A stretch of DNA of 64,000 nucleotides, taken from positions 1 to 64,000 of the forward strand of contig JAFDZS010000004.1 of NCBI GenBank assembly GCA_018266775.1. The letters are read 5' to 3'. This stretch comes from Bacteroidota bacterium (GTDB lineage: Bacteria > Bacteroidota > Bacteroidia > Chitinophagales > Chitinophagaceae). A model generated the notes under the pieces. It did not search any database. It had not been told where the DNA came from and was given only the letters and a program-made list of their open reading frames with translations. Both the position numbers and the translations under genes were made by a program. Positions 1 to 64,000 of the stretch are shown in pieces; within the stretch, counting starts at the first letter, position 1; every line of letters begins with the position of its first letter.

Positions 1-32
1 GGGTGAGTCACCCTTTAAGGGGTGACTCACCC
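1..32. repeat. Near-perfect 32-bp palindrome inside the regulator fragment
   Basis: GGGTGAGTCACC at 1-12 pairs with GGTGACTCACCC at 21-32, around the short centre CTTTAAGG. It looks like a REP-type hairpin and is translated in frame into the regulator fragment. The left edge is cut by the window start, so the element may be longer. Confidence 0.7.
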
Positions 33-158
33 GGCGAACGGTACCAGTATTTATTGCAGCATACACCGGAATTGCTGCAATGGGTACCCGCAAAATACAT
101 TGCTTCTTACCTGGATATTGATGAAGCTACGATGAGCCGTTTAAGACGAAGGAAATAA
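1..158 (+). CDS. Crp/Fnr family transcriptional regulator, C-terminal fragment
   Basis: Only the last part of the gene is in the window (frame from base 3, stop TAA 156-158). The translated tail contains ERYQYLLQHTPELLQWVPAK followed by YIASYLDIDEATMSRLRRRK, the winged-helix end of Bacteroidota Crp/Fnr-like regulators, where IASYL and SRLRR mark the recognition helix. The same signature occurs in the complete regulator at 17795-18385. The first 32 bases of the frame are a palindrome, so the residues before ERYQ (roughly HPLRGDSPG) come from repeat DNA. Whether the rest of the gene lies upstream in frame cannot be seen here. Confidence 0.75.
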   Translation, partial: VSHPLRGDSPGERYQYLLQHTPELLQWVPAKYIASYLDIDEATMSRLRRRK

Positions 159-163
159 TTTTT

Positions 164-175
164 TGACAATTGTCA
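164..175. promoter_or_regulatory. Perfect 12-bp palindrome TGACAATTGTCA, possible operator
   Basis: It lies six bases after the stop of the regulator fragment and about 255 bp before the lipoprotein start at 430, flanked by T runs on both sides. Length and symmetry suit a dimeric regulator site. The neighbouring Crp/Fnr-like gene is a candidate binder, but no second copy of this exact sequence was noticed in the window. Confidence 0.3.
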
Positions 176-429
176 TTTTTTATTTTGGGGTGAAGGTTTC
201 ATATTTGCAAAACAAATACGCATACCCGCAGTGTATACTGCGGCGTGATGCTTCTTGTTTAAATGGCGGAGTCATTGTAAAATGATATCTGCAATACAGC
301 CGGCTGATTTTTTAACCTTCCTTGTTTTACGCATTACCGATTTGAGGGGCAATCCTTTTGCTAACCTGCGCAGCACTGTGCACTGCCGTGTGGGGAAGGA
401 ATATTTTTGGCCACTATCAAACAAAAAAA

Positions 430-2070
430 ATGAAAACAACAAAACAACACCTGAAACATGCCCGGATATTGGTATTGCTGATGTCGCTGGTAATTGTCGC
501 ACAACAGTCGTGCAAAAAAACTGATACTGCAAGTAACGCTGAAAGTAGTAAGCGTACCATTGCAGACGCTGTATTTAATTTGCCTGCTGCCACACCAACA
601 GCGGTGCAAAAAGTAGCAGCTAATTTAAAGCAACAACATTCAACAAAGGAGTTTATTGAGGACTTTGTAAAAAAAGAAGGTTTTCCAGTTTGGAATAAAG
701 CGCTCATTACTTCCGGTGGCAGTGGTAATGGCTCAGTAATTGCAGCCAAAGGTTCAACCACCACAACAGTTACGGTCATAATTCCGCTGGTGGAAGAAGG
801 TGCGAATTATGTACATGGTTACTTGTGTGCGAAAGAAACCGGAGATTTGGTTGATGTACAATTACACCGCAACAGTGATTATTTAAAATTGCCTTATTCT
901 GGCAGCAAAGGTGATGATGGTATTGCCACCACTGCGGAAACTTATGCCACACGCATGATGCAGTTGGATAACCTGGTGTTTGGTTATGAGAAGTTTGAAG
1001 TTAAGGACCGGCAACTTTTTTCGGGCGGCAAAGCAAATAGTGGTAAAGACAGCATGCAGCGCTTTGTTGAATTAAAGCCGGCAGCTAATGGCAACACTTC
1101 TTCAATTGCTTCTGTAAACAGTTACGTATATACTACCTGCGTAACAATTACCACCATTACTTACTCTGTTTCTCATTACTGCGGTACACCGGAATATTGC
1201 CATCAGCATTATCCACCCAATGGTTGTGATTATTGCGGTACTTACTGCCACGATGTATATACGCCCAGTTATTCTACTTCTTCAGAATGTTATTCGTGGG
1301 AGGAAGAGGAAGGTGGATCAGGCATCCCATGGCCAGTTCCGGCACCCGGTGGTGGCGGAGGCAGTGGTGGTGGCAATACTCCTCCCTGCCCTTTAATAAT
1401 CAACCTGGTAAGCAGCGTGGTTCCGGCAAATTGTAATCCTGTGCCGAATCCGTGGCCTGTGTTAACACTGCCGCCAACGCCAAATCCAAATAATGATAGT
1501 ATAGTGAAGGCATTGCTGAAAAAGGATAATGAAGATATAAAACGAATCAGGGACTCGGTATGGAATTTGGCTTATGCAAATGATGAAGAATGGGGTTTTT
1601 TTATTAAGAATGTAAATGGTCAAACGAATGTTTTGGGTTTAAGAACTGATCACGATCCAGATGGGGTGACTCAAGATCGATTTGTTGAAAATAATAACCC
1701 TGACGGAGACTGGCATTGTCATCAAGATCATCCAAGTTCTGGATACAGGCATCCACATGACCCACAGGACATTGCACTTGGAAATGGTAGAAATCGAAGG
1801 CTTTACTTTAGAAGCTATGTTGATTGTGGGGATACACTATATGCAGTGGTAAATGAAAATTTAGCATTAATCAAGTTGTACTTTCAGACAAAAAATTTCC
1901 GTCAGATCGAAGAATCTACAACCTGGACGCAAATAGCTGGGGCTGGAGCTAATAGAAGGTCGCTAGGTCTGCAGGCATTACTAGAATTGCTTGGATCCAG
2001 TAGTGTCAGTGGCCTTGGGTTATATAAATCAGTTAATGCTGATAAAACCGAGTTTGTAAAGGTTAACTAA
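430..2070 (+). CDS. Cysteine-rich lipoprotein with a C-terminal JAMM/MPN-like domain
   Basis: A 546-residue protein. I start it at ATG 430 because this places a lipoprotein signal at the N-terminus (KHARILVLLMSLVIVAQQSC, Cys28); the frame is open further upstream but that extension destroys the signal. A Cys/His-rich stretch lies around residues 250-280, followed by a Gly/Pro-rich linker around 305-365. The C-terminal part contains EEWGFFI (Glu near 386), then HCHQDHP (His429 and His431) and HPHDPQDI (Asp near 446). This spacing resembles the E...HxH...D zinc signature of JAMM/MPN peptidase-fold domains; that assignment is my inference. A small secreted protein follows 33 bp later, and a decayed second copy of the pair lies downstream. 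Confidence 0.7.
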   Translation: MKTTKQHLKHARILVLLMSLVIVAQQSCKKTDTASNAESSKRTIADAVFNLPAATPTAVQKVAANLKQQHSTKEFIEDFVKKEGFPVWNKALITSGGSGNGSVIAAKGSTTTTVTVIIPLVEEGANYVHGYLCAKETGDLVDVQLHRNSDYLKLPYSGSKGDDGIATTAETYATRMMQLDNLVFGYEKFEVKDRQLFSGGKANSGKDSMQRFVELKPAANGNTSSIASVNSYVYTTCVTITTITYSVSHYCGTPEYCHQHYPPNGCDYCGTYCHDVYTPSYSTSSECYSWEEEEGGSGIPWPVPAPGGGGGSGGGNTPPCPLIINLVSSVVPANCNPVPNPWPVLTLPPTPNPNNDSIVKALLKKDNEDIKRIRDSVWNLAYANDEEWGFFIKNVNGQTNVLGLRTDHDPDGVTQDRFVENNNPDGDWHCHQDHPSSGYRHPHDPQDIALGNGRNRRLYFRSYVDCGDTLYAVVNENLALIKLYFQTKNFRQIEESTTWTQIAGAGANRRSLGLQALLELLGSSSVSGLGLYKSVNADKTEFVKVN

Positions 2071-2103
2071 ATTATTATTTTTAAATTTTCTAAAACGAAA
2101 ACG

Positions 2104-2493
2104 ATGAGAACATATCAATTAATAGCTTTAATGCTTATAAGTTTTTTTTCCAGTACTAAGTCAATTGGACAAACCAATGATCCGGTTTATGATTCTGTTG
2201 CACAATTAAATTTAAACCAACTTGCTGGCAAACCTGTAGATAGTTTACTGCATGTAATCCCACAATCGTACACAGATATAGGTATATGGGGCGTAATAGC
2301 AAAAAATAAAGCCCGTGGGCTTTCTATAAGATATGCAAGCGGTATGACAATTACAGTTATTCCCAAAGTTTTTATTTTTATGAACCCCATTGATTCAAAC
2401 AGGATATGGAATTTAACACTCTTTAAGAAAGAAACAGCACACTATATTACCGTAATGCATCCTGATAAACCGACTTTAACTGGTGGGGAATGA
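2104..2493 (+). CDS. Small secreted protein of unknown function, partner of the preceding lipoprotein
   Basis: A 129-residue protein with a hydrophobic signal sequence (LIALMLISFFSSTKSIGQ) and no recognised domain. The mature part contains PVDSLLHVIPQSY, KARGLSI and IWNLTLFKKE. These blocks recur in the defective copy at 2800-3179, so this is a real family present twice in the window. It starts 33 bp after the JAMM-like lipoprotein and is probably co-transcribed. The order large lipoprotein then small secreted protein is preserved in the duplicate, which suggests that the two act together. The function is unknown. Confidence 0.75.
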   Translation: MRTYQLIALMLISFFSSTKSIGQTNDPVYDSVAQLNLNQLAGKPVDSLLHVIPQSYTDIGIWGVIAKNKARGLSIRYASGMTITVIPKVFIFMNPIDSNRIWNLTLFKKETAHYITVMHPDKPTLTGGE

Positions 2494-2666
2494 ACTGTTT
2501 TCAAATTTCACCAACACTATTGGCTTACTAAGCATTTGCTTGTGCCTATTATTGCACAGGTGCAAGCATTAAGATGGACATGCTTATTCCCGATTAAGTT
2601 TCTTGCCTTTGTTGGTATTCCATCAAAAAAAAGATAACGAAGCCCACCGTGGCAATTGCTGTGTAA

Positions 2667-2786
2667 CGAAAGAATTGTATTGTGCAATGGCGTACCCAAA
2701 ACTTTTTAGTTAGCAGTAGCGTTGGCGGCCTTGTCATAAGAGTATCTGCTAATGCAGATGAAACCGAATTTGTAAAACTTAATTAA
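2667..2786 (+). pseudogene. Remnant of a duplicated JAMM-like lipoprotein gene (C-terminal end only)
   Basis: The frame ending at TAA 2784-2786 encodes SSSVGGLVIRVSANADETEF then VKLN. This matches the end of the 430-2070 protein, SSSVSGLGLYKSVNADKTEF then VKVN. There is an in-frame stop at 2664-2666 and no start, and the upstream DNA back to 2494 shows no further coding continuity that I can see. It sits 13 bp before the second copy of the small secreted gene, so it is the tail of a duplicated two-gene unit whose front has been lost. The rest of 2494-2799 holds nothing else that I recognise. Confidence 0.75.
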
Positions 2787-2799
2787 TAAATTACTGCTT

Positions 2800-3179
2800 G
2801 TGAAAAAATATTTGATAATAACAATTGCAATTCTGCTGATAAGCAAACTGATATTAGCGCAAACAAACCAAGTATATGATTCGATCAATGCATTAAATCC
2901 TGATCACGATGTTACGCTGCCGGTAGACAGTTTCCTGAATGCAATTCCCTCATCCTATACTTCAATGAAAACTACCGGCACATCAAAAGGTGATAAGGCC
3001 AGAGGATTAAGTATTTATTCTGCAAATGGCGTAAGTATTTGGGTGCAACCACTTAATTATGTTTACATGAACAGAGTTGATCCAAACAGCATTTGGAATT
3101 TAACGCTGTTTAAAAAGGAAAAGCGCATTATATTCTTGTGACAGGGCCGGATGCTTCTGTATGGGGACAAGATCAATAA
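2800..3179 (+). pseudogene. Frameshifted paralogue of the small secreted protein
   Basis: It starts with GTG 2800 (MKKYLIITIAILLISKLILA signal sequence) and is open to TGA at 3139-3141, giving 113 residues that end abnormally in KKEKRIIFL. From 3123 another frame continues AHYILVTGPDASVWGQDQ to TAA 3177-3179, which aligns with AHYITVMHPDKP of the intact copy at 2104-2493. One missing base in the A-rich stretch near 3112-3122 explains the switch. Either the gene is newly broken or the assembly has a homopolymer error. Shared blocks with the intact copy are PVDS, KARGLSI and IWNLTLFKKE. Confidence 0.75.
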
Positions 3180-3399
3180 CCTATAATCATTTTATATATT
3201 GATGTTTTGCCTTGTATTGAATGCAATAGACATTGGATTACTGCATTCATATGCCTTTATTCAGCAGTTTTTTATGAAAACAGTGAAAAACAAATTTTTG
3301 CGAACTTAACATATCTGTTCATCACTCTGAAGTACTTCAATATAAAGTAAAGCCAGCACACAGTACAACCATTATTTTTTATCAATTAATGTGATTATC

Positions 3400-4116
3400 A
3401 TGAAATATGTCATCCTCTTTAGTGTTATAATTGTATATGCCTGCTCCAATACAATATCCCATTCAAAGCTTAACCGCATTTGTTTTAAGATTACCTATAC
3501 AACAGGGAATAAAACCGGGCAGAATACCATCTTCTCCGATACTTCATTTGCGACGTATTATGATGGAATGGTGTTGTATGAACTGCCTTATCACCAAACC
3601 CACTCTTTTGGCGATACGATAGTGTATGATTCTTTAAAATATCATTACCTGCTCTGCAGGGAAAATGCACACAGGGGTTATTTTTTAAACCGGTTAAAAG
3701 ACAGCCTTGAACAAATTGTGGATGTTGACTCGGTTATAGGGTATAATTCAATTTACCGGCATAGTGATATCTACGATAGTTTACGGCCACTGCTTCCTGG
3801 TACAATGGTTAAAACGGAACTTGATCAAAATCGTTTTATGTTAACCGGTTTAGTTAAAGGGCATTATGCTATGGATTCGGTTCATTTATTTTTCAATACG
3901 GCATTTCCCAAAGTGCCGTACAGCTTATCTAAAGCGCTTGATTCCATGTACCAGGCTACATTAGTAAACGTGGTTACTTTTATCTGCAATAGTAAGGATA
4001 CAGCCCACTACGGCACAAAATTTACGCTTACTTATGGGGTGGATACTGCCCGTGCAGCTGATGAAAAATTGTACGAAAATTTGTTCATACGATTGGCTGC
4101 TAAACAAAGTAATTGA
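3400..4116 (+). CDS. Orphan lipoprotein of unknown function
   Basis: A 238-residue protein that I do not recognise. I prefer ATG 3400 over GTG 3391 because MKYVILFSVIIVYACSN then gives a compact lipoprotein signal with Cys15. The mature part is rich in Asp, Ser and Tyr (for example DTSFATYYDGMVLYELPYHQ) and has no membrane segment after the signal. The 220 bp before it hold only the frameshifted tail of the previous gene and AT-rich DNA. It belongs to the same block of surface genes of uncertain function as its neighbours. Confidence 0.65.
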   Translation: MKYVILFSVIIVYACSNTISHSKLNRICFKITYTTGNKTGQNTIFSDTSFATYYDGMVLYELPYHQTHSFGDTIVYDSLKYHYLLCRENAHRGYFLNRLKDSLEQIVDVDSVIGYNSIYRHSDIYDSLRPLLPGTMVKTELDQNRFMLTGLVKGHYAMDSVHLFFNTAFPKVPYSLSKALDSMYQATLVNVVTFICNSKDTAHYGTKFTLTYGVDTARAADEKLYENLFIRLAAKQSN

Positions 4117-4505
4117 GCAGCAGCAATTGTTGTTTCCGTTTGGCTTTTATGATACCTCCTTCGCCTTCTTGCCCTCTGGTATATAGTTGCAATAAAAGTT
4201 GCTGTGATTTTTTATTTTTTTACAGTGGCAGCAGGTTCAGCGGTGGTGTCCACTCCGGTAATCAATAAAAACTACGCAGCTGAAAATATTGGAACAGAAT
4301 TTGGGGATTAATATTGCGGCGCAATTGTATCCACAGTTCACCAAAGTTGTGGATAAGAATTTTGCCTGGGGAGGTACGTTTGCCGGCAGCGTTGTGGTCA
4401 ATTAACGTATCTTGCTTATAAAATAATCCTCCAATACTCTTTGTAAAAGCCAATTTGCTCCCCGCCCCATTGATCTTATTCTTTATAGTAAAACTATTAG
4501 TTTTT
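4117..4505. other. Intergenic stretch with a possible gene relic at 4262-4405
   Basis: No intact gene is visible. From 4262, directly after an in-frame TAA, 47 codons read with protein-like composition (LKILEQNLGINIAAQLYPQF then TKVVDKNFAWGGTFAGSVVV) to TAA 4403-4405, with no start codon. In another frame, the DNA just upstream reads like a hydrophobic segment (VIFYFFTVAAGSAVVSTPVI) ending near the same place. A frameshifted small secreted gene would explain both. I do not recognise the family. Confidence 0.3.
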
Positions 4506-6767
4506 ATGAAGCAAAATGTACACCTGTGTACACGCAACAAATCTGTATTTTACAGTAAAAAGTGCCTGTATGGATTGTGTTTTATCTCCTTTATTTTTTT
4601 GAATAACTTTAGTTACAGCCAAACGACCTATACATGGAACGTGGCAGGCAGTGGATCTTATACAACTGCAGCTAATTGGACACCCGCAAGGAATGCACCA
4701 GCAACTAGTGATATTCTTGTGTTCAATAATGGGGTTGCAGATAATGTGACCAACCTGCCAACTGAAACAGTAGGACAGATAATTATCAATAGCAGCACTA
4801 ATGTAACACTTCAGGGCACTGTTGCTACAAATGTGACATATACTGTCTCTGGGGGTACTGGTGATGACTTGTATATTGGTACAGGATCGACTTTAATGTT
4901 TACCAGTGGATTCCCTTCAGATCATCTGGATGTTCGGTTACTAACTGGAGCAACCGGAAATATTTTAGGGAATTTATATTTTTCTGCTACCACAGGAACG
5001 ATTGATGCCGCAGATGCATCGGCATTGGATTTCAAGAGTGGAAGCAAACTTTCGCTTACTTCAACCTATACAGGAAGCATTTTTACCACTTCAGGTACGT
5101 CTAACATAGCCATATTTGAATCCGGATCGCTGTTTGTTCAGCAAAATGGTTCAGATCCGTTTGGATTAGCTGAACCGGCAGCAAAATTGGTGTTTATGCC
5201 CGGTAGCACTTACTCAATTACTTTGTCTGCCAATCCTACATTTTCTGGAAGGTCTTTTGGCAATCTTACAATAAATCAATTGGATTGCGCCCCATGTAAT
5301 TATACTGGACCAAGTCCCTTAACCATAGACGGCGATTTAAATATTACAAACGAAACAGTAAACTTCAATTTAATAGGCGGAATCAATATTAAAGGAAATG
5401 TTTCTATTGATCCTTCATCTTTTTTGGGGTTTAACTTACCTTCAGCTGGACAGGTTAGTTTTAATGGAACAACCCATCAAACCATTTCAGATGTGGCCCC
5501 GTTTAGTGCCAATAGTAAAATAACGTTTAATAATAATGCTGATGTTTATGTAAATAATGTTAATGGCATAACAATTGGAAGTACTGCAATTGATCCTACC
5601 GTTACTATTAACAGATCGCTTACCTTTACTTCAGGAATAGTAAGTTTGTCAGGTTCTACAATATTGGGTTTTAGCGCAGGTGCTTCTACAGCGAGTGCAT
5701 CTAATATTAGTTTTGTAGACGGCCCAGTATTAAAAACGGGGAATGTTTCATTTTCTTTTCCAATAGGTAAAACTACTAGTGGCCCATCTGGTTCTATATA
5801 CGGTTATGCCCCTTTAACTATCATTAATTTTACCGGTGGTACTGCCACAGACCAATATCAAGCTGAATATAAAAGAGGAAGTGCGCTTACTTTAGGGCCT
5901 GTTACTCCGGCATTGGGGTTGGATCATGTCAGTCTTTGTGATTATTGGACGCTATCAAGAGTTACTGGCTCATCAACAGTTGATATTACACTTGCATGGG
6001 ATGATCCAATTAATAATTGTGTAACGACAAGTCCATATGTAAATTACCTTCCTTCTTTGACAGTTGCCCGAAACAGTGCCGGGGCATGGAATGCATATGG
6101 TGTTGCAGGCGTAACAACAGGTACAATAACTACAGGAACTGTAACATGGTCAGGCGTACAAAGTACTTCTTTCGGAGCTTTTGCTATTGGCAGTATTGAT
6201 TTTAATAATCCACTTTCACTTACTCTGAATTATTTAAATGGTACCAAACAAAGCAACGGCAATTACCTGTACTGGAAAGTAACCTGCACCAATAACCCCA
6301 CTGCAACCATGACGCTGGAAAGAAGTATGGATGGCAGCAGCTTTACCGCTATCACCTCCATTACTGCCGATGCATTACGCTGCCAGCAACCGTTTGACTA
6401 TACCGATCTTCATCCTTTGGCGGGTACAAATTATTACCGGTTGAAAATGACGGATGCCAATAACAAAGTAACTTACAGTGCAGCCATTGCCATTATTAAT
6501 AAAGATGCCGGTTTTGAACTGGTGAATATGATCCCGTCTGTTGTGCAAAGCAGTGCTGTATTAAATGTTGCCGCTGCGCAAAAAACAAAAATGACAGTGG
6601 TGATTACTGATATTGCAGGAAGAAGGGTGGAAAAATTAGATGTGAATCTTGTTGCCGGCAGTAACCGGGTTAAGCTGAATCTTGCAGGCCTTGCTGCGGG
6701 CTCGTACCAAATTACCGGCTATACTGCAGAAGGTGATGTGCGTACACTGCGGTTTGTGAAACAATAA
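4506..6767 (+). CDS. Secreted T9SS cargo protein with a beta-rich repeat region
   Basis: A 753-residue protein starting at ATG 4506; the frame is open further upstream, but the signal peptide (LYGLCFISFIFLNNFSYSQ, about residues 20-40) argues for this start. After the signal comes TYTWNVAGSGSYTTAANWTP, typical of surface proteins with repeated beta strands, then several hundred residues rich in Ser, Thr, Gly and Asn. The last 75 or so residues (VVITDIAGRRVEKLDVNLVA, then LAAGSYQITGYTAEG and LRFVKQ) form a type A T9SS C-terminal sorting domain, so the protein should cross the outer membrane and be surface-attached or released. Its specific function is unknown. A strong terminator follows. Confidence 0.8.
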   Translation: MKQNVHLCTRNKSVFYSKKCLYGLCFISFIFLNNFSYSQTTYTWNVAGSGSYTTAANWTPARNAPATSDILVFNNGVADNVTNLPTETVGQIIINSSTNVTLQGTVATNVTYTVSGGTGDDLYIGTGSTLMFTSGFPSDHLDVRLLTGATGNILGNLYFSATTGTIDAADASALDFKSGSKLSLTSTYTGSIFTTSGTSNIAIFESGSLFVQQNGSDPFGLAEPAAKLVFMPGSTYSITLSANPTFSGRSFGNLTINQLDCAPCNYTGPSPLTIDGDLNITNETVNFNLIGGINIKGNVSIDPSSFLGFNLPSAGQVSFNGTTHQTISDVAPFSANSKITFNNNADVYVNNVNGITIGSTAIDPTVTINRSLTFTSGIVSLSGSTILGFSAGASTASASNISFVDGPVLKTGNVSFSFPIGKTTSGPSGSIYGYAPLTIINFTGGTATDQYQAEYKRGSALTLGPVTPALGLDHVSLCDYWTLSRVTGSSTVDITLAWDDPINNCVTTSPYVNYLPSLTVARNSAGAWNAYGVAGVTTGTITTGTVTWSGVQSTSFGAFAIGSIDFNNPLSLTLNYLNGTKQSNGNYLYWKVTCTNNPTATMTLERSMDGSSFTAITSITADALRCQQPFDYTDLHPLAGTNYYRLKMTDANNKVTYSAAIAIINKDAGFELVNMIPSVVQSSAVLNVAAAQKTKMTVVITDIAGRRVEKLDVNLVAGSNRVKLNLAGLAAGSYQITGYTAEGDVRTLRFVKQ

Positions 6768-6787
6768 TTCCAGTTTAAGCATTATAG

Positions 6788-6818
6788 AAAAGCCCTGTCA
6801 GGAATGGCAGGGCTTTTT
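6788..6818 (+). terminator. Rho-independent terminator after the T9SS protein gene
   Basis: AAAAGCCCTG (6788-6797) pairs with CAGGGCTTTT (6808-6817), with a 10-nt loop and a T run. It lies 20 bp after the stop codon at 6767. Confidence 0.85.
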
Positions 6819-7356
6819 ATGTTAATCTTTTCTGTAAACAAGAATGGAAAAGCAATGGCAATAGTTGCCTGCAACAAGTTGATGAACTTACTTTTTTTGC
6901 GGAAAAAAAGTAAGCAACTGTGCCCTGTGGGAAAAGCCGCCCGGGAATAAATACAACCTATTACCGGGTGGTTCCCTGATCGGGCTTTGGTGCTCCGGTG
7001 ACTTCAACTTCTGTAATTCTGCTGTAAGGATTCACCAGTTCATGTTAATTGCAACAGGAGTTTATATGAAAAATATTATACTGTCACTGGTATTAATTCC
7101 ATGAACTTCTTCAATGCGGTACATTACTTCCCTGTTTTTTACTGAAAGCAATACTATTACTTTAACAAGATGAAAGCTGTTTCTTAATTGGGTAAGTTCT
7201 GAAACTGTGTTACAATTGTTATTGTGTATCTATTGTTGTATGGTCTTCCCGCAGGGCTGGGCGGGCAAAACAGCGGAGCAATTGTTTTGCCTTGATTTTT
7301 TTGTTTCTTTTTTTATCAAGAAAAAAAGAAAGGGAAAGAAAAATAATACTGGTTGC
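6819..7356. other. Long intergenic region with two A/T-rich hairpins
   Basis: No credible gene is seen in these 538 bp. CTTACTTTTTTT (6887-6898) pairs perfectly with AAAAAAAGTAAG (6903-6914) over a 4-nt loop. TTTCTTTTTTT (7304-7314) pairs with AAAAAAAGAAA (7321-7331); read on the minus strand the second could terminate the gene ending at 7357. A 12-codon reading frame at 7066-7104 starts like a signal peptide (MKNIILSLVLIP) and stops at once; it may be the stub of a lost gene. Confidence 0.5.
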
Positions 7357-7794
7357 TTACTGCAGGTTGATGAAATTGTGTAGTGCTGCATTTACCTGTG
7401 CCATACTTACCGGTTTAGGTTGTGCCGGTTTATGTTTATCCATATTTCCCTTGATAACTGTATAACAAATGATAATTAGTATGAGCAGTATAACTATGGT
7501 AACATACACCCAGGGCTGGTCTTTCCATTTACGTTTTTCTTTGCGGGCTTTTTTCTTTGCAATTTGTTTTTGCAGTTCCCTGTTCAGTTGTTCTACGGAA
7601 AGCGGTACCTGCGTTACATTGTCAAATTGCTCCAGCCCTTCCACCGCATCATTGATGAATTCATCTTCAGCCATCATCTTTTCGAGGTCATGGCTATCCC
7701 TGTCCGACAATTTTTTACTGAGGTAATCCATCAGCTTTTGATTGTCGATGTCTTTATTACTGTTGTTCAATATGTCTTTCAGGTCATCGCTCAT
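7357..7794 (-). CDS. Single-pass membrane protein, probable anti-sigma partner of the adjacent ECF sigma factor
   Basis: A 145-residue protein with a charged cytoplasmic N-terminal part (about residues 1-90, containing MDYLSKKLSDRDSHDLEKMM and EDEFINDAVEGLEQF), one membrane helix (about 94-114, WVYVTIVILLILIIICYTVI) and a short outer tail. It lies 34 bp downstream of a sigma-70 family gene on the same strand. Short proteins with an acidic helical head and a single helix next to ECF sigma genes usually act as anti-sigma factors in Bacteroidota. No zinc-binding ZAS motif (HxxxCxxC) is present, so the functional call is inference from context. Confidence 0.65.
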   Translation of the reverse strand: MSDDLKDILNNSNKDIDNQKLMDYLSKKLSDRDSHDLEKMMAEDEFINDAVEGLEQFDNVTQVPLSVEQLNRELQKQIAKKKARKEKRKWKDQPWVYVTIVILLILIIICYTVIKGNMDKHKPAQPKPVSMAQVNAALHNFINLQ

Positions 7795-7798
7795 TTTG

Positions 7799-7833
7799 GT
7801 TGACTGTTGAAAATTAAATCTTCAACTTTTAAC
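7799..7833. repeat. Inverted heptamer array between sigma and anti-sigma genes
   Basis: Consecutive 7-mers GTTGACT, GTTGAAA, ATTAAAT, CTTCAAC, TTTTAAC fill the 34-bp gap. GTTGAA and TTCAAC face each other and can form a hairpin. The TAA stop of the sigma gene (complement of 7829-7831) lies inside the array. Confidence 0.55.
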
Positions 7834-8389
7834 TTTGTTTCTCCATCAATATTTTCAAATTTCTTTTTCCATTTTGTATATAGCTTTTTACCTGCAATAA
7901 AGAAAAACTGGTGGCATCAGCAATCTGCTGGTAGCTTTTCTTTTCCAGGTAAAACATAGTTACACAAATTTGCTGTTCTTTATTTAATTGTAATAAAGCC
8001 TCAGCCATTGAAGCCAGTGCTTTATCTTTTTCAATATAGGTATTTTTATCTGTAGTTTCATCCGGCGCAGCCATTACATGATCGTTAATGGGTGCGGTGT
8101 ATTTTCCCTTGTCACGCAGCTTCATCAGGCAATGGTTCTTGGCCACCATATAAATCCAGCTTTTAAAATAATCCACTTTATATTTATGCAGTTCATTAAT
8201 GGCTTTTAAAAAAACCTGCTGTACACTGTCTTTGGCTTCTTCTTCATTTTTCAGGTACTTCATACATACACCCAGCAGCAGCATGGTATACCGCTGCAGC
8301 AGTATACCCAGCCATTCGTTATTATGATCAGCATAAAAACGTTGCAGCAGTTCGGCGTCGTCAATATGGTTGTACTTTGCCTGGCTCAA
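7829..8389 (-). CDS. ECF-type RNA polymerase sigma factor (sigma-70 family)
   Basis: A 186-residue protein. Region 2 lies around residues 25-95 (YLKNEEEAKDSVQQVFLKAI, then YFKSWIYMVAKNHCLMKLRD) and region 4 around 125-180 (LNKEQQICVTMFYLEKKSYQ, then QIADATSFSLLQVKSYIQNG), matching the two-domain ECF layout without regions 1 and 3. It directs core RNA polymerase to a dedicated promoter set. The membrane protein downstream probably holds it inactive. It is divergent from the NlpC/P60 gene with 63 bp between starts. Targets are not identifiable from the window. Confidence 0.9.
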   Translation of the reverse strand: MSQAKYNHIDDAELLQRFYADHNNEWLGILLQRYTMLLLGVCMKYLKNEEEAKDSVQQVFLKAINELHKYKVDYFKSWIYMVAKNHCLMKLRDKGKYTAPINDHVMAAPDETTDKNTYIEKDKALASMAEALLQLNKEQQICVTMFYLEKKSYQQIADATSFSLLQVKSYIQNGKRNLKILMEKQS

Positions 8390-8452
8390 AATGATTACAG
8401 TAAGTTCTTACTACTAAGATGTAAACATAATATAATTTCCATAATTTAGAGT

Positions 8453-9211
8453 ATGCCGCAAAATGATGAACAATATGGTATGGGTGTGGTGGCTGTTGCC
8501 GCCATACGTAAAGAACCCGACCACCGCAGCGAAATGATCAGCCAGTTGTTGTTTGGTGAGTATGTTATAGTAAATGATAACACCATTAAAGGATGGTATA
8601 AGATTACCTGTAAGAACGATGGCTACAGTGGCTGGTGCCTGTCATCGCACATTACAAACATTAAAGCTGCAGATTATAGTAAAACTGCAACGACATTTAC
8701 TGCTGCATGGGTGAATACGGTGGAATACAACCAGCAGTCATTAACCATTCCTTTTGGTTGTACTATTCCTGCATTGCCTGAAGTGGTGTTTAAAGGAAAA
8801 ATATGGGATGCTGCGCATGCACAACGTGATGCCGGCACGATCACCCAAACGGCATTGCAATTTTTACACACTGCGTATTTATGGGGAGGCCGTTCGGTTT
8901 TTGGTATTGACTGCAGTGGATTTACGCAGGCGGTGTTTCAGTTACTGCATTATTCATTATTACGCGATGCCCATTTACAGGCTGCGCAGGGAGACGTGGT
9001 AAACTTTATACAGGAAGCCCGCTGCGGCGACCTCGCTTTTTTTGATAATGCTGAAGGGCACATTATTCATGTGGGATTATTGCTGGGAGAAAATAAGATC
9101 ATGCACAGTGCAGGAAAAGTAAGGATTGATCACATCGATCACCAGGGCATTATTAATGCTGATACCGGCGAGCGAACGCAGCACCTGCGTATCATTAAAA
9201 GATATTTCTGA
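8453..9211 (+). CDS. NlpC/P60 (C40) cell-wall peptidase with N-terminal SH3-like domain
   Basis: A 252-residue protein. Residues from about 8 to 75 form a bacterial SH3-like binding domain (VAAIRKEPDHRSEMISQLLF, then WYKITCKNDGYSGWCLSSHI). The C-terminal part is the NlpC/P60 domain: FLHTAYLWGGRSVFGIDCSG carries the catalytic Cys in DCSGF, HIIHVGLL carries the catalytic His, and a third polar residue follows. Such enzymes cut D-gamma-glutamyl-diaminopimelate or related bonds in peptidoglycan peptides. No signal peptide is visible at this start, so the protein may act on recycled muropeptides in the cytoplasm, as many Bacteroidota YkfC-like enzymes do. Confidence 0.88.
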   Translation: MPQNDEQYGMGVVAVAAIRKEPDHRSEMISQLLFGEYVIVNDNTIKGWYKITCKNDGYSGWCLSSHITNIKAADYSKTATTFTAAWVNTVEYNQQSLTIPFGCTIPALPEVVFKGKIWDAAHAQRDAGTITQTALQFLHTAYLWGGRSVFGIDCSGFTQAVFQLLHYSLLRDAHLQAAQGDVVNFIQEARCGDLAFFDNAEGHIIHVGLLLGENKIMHSAGKVRIDHIDHQGIINADTGERTQHLRIIKRYF

Positions 9212-9670
9212 TCAGCCGTTTGTTTCAGTTACGGTATTTTCCAAACGGCTTTCCGTTTTAGCGCCGGCTGCTTTTTTAGGTTTATCGAGAAAAAGCATTT
9301 TTACAGCAATAATGACCATCAGGATAGCAAATATTTTTTTTGCGGTTTCCTGCGATATGCTCAATGCGATCTTGCTGCCGAAATAACCGCCCACTACAAA
9401 ACCGATGGATAAATAGCCCACCACTTTAAGATCGATGTATCCCTGTTTGTAATATTGCAGCACGCCTAAAATGCCTACAGGCAACAACAATACGCCTAAC
9501 GATGTGCCCTGTGCCTGTGTTTGTGAAAAGCCAATAAGGTATACCAACGCCGGAACGATGATGATACCACCACCCACACCCACCAGGCCACTGAGCATGC
9601 CCGCTGCAATACCTATCACCATTGCAATGAGAATAGTTTGTATGTCCATATGCTTTTTTTTAAAGGTCAT
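9212..9670 (-). CDS. Half-size TauE/SafE (TSUP) family membrane transporter
   Basis: A 152-residue protein with about four membrane helices. The family signature is GMLSGLVGVGGGIIIVPALV near the N-terminus. The usual TSUP protein is about 250 residues with two such repeats; this one has a single repeat, a form common in Bacteroidota, and presumably works as an oligomer. ATG 9670 overlaps the ppa stop codon (ATGA), which supports this start and translational coupling; an internal Met at 9649 is the alternative. The substrate is probably an organic or inorganic anion (sulfite, sulfonate or similar) and cannot be told from sequence. Confidence 0.82.
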   Translation of the reverse strand: MTFKKKHMDIQTILIAMVIGIAAGMLSGLVGVGGGIIIVPALVYLIGFSQTQAQGTSLGVLLLPVGILGVLQYYKQGYIDLKVVGYLSIGFVVGGYFGSKIALSISQETAKKIFAILMVIIAVKMLFLDKPKKAAGAKTESRLENTVTETNG

Positions 9671-10206
9671 TTGCGGTATTTTTCTTTATATAACTCAACG
9701 GCATCATTAATGATTTTGTATGCGGCTTCCTTATCCTGGAATTCATCAATTTCCACCACTTTATTTTCCAGCACTTTATAGTTTTCAAAATAATTTCTCA
9801 ACACAGCTATAAAGTGTTTGGGCAGCTCCTCTACATTTTTATAAAAATTTACACCAGGGTCTTTAGTAGCCACGGCAATGATCTTATCATCTTCCTCGCC
9901 ATTATCAATCATCTGCATATTGCCAATTACAGTAGCTTCCACCAGGCAAAGCGATTGTATGCTTTCACTGCAGATCACGAGTATATCCAGCGGGTCATTA
10001 TCTAAACCTAATGTTTGTGGAATGAAACCGTAGTTAACAGGGTAGTGGAAAGAAGAATAAATTACACGGTCTAATTTCAGCAAGCCGGTATTTTTATCAA
10101 TTTCATATTTAGCCCTGCTGCCCTGCGAAATTTCGATGAGTGCGTTTACTGTTTGCGGGGCTTTGCTGCCGTAGGTGGCACCATGCCATGGATGAAGTAC
10201 ATACAT
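9667..10206 (-). CDS. ppa: Inorganic pyrophosphatase, family I
   Basis: A 179-residue soluble enzyme hydrolysing pyrophosphate to two phosphates, which pulls biosynthetic reactions forward. The family I signature is clear: NALIEISQGSRAKYEIDKNT (substrate Lys and Glu), YPVNYGFIPQT, and DNDPLDILVI with the metal-binding aspartates. The gene lies 11 bp after crcB and overlaps the TSUP gene by 4 bp, so all three are one transcript. Family I pyrophosphatases are strongly inhibited by fluoride, which makes the coupling to a fluoride exporter meaningful. Confidence 0.95.
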   Translation of the reverse strand: MYVLHPWHGATYGSKAPQTVNALIEISQGSRAKYEIDKNTGLLKLDRVIYSSFHYPVNYGFIPQTLGLDNDPLDILVICSESIQSLCLVEATVIGNMQMIDNGEEDDKIIAVATKDPGVNFYKNVEELPKHFIAVLRNYFENYKVLENKVVEIDEFQDKEAAYKIINDAVELYKEKYRK

Positions 10207-10217
10207 ACAAAAATCAA

Positions 10218-10586
10218 TTAAGCGTTTTCAAATATTTTAAAACCCAGCCATGCCGCTGCCATGCCTGCTATAATACTTACAGCAATATAAATGAATGCAG
10301 TGGTGGTGCGGCCACTCTGCAATAACAAAATATTTTCTGATGAAAATGCGGAGAAGGTGGTGAACCCGCCGCAGATGCCGGTAGTTAAAAACAATTTCCA
10401 GTTTTGAAGAAACACTTCGTTCTTTATACTGTACGCCACCACCAGGCCAATAATAAAACTGCCCACAATATTTACAGTTAATGTGGCAGCAGGAAAGTTT
10501 TTTGAAGTGATCAATAATGCAACCGCATACCGCAACATAGTACCCAGTGCGCCGCCTATGCCAACCAAAATAAAATTCCGCATCAT
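10218..10586 (-). CDS. crcB: CrcB/Fluc fluoride channel
   Basis: A 122-residue protein with four membrane helices. Fluc hallmarks are visible: GGALGTMLRYAVALLI near the N-terminus, TLTVNIVGSFIIGLV (the TxxxN-x-x-G segment) and GICGGFTTFSAFSSE with the conserved GGFTTFS pore stretch. It forms a dimer that lets fluoride leave the cell. I start it at ATG 10586, one base after the stop of the upstream lipoprotein gene; ATG 10583 is equally possible. A longer upstream frame would overlap that gene. The next gene is ppa. I saw no crcB-type fluoride riboswitch ahead of the operon. Confidence 0.93.
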   Translation of the reverse strand: MMRNFILVGIGGALGTMLRYAVALLITSKNFPAATLTVNIVGSFIIGLVVAYSIKNEVFLQNWKLFLTTGICGGFTTFSAFSSENILLLQSGRTTTAFIYIAVSIIAGMAAAWLGFKIFENA

Positions 10587-10587
10587 G

Positions 10588-10998
10588 TTATTGCTGTTGT
10601 TTATCTGCCGTGTATTTAAAATCAACTAACCATTTGCTACCTTTCCATACCAGTTTCAGGCCAACGGTATCTTTACTTTTATAGGAGTTGGCATAGGTTA
10701 CAATGTGTAAAGAGTCGTTGGTGGGTTTGATCTCGTAGATCGTAATGTCTGCTTTTTTATAAGCATCCAGTTCGGTTTGTGGTTTGCCCTGGTATTGCCT
10801 TTTAAAGGTTTGGAAATACTGAGTGTTCAGTGTATCCGCCAGTAAATATTTTTCTGCTGTAGTAAAATCATTGTCCAGTACGGCCCTGATGAATGTGGTG
10901 GCTACTTCAGTATCGGTAACCGGTTCTTTTTTGGTGCCGGAGCCGCAGGACCAAAGAAGGGCAGCAGTAATGGCGGGGAGCACAAATTTTCTAATCAT
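10588..10998 (-). CDS. Lipoprotein, DUF4878/NTF2-like
   Basis: A 136-residue protein with a lipoprotein signal (LPAITAALLWSC, Cys18). The body begins EVATTFIRAVLDNDFTTAEK, a pattern of small NTF2-like proteins (DUF4878 type), and ends KLVWKGSKWLVDFKYTADKQ. It resembles the lipoprotein at 11079-11696 in layout (FFDALGKKDFDAAKKLA, then KWKVAFD) and is probably a distant paralogue. It is the first gene of the crcB-ppa-TSUP run, one base before crcB. Its role, and whether it relates to fluoride, is unknown. Confidence 0.7.
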   Translation of the reverse strand: MIRKFVLPAITAALLWSCGSGTKKEPVTDTEVATTFIRAVLDNDFTTAEKYLLADTLNTQYFQTFKRQYQGKPQTELDAYKKADITIYEIKPTNDSLHIVTYANSYKSKDTVGLKLVWKGSKWLVDFKYTADKQQQ

Positions 10999-11035
10999 AA
11001 TTAAAGGTAAAGATTGTATCAGTTATGGCAAATAA

Positions 11036-11061
11036 AAAAGCATCCCGCCGGGGATGCTTTT
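11036..11061 (-). terminator. Rho-independent terminator after the 11079 lipoprotein gene
   Basis: AAAAGCATCCC (11036-11046) pairs with GGGATGCTTTT (11051-11061) over a 4-nt loop. It separates the lipoprotein transcript from the crcB operon. Confidence 0.85.
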
Positions 11062-11078
11062 ACCATATAAAGAGATGA

Positions 11079-11696
11079 TTACTGTCCGTTTTTTTGTGCT
11101 TCCTGTGCCTTTTCGAGATATTCTTTTGCTTTTTGCATCATTTCAGGATTTTTCTTTTTCAGTTCTTCCAGCTTCTGCATACCTTCTTTCATTTGTTGGT
11201 CAATAGAGTCCATATTCAGGTTTTTCATTTTGTCAACTCCCTGGCCTACGCTGTCTATAAGGGCTGATGGATCCTGTCCTTTTTCTTTCATTTTTTCCAT
11301 ACCCATTTGCATGAACGTAGCTTTGTCAAATGCTACTTTCCATTTACCGTCTTCTTTTTTCAGGATCATGTTTGTGGTTTCGCCATTTGCTTTTTCTTTG
11401 ATGGGAACAGTAGCTTTATCACCTTCAATTTTAGCGTCTCCAATTTCAACTTTATCCTTGTTGAATTTATCAAAATCTTTATTGTCATTATCTTTCGACA
11501 TGCTCATACCCATCTGTATAAGGCTGAACATACTTTCACTTTCTTTTGTGGCTAATTTTTTTGCAGCATCAAAATCTTTTTTGCCTAATGCATCAAAAAA
11601 AGCCATCAGTACGGTTTTGGGATCTCCGCCACCGGAATTGCAACCAGCAATAAATAGTGTGGTGGTTACAGCAATGGCTGCTAACAATTTTTTCAT
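11079..11696 (-). CDS. Lipoprotein, DUF4878-like with a charged helical tail
   Basis: A 205-residue protein. Signal and lipobox are AIAVTTTLFIAGC (Cys19). Residues from about 28 to 120 form a small NTF2-like domain (VLMAFFDALGKKDFDAAKKL, then MILKKEDGKWKVAFDKATF). The last 70 or so residues are almost entirely Lys, Glu, Met and Gln (QKLEELKKKNPEMMQKAKEY) and should form a long helix or coiled coil. A good promoter lies directly upstream and a terminator directly downstream, so it is its own transcription unit. Function unknown; periplasmic or outer-membrane location is expected. Confidence 0.75.
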   Translation of the reverse strand: MKKLLAAIAVTTTLFIAGCNSGGGDPKTVLMAFFDALGKKDFDAAKKLATKESESMFSLIQMGMSMSKDNDNKDFDKFNKDKVEIGDAKIEGDKATVPIKEKANGETTNMILKKEDGKWKVAFDKATFMQMGMEKMKEKGQDPSALIDSVGQGVDKMKNLNMDSIDQQMKEGMQKLEELKKKNPEMMQKAKEYLEKAQEAQKNGQ

Positions 11697-11722
11697 AAAT
11701 GTTTTTTTAGTTTAATGAGCCT

Positions 11723-11752
11723 CAAAATTAATTTTAATTTTCATGTTTCAAA
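11723..11752 (-). promoter_or_regulatory. Bacteroidota-type promoter for the 11079 lipoprotein gene
   Basis: Read on the minus strand: TTTG (complement of 11749-11752), 18 bp, then TAATTTTG (complement of 11723-11730), matching the TTTG / TAnnTTTG consensus. The start codon is 27 bp further on. Confidence 0.6.
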
Positions 11753-11755
11753 ATA

Positions 11756-12415
11756 CTATTGGTATAAAATCTTTTTTTGCAGATGGCAAAGGGGCTGCAG
11801 GAAAAGATCATCAACGCCTACGAATTTAAAATTGCTGATCTGGCTGGTGTGAAAAAGCAATTTTCCTTTTGTGCCCATGACAAAACTTTTGTACACAAAC
11901 TCGGCACAATACATCCTGTCATTGGTTTCCAGGTCAAATTTCATATCGAACATGATGCCCATGCGGTACAGTTGCTTTACTGTAATCATCAGGCTGTCTG
12001 TTTCGGCTTTAGATAGACTATAGCGGTAAATACCAATGCCGCGGTTGCTGTATGGGTCGGCAAAAAGTTCAAAAGTATCGCGGCGTATTTTTTGGTCAGG
12101 ATTAAAGTCGCCACCCAGTGCATGATAAACAAATAACGTATCATGTTCAATGCTGGCAATACCGCAATGGGAATAGGTTTTATCCTGCTGGTTAAGATTG
12201 CGTAAACTTTCGCTGGTAAAATCATTACCGGTTCTTACAATAAGGTCACCGGTATGAATGCTGTCTTTATAAGATTTAATCTGCGCTTGTGCACGTGTTG
12301 TACGCTGTATTTCACGAAGTGAATCTGCAGCAACTGCAGTTGGTGAAAAGGATTGGGTATTGCTGTTGCACGACCAGTATAAAAAAATGAGGCAGCCTGC
12401 AAGCCGCCTCAACAT
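11756..12415 (-). CDS. YiiX/YebB-like permuted NlpC/P60 lipoprotein
   Basis: A 219-residue protein. ATG 12415 is chosen because it gives the lipoprotein signal MLRRLAGCLIFLYWSC (Cys16); the open frame extends 11 codons further. The body has the permuted papain-like arrangement: the early segment IHTGDLIVRTGNDFTSE and KTYSHCGIAS (His in SHCGI), and late RMYCAEFVYKSF carrying the likely catalytic Cys in the CAEF motif. Family members are putative amidases or peptidases acting on cell-envelope or lipid substrates. The substrate is not known. Confidence 0.75.
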   Translation of the reverse strand: MLRRLAGCLIFLYWSCNSNTQSFSPTAVAADSLREIQRTTRAQAQIKSYKDSIHTGDLIVRTGNDFTSESLRNLNQQDKTYSHCGIASIEHDTLFVYHALGGDFNPDQKIRRDTFELFADPYSNRGIGIYRYSLSKAETDSLMITVKQLYRMGIMFDMKFDLETNDRMYCAEFVYKSFVMGTKGKLLFHTSQISNFKFVGVDDLFLQPLCHLQKKILYQ

Positions 12416-12473
12416 ATGATAAAGGTTAGTAAAACATTTTTGCTGCATGCAGTCAAAGCTACATACTCAGTTG

Positions 12474-13445
12474 CTATTTTCCATCTTCAGTTTTTCCATC
12501 GGCATGGTTATATGCTTTAATGATGGCTTTAACAAGGCGGTGCCTTACCACATCTTCTTCATCCAGTTCGATATGTGCAATACCATTGATATTTTTTAAT
12601 ATCCTGGTGGCTTTAAACAAACCGCTCTGTTGATTTTTTGGTAAATCAATCTGCGATGGGTCGCCGGTGATGATGGCTTTGGCATTGGGGCCAATACGGG
12701 TTAAGAACATTTTGATCTGCAGGTCGTTGGTGTTTTGTGCTTCATCCAAAATGATGAAAGCATTATCCAGCGTACGGCCACGCATATAAGCCAGCGGTGC
12801 AATTTCAATAGTGCGTGTGGTCATATAATAACCCAGTTTATCAGCTGGTATCATATCATCCAGCGCATCGTACAATGGCCTTAAATATGGATCAATTTTT
12901 TCCTTCAGGTCGCCGGGTAAAAAGCCAAGGCTTTCGCCTGCTTCCACTGCGGGGCGGGTAAGAATGATTTTTTTGACCACTTTATTTTTTAATGCCCTTA
13001 CTGCCAATGCTACTGCAGTATAGGTTTTACCGGTACCGGCGGGGCCAATGGCAAATACAATATCATTTTTATCGCAGGCTTCCACCATGCGTTTCTGGTT
13101 GCTGGTTCTTGCACGTACTGTTTTTCCGTTGGGGCCAAACACCAATACATCATTGGGGTTACGGTCCATGAAATTGTCGATCACCCTTTCGTCATCACCG
13201 CCCAGTATTTGTTCAAAGTAATTGGTGCTCATGTGCCCATTACGTTCTAAATACTGCAGGATGAGGTCAATTTTTTCCCTGGCACCTTCTATCTGTTCGG
13301 GAGAACCACTGAGTTTGATTTGGGTACCGCGGCTTAAAATTTTTACTAGGGGAAATTTCTTTTTTAAGATGTCCAGCTTTCCGTTGTTGACACCGAAAAA
13401 CTCAATTGGGTTAACGGTTTCGAGGTTGATGATGGTCTCTGTCAA
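12474..13445 (-). CDS. PhoH-like ATPase (YbeZ type)
   Basis: A 323-residue cytoplasmic protein. The N-terminal 60 or so residues include a KH-like RNA-binding part (KILSRGTQIKLSGSPEQIEG). The ATPase domain has Walker A FAIGPAGTGKTYTA, the family block LTRPAVEAGESLGFLPGDLK and Walker B NAFIILDEAQNT followed by ITGDPSQIDLP. Full length for the family. PhoH/YbeZ works with the YbeY endoribonuclease in rRNA maturation and RNA turnover in other bacteria. It is the only gene on its strand between the YiiX-like gene and a 280-bp AT-rich spacer in which I see nothing. Confidence 0.93.
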   Translation of the reverse strand: MTETIINLETVNPIEFFGVNNGKLDILKKKFPLVKILSRGTQIKLSGSPEQIEGAREKIDLILQYLERNGHMSTNYFEQILGGDDERVIDNFMDRNPNDVLVFGPNGKTVRARTSNQKRMVEACDKNDIVFAIGPAGTGKTYTAVALAVRALKNKVVKKIILTRPAVEAGESLGFLPGDLKEKIDPYLRPLYDALDDMIPADKLGYYMTTRTIEIAPLAYMRGRTLDNAFIILDEAQNTNDLQIKMFLTRIGPNAKAIITGDPSQIDLPKNQQSGLFKATRILKNINGIAHIELDEEDVVRHRLVKAIIKAYNHADGKTEDGK

Positions 13446-13725
13446 AGGTTTTCAGTTTTACGCACTGTTTCTGTAACGGCATTATAGCAGTTCAACATAG
13501 CAGCACTTTAATGTGAACAATATGGGTTCGTACTAACTAACTTGCTTTTCAAATTTAACGATAATGAATTAATGTATCGCAAATTTACTTATCAACAGTA
13601 TGTTAATTAAATAACGTAACTGCATTGCAGCATATTATTTTTTTGTGTTAAGCAGTTGTCTCTTCAGTTAAAGTAATTTTGCTTTAATAAATGTATTGCA
13701 TTGAATTACTTTGCATAGCATGCGA

Positions 13726-16107
13726 TTAATTTTTCCTGTATGGAAAAATAATTTTGCTCGGATATTTTTTTGAAATTTGAATAGTAGCTTCTATCAGTCG
13801 TGGTTTACTGGTGGTTTCCCTGCTTACTTCGCCGCCGAAACCATAATTCTTTTCTGAGTACGTATTGTTCATACTCTGGAATATAAGGCGGATGCGGCTG
13901 CCTTTGGGAATTTTTTTGATGTACACAAATGCGTTGTTGAAATTAAGTTCCATTATTTTCCCCGGCTGCGCTAACTGCGCATGCTCACCACCGTTACGAT
14001 AGCGGATCCGCATATTGTCGTACGCAATATTATAATCTTTACCATCGGGTGCCACTTCGTCAACAAAAATTTCAAAATCTGCATCTGGAACATTTAATGC
14101 TGCGTATAAACGGGTTATGATTTTGTTGGATAGAACGATGTCGTTCTGCAGTGGCGCACTTTCGAACACTATATTGTATGGCGAAGCGAGGTAAAGCGAA
14201 TCGTCAAATGGTTTTGCATTTGCAAACAGGAAGGAAGAATCAATAGCCATCGCAATATCATGACTGTAGGTAATGGTTTGATCACCCGCAGAAGGCTGCA
14301 GGCTTAAACTGTGCACGGTATTTCTTTTTGCATTCGGAACAAAACCGGTTTTCAGGTACAATACCAATGAATCGGTGGTGTTGGACTGAAATGATTGAGC
14401 ACCTTTCCATTGATGCATACCGGTTTCATAATAGGTAATCTTATCTTTTATAAAAGCAGGTTTGGCTTTGCCTTTCAACACCCAATCGAACCACCAGATG
14501 ACGTATTTATAAATAGGAATCTGTGCTTCCTTTTCCAAACTCATTCCATACTGTACGGGGCCCGGTTGCCATTGCGAAGCGCCATGTTCATAAGGGCCGA
14601 TGAGCATAAAATGCTGGGCTTTTGCTTTTGCAGTACCATATTTCATGTGCTGATTGTAGTAATACATAGCGCCATTCTGGTCGGCATCATAATACCCGGT
14701 AATGGTGAAGATGGGAATATCGATTGCTGCGTAATCTTCTTTTTCAGGCAAAATATTTTTCCAGTACTCATCAAATGTGGGGTGACTGACCCATTTTTGA
14801 AAAACAGGATTGGGTAAGCCTGCAACAGAATCAAATTTGGCAAAGGGGATATGGTTTTTGTACATGGCATATGCTTTATCATTCCAGAATTTGCTGTCCT
14901 GGAATAAAGCAACATTCAGGTCTTTACCGCTTACAAATGTTGCCCATTGCAAAATGTAAGGGTAAAACATCTGGTTACTGCGTGGAAAATCAATACCAAA
15001 GCCAACAGCCACCATTGGGTTGATGGCTTTTAATGCCGGGTGTTTAAATCCTTTGCGTATGGTTTGCCATTGATCGAAACCAAGATAAGAGCCACCGCTG
15101 GTGGCTACTTTGCCATTGCACCAGGGTTGTTTGCTGGCCCAGTCGATAATGTCGTAAAAATCACGGGCATCATCTTCATAAGGCATAAAGTGGCCTTCAC
15201 TTTCCCTGCGGCCACGGGTGTCAACATACAGGTATACATAACCGTTAGTGGCGAATACGTTGCCTTTGGTGGCTTCGTTGCCACCGGGATACGGGCTGAG
15301 TGAAACAACCGCAGGCTGTGGTGTGTGATCTGTTTCGTTTAGATATACATAGGCATTGAGTTTAATGCCGTCACGCATGGGGATTTTTACATTCAGCTCT
15401 TTTACTTTAGCAGGTGCAATAGCGTACAATAATTGTTCTATAAGCGCCTGGTAATTTTTTCTTACCTGGTATAACTGGTAAGTAATGATACAGGTTACTG
15501 CATTTTCATGATCCATCATCCCGGCAGTTTGATCAAAAATATCTTTCAGGTCCTGCCGGTATTTTTCTGTGGAGCCGGCAGTAAAACTGCCTTTCGTTTG
15601 GTTAACGATATCGTTTTTGAAATCCGGCAGTAAACGGTCAAACTCATCATGCAATGTTTGTGTAAAAGCATTTTGAAAAGCATTGGAACTATCATCATCA
15701 TGCAGAATACAAGCCCTGTTATAGGCCAGTTGTATCAGGCGGAAGGGAAGGGTGTACACAGGCGATGGATTGATGCGGCGGCATTGCAGAATGGCATCAA
15801 CAGCGGTGGTATAGTGGCCTGCAACAGAACTGGACGCGGCGTAAGCATCCAGCATACTGTATAAAGTGGAAGAATCTGGAATGCGGTAATTGGCGAATGC
15901 AATACTATCCCAGCGCAGCAGCACTGCAGACAGGCTACTCATTGCTGTATGTAATGCTGTGGCATCGTTAATATCCAGATTTTTCGGGTAAGCATAATTG
16001 AAAGTGGAATAATAATCTGCGGGCAGTATTGGTTTGGTTTGGGAGAATACCGGGTTGAATAAAAGCATTGCAATGTATAACAACGAAAATCTTTTTAGAA
16101 CAGGCAT
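13726..16107 (-). CDS. CocE/NonD-type secreted hydrolase (peptidase S15 family)
   Basis: A 793-residue protein with signal peptide FSLLYIAMLLFNPVFSQ. After a helical N-terminal part of about 230 residues comes the S15 alpha/beta hydrolase: IPMRDGIKLNAYVYL, then the nucleophile elbow KVATSGGSYLGFDQW (Ser in GGSYLG), the acid in ITGYYDADQNG and the His in IGPYEHGAS. The C-terminal 200 or so residues form the jelly-roll typical of X-Pro dipeptidyl-peptidases and cocaine-esterase relatives (YASPYNIVFESAP, RIRLIFQSMNN). It should be periplasmic and cut acyl or peptide bonds of unknown substrates. The extra N-terminal region makes it longer than CocE (about 570). Confidence 0.88.
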   Translation of the reverse strand: MPVLKRFSLLYIAMLLFNPVFSQTKPILPADYYSTFNYAYPKNLDINDATALHTAMSSLSAVLLRWDSIAFANYRIPDSSTLYSMLDAYAASSSVAGHYTTAVDAILQCRRINPSPVYTLPFRLIQLAYNRACILHDDDSSNAFQNAFTQTLHDEFDRLLPDFKNDIVNQTKGSFTAGSTEKYRQDLKDIFDQTAGMMDHENAVTCIITYQLYQVRKNYQALIEQLLYAIAPAKVKELNVKIPMRDGIKLNAYVYLNETDHTPQPAVVSLSPYPGGNEATKGNVFATNGYVYLYVDTRGRRESEGHFMPYEDDARDFYDIIDWASKQPWCNGKVATSGGSYLGFDQWQTIRKGFKHPALKAINPMVAVGFGIDFPRSNQMFYPYILQWATFVSGKDLNVALFQDSKFWNDKAYAMYKNHIPFAKFDSVAGLPNPVFQKWVSHPTFDEYWKNILPEKEDYAAIDIPIFTITGYYDADQNGAMYYYNQHMKYGTAKAKAQHFMLIGPYEHGASQWQPGPVQYGMSLEKEAQIPIYKYVIWWFDWVLKGKAKPAFIKDKITYYETGMHQWKGAQSFQSNTTDSLVLYLKTGFVPNAKRNTVHSLSLQPSAGDQTITYSHDIAMAIDSSFLFANAKPFDDSLYLASPYNIVFESAPLQNDIVLSNKIITRLYAALNVPDADFEIFVDEVAPDGKDYNIAYDNMRIRYRNGGEHAQLAQPGKIMELNFNNAFVYIKKIPKGSRIRLIFQSMNNTYSEKNYGFGGEVSRETTSKPRLIEATIQISKKYPSKIIFPYRKN

Positions 16108-16310
16108 AACAAGTAGTATTGAATGGTTGAAAGACGAAAGGTGGCTACAAAATATAATTTTTATCTGTAAGCAAAATTATTTGTAATAATAATTATTGCA
16201 CATACCTCAAACCGGGCATATATTTCGGTTGACTAATATTCCCGGCTATTAATGAATTAACACCCTTAAAAATACTGGGATGTGTGAAAATACAGTGATA
16301 GTGTAAAAAA

Positions 16311-16334
16311 ATGACCTGCATAATTGCAGGTCAT
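16311..16334 (-). terminator. Rho-independent terminator after the SDR gene
   Basis: ATGACCTGCA (16311-16320) pairs with TGCAGGTCAT (16325-16334) over a 4-nt loop. The A run before 16311 reads as a U run on the minus strand, 28 bp after the SDR stop. Confidence 0.85.
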
Positions 16335-16361
16335 TTCAAAATTAAAAATAAGTGTGTTGAT

Positions 16362-17117
16362 TTACCCCACCAGCCTGTTCAGGTTAAATCCGCCAGCCAC
16401 TACCAGTTCTGACCCTGTGGTAAAACTGGATTCATCCGAAGCGAGGAATACCACCGCTTTAGCAATTTCTTCAGCGGAGCCAAATTTTTTCAGCGGTACT
16501 TTTTCCTGTATGATGCCTGCCACCTGCTGCAGTTGTTCCGGTGACAATCCGACTTTACCCCACAAAGGAGTATCCACCGGGCCGGGAGAAACGATGTTTA
16601 CACGAACACCTAACGGTGCCAGTTCAATTGCAGCAACTTTGGCAACCGCATTTAAACCTGCTTTGCTGGCCGCATAGATTGCCGTGCCTTCCATTGCACT
16701 GGAAGCGCTGATGGAGGAAAGGAATATTACCGATGCATTGGCCTCCAGGTGCGGAATAAATTTCTGCAACGTAAATACCGCACCTTTAAGATTAATGTTC
16801 ATGATGGTATCATAATGCGTTTCTGTAACCGCTGCAGACGGAGCTACTGCATACACACCTGCGTTAATGAACAGCACATCCACCTTGCGGTTATTTTTAG
16901 TTATCGTTTGCACCAGAGTATCGATGGCAGCTAAATCAGACTGATCAGATAATAAACCCGTGGCGCCCGTTTGTTCTTCAGCCGCTGTGATTAACTCCTT
17001 ATTCCGTCCGGTGAAAAATACGTTTGCACCTTTTTCTGCAAATAATTTTACAGCAGCTAAACCAATCCCACTCGTTCCGCCTGTAATTACAACGTTTTTG
17101 TTTTCGAAATTTTGCAT
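16362..17117 (-). CDS. Short-chain dehydrogenase/reductase (classical SDR)
   Basis: A 251-residue NAD(P)-dependent oxidoreductase. The start is ATG 17117, which gives the normal SDR N-terminus (NKNVVITGGTSGIGLAAVKL with the TGxxxGIG cofactor motif); the open frame upstream overlaps the preceding gene. Other marks are LFINAGVY (NAG), SSISASSAMEGTAIYAASKA (catalytic Ser, Tyr and Lys) and RVNIVSPGPVDTPLW. The arginine in FTGRNK after the second strand hints at NADP preference. It follows the AhpD-like gene by 28 bp and is probably co-transcribed. The substrate is unknown. Confidence 0.9.
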   Translation of the reverse strand: MQNFENKNVVITGGTSGIGLAAVKLFAEKGANVFFTGRNKELITAAEEQTGATGLLSDQSDLAAIDTLVQTITKNNRKVDVLFINAGVYAVAPSAAVTETHYDTIMNINLKGAVFTLQKFIPHLEANASVIFLSSISASSAMEGTAIYAASKAGLNAVAKVAAIELAPLGVRVNIVSPGPVDTPLWGKVGLSPEQLQQVAGIIQEKVPLKKFGSAEEIAKAVVFLASDESSFTTGSELVVAGGFNLNRLVG

Positions 17118-17145
17118 AAATCTTTTTTTGAATGAAGTAAGAAAT

Positions 17146-17697
17146 TTAGAGTTGTGGGGCTGCAGGCCAGTCAACTGGTATTTGGGTGAAGTTGTGCAGG
17201 TAATTACTGATGATCTTATCGCCAATTACAATCATGATGTCGATCACATTAGCTTGTGTATAACCGGTGTTGAATAATACTTCCGCAGCATGTTGTGAAG
17301 GCCGGCCACGGTTAATGGTGGTTTCTTTTACAAATTTAGCCAGTGCATCAAATTTGGTGTCGAAAGAAATTTGGGCCCGGCGGATCTCGATGATCTGTTC
17401 CTCAGTAAAGCCAGCCATTTGGCCTACTGCGGTGTGTGCCGGTACACAATATTTACAATCGTTTACCTGGCTTACCACCAGGTTAATGATTTCTCTTTCT
17501 TTAAATGATAAAGTGCTTTTACGGTTCTGCAGGGCGAGGTAATCGGGTAAAGCGGTTTCATTCAATGCAAAGAGCGCATATAAATTGGGGACTTTACCAA
17601 ATGCTTTTTGCATGTTGTCGAAAACAGCCTTGTTGTTATCGCTAACCTGCTCCCGTGTGGGTACGGTAAATGTTTCGTGAACTGTAGTGTGTGTCAT
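17146..17697 (-). CDS. Carboxymuconolactone decarboxylase/AhpD-like protein
   Basis: A 183-residue protein of the CMD/AhpD fold. The redox-type signature is NLVVSQVNDCKYCVPAHTAV, with the CxxC pair and the downstream His of AhpD-like alkylhydroperoxidase proteins. This points to a peroxidase or thiol-redox role rather than true decarboxylation. It is the first gene of a pair with an SDR oxidoreductase and lies downstream of a Crp/Fnr-type regulator on the same strand. A 16-bp inverted repeat in front of the start (17714-17729) may be the operator. Confidence 0.85.
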   Translation of the reverse strand: MTHTTVHETFTVPTREQVSDNNKAVFDNMQKAFGKVPNLYALFALNETALPDYLALQNRKSTLSFKEREIINLVVSQVNDCKYCVPAHTAVGQMAGFTEEQIIEIRRAQISFDTKFDALAKFVKETTINRGRPSQHAAEVLFNTGYTQANVIDIMIVIGDKIISNYLHNFTQIPVDWPAAPQL

Positions 17698-17713
17698 GAT
17701 GTGAAATTTTATA

Positions 17714-17729
17714 TTGTCAAAATCGACAA
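17714..17729. promoter_or_regulatory. Candidate Crp/Fnr-type operator
   Basis: TTGTC (17714-17718) and GACAA (17725-17729) form an inverted repeat with a 6-bp spacer, the 16-bp geometry of Crp/Fnr sites. It lies 17 bp before the AhpD-like start. A weak -7-like element (minus strand CAATTTTG, complement of 17732-17739) is adjacent, so the site would overlap the transcription start. The regulator encoded at 17795-18385 is the natural candidate. Confidence 0.45.
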
Positions 17730-17794
17730 CACAAAATTGACATTGTGCGACGGGCGGGAAAATTAAGCAGTTTAAAAAATATGATTAAACTGGT

Positions 17795-18385
17795 TTAACT
17801 TTTTTTGGTTGTACGGTTGTTGCGTAATTGCGAAAGGTAGACATTACTCATGCCCAGGTAGGAGGCCAGTGCATATTGCGGTACACGCTGCACGATGGCA
17901 GGATATTTCTGTAAAAATTCTTCATACCGTTCCTCGGCAGTTTTGCTGAGGCTGGATAATAAACGCCTTTGCAGGAAAGCAAAACTTCTTTGCGTAATGA
18001 TCCTGAAAAAACGTTCAAATTTGGGGATGGTTTCCATCAGCAGTTGTTCTGCATTATAATCGATCTGTATTAAAATACTGTCTTCAAGTGCTTCTACAAA
18101 TAAAGTGGCAGGCTGCTGAAAAATATAGCTGTTATAGTCTGATATCCACCAGTCTTCAATTGCAATGGCAATAGTGTGTTCCTGCGCATGATGATCTAAC
18201 AGGTAAGCCCTCATGGCACCGCTGTACACATAACTTCTGTATTTGCAAACAAATTCCGGCTGAACAATAAGTTGTTTTTTCTTAACCCTTGTTACCCTTA
18301 AAAGTGAAGTGAAATACTGCTCTTCTTCTGCTGTAAGTGGTATGTGCCGTTTAACGTATTGGGCAATCTGTTCCAGTGCATCCAT
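17795..18385 (-). CDS. Crp/Fnr family transcriptional regulator
   Basis: A 196-residue protein with an N-terminal beta-roll sensor domain (about 1-120, containing QLIVQPEFVCKYRSYVYSGA and ATLFVEALEDSILIQIDYNA) and a short C-terminal winged helix (EERYEEFLQKYPAIVQRVPQ, then YALASYLGMSNVYLSQLRNN). It lacks the Fnr cysteine cluster and the Arg-Ser cAMP pocket signature, as is usual for Bacteroidota members of this group. It sits upstream of, and on the same strand as, an AhpD-like and an SDR gene, and is divergent from the beta-lactamase gene. It may control either side. Confidence 0.88.
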   Translation of the reverse strand: MDALEQIAQYVKRHIPLTAEEEQYFTSLLRVTRVKKKQLIVQPEFVCKYRSYVYSGAMRAYLLDHHAQEHTIAIAIEDWWISDYNSYIFQQPATLFVEALEDSILIQIDYNAEQLLMETIPKFERFFRIITQRSFAFLQRRLLSSLSKTAEERYEEFLQKYPAIVQRVPQYALASYLGMSNVYLSQLRNNRTTKKS

Positions 18386-18576
18386 ATAGTAAAGGTAGTG
18401 TACAGGTAAAAAATATATTTACGTTTTTGGAAAGTGTTCAACTGCTGGTTAAGTTATCCATTTACTTTTTTAGAAGTTTATAGCTAAGGCCGGTGATAAA
18501 CTTTTTTTTAAAAGTTATTCCGGTAAACTTTGCAGTACTCAGTAACCATAGTAATTTGCTGTCTCAATCAACACCC

Positions 18577-19482
18577 ATGTACGCCACTAAAATTAAACTA
18601 TTGCTTGTTGCAGCTTTATTTACTATTAACATTGCTGCGGCTCAGGATATTAAAGAACCCAAACCCGGCTCAGCCGAATGGACACAGGATTTTATACCTT
18701 TCCGTATTGCCGGCAACCTGTATTATGTGGGCACCTACGATTTAGCCTGTTACCTGGTGGTAACCGACAAAGGCAATATTTTGATCAATACCGGGCTGGC
18801 GTCTTCTGCGGAGCAAATCAAAAAAAATATTACCACACTGGGGTTTAAATATACCGACATCAAAATTTTGCTGACCACACAAGCCCATTACGATCATGTT
18901 GGCGCTATGGCAGCCATTAAAAAAGAAACCGGCGCAACATTTATGGCCGATGCCGCTGATATAGAGACTTTGCAAAACGGCAGCGAAACGGATTATGCGA
19001 TGGGTGGTAAAGGCAAATTGTTTGTGCCCATTACTGTTGACCGTTCTTTGAAAAATAAAAGCGTCATCAAGTTGGGTGATACAAGGCTTACATTGCTGCA
19101 TCACCCCGGACATACCAAAGGTTCGTGCAGCTACCTGTTTACTACAAAAGACAGTTCAAAAAGCTACCGTGTACTTATCGCCAATATGCCGTCTATCATC
19201 ATTGATACACCTTTTGCTGCGGTAAATAACTATCCTGCTATTGCAAAAGATTATGCGTATACGCTGAAGTCGCTGAAGGCGTTGCATTTTGATATCTGGG
19301 TAGCATCGCATGCCAGCCAATTTGACTTGCACAGTAAATATCATCCCGGTGATGTATACAACCCGATGGCCTTTGCCGATCAAAAAGGATATGATGAAGA
19401 ACTGGAAAGTTTACAAAAGGCTTATGATGAGAAGATGAAGAAGGAACCAACTGTACCTTCAGGCTCCGGCTTGAAGCACTAA
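18577..19482 (+). CDS. Subclass B3 metallo-beta-lactamase, Gln116 (GOB-like) type
   Basis: A 301-residue protein. ATG 18577 gives a signal peptide (IKLLLVAALFTINIAAAQ); the open frame continues 28 codons upstream across the likely promoter. Zinc-site residues by B3 numbering: TTQAHYDHVGA supplies Gln116, His118, Asp120 and His121; HHPGHTKGS supplies His196; ASHASQFDLH supplies His263. Gln at 116 is the hallmark of GOB-type enzymes. It hydrolyses beta-lactams in the periplasm if active; relatives include chromosomal enzymes of environmental Bacteroidota. The last residues (VPSGSGLKH and the TAA stop) are encoded by the first palindrome of a tandem repeat, so the C-terminus has been set by that repeat. 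Confidence 0.9.
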   Translation: MYATKIKLLLVAALFTINIAAAQDIKEPKPGSAEWTQDFIPFRIAGNLYYVGTYDLACYLVVTDKGNILINTGLASSAEQIKKNITTLGFKYTDIKILLTTQAHYDHVGAMAAIKKETGATFMADAADIETLQNGSETDYAMGGKGKLFVPITVDRSLKNKSVIKLGDTRLTLLHHPGHTKGSCSYLFTTKDSSKSYRVLIANMPSIIIDTPFAAVNNYPAIAKDYAYTLKSLKALHFDIWVASHASQFDLHSKYHPGDVYNPMAFADQKGYDEELESLQKAYDEKMKKEPTVPSGSGLKH

Positions 19483-19713
19483 TAGTAATGAGTCAGCGAC
19501 TCAAGACCAAATCATCCTCGTCGGAGACGAGGATGATGTACCTTCAAGCTCCGGCTTGAAGCGATAATAACAGGAATGCGTCAGAGACGCATCACCACAT
19601 CATCCTCGTCGGAGACGAGGACGATGTACCTTCAAGCTCCAGCTTGAAGCGATAATAACGGTAATGCGTCAGAGACGCATCACTACATCATCCTCGTCAG
19701 AGACGAGGATGAT
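19453..19713. repeat. Three tandem copies of a triple-hairpin element
   Basis: Units 19453-19537, 19538-19625 and 19626-19713 (85, 88 and 88 bp) each begin GTACC and carry three hairpins. P1 is TTCAAGC/GCTTGAA with loop TCCG (TCCA in unit 3). P2 is ATGCGTC-AGA-GACGCAT; unit 1 has the different stem TGAGTC/GACTCA. P3 is ATCATCCTCGTC-GGA-GACGAGGATGAT, a 12-bp stem with a 3-nt loop. Unit 1 overlaps the 3' end of the beta-lactamase gene; unit 3 ends 8 bp before the TonB receptor stop. A single diverged copy is at 46627-46732. Confidence 0.85.
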
Positions 19714-19720
19714 GTAGTGA

Positions 19721-22222
19721 TCAAAACCGCGCCACTAATTTAAAATTCACCAGCCTTGGTGTTAAACGGTTGGGGATACTGTAAATGTTGTTGGCAAAAT
19801 CTTTAATAAGCTGGTAACTGATGGTATTGGGATGATCGATGAGGTTAAAGATTTCCAGGCTCGCCCAGATGTTTTGAAAATCCCGGAACGGGCTATGGCT
19901 CCTCCGCTCACTTTTCTCACTCAGCAATTGCACGCTGAAGCCCATATCAATCCTGATATAAGGATCAATGATGAGTGCATTCCTGTATTTCACACTGTTA
20001 GGAATATTGTAGGGCATATTGCTTCCATACAATGCATTCAGGTGCACTTTAAAATTTTTATTGGTGGGCAGGTAATCTTCCAAATACAATCCAACAGTAA
20101 TAAGCCTGTCGGTGGGGCGGCGCAACCAGCCTACATTTTGTTTAATACTGTCTACCGGAACCTGGTCGGCGCTTTTAGCAGTGATGATTTCTCCGGCTGC
20201 ATTTTTATATTGATAATAATAATCATTATCCAGGTTTTCCCTTGTGCGCATGAGGCCGATGCTGAGCCAGCTTTCTGCATCTTTCACCAGTTCGCCAAAT
20301 AAACGGGCTTCAACTCCTGCGGCATAAGCTTTGGCATTATTGTTACCGGCATAACGGATCTTTACATTGTCCACATCGTACACATCCACATCGGTCATGC
20401 CTTTGTAGTATGCTTCAGTAGTGATGCGGAAGGGGCGGGAATCGAAACCTTTAAAACTATAATCCATACCTGCAACCATCTGGTAACTTTTTTGTGCTTT
20501 CACTGCCGTGTTCAGTGTGCCATCATATCTTCTCAATTCACGATAGAAAGGTGGCTGGTCATACATGCCCGCAGCAAATTTCAGCAGCACATCTTTTTTC
20601 CATTTTGGTTTATAGCTCAATTGCATTCTGGGGCTTACCAAAAACTCTTTATTCAGCGAATTGTAATTATAGCGTACGCCTGCCTGTAAGGTGGTGTACT
20701 GGCTGCTTTTGCCGAGGCGGATGTTATCCTGCACATAACCGCTGTATTTTTGTACAGACAGATCGGCGGAAGATAATAAGGTCTTAAATAAATTCAGGTT
20801 GGCAGGATTATGGGGCAGTGAATAACCGGCACTGTCCTGGTATTCCCATTCCCGCAGGTGATCGTTGATGTTGGTTTGCTCAATGCTGTTGCCAAACTGG
20901 ATGAAGTGTTTGCCATTCTCGATACTGCCTTTTAATGCTGCGTTGTATACGGTGATGTCCAAAGCATTGCGGCCGTAGTTTTGGTAATAGCCTGCGCCAA
21001 GCGGATTAATGATCTGGCCATACGTACTGCTGGTATGATCAAAATCCCTGTCGCCAAAAAGATAAGAACCGGCAATGTCAAAATTTTCTTCTTCCTTATT
21101 TTCAAAACGGCTGAGCATCCACTTTAATTTCAGTTTTTTTGTTGGGGTGTACAACATACTCAATCCCACCATACTGGTGTTATAGCTATCCTGTTCTTTG
21201 CCTTCAAAATTGATATCAAGGCCAAGGCTGGCCGTAAATAATGGAGAAAATACTGATGTGGTTTTTTGTGCCGACTGTGGAAATAATGTAAACCGGGTAT
21301 TGGATAAATTGGTGAGCAACTCCAATTGTACATGATTACCCGCCTGCCAGGTTATATAACTTTGAATATCGGATGATGAAGGAATATACGCACCGGTGGT
21401 TTCCTGGCTGCTAAGTAAATTTTTATTGCTTTTGTTCCGCACGCCAAACAGATAAGTGACTTTACCTTTTTTGGCGCTGCCTTCCAGGTGCAAACCCTGT
21501 TCTAACAAACTTACATAAACAGTACCGCCAAAGCTGCTGGGTTTTTTATATTGAATATCCAGCACACTGCTCATCTTATCGCCATATTTTGCCTGGAAAC
21601 CGCCGTTATAAAAGTTAACATTCTTTGCCATTTCCGGATTAATAAAACTTAACCCTTCCTGCTGCCCGCTGCGGACAAGGTATGGACGAAAGATTTCAAA
21701 ATCGTTGATGTAAATTAAATTCTCATCATAGTTACCGCCACGTACACTGTATTGAGAGGTGAGTTCATTATTGCTGCCCACCAAAATTTTTATCAATCCT
21801 TCCACACCACCAATGGTGCTGGGCAACGTGATGGCATTTTTAGGGTTGATCCTGGTAAGGCCGGCTTCTTTGCGCTGGTTCTCATCACTAACGGTTACTG
21901 TTTCCAGTGTAATACCGCCTTTTGCCATGATTATGGTGGTATGTTCTTCTTCATTATTGCTGAGGTAAAAATTCTTTTGTGCTTCTTTAAAACCGGAATG
22001 GGTGAAGATTAAAGCGAAAGCTTTTTCAGCCGGAACGGTAATGGAAAAATGACCGCTGTCGTTAGTGATGGTGCCGGAAGATTTACCCAGTATCACTACA
22101 GAAACATTAGGGAGGGGTTTATCATTATCATCAGTAACGGTACCGGAAACCGTTGCCGTCTTTTTCTGTGCAACAGCGGTAAGGCATACAAATGATATGA
22201 GCAGGACAGAAAAAAATCTCAT
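19721..22222 (-). CDS. TonB-dependent outer-membrane receptor with CarboxypepD_reg-like domain
   Basis: An 833-residue protein with signal peptide (FSVLLISFVCLTAVAQ), an Ig-like CarboxypepD_reg domain (about 22-105, VSGTVTDDNDKPLPNVSVVI, then GHFSITVP), a plug domain (about 115-230, GGVEGLIKILVGSNNELTSQ, then YSVRGGNYDENLIYINDFEI) and a 22-strand-type barrel ending in LVNFKLVARF with the terminal Phe needed for outer-membrane assembly. It imports an unidentified ligand using TonB energy. There is no SusD partner beside it, so it is not a polysaccharide-utilisation pair; the ligand may be a siderophore, vitamin or peptide. Confidence 0.93.
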   Translation of the reverse strand: MRFFSVLLISFVCLTAVAQKKTATVSGTVTDDNDKPLPNVSVVILGKSSGTITNDSGHFSITVPAEKAFALIFTHSGFKEAQKNFYLSNNEEEHTTIIMAKGGITLETVTVSDENQRKEAGLTRINPKNAITLPSTIGGVEGLIKILVGSNNELTSQYSVRGGNYDENLIYINDFEIFRPYLVRSGQQEGLSFINPEMAKNVNFYNGGFQAKYGDKMSSVLDIQYKKPSSFGGTVYVSLLEQGLHLEGSAKKGKVTYLFGVRNKSNKNLLSSQETTGAYIPSSSDIQSYITWQAGNHVQLELLTNLSNTRFTLFPQSAQKTTSVFSPLFTASLGLDINFEGKEQDSYNTSMVGLSMLYTPTKKLKLKWMLSRFENKEEENFDIAGSYLFGDRDFDHTSSTYGQIINPLGAGYYQNYGRNALDITVYNAALKGSIENGKHFIQFGNSIEQTNINDHLREWEYQDSAGYSLPHNPANLNLFKTLLSSADLSVQKYSGYVQDNIRLGKSSQYTTLQAGVRYNYNSLNKEFLVSPRMQLSYKPKWKKDVLLKFAAGMYDQPPFYRELRRYDGTLNTAVKAQKSYQMVAGMDYSFKGFDSRPFRITTEAYYKGMTDVDVYDVDNVKIRYAGNNNAKAYAAGVEARLFGELVKDAESWLSIGLMRTRENLDNDYYYQYKNAAGEIITAKSADQVPVDSIKQNVGWLRRPTDRLITVGLYLEDYLPTNKNFKVHLNALYGSNMPYNIPNSVKYRNALIIDPYIRIDMGFSVQLLSEKSERRSHSPFRDFQNIWASLEIFNLIDHPNTISYQLIKDFANNIYSIPNRLTPRLVNFKLVARF

Positions 22223-22353
22223 GGCATGAAGATAAAATATTTATGCTTTATTCCGAAGGAAATGATCCGTCCTTTCATACATTAAAGAAAGATGAAAAGA
22301 TTATTTCTGACGCGGGAATAATCTATAAGTGATATTTTTGAAAAAAATATTCC

Positions 22354-23238
22354 ATGCGTTTATTTCTGATAGTGATCGTGAGTGCGCTGCTGGCCAGTTC
22401 CTGCACAGGTAATGGCACCACTGCTGATAATAAAAAAGATAGTGCGGTAAATAAAGGCCTGCCTTTTCCTGTACTGGTAAACATTACAAGGGCTAAAGAC
22501 ATTAAAGTATTGTTATGCCAGAACTGGGAAAATAAAGAGGATGCGCAGGATGCGGCACTTTCGGGAGACCTGGCGCCGGGTATGCCTTACCGCGGTTTTG
22601 CTTTTTCCAGGGATGGCAGTATGATTCAGAACCCACGGGACCTGGTGACCAGTTTTGGTAAATGGCAATTAGATATGGCTACTAAAAAAATAACGATCAC
22701 TTATACCACCGGGGGCAAAAAAACTTATACCATCGATTATATTGATGCCCGCAAACTGGTAATGGAAAATGATGAAGAAAAAAAGCCTGTGGAATACCAG
22801 GCAGATGGCCGCGTGCATAAAGTAACAGCAGACGACCCGTTTTATGCGGGCAATAATCAATGGCGCATCAAACCTGATCATGCAGAAACGAATGATGAGA
22901 TCAAAAAAAGATTGGGCGAAAGCCTGATGTTTTACAGCAAATATTTAAACGACCAGGCCATACGTACCAACAGTACATTATCTGTAATTGGATTGCCTTC
23001 TATTTACCTTTGGTACAGGCGTGGTGTTGCCGTTAAAACAGAAAAAATGATGGAAGATGAGGGACGCTGGATACAATGTTTTTATAGTAAAGAACAAGCC
23101 AACAAAGCCAGGGAGATGATGGAAGACATCATCAGCCGTAAATACAACTGGAATGCCAACGACAGTACCTGGGTGAAATACGATGCAGACATGCTGCACC
23201 AGATTGCAGATACGCTGGCAAAGACTACTATGAAATAG
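22354..23238 (+). CDS. Lipoprotein of unknown function
   Basis: A 294-residue protein that I do not recognise. It has a lipoprotein signal (LFLIVIVSALLASSC, Cys17). A block around residues 45-95 (LLCQNWENKEDAQDAALSGD, then YRGFAFSRDGSMIQNPRDLV) looks like a lipocalin-type description of a stressed or expended state, and the second half is helical and charged (KMMEDEGRWIQCFYSKEQAN). The element TATTTTTG at 22333-22340 fits a -7 box 13 bp before the start. The 3' end overlaps the convergent rpe gene by 11 bp. Confidence 0.75.
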   Translation: MRLFLIVIVSALLASSCTGNGTTADNKKDSAVNKGLPFPVLVNITRAKDIKVLLCQNWENKEDAQDAALSGDLAPGMPYRGFAFSRDGSMIQNPRDLVTSFGKWQLDMATKKITITYTTGGKKTYTIDYIDARKLVMENDEEKKPVEYQADGRVHKVTADDPFYAGNNQWRIKPDHAETNDEIKKRLGESLMFYSKYLNDQAIRTNSTLSVIGLPSIYLWYRRGVAVKTEKMMEDEGRWIQCFYSKEQANKAREMMEDIISRKYNWNANDSTWVKYDADMLHQIADTLAKTTMK

Positions 23239-23878
23239 CTTTCAACCCTGCAATTGTTGCCTTAGGATCGGCAGATTTAAAAACTGTATTACCGGCAACT
23301 AACACATCGGCGCCTGCTGCAATGATGGAATGGGCATTGTCCAGCGTTACGCCACCGTCAATTTCAATCAACACGCTTAGGCCACGTTCATCAATCATGC
23401 GGCGCAGTTGTTTTATTTTGGTGAGGGTGTAGGGAATAAATTTTTGCCCGCCAAAGCCGGGATTCACACTCATCATACAAACCAAATCAATATCAGCTAA
23501 AATATCCTGCAATTGTTCCACCGGTGTATGCGGATTAATAGCCACGCCGGCTTTCATGCCCAATTCTTTTATTTGCTGAATGTTGCGGTGCAGGTTGCGG
23601 CAGGCTTCTATATGAACGGATAAATGATCGGCACCTGCTTTTTTAAATGCTTCAGCATAATTGCCGGGGTCTTCAATCATTAAATGCACATCGCACACTT
23701 TGTTAGTAGCCTTTCTGAAAAACTCAATCAGCATGGGGCCAAAACTGATGTTGGGTACAAAGCGGCCATCCATTACATCTAAATGATACCAGTCTGCCTG
23801 GCTTTCGTTCAGCATAGTACATTCATCCTGCAATTTCAAAAAATCAGCAGCCAGTAATGATGGGGCAACAATAGGCAT
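23228..23878 (-). CDS. rpe: Ribulose-phosphate 3-epimerase
   Basis: A 216-residue TIM-barrel enzyme interconverting ribulose 5-phosphate and xylulose 5-phosphate in the pentose phosphate pathway. Diagnostic stretches are IVAPSLLAADFLKLQDE, DWYHLDVMDGRFVPNISFGP (metal-binding His and catalytic Asp), VCDVHLMIEDP, MSVNPGFGGQKFI and IEIDGGVTLDNA. Full length. A heptamer array lies directly upstream, between it and the TPR lipoprotein gene on the same strand. Confidence 0.96.
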   Translation of the reverse strand: MPIVAPSLLAADFLKLQDECTMLNESQADWYHLDVMDGRFVPNISFGPMLIEFFRKATNKVCDVHLMIEDPGNYAEAFKKAGADHLSVHIEACRNLHRNIQQIKELGMKAGVAINPHTPVEQLQDILADIDLVCMMSVNPGFGGQKFIPYTLTKIKQLRRMIDERGLSVLIEIDGGVTLDNAHSIIAAGADVLVAGNTVFKSADPKATIAGLKAIS

Positions 23879-23896
23879 TATAAGTTGGTTTTATAG

Positions 23897-23940
23897 TTTA
23901 AAGTTGAAAGTTGATGGTTCATTATCTATTGACCATTCAC
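23897..23940. repeat. Heptamer array upstream of rpe
   Basis: A 7-nt register runs through AAGTTGA, AAGTTGA, TGGTTCA, TTATCTA, TTGACCA, TTCACAC, with the GTTGA type at one end and the TTGACCA/TTCAC type at the other. It fills most of the 67-bp gap between the TPR gene and rpe. Confidence 0.5.
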
Positions 23941-23945
23941 ACAGA

Positions 23946-24743
23946 TTATTTCACCCCCAGTCTTCCCAAAGCATCTTTTGCTTCATCATAATCATGGTCG
24001 TACAAAAGGGCAGTTTTATAGTTATCAATGGCTTCATCCAACCGGTTTAATTTTTCGAGGCAGCGGGCCATCCAGTAATATCCTTCGGCAAAATTATTCT
24101 GCACAGTAACGCCCCTGTTCAATACTTGTAATGCATCAGCATAACGGCCCATTTCATACAATGTAATTCCCTTCTCCCGGTATGCATTGGTGTAGGTATA
24201 GTCAATAGCAAGGCACTGATCAAAAAAACCTAATGCTTTTTGTTGCTGCCCAACAGCACTGTAATAAATGCCTTTAATGAGAAGCGCTTCCCGTTCAGCA
24301 GCAGCTTTTTTTCCAAACAGTAAAGCATCTGCCATTACCAGTGCATTACTGTCTTTTCTGGTGGCATAGATCCATCCCAGTGTCATAATATATTTCGGAT
24401 CGGGATAGATGCCGATTGCTTTTTTATAATAAGGTATTGCTTTTACGGTGTCATCAGTGCCCATGTATAATTCTCCCATCTTATCCCACAACTGAGGTTG
24501 TGTGCTGTCTTTTTTCAACCACTTATCCAGTTCAGCAATGGCCATTTCATAACTGCCGTTGTCTTCAAAATACTGAATGAGTGTGGCTTTCAAAACAGCA
24601 GAGTCTGGATATTTTGCTATAGCATCCCGCATTTCTTTTTCCTGTTCAGGTATTTTATCTGTTTTAATTACTGGTTGTTCCTGGTTATTACTACAGGAAC
24701 ATATTGCGGCCATTAATGTGAAAAGAAGAAGAAATTGTTTCAT
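23946..24743 (-). CDS. TPR-repeat lipoprotein
   Basis: A 265-residue protein with a lipoprotein signal (FLLLFTLMAAICSC, Cys18) and about five tetratricopeptide repeats covering residues 55-260 (YEMAIAELDKWLKKD; TVKAIPYYKKAIGIYPDPKY; YADALQVLNRGVTVQNNFAE; LDEAIDNYKTALLYDHDYDE). TPR arrays mediate protein-protein contact. A minus-strand TAATTTTG (complement of 24760-24767) lies 17 bp ahead of the start and may be the -7 element. Partners are not evident. Confidence 0.82.
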   Translation of the reverse strand: MKQFLLLFTLMAAICSCSNNQEQPVIKTDKIPEQEKEMRDAIAKYPDSAVLKATLIQYFEDNGSYEMAIAELDKWLKKDSTQPQLWDKMGELYMGTDDTVKAIPYYKKAIGIYPDPKYIMTLGWIYATRKDSNALVMADALLFGKKAAAEREALLIKGIYYSAVGQQQKALGFFDQCLAIDYTYTNAYREKGITLYEMGRYADALQVLNRGVTVQNNFAEGYYWMARCLEKLNRLDEAIDNYKTALLYDHDYDEAKDALGRLGVK

Positions 24744-24823
24744 ACCATTGATGCTGGCGCAAAATTACGCCGATACTTGTTAACCTCCTTACAAATTTCT
24801 GACAAATAAAATGCAGAGGACTG

Positions 24824-24831
24824 TACCTTTG
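24824..24831 (+). promoter_or_regulatory. Bacteroidota -7 element TACCTTTG for the PD40 gene
   Basis: A perfect TAnnTTTG match 16 bp before ATG 24848, implying a leader of only about 10 nt. No clear -33 TTTG is seen at the right spacing, so the promoter may need help. Confidence 0.45.
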
Positions 24832-24847
24832 CGCAAAATAAAACAAT

Positions 24848-25963
24848 ATGAAAAGATTCGCATTGGCATTAGCTGGACTTGTGCTTATTGTTACTGTTTT
24901 AAGTGCATTTAAAACAAAACGCTCCCGTACTCTTACTGCGGCAAAAGCAACTTATTCTGATACGATCTTATTCCCCGGTGAAAAACATTTTAAAAATATA
25001 CAGCAACTTACTTTTGGCGGCGATAATGCGGAAGCGTATTTCAGCTACGACAGCAAATGGCTGATCTTTCAGCGCACCAATCCTAAAGATGGTATTATGT
25101 GCGATGAAATGTTCATTGGGAAAGTGCCCACCCGGCCCGGCGAAAAATTTGAATATAAAAGAGTGAGCAGCGGCAAAGGCCGCACCACCTGCGGTTTTTT
25201 TACGAAAGACGGCAAACACATCATTTATGCCAGTACACACCTTGCTGCTGATACCTGCCCACCGGTACCCGACAGGAAAAAGTATGGCAACAAATACATC
25301 TGGCCATTATACGACAGCTATGATATTTTTATGGCTGACCTGGATGGAAAAATTGTAAAACAACTCACACGCAGTAAAGGCTATGATGCAGAAGCCACTT
25401 TATCTCCCGATGGAAAAAAAATGATTTATACCAGCGTTAAAGATGGCGATATTGATTTGTACATTATGGATTTGAAAACGGGTAAAGAAAAACGCATCAC
25501 CAATACTTTGGGCTATGATGGCGGCGCATGGTTCAGTCCTGATGGCAAGAAAATTATCTGGCGTGCAAGCAGGCCAAAGACGCCTGAAGAAGTGAAGGAA
25601 TATAAAGATTTACTGGCAGAAAATTTAGTGGCACCTGTGAATATGGAAGTGTTTGTTGCCAATGCGGATGGAAGTAACGTAAAACAGGTAACCAACTTTG
25701 GCAATGCCAACTGGGCGCCAAGTTATCTGCCCGACAGCAAGCGCATTATTTTTGCCAGCAATCATCAAAGTAAAAGGGGCTATCCGTTCAACCTTTATAC
25801 CATCAACGAAGATGGCAGCAACCTGCAAAAAATCACTGAAGAAAAAATCTTTGATGCTTTCCCCATGTTTTCTCCTGATGGTAAGAAGATCGTCTTCTGC
25901 AGCAACCGCAATAACGGCGGCACACACGATACCAATATTTTTGTAGCAGATTGGGTGGAGTGA
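24848..25963 (+). CDS. TolB-like PD40 beta-propeller exported protein
   Basis: A 371-residue protein with an N-terminal hydrophobic signal (FALALAGLVLIVTVLSAF). Repeated PD40/WD40-like blades follow: SYDSKWLIFQR, TKDGKHIIYAS, SPDGKKMIYTS, SPDGKKIIWRA, LPDSKRIIFAS and SPDGKKIVFCS. This pattern is the six-bladed propeller of TolB and of the N-terminal part of S9 peptidases, but there is no peptidase or TolB N-terminal domain. It probably binds another envelope protein or ligand in the periplasm. Function not established. Confidence 0.85.
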   Translation: MKRFALALAGLVLIVTVLSAFKTKRSRTLTAAKATYSDTILFPGEKHFKNIQQLTFGGDNAEAYFSYDSKWLIFQRTNPKDGIMCDEMFIGKVPTRPGEKFEYKRVSSGKGRTTCGFFTKDGKHIIYASTHLAADTCPPVPDRKKYGNKYIWPLYDSYDIFMADLDGKIVKQLTRSKGYDAEATLSPDGKKMIYTSVKDGDIDLYIMDLKTGKEKRITNTLGYDGGAWFSPDGKKIIWRASRPKTPEEVKEYKDLLAENLVAPVNMEVFVANADGSNVKQVTNFGNANWAPSYLPDSKRIIFASNHQSKRGYPFNLYTINEDGSNLQKITEEKIFDAFPMFSPDGKKIVFCSNRNNGGTHDTNIFVADWVE

Positions 25964-26007
25964 GAGGAGTGAGAGGGTGAATGGTTAATCGACCACAGGC
26001 GAAGGTT

Positions 26008-26159
26008 ATCTGTCGTCCGTTGTCCTTTGTCTGTCATCTGTCATCTGTCGTCCATCGTCTGTCGCCAATCGTCTGTCGCCAATCGTCCGTCGTCCGTTAT
26101 CCGTCGTCTGTCGTCCGTTGTCCATCGTCAAAAAACATTCAACCTTCAACTTTCAACTC
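26008..26159. repeat. Heptamer array (TCTGTCG/TCCGTCG type) running into TTCAAC heptamers
   Basis: About 120 bp keep a 7-nt register of TCTGTCG, CCAATCG, TCCGTCG, TCCGTTA and similar words, followed by AACCTTC/AACTTTC words. The open frames here encode only CRxSSVVx-type simple sequence and are not genes. The TTCAAC part overlaps the 3' end of the MBL-fold gene and supplies its last residues (LKVEG) and its TGA stop. Confidence 0.7.
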
Positions 26160-26861
26160 TTCCCCCGCCTTCAGCGCATGAATTTGCAACCCTTCAATAT
26201 CCTTTGTGAGTACAGCTAATTGTTCCGGTGTTCCGGTTAATTGTTTAAACGTACCATAATGAAAAGGGATTACCTGTTTTACATTCAACAGGCGGATGGC
26301 GTGGGCCGCTTCTGATGGCCCCATCGTATACCTATCGCCGATGGGTAATACGGCAATAGTGGGCTTGTAAATTTCACCAATGAGTTTCATGTCTCCAAAA
26401 ACACAGGTGTCGCCGGCAAAATAAATGCGGGTGCCGTCAGACAGTTGCAGCACGTAGCCACAACTGTTATGACCAAACCTTGCCTGCGTTTCTGAAATAT
26501 TGATATGCGAAGTATGAAAACCATTAACCATGGTAACCATGCAATCGAGAATTGAAATGGTGCCGCCGAGATTCATTGCTTCAATCGCAGATAAAGGACA
26601 GTTGTTTTCAATCAAATACCAGCGCACCATGCTATTGGCTATCACTTTTGTTTTTCCGTTCTTCACTATATCTAAAACTTCCAGGTCGAAATGATCATCA
26701 TGTCCGTGGGTGATGAGAAACAGGTCAATGTCATCAAATTTTTTCAGGTGCTCCGGCATAAAGCTGTTGCCGCTGAGCCAGGGATCTACAATAATCACTT
26801 TATTTTCAGGAGTGGTTACTTTAAATGTGGCATGGCCGAGCAATTGTATGGTAGTTGGCAT
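26139..26861 (-). CDS. Metal-dependent hydrolase of the metallo-beta-lactamase fold (UlaG-like)
   Basis: A 240-residue cytoplasmic protein. The N-terminal part has LLGHATFKVTTPENKVIIVD, then the metal motif LITHGHDDHFD (HxHxDH). Later ligands are ISIL...NGFHTSHIN, IYFAGDTCVFGD (the Asp of the GDT motif) and VIPFHYGTFK. This is the YtkL/UlaG group of hydrolases (COG2220), broad and mostly uncharacterised; several members are lactonases or phosphodiesterases. The last five codons and the stop lie in the adjoining heptamer array. It is the last gene of the run Nudix, phosphoesterase, hydrolase on the minus strand. Confidence 0.87.
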   Translation of the reverse strand: MPTTIQLLGHATFKVTTPENKVIIVDPWLSGNSFMPEHLKKFDDIDLFLITHGHDDHFDLEVLDIVKNGKTKVIANSMVRWYLIENNCPLSAIEAMNLGGTISILDCMVTMVNGFHTSHINISETQARFGHNSCGYVLQLSDGTRIYFAGDTCVFGDMKLIGEIYKPTIAVLPIGDRYTMGPSEAAHAIRLLNVKQVIPFHYGTFKQLTGTPEQLAVLTKDIEGLQIHALKAGEELKVEG

Positions 26862-26918
26862 GGTTGGAGAATTGGTTGATTTGTTTATTGGTGAATTAGT
26901 TAATTGGGTTAGTGGTTA

Positions 26919-26991
26919 ATTCGTGTAATTAGTGTCATTTGGTTCATTCGTATTTTCTATTCGTGTAATTCGTGAAAAATTCGTGCAATAA
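26919..26991. repeat. Nonamer-type repeat array (TTCGTGTAA family)
   Basis: Words such as TTCGTGTAA, TTAGTGTCA, TTCGTGTAA and TTCGTGAAA recur at about 9-nt spacing between the MBL-fold and phosphoesterase genes. The same words recur at 32553-32609 and 34436-34471. Confidence 0.6.
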
Positions 26992-27001
26992 AATTCACCA
27001 T

Positions 27002-27511
27002 TCACCTCCCCAGCTCAATCACTTCACAATTCTTAATATTATTCCCATCAATCACAAAATGAATCAGTGTTCTCACTTTATGCCAGCCCTGTTTTCCCGC
27101 GGCGCCGGGGTTCATGTGCAGGCACTGCAACTGGTCATCATACATCACTTTTAAAATATGGCTGTGGCCGCTGATGAATAATTGCGGTCGATGCTGTATG
27201 ATTTCTTTTTTGGTAGCAGCATTGTACTTTGGTGGATAACCACCAATATGCCGCATCATCACTTTCACCTCTTCGCACATAAAAATGAGTTGCTCCGGAA
27301 ATTGCAATCTTGTTTTATGATCATCAATATTGCCATATACACCACGTAAAATTTTGGAAGAACCGGTTTGACTGCAAAAGGTTTCCAGTTGTTCAATTAC
27401 AGCAGGGCCAAAATCGCCACCATGCCAGATTTCATTGCACTCTGCTAAATGCTCCAGCGTTGCGGCATCTAAAAAACCATGTGTGTCTGAGAGTAATCCA
27501 ATCCTGGTCAT
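27002..27511 (-). CDS. Metallophosphoesterase, YfcE/MJ0936 type
   Basis: A 169-residue enzyme of the calcineurin-like fold. The metal and phosphate motifs are GLLSDTHGFLD (DxH), IWHGGDFG (GD), GVYGNIDDHKT (GN) and LFISGHSHILK (GHxH). Length and layout match small cytoplasmic phosphodiesterases such as YfcE, which cleave model phosphodiesters; the natural substrate is unknown. It starts 2 bp after the Nudix stop, so the two genes are coupled. Its TGA stop lies in a TTCACCA/TTCACCT heptamer pair. Confidence 0.9.
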   Translation of the reverse strand: MTRIGLLSDTHGFLDAATLEHLAECNEIWHGGDFGPAVIEQLETFCSQTGSSKILRGVYGNIDDHKTRLQFPEQLIFMCEEVKVMMRHIGGYPPKYNAATKKEIIQHRPQLFISGHSHILKVMYDDQLQCLHMNPGAAGKQGWHKVRTLIHFVIDGNNIKNCEVIELGR

Positions 27512-27513
27512 AG

Positions 27514-27942
27514 TCAGTCAATCAAACCCTGCTGTTGTAAAATTTTTAAAATCATCACTGCGCCGGGAGCCTGGTTGGGTTCCCGTAAATATGCTTCAAC
27601 AGTAAAAAAATGTAATTGTCCCACTTCAGCAGCGGCCACTGGTTTTATGTCTTTAGTTACCATAAAACATTCCTGTTCCATAATCACCCCATTGGCTTCG
27701 CCAAAAGCCGGCGCTGAAATATGTGTAAACCATTGCAGCTCTTTTTCCGTCAGTTGTACATTCATCTCTTCTTCCACTTCGCGGCAAAGCGCTTCAGCAG
27801 CGGTTTCACCGGCGTTGATTTTTCCGCCAGGCAAATAAAAACATTGTTTGTTATTGCTGAATGCCAGCAGCAATTTTCTATGCTGTATATACAATAATCC
27901 TGCACAAGGCAGGGGAGTGATGGTTTTAATTTCAGGATTCAT
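27514..27942 (-). CDS. Nudix hydrolase
   Basis: A 142-residue protein with the Nudix box GGKINAGETAAEALCREVEE followed by EM (GX5EX7REUXEEXGU; here a slightly variant end), which binds divalent metal and cleaves nucleoside diphosphate derivatives. The conserved YLPGGK precedes it. It is the first gene of a tight pair with the phosphoesterase (2-bp gap). MutT-like clean-up of oxidised nucleotides is possible, but the substrate cannot be assigned. Confidence 0.9.
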   Translation of the reverse strand: MNPEIKTITPLPCAGLLYIQHRKLLLAFSNNKQCFYLPGGKINAGETAAEALCREVEEEMNVQLTEKELQWFTHISAPAFGEANGVIMEQECFMVTKDIKPVAAAEVGQLHFFTVEAYLREPNQAPGAVMILKILQQQGLID

Positions 27943-27965
27943 TACTTTTATGTACGATTTAGCTT

Positions 27966-28058
27966 ATGCCATTCTTCCGCAATTTCACATATTATATCGA
28001 CAAAAGAAAGTGGAAATATATTTTCCTGCTGGCAGCCCTGGAACTCTGTTTATGGTAA
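27966..28058 (+). CDS. Possible 30-residue membrane peptide
   Basis: ATG 27966 opens MPFFRNFTYYIDKRKWKYIF followed by LLAALELCLW and TAA. The composition, a basic head and then one hydrophobic helix, resembles small membrane proteins. A near -7 element TACTTTTA lies at about 27947. There is no second copy and no other support; chance is quite possible. Confidence 0.25.
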   Translation: MPFFRNFTYYIDKRKWKYIFLLAALELCLW

Positions 28059-28083
28059 AGCGGTGATAAAAAAGCTACACTCC

Positions 28084-28152
28084 AATAATCAATAATTGAT
28101 AATTAATAATGAACAATGGATAATTGGCCATTGACCATTCACCATTCACAAC
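28084..28152. repeat. Heptamer array directly upstream of hmgA
   Basis: A strict 7-nt register: AATCAAT, AATTGAT, AATTAAT, AATGAAC, AATGGAT, AATTGGC, CATTGAC, CATTCAC, CATTCAC. The AATGG and CCATT words face each other near 28116-28140. It ends 12 bp before the hmgA start. Confidence 0.65.
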
Positions 28153-28164
28153 TTACCACACACT

Positions 28165-29322
28165 ATGGCACACTATTATACTTTAGGAAAAATACCCCAT
28201 AAGCGGCATACGCAATTCCGCAAGCCAGATGGCGGTTTATACAGCGAACAATTGTTCAGTACCGAAGGCTTCAGCGATGATTATTCTTTACTATACCATT
28301 GCCATCCACCCACACAAATTATTAAAACAGAACCGCAGGTAGATGTGAGTCCGCAGGTGGCAGAAGAAAAAATGCTGCAGCACCGTTGCTTCGAAGGCTT
28401 TCATATCAAACCGGGTGGCGAATTTCTGCAAAGCCGCATTCCCGTTTTAGTCAACAGCGATTGCCACATTGTACTGGCTGCACCGCAAAGCGGTACCGGC
28501 AATTATTTTTATAAGAATACCGATGCTGATGAAATGATCTTTGTTCATGAAGGTAGCGGTACTGTATATACGCAGTATGGTGAATTGCCATTTGGTTATG
28601 GCGATTACATTGTTTTACCCCGTGGAACCATCTATCAAATTCAATTTAATGATGACAAGAACAGGTTGTTTATTGTAGAATCCTTTTCGCCATTGCGCTA
28701 TCCCAAACGCTACATGAGCAAATACGGCCAGTTGATGGAGCATGCTCCTTATTGTGAACGCGACATTCGTAAACCACAAAACCTGCAGACATTTGATGAA
28801 AAGGGAGACTTTCTCATCAAAGCAAAAAAGAAAGGGATATTGTATGGCCTGCATTATGGTACGCATCCTTTCGATGTGATCGGTTGGGATGGTTGTTGCT
28901 ATCCCTACATATTTTCTATTCACGATTTTGAACCCATCACCGGGCGGGTGCATCAACCACCACCCGTGCATCAAACTTTTGAAACCAATGCTTTTGTGGT
29001 GTGCTCTTTTGTACCGCGTTTGTACGATTATCATCCCGATGCCATCCCTGCGCCATACAACCACAGCAATATAGACAGTGATGAAGTATTGTATTATGTG
29101 GATGGCGATTTTATGAGCCGCAAGCATGTAACCAGGGGAATGATCACACTGCACCCGGCGGGCATACCACACGGGCCACACCCCGGCGCCGTGGAAAAAA
29201 GTATTGGTGCAAAGGAAACCAAAGAACTGGCTGTGATGGTGGATACCTTCAGACCATTAATGATTACCAAACAGGCACTGGATATTGAAAACAAAGATTA
29301 CATTATGAGTTGGGCTGAATAA
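28165..29322 (+). CDS. hmgA: Homogentisate 1,2-dioxygenase
   Basis: A 385-residue Fe(II) enzyme opening the ring of homogentisate to maleylacetoacetate in tyrosine and phenylalanine breakdown. Family blocks are HYYTLGKIPHKRHTQFRKPD at the N-terminus, DADEMIFVHEGSGTVYTQYG with the cupin-like core, LPRGTIYQIQ, and the iron-site region HPAGIPHGPHPGAVEKS. Somewhat shorter than the human enzyme (445), as is normal for Bacteroidota members. No other tyrosine-pathway gene is beside it in the window. A terminator follows the stop. Confidence 0.93.
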   Translation: MAHYYTLGKIPHKRHTQFRKPDGGLYSEQLFSTEGFSDDYSLLYHCHPPTQIIKTEPQVDVSPQVAEEKMLQHRCFEGFHIKPGGEFLQSRIPVLVNSDCHIVLAAPQSGTGNYFYKNTDADEMIFVHEGSGTVYTQYGELPFGYGDYIVLPRGTIYQIQFNDDKNRLFIVESFSPLRYPKRYMSKYGQLMEHAPYCERDIRKPQNLQTFDEKGDFLIKAKKKGILYGLHYGTHPFDVIGWDGCCYPYIFSIHDFEPITGRVHQPPPVHQTFETNAFVVCSFVPRLYDYHPDAIPAPYNHSNIDSDEVLYYVDGDFMSRKHVTRGMITLHPAGIPHGPHPGAVEKSIGAKETKELAVMVDTFRPLMITKQALDIENKDYIMSWAE

Positions 29323-29330
29323 AATTAAAG

Positions 29331-29354
29331 CCGGGATATGCTCCCGGTTTTTTT
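29331..29354 (+). terminator. Rho-independent terminator after hmgA
   Basis: CCGGGA (29331-29336) pairs with TCCCGG (29342-29347), followed by seven T. The remaining 245 bp up to the tetR gene hold only its promoter and operator. Confidence 0.85.
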
Positions 29355-29548
29355 ATGCTTTTATTTAAAGGCAACTGTAAAACCTGAGTTAGTAAAGGTG
29401 GTCATCACAATGATCAGCCCGGTTTCGCCACGCTCAACCTGACAACTTTTATTATTCAGAAGACTTCTAATCTTCAATTTTAAAGAATGCCAGGCTGAAC
29501 TCGTCAAAGGCGGCTATGGCCACATTTCAAATATTTATTTACAAAAGA

Positions 29549-29595
29549 TTTGGAAATGTAAAAATGATGTGTACTTTTGTTAACCATTTGGTTAA
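29549..29595 (+). promoter_or_regulatory. Promoter and operator of the TetR-controlled efflux operon
   Basis: TTTG (29549-29552), a 19-bp spacer and TACTTTTG (29572-29579) match the Bacteroidota TTTG / TAnnTTTG consensus exactly. Directly after it, TTAACC-ATTT-GGTTAA (29580-29595) is a perfect inverted repeat that would cover the transcription start. An identical-arm palindrome occurs at 30235-30250. This is the arrangement expected for autorepression by the TetR-type protein encoded from 29601. Confidence 0.75.
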
Positions 29596-29600
29596 ACTAT

Positions 29601-30218
29601 ATGGTTAAGAAAAGAAAAGACGATACAACAGAAGGAAAAATACTGGCAGCAGCGAGGAAAGTATTTACCACTAAAGGAATGGCCGGTGCCCGGATGCAGG
29701 ATATTGCAGATGAAGCGGGTATCAACAAAGCTATGCTGCATTATTATTTTAAGGATAAAGAAAAATTGTTTGAAGTGGTGTTTATGGAAGGTGCAGGAGA
29801 ATTTTTTCCGCGAATTAATAAGTTGTTCGAATCTGATGCATCGTTGGAAGAGATGATCACCCGTTTTGTGGAAGAATACCTGGATGCCATGCAGCGCAGC
29901 CCTTACCTGCCCTGGTTTATCATGAATGAACTGAACCGTGACGCAGATACATTTCTTGAGAAAATATGGGCAGCGCCGAATCGTCCCAATCCTGCGAAAT
30001 TTCTTGCTTTGATAGAAAAAGAAATTAAGAAGGGAAATATCAAGCGCATCAGCCCTTTGCATTTGCTGCTGAACTTGTTGTCGATGACTATTTTTCCTTT
30101 CATTGCCAAGCCAATGATCACGAGAAATCTTCACCTGGACGAAATGCAATTCAGGTATGTGATTGAACAAAGAAAAACGGAGATACCTAAATTCATCATG
30201 GACTCCATCCGAAAATAA
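29601..30218 (+). CDS. TetR family repressor of the efflux operon
   Basis: A 205-residue regulator starting at ATG 29601; the frame extends 8 codons upstream into the operator, so the shorter start is preferred. The N-terminal helix-turn-helix is clear (GKILAAARKVFTTKGMAGAR, then MQDIADEAGINKAMLHYYFK). The C-terminal domain senses an unknown ligand. It heads a run of tolC, membrane-fusion, two ATPase and two permease genes on the same strand, the same content as the E. coli ybiH(cecR)-ybhGFSR locus. Palindromes TTAACC-N4-GGTTAA before its own start and over the tolC start suggest that it represses both. Confidence 0.9.
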   Translation: MVKKRKDDTTEGKILAAARKVFTTKGMAGARMQDIADEAGINKAMLHYYFKDKEKLFEVVFMEGAGEFFPRINKLFESDASLEEMITRFVEEYLDAMQRSPYLPWFIMNELNRDADTFLEKIWAAPNRPNPAKFLALIEKEIKKGNIKRISPLHLLLNLLSMTIFPFIAKPMITRNLHLDEMQFRYVIEQRKTEIPKFIMDSIRK

Positions 30219-30234
30219 TTTTTTTGATTAAAAT

Positions 30235-30250
30235 TTAACCAGATGGTTAA
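30235..30250. promoter_or_regulatory. Second TetR-type operator, overlapping the tolC start codon
   Basis: TTAACC-AGAT-GGTTAA has the same arms and spacing as the site at 29580-29595. The ATG of the TolC-family gene (30243-30245) lies inside it. Confidence 0.65.
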
Positions 30251-31517
30251 CGCTAAATTTATCGTGTGCTTTGCATTGCTGTTGTTTACAAAACTGGCAT
30301 CTGCACAGCAAATAACATTAACGCTTGCCAAAGCCTATGAACAGGCTGTACAGCATTACCCGCTGATCAAGCAAAGGCAATTACTGCAGCAAACCACCAA
30401 TCTTACTGTTGACAATTTGAGTAAAGGATTTTTACCGCAGGTGAACATCAGTGCACAGGCATCGTACCAGTCGGATGTTACTAAAGTTAGTATTCCTGTA
30501 CCGGGCATTACCATCACGCCACCATCAAAAGATCAGTATAAAGTTTTGGCAGATGTGAGCCAGTTGGTGTATGATGGCGGCATGATCAAAGAGCAAAAAA
30601 ATGTGCAGCACCTGAATGAAGATGCTGAACAGGAAAAAATAGAAGTGGAATTATATAAGCTGAAAGACCGCATCAACCAATTGTATTTAGGTGTATTGTA
30701 TTTAGATGAACAATTGAAACAGATTGAACTGGTACAAAATGATATACAAAACGGAATTGCAAAAACAGAAGCGCAGGTAAATAATGGAGTGGCATTCCGT
30801 TCTAATTTGAATGTGCTGAAGGCGGAGTCTTTGAAAAATGATCAAAGAGCTATTGAGCTGAAAGCAACACGCAAAGGATTTATCGACGTCATCAGTTTAT
30901 TCATTGGCGAAAACCTGCCTGAAAATGTGCAACTGGAAATGCCGGTGTCTGTTGCGCCATCGTTGCAGGCCGATATTCAACGGCCGGAATTAAAATTGTA
31001 TTCCACCCAGGAAAAATTATTGAGTGGCCAGAATGCAATCATCGATGCCCGCAATAAACCCAGGGCCAGTCTTTTTGTACAGGGTGGTTACGGCAGGCCG
31101 GGCTTAAATTTTCTGAATAATGATTTTGCTTTTTTTTATACCACAGGCGTACGGTTGAACTGGTCGCTGAGCGGATTGTACACACAAAAAAAGGAAAAGC
31201 AAATAATTGATATCAGCAGGAAAACCATCGGCATACAAAAAGAAACATTTTTACTGAACACCAACACGGCGTTAAAGCAGCAGGATGCGGAGATTAATAA
31301 ACTGCAGCAACTGATTGCAAAAGACCAGGCCATCATTGATTTAAGGGCAAGTGTAAAAGATGCGGCTAAGGCGCAATTAGATAATGCGGTTATAACAGCC
31401 AATGACTACCTGCGGGAAGTAAATGCAGAAGACCAGGCGAGGCAATCCCTGATCACACATAAAGTACAACTGTTGCAGGCGGAGATCAATTATCAAACTA
31501 TTTCAGGAAATCAATAA
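30243..31517 (+). CDS. TolC family outer-membrane efflux protein
   Basis: A 424-residue protein with signal peptide (FIVCFALLLFTKLASAQ) and the duplicated helical-hairpin structure of outer-membrane efflux channels (QITLTLAKAYEQAVQHYPLI near the N-terminus; YLREVNAEDQARQSLITHKV near the C-terminus). It forms the trimeric exit duct for the ABC exporter encoded downstream. The start codon lies within the putative TetR operator, 24 bp after the tetR stop. The next gene, encoding the periplasmic adaptor, follows after 7 bp. Confidence 0.9.
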   Translation: MVNAKFIVCFALLLFTKLASAQQITLTLAKAYEQAVQHYPLIKQRQLLQQTTNLTVDNLSKGFLPQVNISAQASYQSDVTKVSIPVPGITITPPSKDQYKVLADVSQLVYDGGMIKEQKNVQHLNEDAEQEKIEVELYKLKDRINQLYLGVLYLDEQLKQIELVQNDIQNGIAKTEAQVNNGVAFRSNLNVLKAESLKNDQRAIELKATRKGFIDVISLFIGENLPENVQLEMPVSVAPSLQADIQRPELKLYSTQEKLLSGQNAIIDARNKPRASLFVQGGYGRPGLNFLNNDFAFFYTTGVRLNWSLSGLYTQKKEKQIIDISRKTIGIQKETFLLNTNTALKQQDAEINKLQQLIAKDQAIIDLRASVKDAAKAQLDNAVITANDYLREVNAEDQARQSLITHKVQLLQAEINYQTISGNQ

Positions 31518-31524
31518 ACATAGT

Positions 31525-32478
31525 ATGAAGTCAAACATTTTTTTAAGCGCCGGTATTTTGTTGCTGACCGTTACAGGTTGCAGTAATACAGAAAATGCAT
31601 TTGATGCGTCCGGAACATTTGAATCCGATGAAGTGATTGTATCATCAGAACTGCCGGGGAAACTTGTAACCTTCAATGTGCAGGAAGGGCAACTGATTAA
31701 TAAAGACAGCGTAGTGGGCATTGTGGATGCCAAAAATTTATCATTGCAGGAAGAACAAGTGGAAGCCAGCATTAAAGCGCTGAACGAAAAAACAGTTAAT
31801 GCGGCACCCAGTGTTCAGTTGCTGAATAATCAACTGGCTGTGCAGCAATCGCAAAAAGATAATTTGCTGCATGAAAAAAAGCGTATTGAAAATTTGATCA
31901 AAGCAGATGCCGCAACGGGCAAACAGTTAGATGATATCAACGCACAGATTGATGTGGTGGACAAACAAATTAAAGTAACACAGCAACAGATCAATGTGCA
32001 ACTGAATAATACAGCAACACAAAACAGGAGTATATTAAGTGAAGCAGATCCATTGAAAAAACGTGCGGCACAAATACAGGACCAGGTGCAGCGGGCAAAT
32101 ATTATCAATCCCATTACAGGTACTGTTATTACAAAGTATGCGGAGCAGGGAGAGATCACTGCATCTGGAAAAGCATTGTATAAAATTGCTGATTTGTCTT
32201 ATTTAAATTTAAGAGCGTATTTCTCGGGGACACAATTACCACAAATAAAATTAGGACAAACTGTAAAAGTGATGATTGATGACGGCGCTAAAAAATATAA
32301 AGCATACAGCGGGGTGATAACCTGGGTGTCTGATAAAGCAGAGTTTACCCCTAAAACTATTCAAACCAAAGAAGAAAGAGCAAACCTGGTGTATGCAGTA
32401 AAAATAAAAGTGAAGAATGATGGCTTTTTGAAAATAGGCATGTATGGGGAAGTGGTGTTGGGAGGTGAAGGGAAGTAG
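31525..32478 (+). CDS. HlyD/YbhG-type membrane-fusion lipoprotein
   Basis: A 317-residue periplasmic adaptor with a lipoprotein signal (ILLLTVTGC, Cys about 19). It has a lipoyl-like half (GTFESDEVIVSSELPGKLVT, then NVQEGQLINKDSVVGIVDAK), a long coiled coil (about 80-190, with QLNNTATQNRSILSEADPLK), the second lipoyl half (RANIINPITGTVITKYAEQG) and a beta-barrel. It links the inner-membrane ABC-2 transporter with TolC. The upstream gap is 7 bp; the downstream gap to the first ATPase is 151 bp and is filled with nonamer repeats. Confidence 0.9.
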   Translation: MKSNIFLSAGILLLTVTGCSNTENAFDASGTFESDEVIVSSELPGKLVTFNVQEGQLINKDSVVGIVDAKNLSLQEEQVEASIKALNEKTVNAAPSVQLLNNQLAVQQSQKDNLLHEKKRIENLIKADAATGKQLDDINAQIDVVDKQIKVTQQQINVQLNNTATQNRSILSEADPLKKRAAQIQDQVQRANIINPITGTVITKYAEQGEITASGKALYKIADLSYLNLRAYFSGTQLPQIKLGQTVKVMIDDGAKKYKAYSGVITWVSDKAEFTPKTIQTKEERANLVYAVKIKVKNDGFLKIGMYGEVVLGGEGK

Positions 32479-32479
32479 T

Positions 32480-32609
32480 TATAAAAGTATATAAAGTAAA
32501 TAAAGTAAGAAGAACATTAGATATAAGAGTGGTACTCAACTTTAGTGAAAACAATTCGTGTAATTAGTATTGATTCGTGTAAAAAAATAATTCGAGTAAT
32601 TCGTGCATA
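32480..32609. repeat. Nonamer repeats between adaptor and first ATPase gene
   Basis: An AAGTATATA/AAGTAAATA block at 32486-32514 is followed by TTCGTGTAA/TTAGTATTG/TTCGTGTAA words at 32553-32609, both near 9-nt spacing. The same two-block order is repeated at 34321-34471. Confidence 0.6.
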
Positions 32610-32629
32610 AAAAGAAAACTTCAATTTAA

Positions 32630-33544
32630 ATGCCTGCAGTAACTGTTGAACATATCATTAAAACTTACGGAAAGAAGAAAGAAGTGTTGGCGCTGAATGA
32701 TCTTTCGTTTGATGTGGCACCAGGAGAATTGTTTGGCATTATTGGCCCGGATGGTGCAGGAAAAACATCGCTGTTCAGAATCTTAACCACATTATTATTG
32801 GCCGACAGCGGCAAAGCAACAGTAGATGGTTTTGATGTAGTGCAATCGTATAAAGAAATCAGGAAAAGGGTGGGATATATGCCGGGAAGATTTTCATTAT
32901 ATACTGATTTATCTGTTGAAGAAAACCTGAATTTTTTTGCCACCATATTCAATACCAGCATCAAAGAAAACTATGACCTCGTTAAAGAAATTTATGTGCA
33001 GATAGAACCATTTAAAGACCGCAAGGCGGGAAAACTATCTGGCGGCATGAAACAGAAACTGGCTTTATGCTGTGCATTGATACACCGGCCATCGGTATTG
33101 TTTTTAGATGAACCTACAACGGGTGTTGATGCCGTATCGAGAAAAGAATTTTGGGAAATGCTGAAAGGATTGAGGCAACAGGGCATCACTATTTTGGTCT
33201 CCACGCCTTATATGGATGAAGCCAGATTATGTGATCGTGTGGCGCTAATACAAAATGGAGCCATTTTATCAATCAATACACCTGCCGGAGTGGTGGATGA
33301 ATTCAGCTATCCTTTGTGGGCAGTGCAATCACCTGCAATGTTGCCATTGTTAAATGAACTGAAAGCATTGCCCTTTGTAAAAGATGCGTATCCATTTGGT
33401 GCTTATCATCATGTTGTATTGAATAATGCTGCAGCAGAAAATCAATTGCATCAATGGGTACAGCAGTTTGCAGTAACGAATGTTCAGGCAAAAAAAATAA
33501 CAGCAGATATTGAAGATTGTTTCATTGCATTAATGAAGAACTAA
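32630..33544 (+). CDS. ABC transporter ATP-binding protein (first NBD of a YbhF-like exporter)
   Basis: A 304-residue ATPase. Walker A is IIGPDGAGKTSL, the signature is KLSGGMKQKLALCC, Walker B is SVLFLDEPTTGVD, and a later His-region appears as STPYMDEA. About 70 extra residues follow the ATPase fold (FSYPLWAVQSPAMLPLLNEL), as in DrrA/YbhF-type exporters. In E. coli YbhF two such domains are fused; here the second is the next gene, 1 bp away. It powers ABC-2 permeases encoded at 34481-36702. Confidence 0.92.
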   Translation: MPAVTVEHIIKTYGKKKEVLALNDLSFDVAPGELFGIIGPDGAGKTSLFRILTTLLLADSGKATVDGFDVVQSYKEIRKRVGYMPGRFSLYTDLSVEENLNFFATIFNTSIKENYDLVKEIYVQIEPFKDRKAGKLSGGMKQKLALCCALIHRPSVLFLDEPTTGVDAVSRKEFWEMLKGLRQQGITILVSTPYMDEARLCDRVALIQNGAILSINTPAGVVDEFSYPLWAVQSPAMLPLLNELKALPFVKDAYPFGAYHHVVLNNAAAENQLHQWVQQFAVTNVQAKKITADIEDCFIALMKN

Positions 33545-33545
33545 T

Positions 33546-34292
33546 ATGAGTAACAATAAAGTGATCACGGCAAATGAATTGACCAAAACATTTGGTGATT
33601 TTGTTGCGGTGGATCATATCAGTTTTGAAGTGGAGAAAGGGGAGATCTTTGGCTTCCTTGGTGCCAATGGTGCAGGAAAAACCACCGCCATGCGTATGTT
33701 ATGCGGATTGTCCATGCCTACATCAGGCAAAGCCACTGTAGCTGGTCTTGACGTGTATACAGAAAATGAAAAAATTAAAAGAAGCATAGGTTATATGAGC
33801 CAGAAGTTTTCTTTGTATGATGATTTGACGGTAAAAGAAAACATGCAGTTCTATGGGGGAATTTATGGAAAGAAAGATGCGTTTATTAAATCTAAAACAG
33901 CTTCCATATTGCAGGAACTGCATCTTGAAAAGGAAGCGAATGTACTGGTGAAATCATTGCCATTGGGATGGAAACAGAAACTGGCTTTTTCAGTGGCTGT
34001 TTTTCATGAACCGGAAATTGTTTTTTTGGATGAGCCAACGGGCGGCGTTGACCCTGTTACCAGAAGAGAGTTCTGGAATATGATTTACCAGGCATCTGCC
34101 AACGGTATTACTGTTTTTGTAACCACGCATTATATGGACGAAGCTGAATACTGTAACAGGGTAAGTATTATGGTGGATGGCAGGATTGAAGCATTGGATG
34201 CTCCAGCGCAACTTAAACAACAGTATCATGCAGCATCTATGGATGATGTGTTTTTAAAACTGGCAAGGAAGGCGGTGAGGGCGGCGGATTAG
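33546..34292 (+). CDS. ABC transporter ATP-binding protein (second NBD of a YbhF-like exporter)
   Basis: A 248-residue ATPase one base after the previous one. Walker A is FLGANGAGKTTAM, Walker B is EIVFLDEPTGGVDP and the switch region is TTHYMDEAEYC. The signature helix reads KSLPLGWKQKLAFS instead of LSGGQ; the PLG[WF]KQ form is usual in the second NBD of YbhF-type transporters, so the two proteins probably form an asymmetric ATPase pair. A 188-bp repeat-filled gap precedes the first permease gene. Confidence 0.92.
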   Translation: MSNNKVITANELTKTFGDFVAVDHISFEVEKGEIFGFLGANGAGKTTAMRMLCGLSMPTSGKATVAGLDVYTENEKIKRSIGYMSQKFSLYDDLTVKENMQFYGGIYGKKDAFIKSKTASILQELHLEKEANVLVKSLPLGWKQKLAFSVAVFHEPEIVFLDEPTGGVDPVTRREFWNMIYQASANGITVFVTTHYMDEAEYCNRVSIMVDGRIEALDAPAQLKQQYHAASMDDVFLKLARKAVRAAD

Positions 34293-34471
34293 TTGGTTGG
34301 TCGGCTGGTTAATTAGTTAATAAGTGGATAAAGTAAATAGGTACAAAAGTAAATAAGGTATATAAAGTAAATAAAGTTTCAAGGGGTTTAAAAATTACGG
34401 CTTCTGTAAAAATGCAAAAGGTAACGGGTAAAATGCGTTCGTGTAATTAGTGTAATTCGTTCAATTCGTGA
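34291..34471. repeat. Nonamer repeats between second ATPase and first permease gene
   Basis: An AAGTAAATA/GGTATATAA block (34329-34376) precedes TTCGTGTAA, TTAGTGTAA, TTCGTTCAA, TTCGTGAGA (34438-34473), a clear 9-nt register. The GGTTGGTC/GGTTAATTAGTTAAT words at 34293-34320 resemble those at 26875-26920. Confidence 0.65.
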
Positions 34472-34480
34472 GATAAAAAA

Positions 34481-35587
34481 ATGAAACAATTTCTCTCCTT
34501 CGTTAAAAAAGAATTCTTCCACATCTGGCGGGACAAAAGAACTATGTTCATCCTGTTGGGTATGCCGGTGGTGCAGATCGTGATTTTCGGTTTTGCATTA
34601 ACCAATGAAGTGAAGAATGCACACATTGCAATACTCGATGCATCGAAAGATGCTGCAACTGCTTCATTGATTACAGAATTAAATGCCAGCCGTTATTTTG
34701 ATGTGGAGCGCTATTGCACAGACTATAAACAAATTGATGATGAATTTAAAAAAGGCACCATCAAGCTTGCAGTAATTTTTCCGGCACATTTTGATGAAGA
34801 CCTGCAGCATTTTAATACAGCACAGGTGCAACTTATTGCAGATGCTTCTGATCCTAATGTGGCCAATACCTTAACGTCTTATGCATCTGCAATCATAATT
34901 GATTTTCAAAACCGCATTACAGAAAATAAAAAATTGCCGTACACCATCAATACACAATTGCGTATGCTGTATAACCCTCAACTGAAAGGCGCTTTCAACT
35001 TTGTACCAGGCGTAATGGCAATGGTGCTATTGTTGGTTTGCACCATGATGACTGCCATTACTATTGTGAAAGAAAAAGAAATGGGTACTATGGAAATTAT
35101 GCTGGTATCGCCCATGCGGCCACAAATAGTCGTATTGGCAAAAGCAGTACCGTATCTCCTGTTATCCATTATCAATATCATCACCATATTATTACTCAGT
35201 GTTTATGTGCTGGATGTGCCGATTAATGGAAGTGTTGTATTGCTGATGCTGGAAAGTATTTTGTTTACGCTGGTGTCTTTATCACTGGGTTTATTAATAT
35301 CCGCAGGCGTGGCGTCGCAGCAGGCTGCCATGTTTATTTCACTGATCGCATTATTTCTGCCCACTATCATGTTGAGTGGATTTATGTTCCCGATAGAGAA
35401 TATGCCCTTGCCATTGCGTGTGGTATCACATATAGTTCCTGCAAGATGGTATTACACTATTGTGAAATCGGTAATGATAAAAGGGTTGGGTATACAGGCC
35501 ATCTTGAAAGAAACATTGATACTGGCAGGCATGATGCTATTCTTTTTAACGATGGCTGTTAAAAGATTTAAAATTCGCCTAGCATGA
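34481..35587 (+). CDS. ABC-2 type permease (YbhS-like)
   Basis: A 368-residue inner-membrane protein with one N-terminal helix (FILLGMPVVQIVIFGFALTN), a large periplasmic domain (about 45-165) and five C-terminal helices containing the ABC-2 signature (TIVKEKEMGTMEIMLVSPMR, then FMFPIENMPLPLRVVSHIVP). It pairs with the YbhR-like permease whose ATG overlaps its stop (ATGA at 35584-35587). Together with the two ATPases, adaptor and TolC it should form a tripartite drug or cation exporter. Confidence 0.92.
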   Translation: MKQFLSFVKKEFFHIWRDKRTMFILLGMPVVQIVIFGFALTNEVKNAHIAILDASKDAATASLITELNASRYFDVERYCTDYKQIDDEFKKGTIKLAVIFPAHFDEDLQHFNTAQVQLIADASDPNVANTLTSYASAIIIDFQNRITENKKLPYTINTQLRMLYNPQLKGAFNFVPGVMAMVLLLVCTMMTAITIVKEKEMGTMEIMLVSPMRPQIVVLAKAVPYLLLSIINIITILLLSVYVLDVPINGSVVLLMLESILFTLVSLSLGLLISAGVASQQAAMFISLIALFLPTIMLSGFMFPIENMPLPLRVVSHIVPARWYYTIVKSVMIKGLGIQAILKETLILAGMMLFFLTMAVKRFKIRLA

Positions 35588-36702
35588 GAACGATACGCTT
35601 TTTATTGCAGAAAGAATTCCGGCAGATATTTCGTGACCCTGCTATCATCAGGCTCATACTCATCATGCCGGTGATACAATTGATGGTATTGCCATGGGCT
35701 GCGGATTATGAAGTAAAAAATATTAAACTGGCCGTAGTTAACCAGGATCATTCTGAATATGCCAGGCAACTGGTAAATAAAATCACCGCATCAGGATATT
35801 TTAATTTGGCCGCTTATTCGGGTTCATACAATGAAGCATTACATCAAATTGAAGAAGATAAAGCAGATGTGGTGTTGCAGATACCTGCTGGGTTTGAAAA
35901 AAATCTTGTGAAAGAAAATGAAGCCACACTGTTTATGTCGCTTAATGCAATTAACGGGGTAAAAGCAAGCTTGGGCGGTGCTTATCTTGGTTCCATCATA
36001 CAGGATTATAACCGGTTGGTACGAACAGAGTGGATACAGATGCCCCGGTTCAGCCCGGAAACACAAATAGCCATTACTTCATCCAACTGGTTTAACCCGC
36101 TGATGAATTATAAATATTTTATGGTGCCGGGTATTCTCGTGATACTGCTAACGATGGTGGGCGCTAATTTAACCGCCATCAATATTGTAAAAGAAAAAGA
36201 AATTGGAACAATAGAACAAATTAATGTTACGCCGGTACGAAAGTTTCATTTCATTTTGGGTAAGCTGATTCCGTTTTGGTTATTGGGTTTCGTAGTACTC
36301 ACCATCGGGTTAACGATTGCCAGGTTATTTTATGGCATCGTTCCTGTGGGCAGTTTCTTTACTATTTATGTTTTTTCTGCCGTGTATTTACTGGCGGTAT
36401 TAGGATTGGGGCTGCTCGTTTCTACTTATTCCTCAAACCAACAGCAGGCCATGCTGTTATCATTTTTTTTAATGATGATTTTTATTTTACTTGGTGGCCT
36501 GTACACTTCCATTGACAGTATGCCGGAATGGGCGCAATGGATCACCCGGTTCAATCCTGTTTCTTATTTTATAGAAGTGATGCGTATGGTGGTACTGAAA
36601 GGCAGTTCATTGGCAGACATACGCATACATTTATTAATCATGCTGGGCTTTGCCGTATTCTTTAATGGCTGGGCGGTGTTAAGCTATCGTAAACGAACCT
36701 GA
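35584..36702 (+). CDS. ABC-2 type permease (YbhR-like)
   Basis: A 372-residue paralogue of the previous permease with the same layout: an N-terminal helix (LILIMPVIQLMVLPWA), a periplasmic domain, and C-terminal helices with NIVKEKEIGTIEQINVTPVR and GGLYTSIDSMPEWAQWITRF. It overlaps the upstream gene by 4 bp. It is the last gene of the efflux operon; the next gene, 49 bp on, is an unrelated hypothetical. Confidence 0.92.
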   Translation: MRTIRFLLQKEFRQIFRDPAIIRLILIMPVIQLMVLPWAADYEVKNIKLAVVNQDHSEYARQLVNKITASGYFNLAAYSGSYNEALHQIEEDKADVVLQIPAGFEKNLVKENEATLFMSLNAINGVKASLGGAYLGSIIQDYNRLVRTEWIQMPRFSPETQIAITSSNWFNPLMNYKYFMVPGILVILLTMVGANLTAINIVKEKEIGTIEQINVTPVRKFHFILGKLIPFWLLGFVVLTIGLTIARLFYGIVPVGSFFTIYVFSAVYLLAVLGLGLLVSTYSSNQQQAMLLSFFLMMIFILLGGLYTSIDSMPEWAQWITRFNPVSYFIEVMRMVVLKGSSLADIRIHLLIMLGFAVFFNGWAVLSYRKRT

Positions 36703-36751
36703 TACTTTGAATTAAAATGCTTATATTAGGAGTAATAAAAACGATTAAGCT

Positions 36752-37159
36752 ATGATTAAATTTCATGAAATTAAAGTAGGTGATTACCTTATTGCCGATA
36801 ATGATGGCGATAAAAAGCAGGGCGAAGTAACAGACCTGAACCACAACGAAAAACAAGTTTGTGTGAATACCGGCGTACAGGAATTTTGGTACGAAACGGA
36901 ACAGCTTAGTCCAATACCACTGGATGATGAACAGCTGATACGCTTAAAATTTCATAAACAGGAAAACGAAGATGGTACGGTGAAGTATATGAAAGGCGCA
37001 TTCAGAATGATGCTGTCAAAGAAAAATGACTTTAATGTTTTCGAGATATGGTACAGGGATGAAAAACGGCATATTGTACATCCCATCTCCTTACACCAGT
37101 TGCAAAATCATTTTTATGAAATGACAAAAGTGCACCTGAATGATGAATCTTTCGATTGA
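36752..37159 (+). CDS. Conserved hypothetical soluble protein
   Basis: A 135-residue cytoplasmic protein without signal or membrane segment. The first half looks like a small beta barrel (IKVGDYLIADNDGDKKQGEV, then VCVNTGVQEFWYETEQLSPI), the second is mixed and charged (LSKKNDFNVFEIWYRDEKRH). I know similar short proteins from Bacteroidota genomes but no function. It has its own terminator, and is the last gene before the giant surface protein. Confidence 0.7.
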   Translation: MIKFHEIKVGDYLIADNDGDKKQGEVTDLNHNEKQVCVNTGVQEFWYETEQLSPIPLDDEQLIRLKFHKQENEDGTVKYMKGAFRMMLSKKNDFNVFEIWYRDEKRHIVHPISLHQLQNHFYEMTKVHLNDESFD

Positions 37160-37186
37160 ATCGTTTTCAACATCTTTTCAACATAC

Positions 37187-37212
37187 AAACTGCCTGCACG
37201 GGCAGTTTTTTT
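37187..37212 (+). terminator. Rho-independent terminator
   Basis: AACTGCC (37188-37194) pairs with GGCAGTT (37201-37207) and is followed by a T run to 37212. Confidence 0.85.
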
Positions 37213-37414
37213 ATTGCTGCAATCGTGTTTGGAATTGGTACTATTACGTAGTAGAAAATTGAAAGAGGGAGTAATTTTACCCTTTTTGGCCTTGCAGGTT
37301 TATCCTAACCGTTAGTAAAAACGAAGAATTTTCCCTATGCAAACGGTTGTAGTGTTTTGATGACACAATAAGTATAATAATCCTGCGTTGAGACCTTGAA
37401 CCAATCCTGCCCCG

Positions 37415-40400
37415 ATGAAAAAATTTTACTTACCAATTATGTCTATTTTGGTAATTGTGGCGATGGTACTTTTACCAAAACAAACCTTTTCCCAATCATG
37501 TAACAATATTATTGCCGGTTATTCCAGCACAGAATCACGTTGTGCTGCCTCTGGTATCATTTCCATCAAAGCCTCCGGAGGATCAGGCAATTATGAATAC
37601 AAAGTAAGCGGACCTGTGAATACGGCTTACGTTCCTGCCAATATCATTGCCGGTTTACCGCCCGGCAAATACCTCGTTAGTATTCATGACATTACACAGA
37701 ACTGTACGTATGCGCAGGATACTGTTGTTGTGCCCGGCAATTACACTGTGCCTGTTTTTTCACTTGCAGTAACCAATGCCAGTTGTATGGGCACAGGTGA
37801 TGGAACCATCACTGTGACTAATGCCCAATTTGGCCGTGCTCCGTACAGTTTCGAGATCATTGCGCCATCTGCATCTGGTATTGGAACCGTAAGTACGATT
37901 GGCGTATTTACCGGGCTTTTTGCAGGTAATTACTACATCCGGCTAACAGATTCCTGTGGCACACAGGTAGTACAATCTGCCATCATTAAAAGCGGTACCG
38001 GCAATTGTTGCGCTTCGCTAACCGGAACTTATCAAACTACAGAGTCACGCTGCCAGGCAACAGGTACCGTGCTCATTAATGCCACTGGCGGTTCAGGTAA
38101 TTACATTTACAAAGTAACCGGCCCGGTGGTTACACCTTTTACATCCAGTAATTTAATTACGGGTTTATCTGCCGGAAGATACCTGGTTACCATCAGGGAT
38201 ATTGTCACCGGCTGTGAATATGCACAGGACAGCGTTACAGTTACCGGCAATTACCAGGCGCCTAATTTCACCATGACGGAAACAGATGTTACCTGTATTA
38301 ACGGAACAGATGGCACCATTACTGTAAGCAGCGAGCAATATGGAAGGGCTCCATTCTCTTACCAGATCATTGCGCCCTCCACTTCGGGTATTGGCACCGT
38401 TAGTGTGCCGGGTGTGTTTACCGGTTTACCTCCGGGTAATTATTTTATACAACTTAGTGATTCCTGCGGCGCTATTCAAACCAGGAATATCGCTATACAG
38501 AATTATGACTGGTTCATTAATTCATATACTGTAACCAGGACTACTTGTGACAGTGTATTTGTTACCATCAAATTAAAAGATATCAAAGGAAAAGTTACGC
38601 CTGATTCTGTGTTTAATGGATTTATGTATGGCGCTTCCACCACACCCGGTGACACTACCTGGTACAGCACCAATACATTTACTTATTATGTAGGCAATAA
38701 AACGCAGGTGAAACTTTTTGTGAAAGATAGATGCGGTAACGTCAAATCAGTTGTGTGGACAGGATCGAACCTTATCCCATCTGTATCACCGGTTATTGCA
38801 ATTTCCGACACCACCTGTACCACATTTACTGCAACGGTGACCGGGCAAATTAATCTTACCAACCCAACATTTTGTATTTATGATATTGCAGGCACTCAAC
38901 TGCAATGCAACAGCACCGGTGTGTTTACCTTGTTGCCGTACGGAACTTACAACATTACTATTCACAATAGTTGTTATGATACTACAATACTGCGTACCGT
39001 AACCGGCGTAAGGCCAATACCATCCGTTGGGGTAAGTGTGCAATCATCCTGCAACGATTTTACCGTATCTATAACGGGCCAGCAAAACCTGCTGAACCCA
39101 TATTATTGTTTGTATGACTCCACCAACACGCTTATCATGTGTGATTCAACTGGTGTATTCCAGAATTTACCTTTTGGAAATTACTGTATCCATGTCATCA
39201 ATGATCCTTCCTGTTACGATACCACCATCATCCGTTGCTTTACCGCACACCGGTTGATCCCGTCTGTGGACGCCAATGTGCAGATATCTGATCTTGACTG
39301 CTCAACATTCACTGCTACCATTACCGGGCAGACGAACCTGTTCAATCCCAAATTCTGTTTGTATACATTGCCGCATAATATCATCACCTGTAATAATACC
39401 GGTATATTTACCGGCCTGCCTTATGGCAGTTATTGCATTGATATTACCGGGGATTCCACCTGTTATGACACCACCATCACCCGTTGCTTTACAGTGGTGC
39501 CACCCAAACCTTCTGTTGGCCCTGCGGTGATCATCAGCGACTCTACCTGTAATAGTTTTACAGCAACTATTGGCGATACAGCACATCTGCATAACCCCTG
39601 GTTTTGTATTTATGCGCCACCGCATATTTTGATTACCTGTAATAGCACAGGTATTTTCACAGGATTGCCTTACGGCACTTATTGCATTGATGTAATCAAT
39701 GATTCCACCTGTTATGATACCACTATTACCCGTTGCTTTACGGTACACCGGCCTATCCCTTCAGTAAATGCAGCTGTTACCATCAGCAATAAAACCTGTA
39801 ACTCGTTTACAGCAACCGTAACAGGGCAAACCAACCTGAGCAATCCATCCTATTGTATTTACACAGCTGCAAATATTTTGTTGGGCTGCAATGCCACAGG
39901 TGTGTTTGATAATCTGAAGTACGGTTCATATTGCATAAAGATTAAAAACGATTCCACCTGTTATGATACCACCATTACACGGTGCTTCAGTGTGGCAAGG
40001 CCAATACCTTCAGTCAATGCGAGTGTATCTGTCAGTAATAAGAACTGTATCACATTCACGGCAACTATTACAGGGCAAACCAACCTGTATAATGCACAGT
40101 ATTGTTTGTACGATGCTGCCAATGTACAACTCAGTTGTAATACCACCGGTGTGTTTACAACAATACCATACGGGAGTTATTGTATCAAGATCAGGAACGA
40201 TTCCACCTGTTATGATACTACAATAAAAAAATGTTTTACTGTAGCGGCACCAGTTGCATCCATTTCATTAACAGCAAAAAAATCCTGTGTCACTATCGGT
40301 ACGTCCGATATAAGAGTGAACATCAACTCCGGCGTTGCACCATTCAATATTAAACTATACAGCCCGGCAGGAGTATTGCTGCAGAATATCAATACCAGCA

Positions 40401-41857
40401 GTACCAGTTACACCTTTACTGCTTTACCGCAATTAGCAGCGCCATTAAAATATAAAATCATATTGATGGATCAATGCGGTTACATGGATTCTGCATTGGT
40501 GGCCCCTGTCATCAGCGTTGCCAACCGCGTGGTTACGGTTACTCCAAAATGCCCGTCAGGTACATGGCCAACTGGTTCATCCAATATTGAAGTGGACATC
40601 AACAATAATAATATTGGCGGTAATATTACACCCAAGATTATTAAGAAGAATGGCGTGAGTGTATCTATCAGTGCATCCTTGGTGGTGGGGTATAAATATA
40701 CTTTCCTGGATCTTGGCCCGGCTACTTACATTTTTGATACCTACATAGAAGATTGTAATAAGCACTTGTATGATACCGTATTGGTGAAGCCATATATCTT
40801 CCCTGTATTATCAGGTTCCAATGCCTACCAGTGCGATAATAATGGGTTCACTGTAAATGTAAGTGTGAACGGTGGTGTGGGGCCGTTTATGTACGAGATC
40901 ATAGGCAGCATACCATCAACACCAAGTATTGTAACGCCGCCCCAGCCCAGCCCTGTTTTCAATATTAATAACGGTACAGTGTATTCGTTAATAAGACTCC
41001 GTGTTACGGATGTTTGCGGCAACGCCAGCCTGTACGATGTGAGTGTTTTGCCATTGGGAAACTTCCTTGTTTTTGCAGATACGCTGGAGTGTTTCGGGCA
41101 AAGCCTTACCCTGCACGTAGATTCTGTTGCCAATGCGCAATATACCTGGTATAAACGTGTTGTTCCCAATGACAGTATTGTAGTGGGAACCGGCACCAGC
41201 CTTTATTTCCCCAGTTTATCATTATCCGATACCGGAAGGTATTTCTGTAAAATCGTAGTTAGTAATGGATGCCTCATCCGTTATGCGAATTATGTACTAA
41301 CCGGTTTCTGTGGTTTTGTTTTGCCTGCAGAAGATATTGCATTGACGGGGCAAAAACAATCGGGTATGCATGTGCTGCAATGGAATACGGCCATTCCTGA
41401 TGTCAAAGAATGGTGCCTGCAGCGGAGCGATCAATCGATCAGCAATTTTAAAACCATACATACGGCTGTTAATATACATAGCACACAATACAGCTTTGCA
41501 GATAACGGCCCTGCAATTGGGAATAATTATTACCGCGTTAAAGTAACCAGTAGGGACAATAAAGTTCGGTACAGCAATGTGGTGTTATTAAAGAACAGCC
41601 AGTTTGATATTACTATTTATCCCAACCCGGTAGATCAAACTTTGTACGTCAGTCTTAAAAACGCCGGGGCAAGGAATTACCTTGTAGAGATCAGCAATCT
41701 TGTGGGGCAGAAGGTGTACACCAAAGTATATTCAGGAATTCAGGATCATGTTCAGGAGATACACAGGCCGGCAGGTATGAATTCCGGAGTATATGTACTG
41801 ACCATTACAGATTTGCAAACACAGGAAAAAGAATCCTATAAAATCTTGTATAAATAA
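37415..41857 (+). CDS. Giant repeat-containing T9SS surface protein
   Basis: A 1480-residue protein with signal peptide (YLPIMSILVIVAMVLLPKQT). Residues about 30-370 hold two SprB-like repeats of roughly 175 residues (SRCAASGIISIKASGGSGNY; SRCQATGTVLINATGGSGNY). Residues about 455-945 hold six repeats of about 80 residues, each with a core like NSFTATVTGQTNLSNPSYCI and STCYDTTITRCF and paired cysteines. An Ig-like region and a final T9SS sorting domain follow (FDITIYPNPVDQTLYVSLKN, then SGVYVLTITDLQTQEKESYK). The protein should be exported and anchored on the cell surface, where similar proteins serve gliding or adhesion; that role is inference. Confidence 0.88.
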   Translation: MKKFYLPIMSILVIVAMVLLPKQTFSQSCNNIIAGYSSTESRCAASGIISIKASGGSGNYEYKVSGPVNTAYVPANIIAGLPPGKYLVSIHDITQNCTYAQDTVVVPGNYTVPVFSLAVTNASCMGTGDGTITVTNAQFGRAPYSFEIIAPSASGIGTVSTIGVFTGLFAGNYYIRLTDSCGTQVVQSAIIKSGTGNCCASLTGTYQTTESRCQATGTVLINATGGSGNYIYKVTGPVVTPFTSSNLITGLSAGRYLVTIRDIVTGCEYAQDSVTVTGNYQAPNFTMTETDVTCINGTDGTITVSSEQYGRAPFSYQIIAPSTSGIGTVSVPGVFTGLPPGNYFIQLSDSCGAIQTRNIAIQNYDWFINSYTVTRTTCDSVFVTIKLKDIKGKVTPDSVFNGFMYGASTTPGDTTWYSTNTFTYYVGNKTQVKLFVKDRCGNVKSVVWTGSNLIPSVSPVIAISDTTCTTFTATVTGQINLTNPTFCIYDIAGTQLQCNSTGVFTLLPYGTYNITIHNSCYDTTILRTVTGVRPIPSVGVSVQSSCNDFTVSITGQQNLLNPYYCLYDSTNTLIMCDSTGVFQNLPFGNYCIHVINDPSCYDTTIIRCFTAHRLIPSVDANVQISDLDCSTFTATITGQTNLFNPKFCLYTLPHNIITCNNTGIFTGLPYGSYCIDITGDSTCYDTTITRCFTVVPPKPSVGPAVIISDSTCNSFTATIGDTAHLHNPWFCIYAPPHILITCNSTGIFTGLPYGTYCIDVINDSTCYDTTITRCFTVHRPIPSVNAAVTISNKTCNSFTATVTGQTNLSNPSYCIYTAANILLGCNATGVFDNLKYGSYCIKIKNDSTCYDTTITRCFSVARPIPSVNASVSVSNKNCITFTATITGQTNLYNAQYCLYDAANVQLSCNTTGVFTTIPYGSYCIKIRNDSTCYDTTIKKCFTVAAPVASISLTAKKSCVTIGTSDIRVNINSGVAPFNIKLYSPAGVLLQNINTSSTSYTFTALPQLAAPLKYKIILMDQCGYMDSALVAPVISVANRVVTVTPKCPSGTWPTGSSNIEVDINNNNIGGNITPKIIKKNGVSVSISASLVVGYKYTFLDLGPATYIFDTYIEDCNKHLYDTVLVKPYIFPVLSGSNAYQCDNNGFTVNVSVNGGVGPFMYEIIGSIPSTPSIVTPPQPSPVFNINNGTVYSLIRLRVTDVCGNASLYDVSVLPLGNFLVFADTLECFGQSLTLHVDSVANAQYTWYKRVVPNDSIVVGTGTSLYFPSLSLSDTGRYFCKIVVSNGCLIRYANYVLTGFCGFVLPAEDIALTGQKQSGMHVLQWNTAIPDVKEWCLQRSDQSISNFKTIHTAVNIHSTQYSFADNGPAIGNNYYRVKVTSRDNKVRYSNVVLLKNSQFDITIYPNPVDQTLYVSLKNAGARNYLVEISNLVGQKVYTKVYSGIQDHVQEIHRPAGMNSGVYVLTITDLQTQEKESYKILYK
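38775..40250. repeat. Six tandem in-gene repeats of about 245 bp
   Basis: Each unit encodes [IK]PSV-x-ISD-TC-x-FTAT-x-TGQ-NL-NP-x-CIY to STCYDTTI-RCF. The last three units share long near-identical DNA stretches (for example GATTCCACCTGTTATGATAC), showing recent duplication or gene conversion. Confidence 0.8.
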
Positions 41858-41880
41858 AATGGCAACCCAGGTACAAATCA

Positions 41881-41911
41881 AAGCCGTCACTACAAAATAG
41901 TGGCGGCTTTT
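41881..41911. terminator. Bidirectional terminator between convergent genes
   Basis: AAGCCGTCACTA (41881-41892) pairs with TAGTGGCGGCTT (41898-41909) apart from one mismatch, with A and T runs on the flanks. The TAG stop of the minus-strand lipoprotein gene is part of the stem. Confidence 0.8.
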
Positions 41912-42558
41912 AGTATCGTGGTTTGATCTGCATTAACCGAGAATGTGGGAATGCTGATCTTGTTTTTGCTTTCTATCAAACCGAATTTACGGGCATAGTA
42001 AGACTGGATATCTGTGCTAATGGAACCGGGCGGAAGGCCGGTAACCGAAATGCCGGTGGTAATATGTATCACATCTGAATAAGATTGCCCGTTTACCGTT
42101 CTGCTGATGCCCGTTTCAGTAATCGTGTTGATAAAAGTAACAGGCACTGGAGTGGGGAAGCCCGTAACGGTAACATTAACTGTCTGGCTCCAGGTGGTGC
42201 CCACCGCTGCATTTTCTTTAAGGTAAATGGTTTCTACCGCGCTGATGCCCAGGGCAGGAGACAGGATTTTAAAAGTATAATAATCGTTGCCGGTTATATT
42301 ATAATAATCATTGGCAGCCCCGTTACTGTTCGTAAAAACATGGTAGGTTTTACTGTTGATGGAAGAATCGCGGCTGGTGGAAGTAACAGTATTGGTAGTG
42401 GTAGTGGCCGTAACAGCATTATTGGACTCATAGGTCCAGGTGCTGCCGGCAGCCAGGCTCATGTATTTTGGAGAGGTCTCCGCAGTGCCGGAATTGCTTT
42501 TTTTACAGGCTGAAAACGCAATGATGAGGCTTGAAATGGTCCAAAAAGGCTTTTTCAT
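41890..42558 (-). CDS. Lipoprotein of unknown function
   Basis: A 222-residue protein with a lipoprotein signal (FWTISSLIIAFSAC, Cys18). After a Thr-rich segment (SNNAVTATTTTNTVTSTSRD) the body is beta-rich, with YHVFTNSNGAANDYYNITGN, a layout common in Bacteroidota lipoproteins that begin LAAGSTWTYES. No catalytic motif is seen. It is convergent with the giant T9SS gene and divergent from infA (86 bp between starts). Confidence 0.75.
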   Translation of the reverse strand: MKKPFWTISSLIIAFSACKKSNSGTAETSPKYMSLAAGSTWTYESNNAVTATTTTNTVTSTSRDSSINSKTYHVFTNSNGAANDYYNITGNDYYTFKILSPALGISAVETIYLKENAAVGTTWSQTVNVTVTGFPTPVPVTFINTITETGISRTVNGQSYSDVIHITTGISVTGLPPGSISTDIQSYYARKFGLIESKNKISIPTFSVNADQTTILKAATIL

Positions 42559-42623
42559 GGGAAAAATAATTGATTTGTTGGTAAATATCGCAATTTTGTT
42601 GATAAATATTGAATTTAACTTCT

Positions 42624-42631
42624 TATCTTTG
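42624..42631 (+). promoter_or_regulatory. -7 element TATCTTTG of the infA-ribosomal operon
   Basis: A perfect TAnnTTTG, 13 bp before the infA start. TTG at 42599-42601 with a 22-bp spacer can serve as the -33 element. Confidence 0.55.
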
Positions 42632-42644
42632 CGCTCCCAAAATT

Positions 42645-42863
42645 ATGGCTAAACAGGCACTTATTAAGCAAGATGGAACGATAGTTGAGGCGCTGAGCAA
42701 CGCTATGTTCAAAGTAAAGTTAGAAAACGGCCACGAAATTTTAGCAACAATTTCGGGTAAAATGAGGATGCATTATATCCGCATTTTACCAGGTGATAAA
42801 GTGGGGGTTGAAATGAGTCCATACGACCTCACAAGGGGCAGGATCATTTTCCGTTATAAATAG
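42645..42863 (+). CDS. infA: Translation initiation factor IF-1
   Basis: A 72-residue protein starting at ATG 42645; the open frame extends 12 codons upstream over the promoter. The OB-fold sequence is typical: [20 protein letters not shown], then [20 protein letters not shown] and [15 protein letters not shown]-1 binds the 30S A site during initiation. It opens the ribosomal cluster infA-rpmJ-rpsM-rpsK-rpsD-rpoA-rplQ. Confidence 0.97.
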
Positions 42864-42903
42864 AATTGAAAGAATATAATTTGTAATACGTAAAAATAAA
42901 ACC

Positions 42904-43020
42904 ATGAAGGTAAGAGCTTCTATCAAAAAACGCAGTGCTGAGTGCAAGATCGTAAGAAGGAAAGGAAGGCTGTATGTGATCAACAAAAAGAATCCCCGTT
43001 TTAAACAAAGACAAGGGTAA
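42904..43020 (+). CDS. rpmJ: 50S ribosomal protein L36
   Basis: A 38-residue protein: [20 protein letters not shown] then [18 protein letters not shown]. Only the first zinc-type Cys (EC) is kept, and CKIV lacks the rest of the usual CxxC pairs (KRRG, VICxNPKHKQRQG), so this is the zinc-free C-minus form. It is 40 bp after infA and 78 bp before rpsM, as expected. Confidence 0.95.
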
Positions 43021-43098
43021 TGTTTCGTGCAGCAATGTATTTACATGAAACCAGCTGCAGCATTCAACAAGTAAAAATTAAAAATCTAAAATAGAATT

Positions 43099-43476
43099 AT
43101 GGCTCGTATTGCCGGTATAGATTTACCAAAAAATAAAAGAGGCGAAATAGGACTTACCTATATTTATGGTATTGGCCGTTCATCTGCACGTTATATTTTA
43201 GCTAAAGCAGGTATTGATGAAGCTAAAAAAGTAAACCAGTGGAATGATGATGAGCAGACTGCCATCCGTAACATCATTAGTTCTGAATTCAAAACTGAAG
43301 GTGCTTTACGTAGTGAAACACAAATGAACATCAAACGTTTGCTGGATATTGCCTGCTACCGTGGTTTACGTCACCGTAAAGGTTTGCCGGTTCGTGGTCA
43401 GCGTACCCGTACTAACAGCCGTACAAGAAAAGGAAAGCGTAAGACAGTTGCCGGTAAGAAGAAAGTAACCAAGTAA
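43099..43476 (+). CDS. rpsM: 30S ribosomal protein S13
   Basis: A 125-residue protein: [20 protein letters not shown] at the start, the [24 protein letters not shown] block near residues 85-105 (here [20 protein letters not shown]), and [20 protein letters not shown] at the end. It contacts the 30S head and the P-site tRNA. A 169-bp spacer with three hairpins separates it from rpsK. Confidence 0.97.
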
Positions 43477-43483
43477 TGAATTG

Positions 43484-43609
43484 AATTTGCAAACCGGGGT
43501 AACACTGGTTTGCAAATTTCATAATAAAGACTTACAGTTTTTTTCTGAACAAACGCTGGATCGCTTTGTAAGTCGGCAGGAGGGTTTGGTTCAGTCCCGG
43601 ATAGCGGGA
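43484..43609 (+). promoter_or_regulatory. Structured spacer with three hairpins between rpsM and rpsK
   Basis: AATTTGCAAACC (43484-43495) pairs perfectly with GGTTTGCAAATT (43507-43518). GACTTACA (43529-43536) pairs with TGTAAGTC (43567-43574). TCCCG (43595-43599) pairs with CGGGA (43605-43609). The first hairpin starts 7 bp after the rpsM stop. It could be an attenuator, a processing site or a ribosomal-protein binding site. Confidence 0.5.
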
Positions 43610-43645
43610 ATTTATTTTTTAAAAGATTACCTAATACAATTAATT

Positions 43646-44059
43646 ATGGCAAAGGCACAGGGCGGTAAAGCCCAAGGCGCAAAGGCAGCAACTAAAAAAA
43701 GAGTAGTAAAAGTAGACAGCTACGGAGATGCTCATATCGTTGCCAGTTTCAACAACATTATCATCAGTTTAACCAACAAGCAGGGCCAGGTAATTTCATG
43801 GTCAAGTGCTGGTAAAATGGGTTTCAGGGGAAGTAAGAAAAATACTCCTTATGCGGCTCAAATGGCCGGTGCAGATGCAGCAAAAACCGCTGCTGATGCT
43901 GGTTTAAAAAGGGTTGACGTTTTTGTAAAAGGACCAGGAAGCGGCCGTGAAAGCGCCATCCGTTCATTAACACAAAACGGTATAGAAGTAGCCATGATCA
44001 AAGACGTTACGCCTTTACCACACAATGGTTGCCGCCCTCCCAAAAAGAGAAGAGTTTAA
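43646..44059 (+). CDS. rpsK: 30S ribosomal protein S11
   Basis: A 137-residue protein starting at ATG 43646; the open frame runs a further 55 codons upstream through the structured spacer, which is not part of the protein. Typical blocks are [40 protein letters not shown] and [20 protein letters not shown], ending [12 protein letters not shown]. It binds 16S rRNA in the platform. Confidence 0.97.
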
Positions 44060-44081
44060 GACAATTTAGGACTTGGCATGT

Positions 44082-44186
44082 ATGATTTCTGATTTCCTTC
44101 AACCCAGAAGTAATATTCAAAAGTTGAAGGGAGTTCAAACAAAAGAAATCATAAAATCCAAAATCATAAATCAGAAATATTTTTTT
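44082..44186 (+). promoter_or_regulatory. Inverted heptamer array with alternative pairings between rpsK and rpsD
   Basis: ATTTCTGATTT (44085-44095) pairs with AAATCAGAAAT (44168-44178), followed by a T run to 44186. CCTTCAAC (44096-44103) pairs with GTTGAAGG (44123-44130). ATGATTTC (44082-44089) can alternatively pair with GAAATCAT (44145-44152). The right side keeps a 7-nt register (GAAATCA, TAAAATC, CAAAATC, ATAAATC, AGAAATA). It may be a repeat, an S4-responsive leader for rpsD, or a repeat used as one. Confidence 0.5.
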
Positions 44187-44259
44187 AACTGGGTGCATTA
44201 TTCATTTTAAAAGGTCTTTATAATGATGCACCGACACTAAAAGACCAAACAATACATTT

Positions 44260-44865
44260 ATGGCACGTTATACAGGCCCCAAAACAAAAATCTCCAGAAT
44301 TTTTGGTGAACCGATTACCGGCAATGGCAAATGGTTAACTAAAAACAGCAATCCTCCCGGTCAGCACGGTGCAACCCGCAAACGCAAAACTTTAGGTGAA
44401 TATGCCTTACAGTTGAGGGAAAAACAAAAAGCGAAATACACTTATGGTTTGCTGGAAAAACAATTCCGCAAAACATTTGATGAAGCTGCCCGCCGTAAAG
44501 GTGTAACCGGTGAAAACCTGATTAAATTATTAGAAGCACGTTTGGACAATACTGTATTCCGTATGGGTATTGCACCAAGCCGCCAGGCTGCCCGCCAGAT
44601 GGTTTCTCACAAACACATTACAGTAAACGGTGAAATTGTAAATATTCCTTCTTACAGCTGCAAACCAGGTGATATTATCAGCCTGAAAGAAAAAAGTGCT
44701 GCCAACACAGCTATCAGCAGCAATGTAAAAGGTAAAAATCCCAAATTCAACTGGTTAGACTGGAGCGAAGCAGAAGTGAAAGGTACTTTCATTGCTTATC
44801 CTGAAAGAGAAAGCGTTCCTGAAAACATCAAGGAACAACTGATTGTGGAATTGTATTCTAAATAA
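44260..44865 (+). CDS. rpsD: 30S ribosomal protein S4
   Basis: A 201-residue protein: [20 protein letters not shown] at the N-terminus, [20 protein letters not shown] and the S4 RNA-binding domain ([20 protein letters not shown], then [20 protein letters not shown]). No zinc-binding Cys cluster. S4 starts 30S assembly and represses its own operon in other bacteria, which makes the 200-bp structured spacer before it of interest. Confidence 0.97.
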
Positions 44866-44873
44866 GGATAAGG

Positions 44874-44889
44874 ATGCGCTGAGGCGCAT
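44874..44889. repeat. Short hairpin between rpsD and rpoA
   Basis: ATGCGC (44874-44879) pairs with GCGCAT (44884-44889). It resembles the P2 hairpin of the triple-hairpin element (ATGCG...CGCAT), but the loop differs and the other two hairpins are absent. Confidence 0.35.
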
Positions 44890-44929
44890 GCTGCAAAACA
44901 AATTCTAATTACAAATTAATCATTCAAAT

Positions 44930-45925
44930 ATGGGTATATTAAATTTCGTTAAACCAGACAAGATCGTTCTTCAGAAAGCTACCGAATTTGAAGCCAATTT
45001 CGAATTCCGTCCGCTTGAACCAGGTTACGGTGTTACCATTGGTAACGCATTACGCAGGGTGTTGCTGAACTCCCTCGAAGGATATGCCATCATCGGTATC
45101 AACATCTCCGGTGCAGATCATGAATTTGCCACTATAAAAGGTGTTACAGAAGATGTAACTGAAATCATCCTTAACCTGAAACAAGTTCGTATTAAAAGGA
45201 AGGTTGAACAGGATATTAATGTTGAGAAAGTTACCCTTTCAATAAAAAATAAATCAGAATTCACAGCCAGTATGATTGGTGAGGCTTCACCTTCATTTGA
45301 GGTAATGAATCCTGAATTGCTGATCTGCACCATGGACGCCAGCGCAAAACTGGATATTGAAATTACCATTGGTAAAGGCCGTGGTTATGTGCCTGCAGAA
45401 GATCACAAAGAAAAAAGTTCACACTTTGGATATATTCCTGTAGATGCTATTTACACTCCCATCAAGAATGTAAAATACACTATTGAAAACACCCGTGTGG
45501 AACAAAGGACTGACTTTGAAAAACTGATCATGGAAGTGGTAACAGATGGTACCATTCACCCTGAAGAAGCGGTAAAACAAGCCAGCCGGATCCTGATTCA
45601 GCACCTGATGATCATCACTGACGAGAACATCACTTTCGATACTAAAGAAGATAAGAAAGAAGACCTGGTGGATGAGCAAACACTGCAATTACGCAAGATG
45701 CTGAAAACACCACTGGAAGACCTCGATCTTTCTGTACGTGCCTTCAACTGCCTGAAAGCAGCGAAGATCAACTCTTTGAGCGAACTGGTTCAGTACGAAC
45801 AGGAAGACCTGATGAAATTCCGCAACTTCGGTCAAAAGTCACTCAGCGAAATTGAACAGGTATTACATGAAAGAGGATTGAGCTTTGGAATGGACCTGAG
45901 CAAGCTGAAATTAGATGATGAATAA
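44930..45925 (+). CDS. rpoA: DNA-directed RNA polymerase alpha subunit
   Basis: A 331-residue protein. The N-terminal dimerisation domain is marked by LEPGYGVTIGNALRRVLLNS and the C-terminal DNA/activator-binding domain (about 255-325) by LDLSVRAFNCLKAAKINSLS, then FRNFGQKSLSEIEQVLHERG. Full length. It sits between rpsD and rplQ as usual. Confidence 0.97.
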   Translation: MGILNFVKPDKIVLQKATEFEANFEFRPLEPGYGVTIGNALRRVLLNSLEGYAIIGINISGADHEFATIKGVTEDVTEIILNLKQVRIKRKVEQDINVEKVTLSIKNKSEFTASMIGEASPSFEVMNPELLICTMDASAKLDIEITIGKGRGYVPAEDHKEKSSHFGYIPVDAIYTPIKNVKYTIENTRVEQRTDFEKLIMEVVTDGTIHPEEAVKQASRILIQHLMIITDENITFDTKEDKKEDLVDEQTLQLRKMLKTPLEDLDLSVRAFNCLKAAKINSLSELVQYEQEDLMKFRNFGQKSLSEIEQVLHERGLSFGMDLSKLKLDDE

Positions 45926-45938
45926 TGAATTAATTACA

Positions 45939-45988
45939 GTCAACAGACGACAGACCAGGCGGTTAGTTGTCTGTTGACCGTTGTCTTT
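45939..45988 (+). repeat. Inverted heptamer array between rpoA and rplQ
   Basis: GTCAACAGACGAC (45939-45951) pairs with GTTGTCTGTTGAC (45966-45978), with one G-T wobble. Both sides read in 7-nt words (GTCAACA, GACGACA; TTGTCTG, TTGACCG). Confidence 0.55.
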
Positions 45989-46054
45989 AAAAATATTACA
46001 AACAAGTAGGTTATAAATCCTGACACGGTATAACCGAATTTAAAACACACAGTC

Positions 46055-46570
46055 ATGCGTCACGGAGACAAAAACAACAATCTCGGCAGAACAGCTTCTC
46101 ACAGGAAAGCCCTGCTGATGAACTTAGGTTGCCAGCTGATCACCAACAAAAGGATCACTACCACACTGGCCAAAGCAAAAGCTTTACGTACTTTCATCGA
46201 ACCATTGATCACCAAAACTAAAAACACCGCAAGTAAGGAAGCCATCATGCACAATCACCGCGTGGTATACAGCTACCTGAATGATAAAGCCGCAGTAAAA
46301 GAATTGTTTACTGTAGTTGCACCAAAAGTTGCTGGCCGCCCCGGTGGTTATACCAGGATCATTAAATTAGGCGCCAGGTTAGGTGATAATGCTGAATTGG
46401 CAATGATCGAATTAGTTGACTTTAACGAGATCTACGGTAAAGGTGTTAAAGCTGCTGCTGAACCTGCTGCTAAGAAGACACGCCGTTCTTCTGGTGGTAA
46501 AAAGAAAGCTGCAGAGGCTGCAACAGAAGCTGAAGCTGCTGAAACTCCATCAACCGAAGAAAAAGCATAA
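46055..46570 (+). CDS. rplQ: 50S ribosomal protein L17
   Basis: A 171-residue protein. The conserved core is [40 protein letters not shown] and [20 protein letters not shown]. After about residue 125 there is an Ala/Glu/Lys-rich tail ([20 protein letters not shown]) that is usual in Bacteroidota L17 and absent from E. coli. It closes the alpha operon and is followed by a strong terminator. Confidence 0.96.
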
Positions 46571-46592
46571 GATTGAAATCAATGTTTTATAT

Positions 46593-46623
46593 AAAGCCCT
46601 GAAATTTTTTCGGGGCTTTTTTA
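46593..46623 (+). terminator. Terminator of the ribosomal alpha operon
   Basis: AAAGCCC (46593-46599) pairs with GGGCTTT (46613-46619), with further pairing of GAAA and TTTC in the loop and a T run to 46623. Confidence 0.85.
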
Positions 46624-46626
46624 TAT

Positions 46627-46732
46627 GTACCTGCATGCTCCGGCATGCAGCAAAATTTGTATAATGTTACAGCATTATGTACTGGTCAGAGACCAGTAAC
46701 CAAATCGTCCCCGTCGGAGACGAGGACGATTT
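46627..46732. repeat. Single diverged copy of the triple-hairpin element
   Basis: It begins GTACC. P1 is CTGCATGC/GCATGCAG with loop TCCG (46631-46650). P2 is ACTGGTC-AGA-GACCAGT (46681-46697). P3 is ATCGTCC/GGACGAT around GTC-GGA-GAC (46704-46730). An extra hairpin ATAATG/CATTAT (about 46661-46678) lies between P1 and P2. Loops equal those at 19453-19713, while the P1 and P2 stems and part of P3 are different but still paired. It lies between the rplQ terminator and carA. Confidence 0.75.
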
Positions 46733-46813
46733 TAGCACCTGTGGCAAAATGTGAAAAATTTTATTTGCTGAAAATCATATCGAATTAGTTTCTTTGCAAA
46801 ATCTTTAAAATAA

Positions 46814-47920
46814 ATGGCTACAACTTCCCCTTATTCTGCAGTTTTAGTTTTAGAAGACGGTACTGTTTTTTACGGAAATGCCTTTGGAAAAAAAGGGATC
46901 ACTTCCGGAGAAATTTGTTTTAATACTGGTATGACCGGTTACCAGGAAGTATTTACAGACCCCAGTTATTACGGGCAGGTATTAATCATGAATACGGTGC
47001 ACATTGGTAATTATGGTACAAAGGCCGGCGATGTGGAAAGTGACAGTGTGAAAGTTAAAGGAGTTATTGGCCGCAACCTGGAAGAAAAGTACAGCCGCTT
47101 TATGGCAGATATTTCTTTGCAGGAATATTTTGACGCACAAAACGTAGTGGCTATTGATGGTATTGATACCCGTGCATTGGTTGCCCATATTCGCCAGCAG
47201 GGTGCCATGAATTGTATCATATCTTCCGGTGAACTAAACGTTGATGTATTAAAAGCAGAACTCAAAAAAGTACCTTCAATGGATGGCCTGGAACTGGCTT
47301 CTGTTGTAAGTACCAATGAAGCCTATACTTTAGGGGATGAAAGCAGCAGCATCAGGGTTGCGGTACTGGATTTTGGCATTAAAAGAAATATATTAAACTG
47401 CATGGTGGAAAGAGGAGCTTTTGTAAAAGTGTTCCCGGCTAAAACCAGTTTTGAAACATTGGAAGCATTTCAACCCGCAGGATACTTCATCAGTAATGGC
47501 CCCGGCGATCCGGCTCCAATGGATTATGCCATCGTAACGGTAAAACAAATCCTGGCCTCCAATAAACCGCTATTCGGCATTTGCCTTGGGCATCAGTTGC
47601 TGGCTTTAGCAAATGATATTCCTACATTTAAAATGCACCACGGGCACCGTGGATTGAATCACCCCGTAAAAAATATTATTACCGGCAGAAGTGAGATCAC
47701 CACACAAAATCATGGTTTTGGCGTAGACCCCAAAGCAGTGAAAGCAAATACTAATGTTGAGATCACACATGTTAACCTGAATGATGATAGCATTGAAGGC
47801 ATCCGGCTGAAAAATAAACCGGCATTTTCCGTACAATATCACCCGGAAGCAACACCCGGGCCGCACGACAGCCGCTATCTCTTTGATGATTTTATCAACC
47901 TGATACAATCTGCCAACTAA
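46814..47920 (+). CDS. carA: Carbamoyl-phosphate synthase, small (glutaminase) subunit
   Basis: A 368-residue protein. The N-terminal domain has ALVLEDGT-type start (SAVLVLEDGTVFYGNAFGKK) and GEICFNTGMTGYQEVFTDPS. The class I glutaminase domain has the nucleophile in LFGICLGHQLLALA and the His/Glu of SVQYHPEATPGPHDS. It supplies ammonia to CarB for pyrimidine and arginine synthesis; carB is not in the window. A terminator follows within 40 bp, so carA is transcribed alone. Confidence 0.95.
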   Translation: MATTSPYSAVLVLEDGTVFYGNAFGKKGITSGEICFNTGMTGYQEVFTDPSYYGQVLIMNTVHIGNYGTKAGDVESDSVKVKGVIGRNLEEKYSRFMADISLQEYFDAQNVVAIDGIDTRALVAHIRQQGAMNCIISSGELNVDVLKAELKKVPSMDGLELASVVSTNEAYTLGDESSSIRVAVLDFGIKRNILNCMVERGAFVKVFPAKTSFETLEAFQPAGYFISNGPGDPAPMDYAIVTVKQILASNKPLFGICLGHQLLALANDIPTFKMHHGHRGLNHPVKNIITGRSEITTQNHGFGVDPKAVKANTNVEITHVNLNDDSIEGIRLKNKPAFSVQYHPEATPGPHDSRYLFDDFINLIQSAN

Positions 47921-47928
47921 ATATTTAC

Positions 47929-47956
47929 AAACAGGTGCTTCGTCACCTGTTTTTTA
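47929..47956 (+). terminator. Rho-independent terminator after carA
   Basis: AAACAGGTG (47929-47937) pairs with CACCTGTTT (47944-47952), loop CTTCGT, T run to 47956. Confidence 0.85.
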
Positions 47957-47994
47957 TTTGATGCGGTATCAGAATAAATACAGAAATTAGCATT

Positions 47995-48414
47995 ATGAAG
48001 ATTGCTATCATCAACGGACCAAACTTAAACCTGCTGGGTACACGTGAAGTGAGTGTATACGGCAGGCAGAATTTTGAAACTTATCTTACACAATTGAAAG
48101 CAAAATATCCTGAGATCAGCATCAGTTATTTTCAAAGTAATATTGAAGGGGAATTAATTGATGCGATACAGAAAAATGGCTTTGATTGTGCCGGCATTAT
48201 TTTCAATCCCGGTGGTTACACGCATACGTCTGTTGCTATTGGCGATGCTATTGCAGCAGTTACTGCACCAGTGGTGGAAGTACACATCTCCAATATTTTT
48301 TCAAGGGAAGAATTCAGGAAAATATCACACGTATCTGCAAAAGCAAAAGGCGTAATCAGTGGTTTGGGGCTGAAAGGTTATGAACTGGCTTTATTATCGC
48401 TTATTGAAAAATAA
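47995..48414 (+). CDS. aroQ: 3-dehydroquinate dehydratase, type II
   Basis: A 139-residue dodecameric enzyme of the shikimate pathway, converting 3-dehydroquinate to 3-dehydroshikimate. Marks are IINGPNLNLLGTREVSVYGR (with the catalytic loop Arg and Tyr), FQSNIEGELIDAIQ, GIIFNPGGYTHTSVAIGDAI and VVEVHISNIFSREEFRK (with the catalytic His). Full length. Convergent with the PPIase gene, 6 bp apart. Confidence 0.95.
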   Translation: MKIAIINGPNLNLLGTREVSVYGRQNFETYLTQLKAKYPEISISYFQSNIEGELIDAIQKNGFDCAGIIFNPGGYTHTSVAIGDAIAAVTAPVVEVHISNIFSREEFRKISHVSAKAKGVISGLGLKGYELALLSLIEK

Positions 48415-48420
48415 ACTCCA

Positions 48421-49050
48421 CTACAATATTACCCGGAGAAAGAGTACATAGCCGGTATCTTTTTTAGGATTATCGGCAACCCTGATAACATGCAATCCTG
48501 CTTTTGTCCACACCGTAAATAATTCACCTTTACGATGCGCTGCAATGGCATCATCCAATTGGGGCAACATAACACCCCGTACAAACCAACCTAAATCACC
48601 GCCTTTATGAGCCGTCATGTAATCGGCACTGTAAGTACTGGCCATTGACGCAAAACTGGCTTTGCCTGTTTTTATTTTATTTACAATAGAATCTGCCAGT
48701 GAAGCTGCATACCGCGGGGTATAAGTAGACGTGTCCAGCAGAATATGATTGACATGATAAAATGTATTCGGTGCTTTATACAGTATTTTGATCAAAATAT
48801 TCTCCCCTTTAAATGGCCCGTAAGTTTTACCCACTTTACCATAATATGCAAGGCTGTCGGCTTTGCCCAGGAAAGTACCGGTGGTTACCACAGCTATTGT
48901 ATCAATATAAAATTTCTTTTTCAAAACAAATTTTACAAAACCAACAGGGTTACTGGTGGTATCCAGTACCTTTTTTATTTGAGCAATGGTTTGTGCTTGT
49001 GCAACAGGTACGGCAGACAGTAAAAGAAGAATAACTAATAATCTTTTCAC
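48421..49050 (-). CDS. Periplasmic PpiC-type peptidyl-prolyl isomerase
   Basis: A 209-residue protein with signal peptide (LLVILLLLSAVPVAQAQ). Residues about 95-200 form a parvulin rotamase domain: HVNHILLDTSTYTPRYAASL, then TYSADYMTAHKGGDLGWFVR and FTVWTKAGLHVIRVAD, with the conserved GGDLGWF. It should help fold exported proteins. The N-terminal part is short compared with SurA and has no recognisable chaperone module. Confidence 0.85.
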   Translation of the reverse strand: MKRLLVILLLLSAVPVAQAQTIAQIKKVLDTTSNPVGFVKFVLKKKFYIDTIAVVTTGTFLGKADSLAYYGKVGKTYGPFKGENILIKILYKAPNTFYHVNHILLDTSTYTPRYAASLADSIVNKIKTGKASFASMASTYSADYMTAHKGGDLGWFVRGVMLPQLDDAIAAHRKGELFTVWTKAGLHVIRVADNPKKDTGYVLFLRVIL

Positions 49051-49132
49051 GGTGGTAATTTGCAGTAAAGATAAGGAAAGCAGGCAGAGTTTAGTGCAGG
49101 CAAACGTTACTGCTTCCCGATGAAGTTTGAAT

Positions 49133-51247
49133 TTATTTTATTTTTCTTACAATTGATTTCACCTGTTTCTTCATTGCATCCAGTTCACCCAATTGCTGCT
49201 GAATAAAACTGTTGTCTTCAAGTCTTCCAACAACGGTATTCATTTCATTAGCATTATCGTACACCATTTTCTTGAAAGGGTTGCTGTAATCTTTTGCCCT
49301 GGATTCAAAGATGCCTTTACTCATCCATTCCTTGGTATCGATGGCTTGCTGTAATAACGTTTTGAAAAGTGCAGGCGTAAATTGTTTGGAAGTGATAGTT
49401 AATATTTCAAGCAATGAGGTGTAAGCATGATGCAGTTTTTCAGTTTCATAAGCCAACCCATGCTGCCTGTAAAAATCATGTACATCATCCCAGCTTTTAA
49501 TTTTTCCAGACTTTACATTTCTTTTAAAAAGGTCGATGTCGGTTTTTTGAATGAGCTGCCCACCAACATTCAGCCATTCACTGCGCTGGATTTTTGCTGA
49601 TAATGTTTTTTTGAACGCATCGAAACCGGCAAATTTATTTTTTTGAAAATGTTTCAGCAAAACAGTGGTGCCGTAGTATTGTACCAGTTCTTTATAGATA
49701 TGCAGCGCCTGTGGTATTTTTGAAATTACTGTTTTTCTGTGCGTGTGTTCAAAACCGGTAGTGGTAGCATTGCCTTCTTCATCAGGCTGCAGTGCCGATA
49801 GAATTTTTATGGCATCGAATATTTCATTGATCGTGTCCGGCGCCAGGTAATCATATTCAATATGCTGGATTTTTTCAGTACGCATATCCCTGTCCACATA
49901 TTTTTGAGAGTTGCGTGCCAGTGCATACATGTTATACATAAACCAGTACGCAGGCATAACATGAAGTTCATCTTTCGACACATCATTACTGATTAAACTG
50001 AACGGGATGGGTATATTTAACTCCGCAGGAAAATCTCCTTTCGCCAAAATAGTAAAGCTGGCAAATTTTGAATTGTGCTTTAAGCTTACGCAGAGGCCGG
50101 GCCAGAAACCGCGCCCTGCAACAATTTCACCATCTGCTGCACGGCTGTTATGATTGCTGCCAATAGTGGCGCCAGCGGCCATATTACTTTGCCCCATCAC
50201 CACGGCAGCACATAAAAATGAATTGTTATGATGCTGTTCATGCGCCGGAAAGATGAGTGAATTCAGCACCTCGCAACAGGAAATAGTGGAGTTGTTGCCT
50301 AAATATGAGTTGATCAAACGGGCGCCATATTTTAACTGCGAATGTGAGGCCATTACAAAACGTACTGCTTTGGAACCATAGAAGATGCGGCATCCATAGC
50401 CCACAATGCCGTTTACAATTTCGCAGCCTTCGCCAATTTGTGAAGTGCGGTTGGCATCGCTGTTAACAGTAAGGTTTTTTAACTTGTTAGCACCTTTTAA
50501 ATAAGCATCTGTTCCTACCAAAACATCTTTAATGATCTTGCAGTTTTTGATCACAGTACGGTCGCCAATCTTTCCGTAATAACCATGTTGTTTATCGAAA
50601 CTGTTTTCAGTAAAAGTTTTAAATTTTTCCAGTAACGCTGCATCATCGCGGTATTTGCTCCAGAGCCAGGCATCGCCGGCCAGCATACTGTCAAAAGGCA
50701 ATACACTTCTGCCTCCATTCTCGTTACATATTTCCAGCCATACACGAATGCTTTCTTTTTCTCCTTCTTTTAAAATACCGTTACCAAATTTTGCCTTATC
50801 GGTGGTGGCCAGTTCATTTACGTTTGCAATCATTACTTCGTTGCCAATAATATAGTGGCTGAGATAATCCACATTTTCCACGCACACATTATCACCAAAA
50901 TCGCAACTGATGATGGTGCTGCTGTACAAACCTACCGCCATTCTCAGGTTATGAAATTCCAGGTAATACGATTCTAACTTACCAATGCGGATCAATCCAA
51001 AGAACTTGCAGTTCTTCACCAGTTCAGCATTGAAAGAAGAAGATACCAAAATATTATTCCAGTCGTCAGATGTATTCCTGTTCCGCACCAGTATTTCAAT
51101 TTCCTGTGCATTCAGTTTCCTGTATGTAATGCCATTATGATTTTGCTGGTTCCGCAGATGGTATTCATCTTTTCCTTTGGGAATATACTGGTGCTCTACA
51201 AAATTGTAGCCCAGGTTACTTACGGGATGTTTCTTAATGATATTCAT
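49133..51247 (-). CDS. DUF4954 family protein with a left-handed beta-helix-like core
   Basis: A 704-residue protein without signal peptide. The N-terminal segment (YRKLNAQEIEILVRNRNTSD, then NCKFFGLIRIGKLE) and the central hexapeptide-like region (RTVIKNCKIIKDVLVGTDAY, then IVNGIVGYGCRIFYGSKAVR and SYLGNNSTISCCEVLNSLIF) match DUF4954 proteins of Bacteroidota, which look like nucleotidyl- or acyltransferase beta-helices. The C-terminal 200 residues are helical. Its role is unknown. Position next to glmS would fit amino-sugar or cell-wall metabolism, but that is only context. Confidence 0.8.
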   Translation of the reverse strand: MNIIKKHPVSNLGYNFVEHQYIPKGKDEYHLRNQQNHNGITYRKLNAQEIEILVRNRNTSDDWNNILVSSSFNAELVKNCKFFGLIRIGKLESYYLEFHNLRMAVGLYSSTIISCDFGDNVCVENVDYLSHYIIGNEVMIANVNELATTDKAKFGNGILKEGEKESIRVWLEICNENGGRSVLPFDSMLAGDAWLWSKYRDDAALLEKFKTFTENSFDKQHGYYGKIGDRTVIKNCKIIKDVLVGTDAYLKGANKLKNLTVNSDANRTSQIGEGCEIVNGIVGYGCRIFYGSKAVRFVMASHSQLKYGARLINSYLGNNSTISCCEVLNSLIFPAHEQHHNNSFLCAAVVMGQSNMAAGATIGSNHNSRAADGEIVAGRGFWPGLCVSLKHNSKFASFTILAKGDFPAELNIPIPFSLISNDVSKDELHVMPAYWFMYNMYALARNSQKYVDRDMRTEKIQHIEYDYLAPDTINEIFDAIKILSALQPDEEGNATTTGFEHTHRKTVISKIPQALHIYKELVQYYGTTVLLKHFQKNKFAGFDAFKKTLSAKIQRSEWLNVGGQLIQKTDIDLFKRNVKSGKIKSWDDVHDFYRQHGLAYETEKLHHAYTSLLEILTITSKQFTPALFKTLLQQAIDTKEWMSKGIFESRAKDYSNPFKKMVYDNANEMNTVVGRLEDNSFIQQQLGELDAMKKQVKSIVRKIK

Positions 51248-51319
51248 ATTGTTCCCTGGAAGCAGGGCCCGTTTGTTTGTTTATGATGCAGTTTCAAAAA
51301 TCGGCTTTGTATTGAAATC

Positions 51320-53155
51320 TTATTCCACGGTTACACTTTTTGCAAGGTTTCTTGGTTTATCAACGTCCAGTCCTTTCGCTATACCAACATAATAACTGAG
51401 TAATTGCAGAGGAATGGTACTGAGCATGGGAGCAACCAATTCATCTGCTGCAGGCACATACAATACATCATCTGCCATAGTGGGAATGATTTCATCTCCT
51501 TCTGTGATCACTGCTATAACTTTCCCTTTGCGGGCTTTAATTTCCTGCATATTGCTTACGATCTTTTCATGATAACTGTCTTTAGTGGCAACAAATACTA
51601 CGGGCAGTTTTTCATCCACCAGTGCAATGGGCCCATGTTTCATTTCTGCGGCGGGATATCCTTCTGCATGGATGTATGAAATCTCTTTCAGTTTTAAAGC
51701 ACCTTCTAATGCAATGGGGAAATTATAGCCACGGCCAAGGAACAATGCGTCGCCGGCAGTTTTATATTTTTCTGCAACAGCCTTTACCTGTTCAGCAGAT
51801 TTTAAAATCGCTTCCACCTTTTCGGGTACAGCTTCCAGTTCAAGCAACAGTTGTTTGTATTTATCGTCAGCAATAGTTCCTTTTTCTTTGGCAATCTTTA
51901 ATGCCATCATCATAATAACTGCCAGCTGGCCTGTAAATGCTTTAGTGGATGCTACGCCAATTTCCGGTCCGGCGTGGGTGTAAGCACCACCATCGCTAAT
52001 GCGTGCAATAGATGAACCCACCACATTTACAATACCAAAAATGATGGCACCGTTTTGTTTGGCCCGTTCAATGGCCACTAATGTATCTGCGGTTTCGCCA
52101 CTCTGGCTGATGGCAATGATGATGTCTCCCTTATTTACAATAGGATTGCGGTAACGGAACTCACTGGCATATTCCACCTCAACCGGAATGCGGCATAATT
52201 CTTCAATCACATATTCAGCCAATAGCCCTGCATGCCAGCTGGTGCCGCAGGCAATGATGATGATGCGTTGCGCATTTTTGAAATGCTCAATATTATTCAT
52301 TACACCGCTCATAGTGATAGTTCCGGCAGCAGCGTCTAACCTGCCGCGTAAGCAGTCGTGAATAGTGGAAGGTTGCTCAAAAATTTCTTTCAGCATGAAA
52401 TGGTCGTAACCGCCTTTTTCAATAGCTGCCAGCTCAAGGTCAAGCTTGGTTACAAAAGGAGTGATTTTTTCATTACCCAGGTTTTTCAAGATGAGTTCAT
52501 CGGGCTTTACAATAGCAAGTTCATAGTCGTTCACATACACCACTTCTTTGGTGTATTCCAGCATGGGGCTGGCATCGCTGCCCAGGAAATGTTCGCCTTT
52601 GCCCACACCTATCACCAGCGGACTTCCTTTTCTTGCCGCAATGATGGTTTGCGGATCATCCTGGTCAATCAATAAAATACAGTACGCACCGGTGATCCTT
52701 TTCAGTGCAATACGTACGGCTTCTTCCAGCCCGCATTCATTATTGGTTTTTATATCTTCAATAAAGTTCAGCAGTACTTCAGTGTCGGTATCACTGGTAA
52801 AGGAATAACCTTTGTTGAGTAAGTCTTTTTTAATTTGAGCATAGTTCTCAATAATGCCATTGTGTATCATAGCGAGTTTGCCACTGGCGCTGTAATGCGG
52901 GTGAGCATTACGGTCGCTGGGTTCACCATGCGTAGCCCATCGGGTATGGCCGATGCCAATATTGGAATGCAGGTCTTTTCCAATTACACTTTCCTCAAGG
53001 TCGGCCACACGGCCTTTCTTTTTATATACTTTTAAGCCGCCGTTTAGCAGCGCAACGCCGGTACTGTCATAGCCGCGATATTCCAGGCGTTTCAATCCTG
53101 TAATAATAATGGGATAAGCCTCACGGGGACCGGTATAACCAACAATTCCGCACAT
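51320..53155 (-). CDS. glmS: Glutamine--fructose-6-phosphate aminotransferase (isomerizing)
   Basis: A 611-residue protein making glucosamine 6-phosphate, the entry step to peptidoglycan and LPS amino sugars. Cys2 after Met is the glutaminase nucleophile (MCGIVGYTGPREAYPIIITG), followed by RWATHGEPSDRNAHPH. The two SIS domains include IIIACGTSWHAGLLAEYVIE, ISQSGETADTLVAIERAKQN and RGYNFPIALEGALKLKEISY, ending NLAKSVTVE. Full length. No glmS ribozyme is seen upstream. Confidence 0.97.
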   Translation of the reverse strand: MCGIVGYTGPREAYPIIITGLKRLEYRGYDSTGVALLNGGLKVYKKKGRVADLEESVIGKDLHSNIGIGHTRWATHGEPSDRNAHPHYSASGKLAMIHNGIIENYAQIKKDLLNKGYSFTSDTDTEVLLNFIEDIKTNNECGLEEAVRIALKRITGAYCILLIDQDDPQTIIAARKGSPLVIGVGKGEHFLGSDASPMLEYTKEVVYVNDYELAIVKPDELILKNLGNEKITPFVTKLDLELAAIEKGGYDHFMLKEIFEQPSTIHDCLRGRLDAAAGTITMSGVMNNIEHFKNAQRIIIIACGTSWHAGLLAEYVIEELCRIPVEVEYASEFRYRNPIVNKGDIIIAISQSGETADTLVAIERAKQNGAIIFGIVNVVGSSIARISDGGAYTHAGPEIGVASTKAFTGQLAVIMMMALKIAKEKGTIADDKYKQLLLELEAVPEKVEAILKSAEQVKAVAEKYKTAGDALFLGRGYNFPIALEGALKLKEISYIHAEGYPAAEMKHGPIALVDEKLPVVFVATKDSYHEKIVSNMQEIKARKGKVIAVITEGDEIIPTMADDVLYVPAADELVAPMLSTIPLQLLSYYVGIAKGLDVDKPRNLAKSVTVE

Positions 53156-53342
53156 AAATTTTTATTTTGCCCCGCTGTAATTTTGCTTGCCACGGGGTTG
53201 ATTAAGATGAAATGAATGGCTGCCAGCTTAATGGTATGCCGGCATTTTATTATCATGCAAAATAACAAATTTGTGTCATTAACTGCGCCGTACCAAACCG
53301 TAAGTGGGTTATTTGCAGTAAATTAGTTGTTAATCATTCAGT

Positions 53343-53888
53343 ATGAAAATGACCACTCTTTTTTTATGCAGCTTTTTGCTGTGTTTTGCAGGGTTTGCGC
53401 AAATGCCTGCGGGCTTCAATACCAAAACCACCATTTACCTGGTCAGGCATGCTGAAAAACAAACGGGTAACGACCCTGCATTAACGCCACAGGGAAATCA
53501 AAGGGCCGGGGCGCTGGCTGCTTTTTGTAAGGACAAACATTTGAGCCATGTATACGTAACTGCATTCAGGCGCACGCAAATGACTGCTGACAGTGTTCGA
53601 TTATTATTGGGTGTGGATACGGTGCATTATGCGGCTGATACGATTGGTGACGACCTGTACAATAAAATCATCGCACAACATGATGCCGGCAAATCAATTT
53701 TGGTGGTGGGGCACAGTAATACCATTCCCTATTTAATTAAAAAATTTGGTGTTGCAGATTATGATACGAAAGCTATTCCTGATGCTGAGTTTGACCATAT
53801 TTTTATCATTACCTATAAAAAGCGAAAAGCATTTTTGCAACCATTGAAATATGGTACAGCATCCGGTGCATCAGCCACTATGCAATAA
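53343..53888 (+). CDS. Exported histidine phosphatase (phosphoglycerate mutase-like)
   Basis: A 181-residue protein with signal peptide (LFLCSFLLCFAGFAQ). The phosphohistidine motif is IYLVRHAEKQTGNDPALTPQ (RHxE form) and the second His is in ILVVGHSNTIPYLI. Acidic and basic partners are present. Such secreted members act as general or sugar phosphatases in the periplasm. The stop overlaps the open frame of the next gene, which probably starts 23 bp later. Confidence 0.87.
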   Translation: MKMTTLFLCSFLLCFAGFAQMPAGFNTKTTIYLVRHAEKQTGNDPALTPQGNQRAGALAAFCKDKHLSHVYVTAFRRTQMTADSVRLLLGVDTVHYAADTIGDDLYNKIIAQHDAGKSILVVGHSNTIPYLIKKFGVADYDTKAIPDAEFDHIFIITYKKRKAFLQPLKYGTASGASATMQ

Positions 53889-53910
53889 TGAAAACAACCG
53901 CACTTTACGT

Positions 53911-54459
53911 ATGCATATCTTCGGCGCATCTGGCAGTGGTGTAACTACGTTGGGTGGGCAACTGGTAAAGCAACTTGCTATTCCTTATTATGATGCAGAT
54001 GATTTTTTCTGGGAGAAAACGTCTACTCCTTTTACTGTAAAAAGAAATCCTGCTGAAAGAAATGCTTTGCTGGAAACAACATTGCTATCGCAACCACAAT
54101 GGATATTGGGTGGATCAATGATCAGTTGGAACAGTATGGTTAAAGACTATTTCAGTTTGGTTGTTTTTTTATGGATACCCGGGGCAGTAAGAATGCAAAG
54201 ATTAATGAACAGGGAACGGGAACGATATGGAACAGCTATTGATACTGACCCGGAACGAAAGCGATTGCATGCAGCATTTATTGAATGGGCTGCTGATTAT
54301 GATGAAAACACAGGAGTAGCTAAGCGAACATTAAGCGCACATGAAGAATGGCTGAAAACAATTCATCAACCCATATTGCAATTAAGGGGAGATTTGACGA
54401 CCGGAGAAAGAATACAGAAAATTACCGGTTGGCTACAACAAAATTCCTTTGAGGAATAA
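53911..54459 (+). CDS. P-loop nucleotide kinase-like protein without the Walker A lysine
   Basis: A 182-residue protein starting at ATG 53911 (MHIFGASGSGVTTLGGQLVK). The frame is open 20 codons further upstream into the previous gene, but the domain begins at this Met. It resembles small adenylate- or shikimate-kinase-like proteins of the GASGSGTTTLG group: IPYYDADDFFWEKTS, then WILGGSMISWN and RLMNRERERYGT (lid-like). The Walker A Lys is replaced (GSGVTT), as in that group, so the activity is uncertain. The last 27 bp overlap the convergent mgtE gene. Confidence 0.75.
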   Translation: MHIFGASGSGVTTLGGQLVKQLAIPYYDADDFFWEKTSTPFTVKRNPAERNALLETTLLSQPQWILGGSMISWNSMVKDYFSLVVFLWIPGAVRMQRLMNRERERYGTAIDTDPERKRLHAAFIEWAADYDENTGVAKRTLSAHEEWLKTIHQPILQLRGDLTTGERIQKITGWLQQNSFEE

Positions 54460-55839
54460 GTAAGCGAATGAAAAATAAATGATGAGCCCAGTAACATCAA
54501 CCAGTGTAGCAACAAACGGGGCGGAAGAGACCGCAGGGTCAGCACCTAATTTTTTTAAGATTAAAGGTAACATTGATCCCATCAGTGAACCCCACAGCAC
54601 CACACCAATCAAAGACGCCCCTACACTTACTGCAATTAAAAGCCAGTGTACACCATAAAGGTCTTCCATTACTCCATGCGTCATTAATAAATGCCAAAGG
54701 CAGATGCGGATAAAGCCAATAACGCCAAGGATGGCGCCCAGGGCAAAACCGCTGAATATTTCCCTGCGCATGATGTGCCACCAGTCTTTCAGAGAAATTT
54801 CTCCCATGGCCATGGCCTGTATGATTAATGTAGATGCCTGCGAACCACTGTTACCACCACTGGAGGCGATTAATGGCATAAACAAAACTAAAACTGTTGC
54901 CTTCGCAATTTCATCATTAAAAAAGGCCAGTGCAGAAGCCGTCAAAAATTCGCCAAGGAACAAAACGATCAACCAGCCAGCCCGTTTTTTTATCAGTTTG
55001 AAAATCGGTGTTTCCAGGTAAGGTTCATCCAAAGCTTCGGTACCCCCCATTTTCTGGATGTCTTCACTAAATTCTTCATTGGCCACCCACAATACGTCAT
55101 CGATGGTTACAATGCCCAGCAGTTTGTTGCTTTTGCTTACCACGGGAAGGGCTACCCGGTTATTCATTTTGAAGGCTTCGTTCGCCACTTCCTGGTCGTC
55201 ATCCGCATGCAGCGCAATGAAGCGGTTGTCCATAATTTCATCCACCGTTTTTTCCGGCGAGGCCATGATGAAATCCTTGATACGTATATCATCCAGCAAC
55301 TCGCCTTTGTCATTGATTACATAAATCACATCGATGGTTTCCGTATTCTTCGCAAATTTGCGGATGGTGTTGAAAACATCCTGCACGGTATCGTGTTCAT
55401 ACACGTACACATAATCCGGCGTCATCAGCCTGCCCACACTGTTTTCTGGGTAACCCAGTAACGATAATGCCACTTTACGTTCGTCTGGGCTAAGCGCTTT
55501 TACCAGTTCCCTCACCACATTGCTGGGTAACTCACTGAGGAATGCGGTACGGTCATCCGGCGGTAATTCATTCAGCAGTTCAGCAGTTTTAACCGGCGGT
55601 AATTCGAGAATGATCCTTTTTTGCGTGGGTAACTCCAGAATTTTAAACACCCCTACAGCACGGTTTACCGACATGTTGGCCAATATCTGGCTTTCATATT
55701 CTTCATTGTTGTAGATGAGATCAGCCACATCACTGATATTCTGGTGGTTCAGGAATTCCTGTATCATCAGTTTATCTTCTGAAGCGATCACTTCTTCAAA
55801 CTGTTGCTGTATTGATATTTCTTCCAGTTCTAAAGGCAT
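54433..55839 (-). CDS. mgtE: Magnesium transporter MgtE
   Basis: A 468-residue protein. An N-terminal superhelical domain (about 1-130, LELPPVKTAELLNELPPDDR) precedes two CBS domains (about 140-265, VGRLMTPDYVYVYEHDTVQD and VVSKSNKLLGIVTIDDVL), which gate the channel by binding Mg2+. Five membrane helices follow, with the pore signature LIASSGGNSGSQASTLIIQA. Full length. It moves Mg2+ across the inner membrane. Confidence 0.95.
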   Translation of the reverse strand: MPLELEEISIQQQFEEVIASEDKLMIQEFLNHQNISDVADLIYNNEEYESQILANMSVNRAVGVFKILELPTQKRIILELPPVKTAELLNELPPDDRTAFLSELPSNVVRELVKALSPDERKVALSLLGYPENSVGRLMTPDYVYVYEHDTVQDVFNTIRKFAKNTETIDVIYVINDKGELLDDIRIKDFIMASPEKTVDEIMDNRFIALHADDDQEVANEAFKMNNRVALPVVSKSNKLLGIVTIDDVLWVANEEFSEDIQKMGGTEALDEPYLETPIFKLIKKRAGWLIVLFLGEFLTASALAFFNDEIAKATVLVLFMPLIASSGGNSGSQASTLIIQAMAMGEISLKDWWHIMRREIFSGFALGAILGVIGFIRICLWHLLMTHGVMEDLYGVHWLLIAVSVGASLIGVVLWGSLMGSMLPLILKKLGADPAVSSAPFVATLVDVTGLIIYFSFAYLFLKGILL

Positions 55840-55918
55840 CAGTGCTTTGTTGTTACATTTGGGTGTCCGTTACACGATAAGAATTGCAATTTAATCCATT
55901 TAATTTTAACCGAATGTT

Positions 55919-56302
55919 ATGCTTAAACCTTATTTATATATCGATAAAACTGCCACTATGGGCAAGGGCGTTTTTACAAAGGAACGTATTGCCAAAAATA
56001 CTGTTTTGGAAGAGTCGCCCGTTGTAGTGATGAGTAAAACAGACCGCGAATACCTGGACAAAACCAAACTGCACGATTATATTTTTGAGTGGGGCAAAGA
56101 TCTTTCCCAATGTTGCATGGCACTGGGTTTGGTGCCTATGTACAACCACAGCTACAACAGTAATTGCGAATATTATATGGATTTTGATGAAGAAACCATT
56201 ATGATAAAAGCGGTGCGGAATATTGAAAAGGGAGAAGAGCTGACCATTAATTATAATGGTGACAGTAACGATGCCACGCCGTTGTGGTTTGATGCGGTGT
56301 AG
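55919..56302 (+). CDS. SET-domain protein
   Basis: A 127-residue protein that is nothing but a SET domain: MLKPYLYIDKTATMGKGVFT at the start, LGLVPMYNHSYNSNCEYYMD (the NHS-x-x-x-N pocket) and EKGEELTINYNGDS (the catalytic Tyr region) at the end. SET proteins methylate lysines with S-adenosylmethionine; bacterial stand-alone SET proteins have few known targets. The post-SET cysteines are absent. The stop TAG lies inside a long inverted repeat shared with the convergent agmatine deiminase gene. Confidence 0.87.
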   Translation: MLKPYLYIDKTATMGKGVFTKERIAKNTVLEESPVVVMSKTDREYLDKTKLHDYIFEWGKDLSQCCMALGLVPMYNHSYNSNCEYYMDFDEETIMIKAVRNIEKGEELTINYNGDSNDATPLWFDAV

Positions 56303-56413
56303 GAACACGCCTGCGGCGTGTTCATTTCATGAAAAAAATCGTTTAGATTTTTTTCATGAAATCTCTTTTAATAATTGCCGGCAATTATTGAACACGCCGC
56401 AGGCGTGTTCCTA
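56300..56413. repeat. 25-bp inverted repeat with nested hairpins, providing both flanking stop codons
   Basis: The left arm 56300-56324 (TAGGAACACGCCTGCGGCGT and five more bases) is the exact reverse complement of the right arm 56389-56413. Each arm is itself a hairpin (GAACACGCC/GGCGTGTTC). Inside, ATTTCATGAAAAAAATC pairs with GATTTTTTTCATGAAAT, and AATAATTGCC with GGCAATTATT. The outer TAG on either strand is the stop of the SET-domain gene and of aguA respectively. It should also act as a bidirectional terminator. Confidence 0.85.
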
Positions 56414-57448
56414 CAAAGGTTCCTGCTGGCTCATGCAATGAAAACTGCCAAGGCCCCAGATGATATCAGTAGAATCTATACCCACCACTTTTCTTGCAGG
56501 GAAACAATCCTGGATAATCTGCAATGCTTTATCATCTTTGTCCGAATTAAATATGGGAACAATCACTGCGTGATTGGCAATATAAAAATTTGCGTAAGAT
56601 GCAGGCAGGCGTTGATCTTCATACACAATTTCATCCGGCATGGGCAACTCCACAATATTCAGTTGTTTGCCATTCAGCAAACGCATGCTTTGCAGTTGCT
56701 TTAGATTATGCTGCAGCAATGCATAATTTTCATCGTTCTTATTCTCTTCCACTACGGTCAGCACTGTATCTTCATTTACAAAACGAACTGTATCATCAAT
56801 ATGCCCATCAGTATCATCACCCACAATGCCTTCATCCACCCATAAAATTTGTTCGGCACCGTAATAGTCATACAGGTATTGTTCAATTTGCTGCTGGTTT
56901 AAATGCGGATTGCGGTTGGGGTTCAATAAACAAGCAGTGGATGTCATGATAGTGCCCTTGCCATTAAACTCCACGGAACCACCTTCCATTACAATGCCGG
57001 GATAATACACCGGGATGTTATACGCTTTTGCAATCAGCGTGGGAATGTTGTCATCCAGATCGAATGGCGGATATTTATTACCCCATGCATTATAGCCCCA
57101 GTCAACAATAACTTTCGGGTTTTCTTTTGCGTTAGGGTTGATGAGAAATGCAGGACCATGATCACGGCACCAGGCATCGTTGGTGGGATGTAAATAGAAA
57201 GTTACTTTACTTAAATCCACTTCAGCCTGCTGCAATTGCTGCACTGCAAACTGTTTCATGACTTCATCATTCACATTAATATTTACCTGCTGGCCTTTAG
57301 CCAGTTCTTTAACAAAGCGGCTGTAATAAGGATAGATGGTATGAATTTTTCCCGGCCATGATGCTTCTTTATGCGGCCAGCTGAGCCATGTGGCGGCTTG
57401 TGGCGCAAATTCTGCAGGGAAGTGGTAGCCTTGTTGTTGGGGAGTCAT
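56411..57448 (-). CDS. aguA: Agmatine deiminase
   Basis: A 345-residue enzyme of the peptidyl-arginine-deiminase fold, turning agmatine into N-carbamoylputrescine and ammonia. Marks are ATWLSWPHKEASWPGK, DAWCRDHGPAFLIN, WGYNAWGNKYPPFDLDD, VMEGGSVEFNGKGTIMTS, DDTDGHIDDTVRFV and the catalytic Cys region WGLGSFHCMSQQEPL. The partner amidase is at 57977-58852 on the same strand, separated by a four-helix-bundle gene and two heptamer arrays. The stop codon belongs to an inverted repeat. Confidence 0.93.
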   Translation of the reverse strand: MTPQQQGYHFPAEFAPQAATWLSWPHKEASWPGKIHTIYPYYSRFVKELAKGQQVNINVNDEVMKQFAVQQLQQAEVDLSKVTFYLHPTNDAWCRDHGPAFLINPNAKENPKVIVDWGYNAWGNKYPPFDLDDNIPTLIAKAYNIPVYYPGIVMEGGSVEFNGKGTIMTSTACLLNPNRNPHLNQQQIEQYLYDYYGAEQILWVDEGIVGDDTDGHIDDTVRFVNEDTVLTVVEENKNDENYALLQHNLKQLQSMRLLNGKQLNIVELPMPDEIVYEDQRLPASYANFYIANHAVIVPIFNSDKDDKALQIIQDCFPARKVVGIDSTDIIWGLGSFHCMSQQEPL

Positions 57449-57453
57449 TTATG

Positions 57454-57509
57454 GTTGAATGTTGAAAGTTGAAAGTTGAATGTTGAAAGTTGAATGTTGA
57501 AAGTTGAAT
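57454..57509. repeat. Perfect heptamer array (eight GTTGAAT/GTTGAAA units)
   Basis: Eight consecutive 7-mers, each GTTGAAT or GTTGAAA, follow 57454 without a slip, then GTTG. The array lies 6 bp before the aguA start on the minus strand and 19 bp beyond the stop of the four-helix-bundle gene. Confidence 0.9.
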
Positions 57510-57528
57510 GTTGTTTTAAATGCAGTTA

Positions 57529-57918
57529 TTATTCATACCGGAATCCTTTTCTGTCGGAAGATTTAAGGTATTTAATAAATGCAGTGATTTTTTTACTTAA
57601 TGTTTCACATTGTTGGTGAAGCCGGATATAAGTTTCATGATCTAAATAATTTCTGTCTGCTGCACGATATAATTGTGACCTCACTTCTCCATTAGATGCT
57701 TTTGCAATAATGAGAAACTGAACAAATTCTTTGTTGCCACTTCTTTCAAATCCTTCTGCAATATTATCCATTACTGAACCTGATGAGGCATTGATTTGAT
57801 TCCTCAGTTCAAAGTCTTTGCTGAAATTTCCTGTAGTATAAACCTGGAAAAGTTCATTTGCCTGTGTCCTTGCTAATTGCCAAATTGCCAAATCTTCAAA
57901 CCTTGTAACTGTAGCCAT
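57529..57918 (-). CDS. Four-helix-bundle protein of the S23/IVP family
   Basis: A 129-residue soluble, all-helical protein. The family pattern is plain: RFEDLAIWQLARTQANELFQ, YTTGNFSKDFELRNQINASS, SVMDNIAEGFERSGNKEFVQ and FLIIAKASNGEVRSQLYRAA. Relatives are encoded in intervening sequences of 23S rRNA genes in some bacteria, and distantly include the Avd proteins of diversity-generating retroelements; many Bacteroidota carry stray copies. Here it separates the functionally linked aguB and aguA genes and has heptamer arrays in opposite orientation on its two sides. This suggests insertion as a cassette. Its molecular function is unknown. Confidence 0.87.
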   Translation of the reverse strand: MATVTRFEDLAIWQLARTQANELFQVYTTGNFSKDFELRNQINASSGSVMDNIAEGFERSGNKEFVQFLIIAKASNGEVRSQLYRAADRNYLDHETYIRLHQQCETLSKKITAFIKYLKSSDRKGFRYE

Positions 57919-57944
57919 ATCAAATATTCTAACAACCTGAATAA

Positions 57945-57986
57945 ACTTTCAACCTTTAGCTATCAACATTCAACCATCACCCTTCA
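57945..57986. repeat. Heptamer array between the four-helix-bundle gene and aguB
   Basis: 7-nt words ACTTTCA, ACCTTTA, GCTATCA, ACATTCA, ACCATCA, CCCTTCA run to 57986, in the orientation opposite to the array at 57454-57509. The TGA stop of aguB (complement of 57977-57979) lies in it. Confidence 0.75.
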
Positions 57987-58852
57987 TCAATATACCGCTT
58001 CGTTATTGGCTGGTAAGAATCAATTCTTCTGTCGCGTAAAAAAGGCCAGTGCGTTCTGTAACGGTCAGTGAGTTGTGTATCGATCTCAATTACTTTTATT
58101 TCTTCTTCATCATGCGATGCTTTGTATACGATTGAACCGAAAGGATTACTTACAAAAGAACCGCCCCAGAATTTCATAGCGCCATTTTGTTCAAAGCCCA
58201 CACGGTTTACACTTACCACGTGTACGCCGTTGGCAACGGCATGGCTGCGTTGTATGGTTTGCCAGGCATTGTATTGTTCCGTATTGGTGGCTTCATCCTG
58301 CGAAGTAGCCCATCCAATAGCAGTGGGATAAAATAAAATTTCTGCACCCATTAATGACGTAATCCTTGCAGCTTCAGGATACCATTGATCCCAGCAGATG
58401 AGCACACCAAGAGTGGCAAATTTTGTTTTAAATACTTTGTATCCTAAATCACCGGGCGTGAAATAAAATTTTTCGTAGTACGCAGGATCATCAGGAATAT
58501 GCATTTTGCGGTACTTGCCTAAATAAGTTCCGTCTGCATCTAAAACAGCAGTGGTGTTATGGTATAAACCTTCAGTTCTTTTTTCAAATAAAGAAGCAAT
58601 AATCACTACACCAAGTTCTTTCGCTAAGCTGCCCAATACATCTGTAGAAGGGCCGGGGATAGCTTCTGCCAGTTTGAAATTTTCATAATCCTCCACATCG
58701 CAGAAATACAGCGAAGTAAATAATTCCTGCAGGCAAATGATTTGTGCGCCCGCAGCCGCGGCGGCTTTAACCTGTGCCACTGCTTTATCTAAATTTTGCT
58801 GTTTGCCTGCTACACAACTCATCTGCACGAGCCCAACTTTTACTTTTGCCAT
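57977..58852 (-). CDS. aguB: N-carbamoylputrescine amidase (carbon-nitrogen hydrolase)
   Basis: A 291-residue nitrilase-superfamily enzyme making putrescine from N-carbamoylputrescine. The catalytic triad is visible: Glu in CLQELFTSLYFC, Lys in YRKMHIPDDPAYYEKFYFTP and Cys in GVLICWDQWYPEAAR. Length and motifs match the plant and bacterial CPA group. A perfect -7 element (minus strand TATCTTTG, complement of 58873-58880) lies 20 bp ahead, so aguB, the four-helix-bundle gene and aguA are probably one transcript. Confidence 0.93.
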   Translation of the reverse strand: MAKVKVGLVQMSCVAGKQQNLDKAVAQVKAAAAAGAQIICLQELFTSLYFCDVEDYENFKLAEAIPGPSTDVLGSLAKELGVVIIASLFEKRTEGLYHNTTAVLDADGTYLGKYRKMHIPDDPAYYEKFYFTPGDLGYKVFKTKFATLGVLICWDQWYPEAARITSLMGAEILFYPTAIGWATSQDEATNTEQYNAWQTIQRSHAVANGVHVVSVNRVGFEQNGAMKFWGGSFVSNPFGSIVYKASHDEEEIKVIEIDTQLTDRYRTHWPFLRDRRIDSYQPITKRYIDEG

Positions 58853-58872
58853 AATGTATTTTTTAAGCGGTG

Positions 58873-58880
58873 CAAAGATA
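58873..58880 (-). promoter_or_regulatory. -7 element TATCTTTG upstream of aguB
   Basis: A perfect TAnnTTTG on the minus strand, 21 bp before the aguB start. No good -33 element is seen. Confidence 0.45.
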
Positions 58881-58885
58881 CAATT

Positions 58886-59764
58886 TTACACCAGTTCAGC
58901 GATGTGCTTTTGAATCTGCGCACACATTTTATCCATTGGTAAATCGTTGCTGTCAGTACCGAATGGGTCTTCAATTTCTTCAGCAATTAATTCCAGGCTG
59001 GCCAATACATAAAAAATAAAACCGGCAACAGGAATTACAAAGTATCCAAGACTGACAACATATCCCCACGGCAATGTCATTACATAAAAGAAAATAAATT
59101 TTTTTATGAAAGAACTGTAGGAGATGGGGATAGGCGTATTTTTAATTCTTTCGCAGGCACCACAGATATCCGTGAAGGATTGTATTTCACTATTGAGAAC
59201 AAGTAATTGTTCGCCCCGGATTTTCCCTGCTTCATACAGCGTATTTATTTTTTTGAAAAGTATAGCTGCCAGTTGGTTGGGTACATGTTTGTTGTGATCT
59301 AATTCAGCCAATTCAGGATGCAGTGCATCATCTAATTCCAGCCGGGTGGTTTCGCTGCGCAGGTGATTTTTTAACGCCACTGCATATTGCGGAATTAATG
59401 AACGGAAAAAGGAGCGGTTCAATGAATCTGAAGTAGGGAGAATAGCCGCCATCTTCAATGCCAGGTTACGGCTGTTGTTTACAAGTGCGCCCCAAAGCCT
59501 GCGGCCTTCCCACCAACGGTCGTATGCCGTATTGGTGCGGAACACGAGGAGCAGGGAAATGACAAAACCAAGCAGGCTGTGCATCACCGCAATATTTTTT
59601 ACCTTATTGCTGTCATCCCATTTCCAATAATGAATTGAAGCAAAACAGATAGCGCCGGAGTACAAACAAATCAGTACAATCATCGGCAATAATTTCCTGA
59701 AGGTATCGGAACGGTGAAAACGGAAAATAAAACTCAACCAGTCTTTGGGATTATACTGAACCAT
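58886..59764 (-). CDS. Bestrophin-family (UPF0187) ion channel
   Basis: A 292-residue membrane protein starting at ATG 59764, 13 codons inside the maximal frame. Family blocks are HRSDTFRKLLPMIVLICLYS, SLLGFVISLLLVFRTNTAYD, RWWEGRRLWGALVNNSRNLA and VYVTLPWG-like FYVMTLPWGYVVSLGYFVIP, ending with AEEIEDPFGTDSNDLPMDKM. Bacterial bestrophins form pentameric channels (anions or sodium) in the inner membrane. Physiological role unknown here. Confidence 0.9.
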   Translation of the reverse strand: MVQYNPKDWLSFIFRFHRSDTFRKLLPMIVLICLYSGAICFASIHYWKWDDSNKVKNIAVMHSLLGFVISLLLVFRTNTAYDRWWEGRRLWGALVNNSRNLALKMAAILPTSDSLNRSFFRSLIPQYAVALKNHLRSETTRLELDDALHPELAELDHNKHVPNQLAAILFKKINTLYEAGKIRGEQLLVLNSEIQSFTDICGACERIKNTPIPISYSSFIKKFIFFYVMTLPWGYVVSLGYFVIPVAGFIFYVLASLELIAEEIEDPFGTDSNDLPMDKMCAQIQKHIAELV

Positions 59765-59803
59765 GATACAGCGGTTTTGGTGCTGCAAGATAATTACAGG
59801 CAA

Positions 59804-59838
59804 TAAAAAAACGAAACCGGGAATGGTTTCGTTTTTTT
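59804..59838 (-). terminator. Terminator after the YceI gene
   Basis: AAACGAAACC (59809-59818) pairs with GGTTTCGTTT (59825-59834), with A and T runs on the two sides, so it may work in both directions. It lies between YceI and the bestrophin gene. Confidence 0.8.
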
Positions 59839-59855
59839 AAAAAAGCTGTTCAATA

Positions 59856-60392
59856 TTATTGCTGTTCTATCAATTGAATTTCGATGTTCAGCCTTACTTC
59901 TTCACTAACCAATACACCACCGGTTTCTGTAGCCGCATTCCAGGTAAGGCCCCATTCTTTACGGTTGATTTTACCACTGATGGTAAAACCAGCTTTTACA
60001 TTGCCCCAGGGATCTTTAGCCACACCACCAAATTCAACCGATAATTTCACGGGTTTGGTTACATCTTTAATGGTAAGGTCGCCGTATAATTCATAAGAAC
60101 CATCATTGTCCACATTTTCATATTTGGTAGCGGCGAATTTAATTTGCGGAAATTTTTCTGCGTCAAAGAAGTCAGGGCTTTTCAGGTGCCCGTCTCTTTG
60201 TTCGTTTCCGGTATCAACTGATGCTACATCAGCTGTAAAGCTGATCTTTGCTTTGGTAAAATCTTCGTCTTCAGTTTCTGCGTTAACAGTAAACATGTTA
60301 AAGCTGCCGGTTACATTGGTAATCATCAGGTGCTTTATTTTGAACTGAACCTCGCTGTGGGTAGGGTCCACAACCCATTTCTTTGTTGCCAT
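59856..60392 (-). CDS. YceI-like lipocalin-fold protein
   Basis: A 178-residue protein. Typical YceI blocks are WVVDPTHSEVQFKIKHLMIT, NVTGSFNMFTVNAETED, QRDGHLKSPDFFDAEKFPQI, GDLTIKDVTKPVKL and INRKEWGLTWNAATETGGVL. The fold binds polyisoprenoid-type lipids. There is no signal peptide, so this member is predicted cytoplasmic, unlike E. coli YceI. It has its own terminator downstream and is a single-gene unit. Confidence 0.92.
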   Translation of the reverse strand: MATKKWVVDPTHSEVQFKIKHLMITNVTGSFNMFTVNAETEDEDFTKAKISFTADVASVDTGNEQRDGHLKSPDFFDAEKFPQIKFAATKYENVDNDGSYELYGDLTIKDVTKPVKLSVEFGGVAKDPWGNVKAGFTISGKINRKEWGLTWNAATETGGVLVSEEVRLNIEIQLIEQQ

Positions 60393-60480
60393 ATTGTTTG
60401 TTTTAGGATGTAAAGTTAAATGATTAATGTTTAAACATCAAATATTTTTTCCACATTATTTTTTCATTAACAAATGGTAA

Positions 60481-60508
60481 AAAAAATCCCCGCTGTAAAG
60501 CGGGGATT
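60481..60508 (-). terminator. Rho-independent terminator after the SRPBCC fragment
   Basis: AATCCCCGC (60485-60493) pairs with GCGGGGATT (60500-60508); the A run 60481-60486 is the U run on the minus strand. Confidence 0.8.
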
Positions 60509-60551
60509 CTGTGTGGGATAATGTGTTTGCTGAAATAAGAAAAGCGGCCCA

Positions 60552-60875
60552 TTACTCCTGCGGTAAACCTTTCCCATCATTGATGAGGCTGAGCAGTGTG
60601 TTGATATGTCCATCCCATCCTTTCTCACATACCTCATAACATTCAACACCCGGCACAAGGCCAATGTGGGTAAAATCAATTTTAGTTTGACCGCCGTCGC
60701 CGGAAAGTTCAAAGACAACCTCGGTATTGTTCCATTCCTTTTTGTCCTGGAACCAGGGCAGGTAACAATCGGTTACTTTCCATGCCATTGCAGATATTTG
60801 ATTTATTAGATTCTCCCGGTCAATTTGCTGGGGAAAAATAATCAATGCAATCAGCAGTATCAAAATTGAAATCAA
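60552..60875 (-). pseudogene. C-terminal half of an SRPBCC (AHSA1-like) protein
   Basis: A 107-residue frame. From about residue 30 it is the second half of an AHSA1-type START-like domain (WKVTDCYLPWFQDKKEWNNT, then VVFELSGDGGQTKIDFTHIG and VPGVECYEVCEKGWDGHI). Whole proteins of this family are about 145-160 residues, and the front strands and first helix are missing. The first 28 residues (MISILILLIALIIFPQQIDR) look like unrelated AT-rich DNA, and no frame upstream shows the lost half. Probably a truncated gene that still has its terminator. Confidence 0.6.
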
Positions 60876-60963
60876 TTATAGGATGGATATTGTATATTTC
60901 ACCCGCCCAATACAATGATAAATGGCAATACTGTGTTATGCTCCTGCAAAGTAAAAATTACTG

Positions 60964-61503
60964 TCAGGGCTTTACTGCTGCGCCAAAAAGATACGCTAAT
61001 GCAGACCATTGTAAAAATTCATCCAGTTGGTTGTTGATGGCTTTTAAAGTACCGGGGTCAGTAAAATACCCTTCAGCATCCATTAGTTTATTTACCTGGG
61101 ATATGGGCAATTTGTTAGGATGTACAGTGATCTTTAAATAATTTAAAATATCAGCCAGGTGATCCATTCCCCGCAGGTTACCTGCACGGCCAGTGGCATT
61201 GCCAGTAATCAGCGCCTGTTTATGAAACCAAATTTCATGGCTGCGGCTGTTATCGATCAACAGTTTTAAAACGCCCGGAAAACTGCCATTATATTCCGGT
61301 ACAATAAAAATGAACGTTGTGGTGGGAATAATAATTTCATTTTCTATTTTTTCAAAAGCGGCATCTTTCTCCAGTACATTCACCCCTTCGAGGGAAAATA
61401 ATTGTGTATCCACGTCTTTCTCTTTCAGCAGGCGCTGGTATTCCCTGGCCACTTTCAGCGTATTACTGCCTTTCCTGTTGGTTCCTGAAACTATCGTAAT
61501 CAT
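60964..61503 (-). CDS. NADPH-dependent FMN reductase family protein
   Basis: A 179-residue flavodoxin-like protein starting at ATG 61503; the longer frame would run into the parA promoter region. The FMN-binding loop is MITIVSGTNRKGSNTLKVAR and the second flavin site is FIFIVPEYNGSFPGVLKLLI, with ALITGNATGRAGNLRGMDHL after it. It should reduce flavins, quinones or chromate-like acceptors using NAD(P)H. Divergent from parA with 175 bp between starts. Confidence 0.9.
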   Translation of the reverse strand: MITIVSGTNRKGSNTLKVAREYQRLLKEKDVDTQLFSLEGVNVLEKDAAFEKIENEIIIPTTTFIFIVPEYNGSFPGVLKLLIDNSRSHEIWFHKQALITGNATGRAGNLRGMDHLADILNYLKITVHPNKLPISQVNKLMDAEGYFTDPGTLKAINNQLDEFLQWSALAYLFGAAVKP

Positions 61504-61551
61504 GATATTGCATATATTGTTTATAACTATAACAACATTGTTGAATCTTTG

Positions 61552-61583
61552 TTGCCCAATATTATGACGAATAGTTAAATTTG
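61552..61583 (+). promoter_or_regulatory. Promoter of the parAB cluster
   Basis: TTG (61552-61554), 21 bp, then TAAATTTG (61576-61583), a full TAnnTTTG match. The predicted leader of about 90 nt contains an inverted heptamer array. Confidence 0.55.
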
Positions 61584-61600
61584 CCAACCTGACAATAAAA

Positions 61601-61662
61601 GACGACAGTTGTCAGTTGACAGGATCAAGCAAAGAATCCATACTGTCAACTGTCAACTAAAT
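61601..61662 (+). repeat. Inverted heptamer array in the parA leader
   Basis: GACGACA, GTTGTCA, GTTGACA (61601-61621) face ACTGTCA, ACTGTCA, ACTAAAT (61642-61662). AGTTGACAG (61614-61622) pairs perfectly with CTGTCAACT (61643-61651), so the parA mRNA leader should fold into a hairpin. Confidence 0.7.
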
Positions 61663-61678
61663 ACTAACAACAAAAAAT

Positions 61679-62479
61679 ATGGCAAGAATTATAGGTGTTG
61701 CAAATCAAAAAGGTGGTGTGGGTAAAACTACAACAGCCATTAACCTGGCCGCCAGCTTTGCAGTTTTGGAATACAGAACCCTGCTGGTGGATGCTGACCC
61801 CCAGGCCAACAGTACCACCGGTACCGGCTTCGACCTGCATAATATTACCCAGAGCCTGTATGATTGCATGGTGAATGAAGCAAAGGCTAAAGAAGTGATC
61901 CTGAAATCTGAGATACCCAATCTTGATTTAATGCCATCGCACATTGACCTTGTAGGGGCTGAAATTGAAATGATTAATTACCCCAACCGCGAAAGCGTGC
62001 TGAAAGATATTTTGTCTCCCGTGAGAGATGAATATGATTTTATCATTATCGACTGCTCCCCATCGCTTGGCCTGATCACAGTTAATGCACTTACAGCTGC
62101 AGATAGTGTGGTGGTGCCGGTTCAAACTGAATTTTTTGCATTAGAGGGTTTGGGCAAATTACTCAATACTATAAAAATTGTGCAAAACCGCCTGAACCCC
62201 GATTTAAAAATTGAAGGTATCTTAATGACGATGTACGATGGCCGCCTGCGCCTTTGCAACCAGGTGGTGAGTGAAGTGCGCCGGCATTTTGATGATATCG
62301 TATTCAGCAGCATTATTCACCGCAACACCCGGCTCAGCGAAGCTCCCAGTTTTGGTAAACCAGTTATTTTATATGATGCCGACAGCAAAGGGTCCGTTAA
62401 CTACCTGAACCTGGCCAAAGAAATTTTACAGAAAAACGATCTTACCAAAATCAAAGAAGCAGAAAGGATTTTAGAATAA
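61679..62479 (+). CDS. parA: Chromosome-partitioning ATPase ParA
   Basis: A 266-residue ATPase with the deviant Walker A motif [20 protein letters not shown], Walker A' [11 protein letters not shown] and Walker [21 protein letters not shown]. It lacks the N-terminal DNA-binding extension of plasmid type Ia ParA, as expected for a chromosomal Soj-like protein. With ParB it segregates the replication-origin region, so the window may lie near the origin. parB follows after 105 bp. Confidence 0.95.
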
Positions 62480-62584
62480 TTTTTTGATGATTGTTTGTTG
62501 TTTTATGTTTACTGTTTTCCGTTGGCCACAGCCATTCATTACAATCAATCAAACGGAAATCATCAATACCACATCATTTAAAAT

Positions 62585-63496
62585 ATGACGCAGCCCAATA
62601 AAAAAGACGCATTAGGAAAAGGTATCCGCAGTTTATTACAGAATATTGATTCTGACTTAAAAAATACTGCAGGCAGTTTACGCACTGATGTGGTGGATCA
62701 AAATACCGCCATCATCCGCATTGCTTTAGACCAGATTGAAGTAAACCCCAAACAGCCCCGCCGAGATTTTGATGAAGTGGCGCTGAGTGAACTGGCCGCT
62801 TCAATAAAATTGCACGATATTATTCAACCGCTAACCGTTAGTAAATTATCAAATGGTAAATACAGGTTGATTGCGGGTGAACGCAGGTTCCGTGCCTCAA
62901 AAATTGCGGGTTTAAAAGATGTGCCGGTTTATGTGCGCCTGGCCAATGACGCACAACTGCTGGAATTGTCGTTACTGGAAAACCTGCAGCGTGAAAACCT
63001 CAATGCCATTGAAATTGCGCTTAGCTATAAACGTTTGATGGATGAACTGGACTATACGCAGGAACAGGTGGCAGAACGGATGGGTAAAGACCGCAGTACT
63101 GTAACCAATTATATCAGGCTGTTGAAACTGCCGCCGGATATACAGGTGGCGGTACGTAATGGAACACTTACTATGGGGCATGCCCGTGCTCTGATCAATG
63201 TAGATGTGGTGGATAAACAATTGTATGTTTTCAATGAGATCAAAAAACGCAGTTTATCTGTGCGGCAAACGGAAGACCTGGTGCGCCAGATCTATACACC
63301 ACACAGTGTTAAAGTTGCCGTAAAATCAGAATTGCCACCAGCCTTTAAAAAGATTGAAGATAATTTAGCATCCAGCTTCAATACAAAAGTGAAACTGGCA
63401 CACAATAAAAAAGGCTATGGGTCTATTTTATTCGAATACTATTCACTGGAAGAATTGAATGCCCTGCTGGATAAATTAAAAATCACGGTTAGTTGA
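62585..63496 (+). CDS. parB: Chromosome-partitioning protein ParB
   Basis: A 303-residue CTPase and DNA-binding protein. The N-terminal region has ALGKGIRSLLQNIDSD; the CTP-binding motifs are IEVNPKQPRRDFDE, HDIIQPLTVSK and YRLIAGERRFRASKIAG (GERRxRA); SLLENLQRENLNAIEIALSY, then YTQEQVAERMGKDRSTVTNY, is the HTH for parS. The C-terminal dimerisation part ends in LDKLKITVS. No parS site was noticed in the window. Confidence 0.95.
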   Translation: MTQPNKKDALGKGIRSLLQNIDSDLKNTAGSLRTDVVDQNTAIIRIALDQIEVNPKQPRRDFDEVALSELAASIKLHDIIQPLTVSKLSNGKYRLIAGERRFRASKIAGLKDVPVYVRLANDAQLLELSLLENLQRENLNAIEIALSYKRLMDELDYTQEQVAERMGKDRSTVTNYIRLLKLPPDIQVAVRNGTLTMGHARALINVDVVDKQLYVFNEIKKRSLSVRQTEDLVRQIYTPHSVKVAVKSELPPAFKKIEDNLASSFNTKVKLAHNKKGYGSILFEYYSLEELNALLDKLKITVS

Positions 63497-63529
63497 TACC
63501 AACCAGCATATTGCCCTGAAGTTCACTGC

Positions 63530-64000
63530 ATGAAATGGCTCCGATACATACTTTTTTTAATGGTACTGCTGTTGCAGCAACATGTTTTATGGGCGCAAAA
63601 AGATACCGTAATTATTAAGAAAGATGCTGTAGTTACTAAGCCCCCAAAAACCAAAAAGGAAAAGGTCAACGTATTTCATATTGATACAGCAAAGCCTTAT
63701 AATCCTAAAATAGCCATTTTACGCTCAGCGTATATTCCCGGCTGGGGGCAAATCACTAATAAACGAATATGGAAAGTACCCATAGTTTGGGGTGCATTGG
63801 GCACCACCGCTTATATTTTTGTACATAATGTAAAGCAGTTTAATGAAGCCAATGCGGCCTATAAAAATGCCATTGATGGCGATACCGCTAATGATTATTT
63901 AATTCCTGAACCTTACCATAGTGTCCTCAGCGCACCAGACCGTATTAAGAGTTTCCGTAACAGTGTACGGCAAAATGTTGACTATTCTGTTTTATTTTTT
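63530..64000 (+). CDS. DUF5683 membrane protein, 3'-truncated by the window end
   Basis: The frame is open from ATG 63530 to the window edge (157 codons). It has a signal-like N-terminus (YILFLMVLLLQQHVLWAQ), a basic linker (VVTKPPKTKKEKVNVFHI) and the DUF5683 start IAILRSAYIPGWGQITNKRI, then a membrane helix (VPIVWGALGTTAYIFV). Proteins of this family follow parB in many Bacteroidota; the function is unknown. It starts 33 bp after parB, so co-transcription is likely. Confidence 0.85.
   Translation, partial: MKWLRYILFLMVLLLQQHVLWAQKDTVIIKKDAVVTKPPKTKKEKVNVFHIDTAKPYNPKIAILRSAYIPGWGQITNKRIWKVPIVWGALGTTAYIFVHNVKQFNEANAAYKNAIDGDTANDYLIPEPYHSVLSAPDRIKSFRNSVRQNVDYSVLFF

Follow-up and report, generated by a model that had tools for sequence, protein, structure and literature searches.

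Known REP Systems and Their Transposases

The closest described relatives of the element treated here are the REP, BIME and REPIN repeats tied to RAYT (TnpA_REP) transposases: short palindromes in many, mostly intergenic copies, which occur as inverted pairs and arrays, flank the RAYT gene and have stems that are free to covary. All of these properties recur at the locus described below. The differences lie in design: a REP is built here of two hairpins that share an apex; GTAC (in the first hairpin, P1) or an ACCA/TGGT linker (between the second and third hairpins, P2 and P3, which lack a constant foot) stands where classical REPs have a GT[AG]G foot; and two REP families are hybridized in one unit.

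In a 2018 study, the RAYTs of Bacteroidetes were placed in subclass 2.6 (and 2.4). Subclass 2.6, which equals Bertels group 5, features NH[LIV]H, W-Q, YIH[QN]NP, an SS motif and an insertion between alphaC and beta4, and beside its genes lie 'atypical secondary structures', also described as weaker, that are copied in the genome and lack GT[AG]G; subclass 2.7, by comparison, features [ND]HVH, WQ and YI[LR][NQ]NP and has long canonical REPs with GT[AG]G (PMC6006769). The main text of that study mentions neither double hairpins nor GTAC. The same source describes hairpins with guide tetranucleotides at the ends of IS200/IS605 elements (PMC6006769). RAYT biochemistry has used proteobacterial hairpins with a GTAG foot in a cleavage/strand-transfer assay, and with a GTAC guide one system lost cutting, and in another the cut moved to GA or GT sites (PMC8266576).

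GTAG REPs, CGTC REPs and TIRtrons were described by Di Nocera (2013; PMC3733652). The TIRtrons resemble the present element in that tyrosine transposase genes lie within inverted repeats, some with two palindromes, and have genomic copies; in the sections of the source drawn on here they are named from pseudomonads, Stenotrophomonas and Acidobacteria, and we set them apart by description rather than by sequence. CGTC repeats occur in Bacteroidetes, with CGTC as an unpaired end tag, and the same sections report no transposase gene flanked by them (PMC3733652). In Chryseobacterium, a member of the Bacteroidota, RAYT genes have also been observed close to the gene of a multidrug pump, in a report whose available portion does not mention palindromes, hairpins or REPs (PMC11194056). 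GTAC is absent from the available text of PMC3733652 and PMC2817692, and among the records listed in our literature searches no title or abstract opening describes a double-hairpin REP or a GTAC foot. Since REP/RAYT systems and the atypical structures of subclass 2.6 have been published, the kind of element is known; as far as checked, the new details are those of design, namely paired hairpins with a common apex, GTAC as the foot and a unit that is a hybrid.

A Tandem Array of Triple-Hairpin Units

The window, a 64,000-nucleotide stretch of a Chitinophagaceae contig, contains three head-to-tail units at 19453-19716 on the forward strand, with start-to-start spacings of 85 and 88 bp, each beginning with GTACC and each comprising the hairpins P1, P2 and P3. 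In unit 1, P1 (19453-19476) consists of a GTAC foot (19453-19456) and the hairpin CTTCAGGC-TCCG-GCTTGAAG with one G-T mismatch; it is followed by P2 (TGAGTC-AGC-GACTCA, 19489-19503), an unpaired GACCA linker (19505-19509; family consensus AACCA) and P3, a long hairpin with the loop GGA (19510-19538). Unit 2 comprises P1 (19538-19561; GTAC foot and CTTCAAGC-TCCG-GCTTGAAG), P2 (ATGCGTC-AGA-GACGCAT, 19576-19592) and P3 (19598-19626), and unit 3 comprises P1 (19626-19649, loop TCCA), P2 (19664-19680) and P3, an inverted repeat with a perfect 20-bp stem (19679-19721) that extends to the stop codon of a convergent ORF (19721-22222). A fourth copy on the same strand (46627-46733) has its P1 at 46627-46650, a few bases past the T-run of a terminator-like hairpin, and its P2, linker and P3 at 46681-46731. 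The triple-hairpin units led by GTACC and the further copy, which had been proposed in a first-pass annotation, are thereby confirmed from the sequence.

That annotation had also described the tiny loops as constant (TCCG/TCCA, AGA or AGC, GGA). In units 1-3, the P1 loops are TCCG, TCCG and TCCA and the P2 loops AGC, AGA and AGA; the P3 loop, with GGA, GGA and AGA, is not constant, the exception being unit 3. Its observation that the P2 stem of unit 1 differs from that of the other units (TGAGTC/GACTCA vs ATGCGTC/GACGCAT) and still pairs is correct. Folded as DNA, 19453-19720 has a minimum free energy of -81.1 compared with a shuffled mean of -32.6 (z -13.9; 0/200 shuffles), and the RNA fold of the same segment is similarly exceptional (z -14.3; 0/200 shuffles). 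The window contains no match to an Rfam family at the gathering score.

The array sits between a putative MBL-fold ORF (18580-19482, forward strand, from ATG 18580; the listed ORF starts at GTG 18493) and the convergent ORF at 19721-22222, a putative TonB-dependent-receptor-like gene. Unit 1 is not wholly intergenic: the preceding ORF runs through its P1, with 19453-19479 encoding the last nine residues (VPSGSGLKH) and TAA following at 19480-19482. When the MBL-like protein was compared with the 15 other genomes of the genus that have a match, the alignments ended at query residues 286-298 (175 in one partial case), that is, near residue 292, the first that is coded by P1. The nine MBL-like orthologs examined are about 60-63% identical and have no TonB-like neighbor in the flanking DNA covered, so that neither an empty site nor any movement is seen among them.

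Copy Number and Covariation

A covariance model of P2-P3 (R1) was built from the four copies in the window and four copies beside a RAYT and was searched against the whole genome (5.08 Mb, 24 contigs). The search returned 62 rows at E<=0.1; after 20 rows that overlapped a better row on the other strand were dropped, 42 P2-P3 sites remained, each with E<=7.2e-7 and 34 of them outside the model-building set; this number is a lower bound, because 150 of 295 first-look candidates were scored. A P1 pattern allowing up to two mismatches matched 51 times, compared with 0 matches for the reversed pattern. The expectation of many copies in the genome is thus borne out, and triple units form arrays with a period of about 85-120 bp.

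Stem covariation, the second property anticipated in the annotation, is strong. In an alignment of the 42 copies (40 distinct rows; counts refer to sequences and not to independent events), 89.3% of pair cells form standard pairs compared with 74.7% in column shuffles, and the covariation score is 0.379 vs 0.128 in shuffles (0/500 reach it; 0.02-0.10 with slid partners). The P2 pairs 8-22, 9-21 and 10-20 show 59 double-sided changes among the distinct rows and neither a one-sided change nor a break. Among five whole-structure measures, the number of pairs with a double-sided change and the number of further pair types did not exceed shuffles (reached by 88/500 and 220/500, respectively). In P1, the three pairs left free by its pattern are Watson-Crick in 49, 47 and 45 of the 51 matches. 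The cells of P2 comprise 266 Watson-Crick pairs, 3 G-T pairs and 11 unpaired positions, and those of P3 comprise 410, 20 and 73; the scarcity of G-T intermediates would fit a DNA hairpin better than an RNA hairpin.

The balance between Watson-Crick and G-T pairs in P2 also bears on a structured 3'-UTR RNA, a terminator or mRNA stabilizer selected as RNA, which had been named as an alternative and which we now regard as improbable. Naive ORF calling places 17 of 21 P2-P3 clusters in the gaps between ORFs (the remaining four are overlapped by ORFs of 92-152 aa, which we take to be spurious), several touch the end of the adjacent ORF, and the neighbors are convergent at 8 clusters, tandem at 11 and divergent at 2. 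This placement would suit a 3'-UTR element, as would the very stable RNA fold given above and the view that REPs act as RNA elements in other bacteria (PMC3733652). However, at 4 of 17 clusters led by P1 a terminator-like hairpin precedes the element, which starts, with GTAC or a variant, directly at the T-run or within a few bases of it; the orientation of the element is variable, with 5 antisense to both neighbors vs 2 sense among the 7 tandem clusters that lie away from a RAYT and are not inverted pairs; and RAYT genes are associated with the element, although transcription of some copies would be compatible with this. The RNA reading is thereby weakened, and the REP reading advanced in the annotation, a non-autonomous element mobilized in trans, is supported by the copies, the covariation and the RAYT flanks, with the movement itself being what these observations would imply.

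The Double-Hairpin P2-P3 Module and the C23 RAYT

There are six Y1-transposase genes in the genome, and one of them, the RAYT gene on contig C23 (L004), has inverted P2-P3 pairs on both sides. R1 matches at E<=1e-3 flank this gene and its homologs with 78, 54 and 53% identity; no such match was found at the other 26 of 30 Y1-transposase loci searched (best 0.011). In a survey of 59 genomes, R1 rows at E<=1e-4 occurred in five, our own included (G000 49, G036 13, G035 9, G055 8 and G054 1; these rows include opposite-strand shadows, and with up to 93 candidates scored per genome under stricter filters the counts are lower bounds). Protein matches to the C23 RAYT at E<=1e-5 were present in 42 of the 59 genomes, the best being those of G000, G035 (78%), G055 (54%) and G036 (53%), and the four genomes with at least 8 R1 rows are the same four that have the best RAYT matches. 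G058, with a RAYT that is 53% identical, has no R1 row and, by eye, unlike double hairpins.

On these grounds, P2-linker-P3 is, as judged from its sequence, a double-hairpin REP of the Bacteroidota RAYT type found on C23. By its motifs this RAYT type appears closest to TnpA_REP subclass 2.6. The homolog in L096 (78% identical) has NHIH, FWQD, YIHQNP and YSSA together with a matching insert between alphaC and beta4, so that it shares NHIH, W-Q, YIHQNP and the SS motif with the subclass, as well as flanking structures that are copied in the genome. The W-Q position reads W then E in L097, K in L098 and T in L099, the Tyr motif of L099 is YIHENP, and the distance from HuH to Y, about 87, lies closer to the median published for subclass 2.4 (88) than to that for 2.6 (82; PMC6006769). 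The homologs in L096, L098 and L099 exceed the cut-off of the NCBIfam model REP_Tyr_transpos and that in L097 falls just under it (77 of 80 bits); four transposase chains in the PDB match the RAYT alignment weakly (E 0.0012 to 0.009).

The C23 copy itself contains NHLH, its frame ends before the Tyr motif and no single frame holds a complete HuH and Tyr core. The gene would therefore seem to be inactive at present (a sequencing error is possible as well), and because the part with the Tyr motif is missing from the frame, the present P2-P3 copies may be relics. The frame scores 59.7 bits with REP_Tyr_transpos (cut-off 80) and 29.2 with transpos_IS200 (cut-off 55). These scores, both under their cut-offs, bear on whether the repeats are end remnants of an IS200/IS605 insertion sequence or a MITE; hairpins with guide tetranucleotides are indeed found at such ends (PMC6006769), but the gene scores higher as a RAYT, and many short copies and arrays are not what paired ends of one cargo look like, which leaves this origin with the slightest of chances. 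Nor do we see much reason to assign the element to the CGTC-tagged REP superfamily without a dedicated transposase. The likeness consists of a CGTC motif (CGTC/GACG is prominent in P3), dimers and occurrence in Bacteroidetes (PMC3733652), but CGTC is the unpaired end tag of those repeats, described there as having no linked transposase, whereas here it is paired within the stem at the apex, beside the loop, and the elements flank a RAYT; we consider this assignment very improbable.

The RAYT of L006 was tried as the owner of P2-P3 and rejected, as its locus contains no R1 match up to E 1; where it aligns with the C23 copy, the identity is 30%. This RAYT (NHIH, YIHQNP; L006:1136-2683) is flanked by a 55-nt repeat in three copies.

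The P1 Module and the C21 RAYT

A second RAYT, on C21 (L005), is intact (201 aa; REP_Tyr_transpos 81.1 bits, cut-off 80), has the motifs NHVH, FWQE and YILQNP and adjoins an 81-bp array in which GTACC hairpins carry GCTCC tops. The flanking of RAYT genes by these same hairpins, P2-P3 at C23 and the P1 type at C21, agrees with the prediction that a RAYT would be found in the genome. P1 is thus identified, from its letters and from the same design at the C21 RAYT, as a REP with a GTAC rather than a GTAG foot.

Homologs of the C21 RAYT at E<=1e-25 were found in 42 of 396 genomes of the order (our own included). Beside the best match outside the genome (G403, 50% identity) lies GTACC and then CCGAAGC-TCCG-GCTTCGG, and the second best (L128, 51%, truncated flank) has no hairpin. 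Across 31 loci of the C21 type, which include our own locus (L125) and a distant one (L126), a GTAC foot is present in 32 of the 113 flank hairpins vs 3.7% in the control, with arrays counting many times; 77 of the 113 have some GTAN foot and 10 have GTAG or GTGG. The motifs of the C21 protein are thus of the kind listed for subclass 2.7, but the few GTAG or GTGG feet among its kin are unlike the canonical REPs of that subclass. Counted by locus, the GTAC foot occurs at 10 of 31, and 8 of 31 (L128 among them) are without any such hairpin.

The P1 core has 36 matches in the genome (1 for the reversed control), at most 2 in each of 58 relatives and 0 to 2 in each of ten further genomes, the single match in G403 adjoining its RAYT. 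A C21-type RAYT at E<=1e-10 is present in 2 of the 59 genomes, our own and one at 31% identity. The GTAC foot is of interest as the natural counterpart of the guide change that moved or abolished cutting in biochemical work on RAYTs (PMC8266576).

Double Hairpins at RAYT Loci Across Bacteroidota

A scan of named genomes was carried out with four RAYTs; among the matches listed, 526 of 590 stretches encode a relative, and the best 80 of these 526 were analyzed. Judged by record titles, these 80 loci are from Bacteroidota apart from one from Chlorobiota. A double hairpin, that is, two hairpins 2-15 nt apart and within 450 bp, was found at 51 of the best 80 RAYT loci (on both sides at 11), compared with none of 400 shuffled loci and 2 of the 67 outer flanks; some of these loci are close kin, and the counts of doublets do not represent independent events. 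The same arrangement is present at 7 of 25 loci of C23-RAYT matches from the 59-genome survey and at none of 3 IS200-type and 9 MBL loci. Since the other RAYT type, with REPs arranged in arrays, shows it at 11 of 31 loci, the double hairpin is not specific when taken alone.

The two hairpins of a doublet tend to share their tops. The apical 3 bp are identical within 28 of the 51 doublets, a number that none of 5000 permutations reached (maximum 20), compared with 4 of 51 for the basal 3 bp. Among the 42 copies in our genome, 28 have the same apical 3 bp in P2 as in P3, and 17 have the same loop in both hairpins. Each monomer of a RAYT dimer may recognize one hairpin apex; with paired, apex-sharing hairpins apparently in use by a RAYT clade found across Bacteroidota, this recognition rule is directly testable.

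Joining of the Two Modules

At 26 of the 42 P2-P3 sites, in 12 separate places, P1 lies upstream on the same strand. Upstream placement of P1 on the opposite strand occurs at a single site and downstream placement on that strand at 2, and at the 16 sites with P1 downstream on the same strand this P1 belongs each time to the next unit of an array; the same test of adjacency gave 0 of 840 in shuffles. The remaining sites include 9 that have an inverted partner, to which inspection by eye adds a tenth, and 6 with a degenerate P1 or nothing. P1 is found next to other palindromes as well, and some P2-P3 copies are paired in inverted orientation and lack P1.

What was first annotated as a single repeat element is therefore better described as a mosaic of two families, each with its own RAYT. 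We consider it highly likely that the element is BIME-like, combining the double-hairpin REP P2-P3 and the GTAC-REP P1; hairpin structure, copy number, stem covariation, association with RAYT genes and mixing of modules are the observations that carry this reading. Counted against it are the MBL-like orthologs without an empty site, the two whole-structure measures at the level of shuffles, G058 without R1, the broken frame of the C23 RAYT, the low specificity of the double hairpin, the presence of GTAC at 10 of 31 C21-type loci with 8 of 31 lacking a hairpin, and the occurrence of P1 beside other palindromes. RAYTs of the C23 and C21 types may mobilize the element, and the hybrid may move as one unit. 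In the scheme that we propose, hairpins would form when the strand is single-stranded, a RAYT dimer would recognize the apex common to the two hairpins, and the unpaired linker or foot would guide the position of the cut. Copies would then spread, mostly to places between genes, and there the P1 and double-hairpin modules would become joined and amplified in tandem as P1-P2-P3.

Whether the joined modules travel together is a separate matter. P1 and P2-P3 may not form one moving unit, but may have met at shared insertion hot spots such as terminators and the 3' ends of genes, or by one targeting the other, with the pair then frozen by tandem duplication; this is quite possible, if somewhat short of probable. 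The occurrence of P1 beside other palindromes suggests such a hot spot, and further points in this direction are the distance from P1 to the aligned 59-mer, which varies from 4 to 40 nt with intervening sequence that differs between loci, the inverted P2-P3 pairs without P1, and the presence of P2-P3 in G035, which has no P1-core match. The strong bias in strand and position, with P1 upstream on the same strand at 26 copies in 12 places vs 1 on the opposite strand, argues otherwise. An extended form of the mosaic, in which Bacteroidota RAYTs of the C23 clade use a two-hairpin unit with the same apex for each monomer, and in which this unit, in our genome, is fused with the GTAC-REP of a second, distantly related RAYT, moves as one and could be served by either enzyme, is speculative and on balance unlikely.

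Several further repeats were recorded. Palindromes of the type CATGGTCAGACGTSGACGTCAGACCAT and their kin adjoin P1 at C20:73k, C13:63k, C22:41k and C6:40k (L052, L046, L056 and L040, respectively) and are further modules of the mosaic. At L033 (C2:282k), behind P1-P2-P3 come a P2-like hairpin and a P1, both inverted, so that the whole is almost one large inverted repeat. Other repeats lie near Y1-transposase genes, namely a 41-bp tandem array (AATTCGTGTAATCCGTG...) at L001:3041-3339, a 16-bp tandem repeat (TTGAATTGCTCCGGGT) at L001:1330-1411 and, at L002:1959-2382, two 208-nt direct repeats that are 98% identical.
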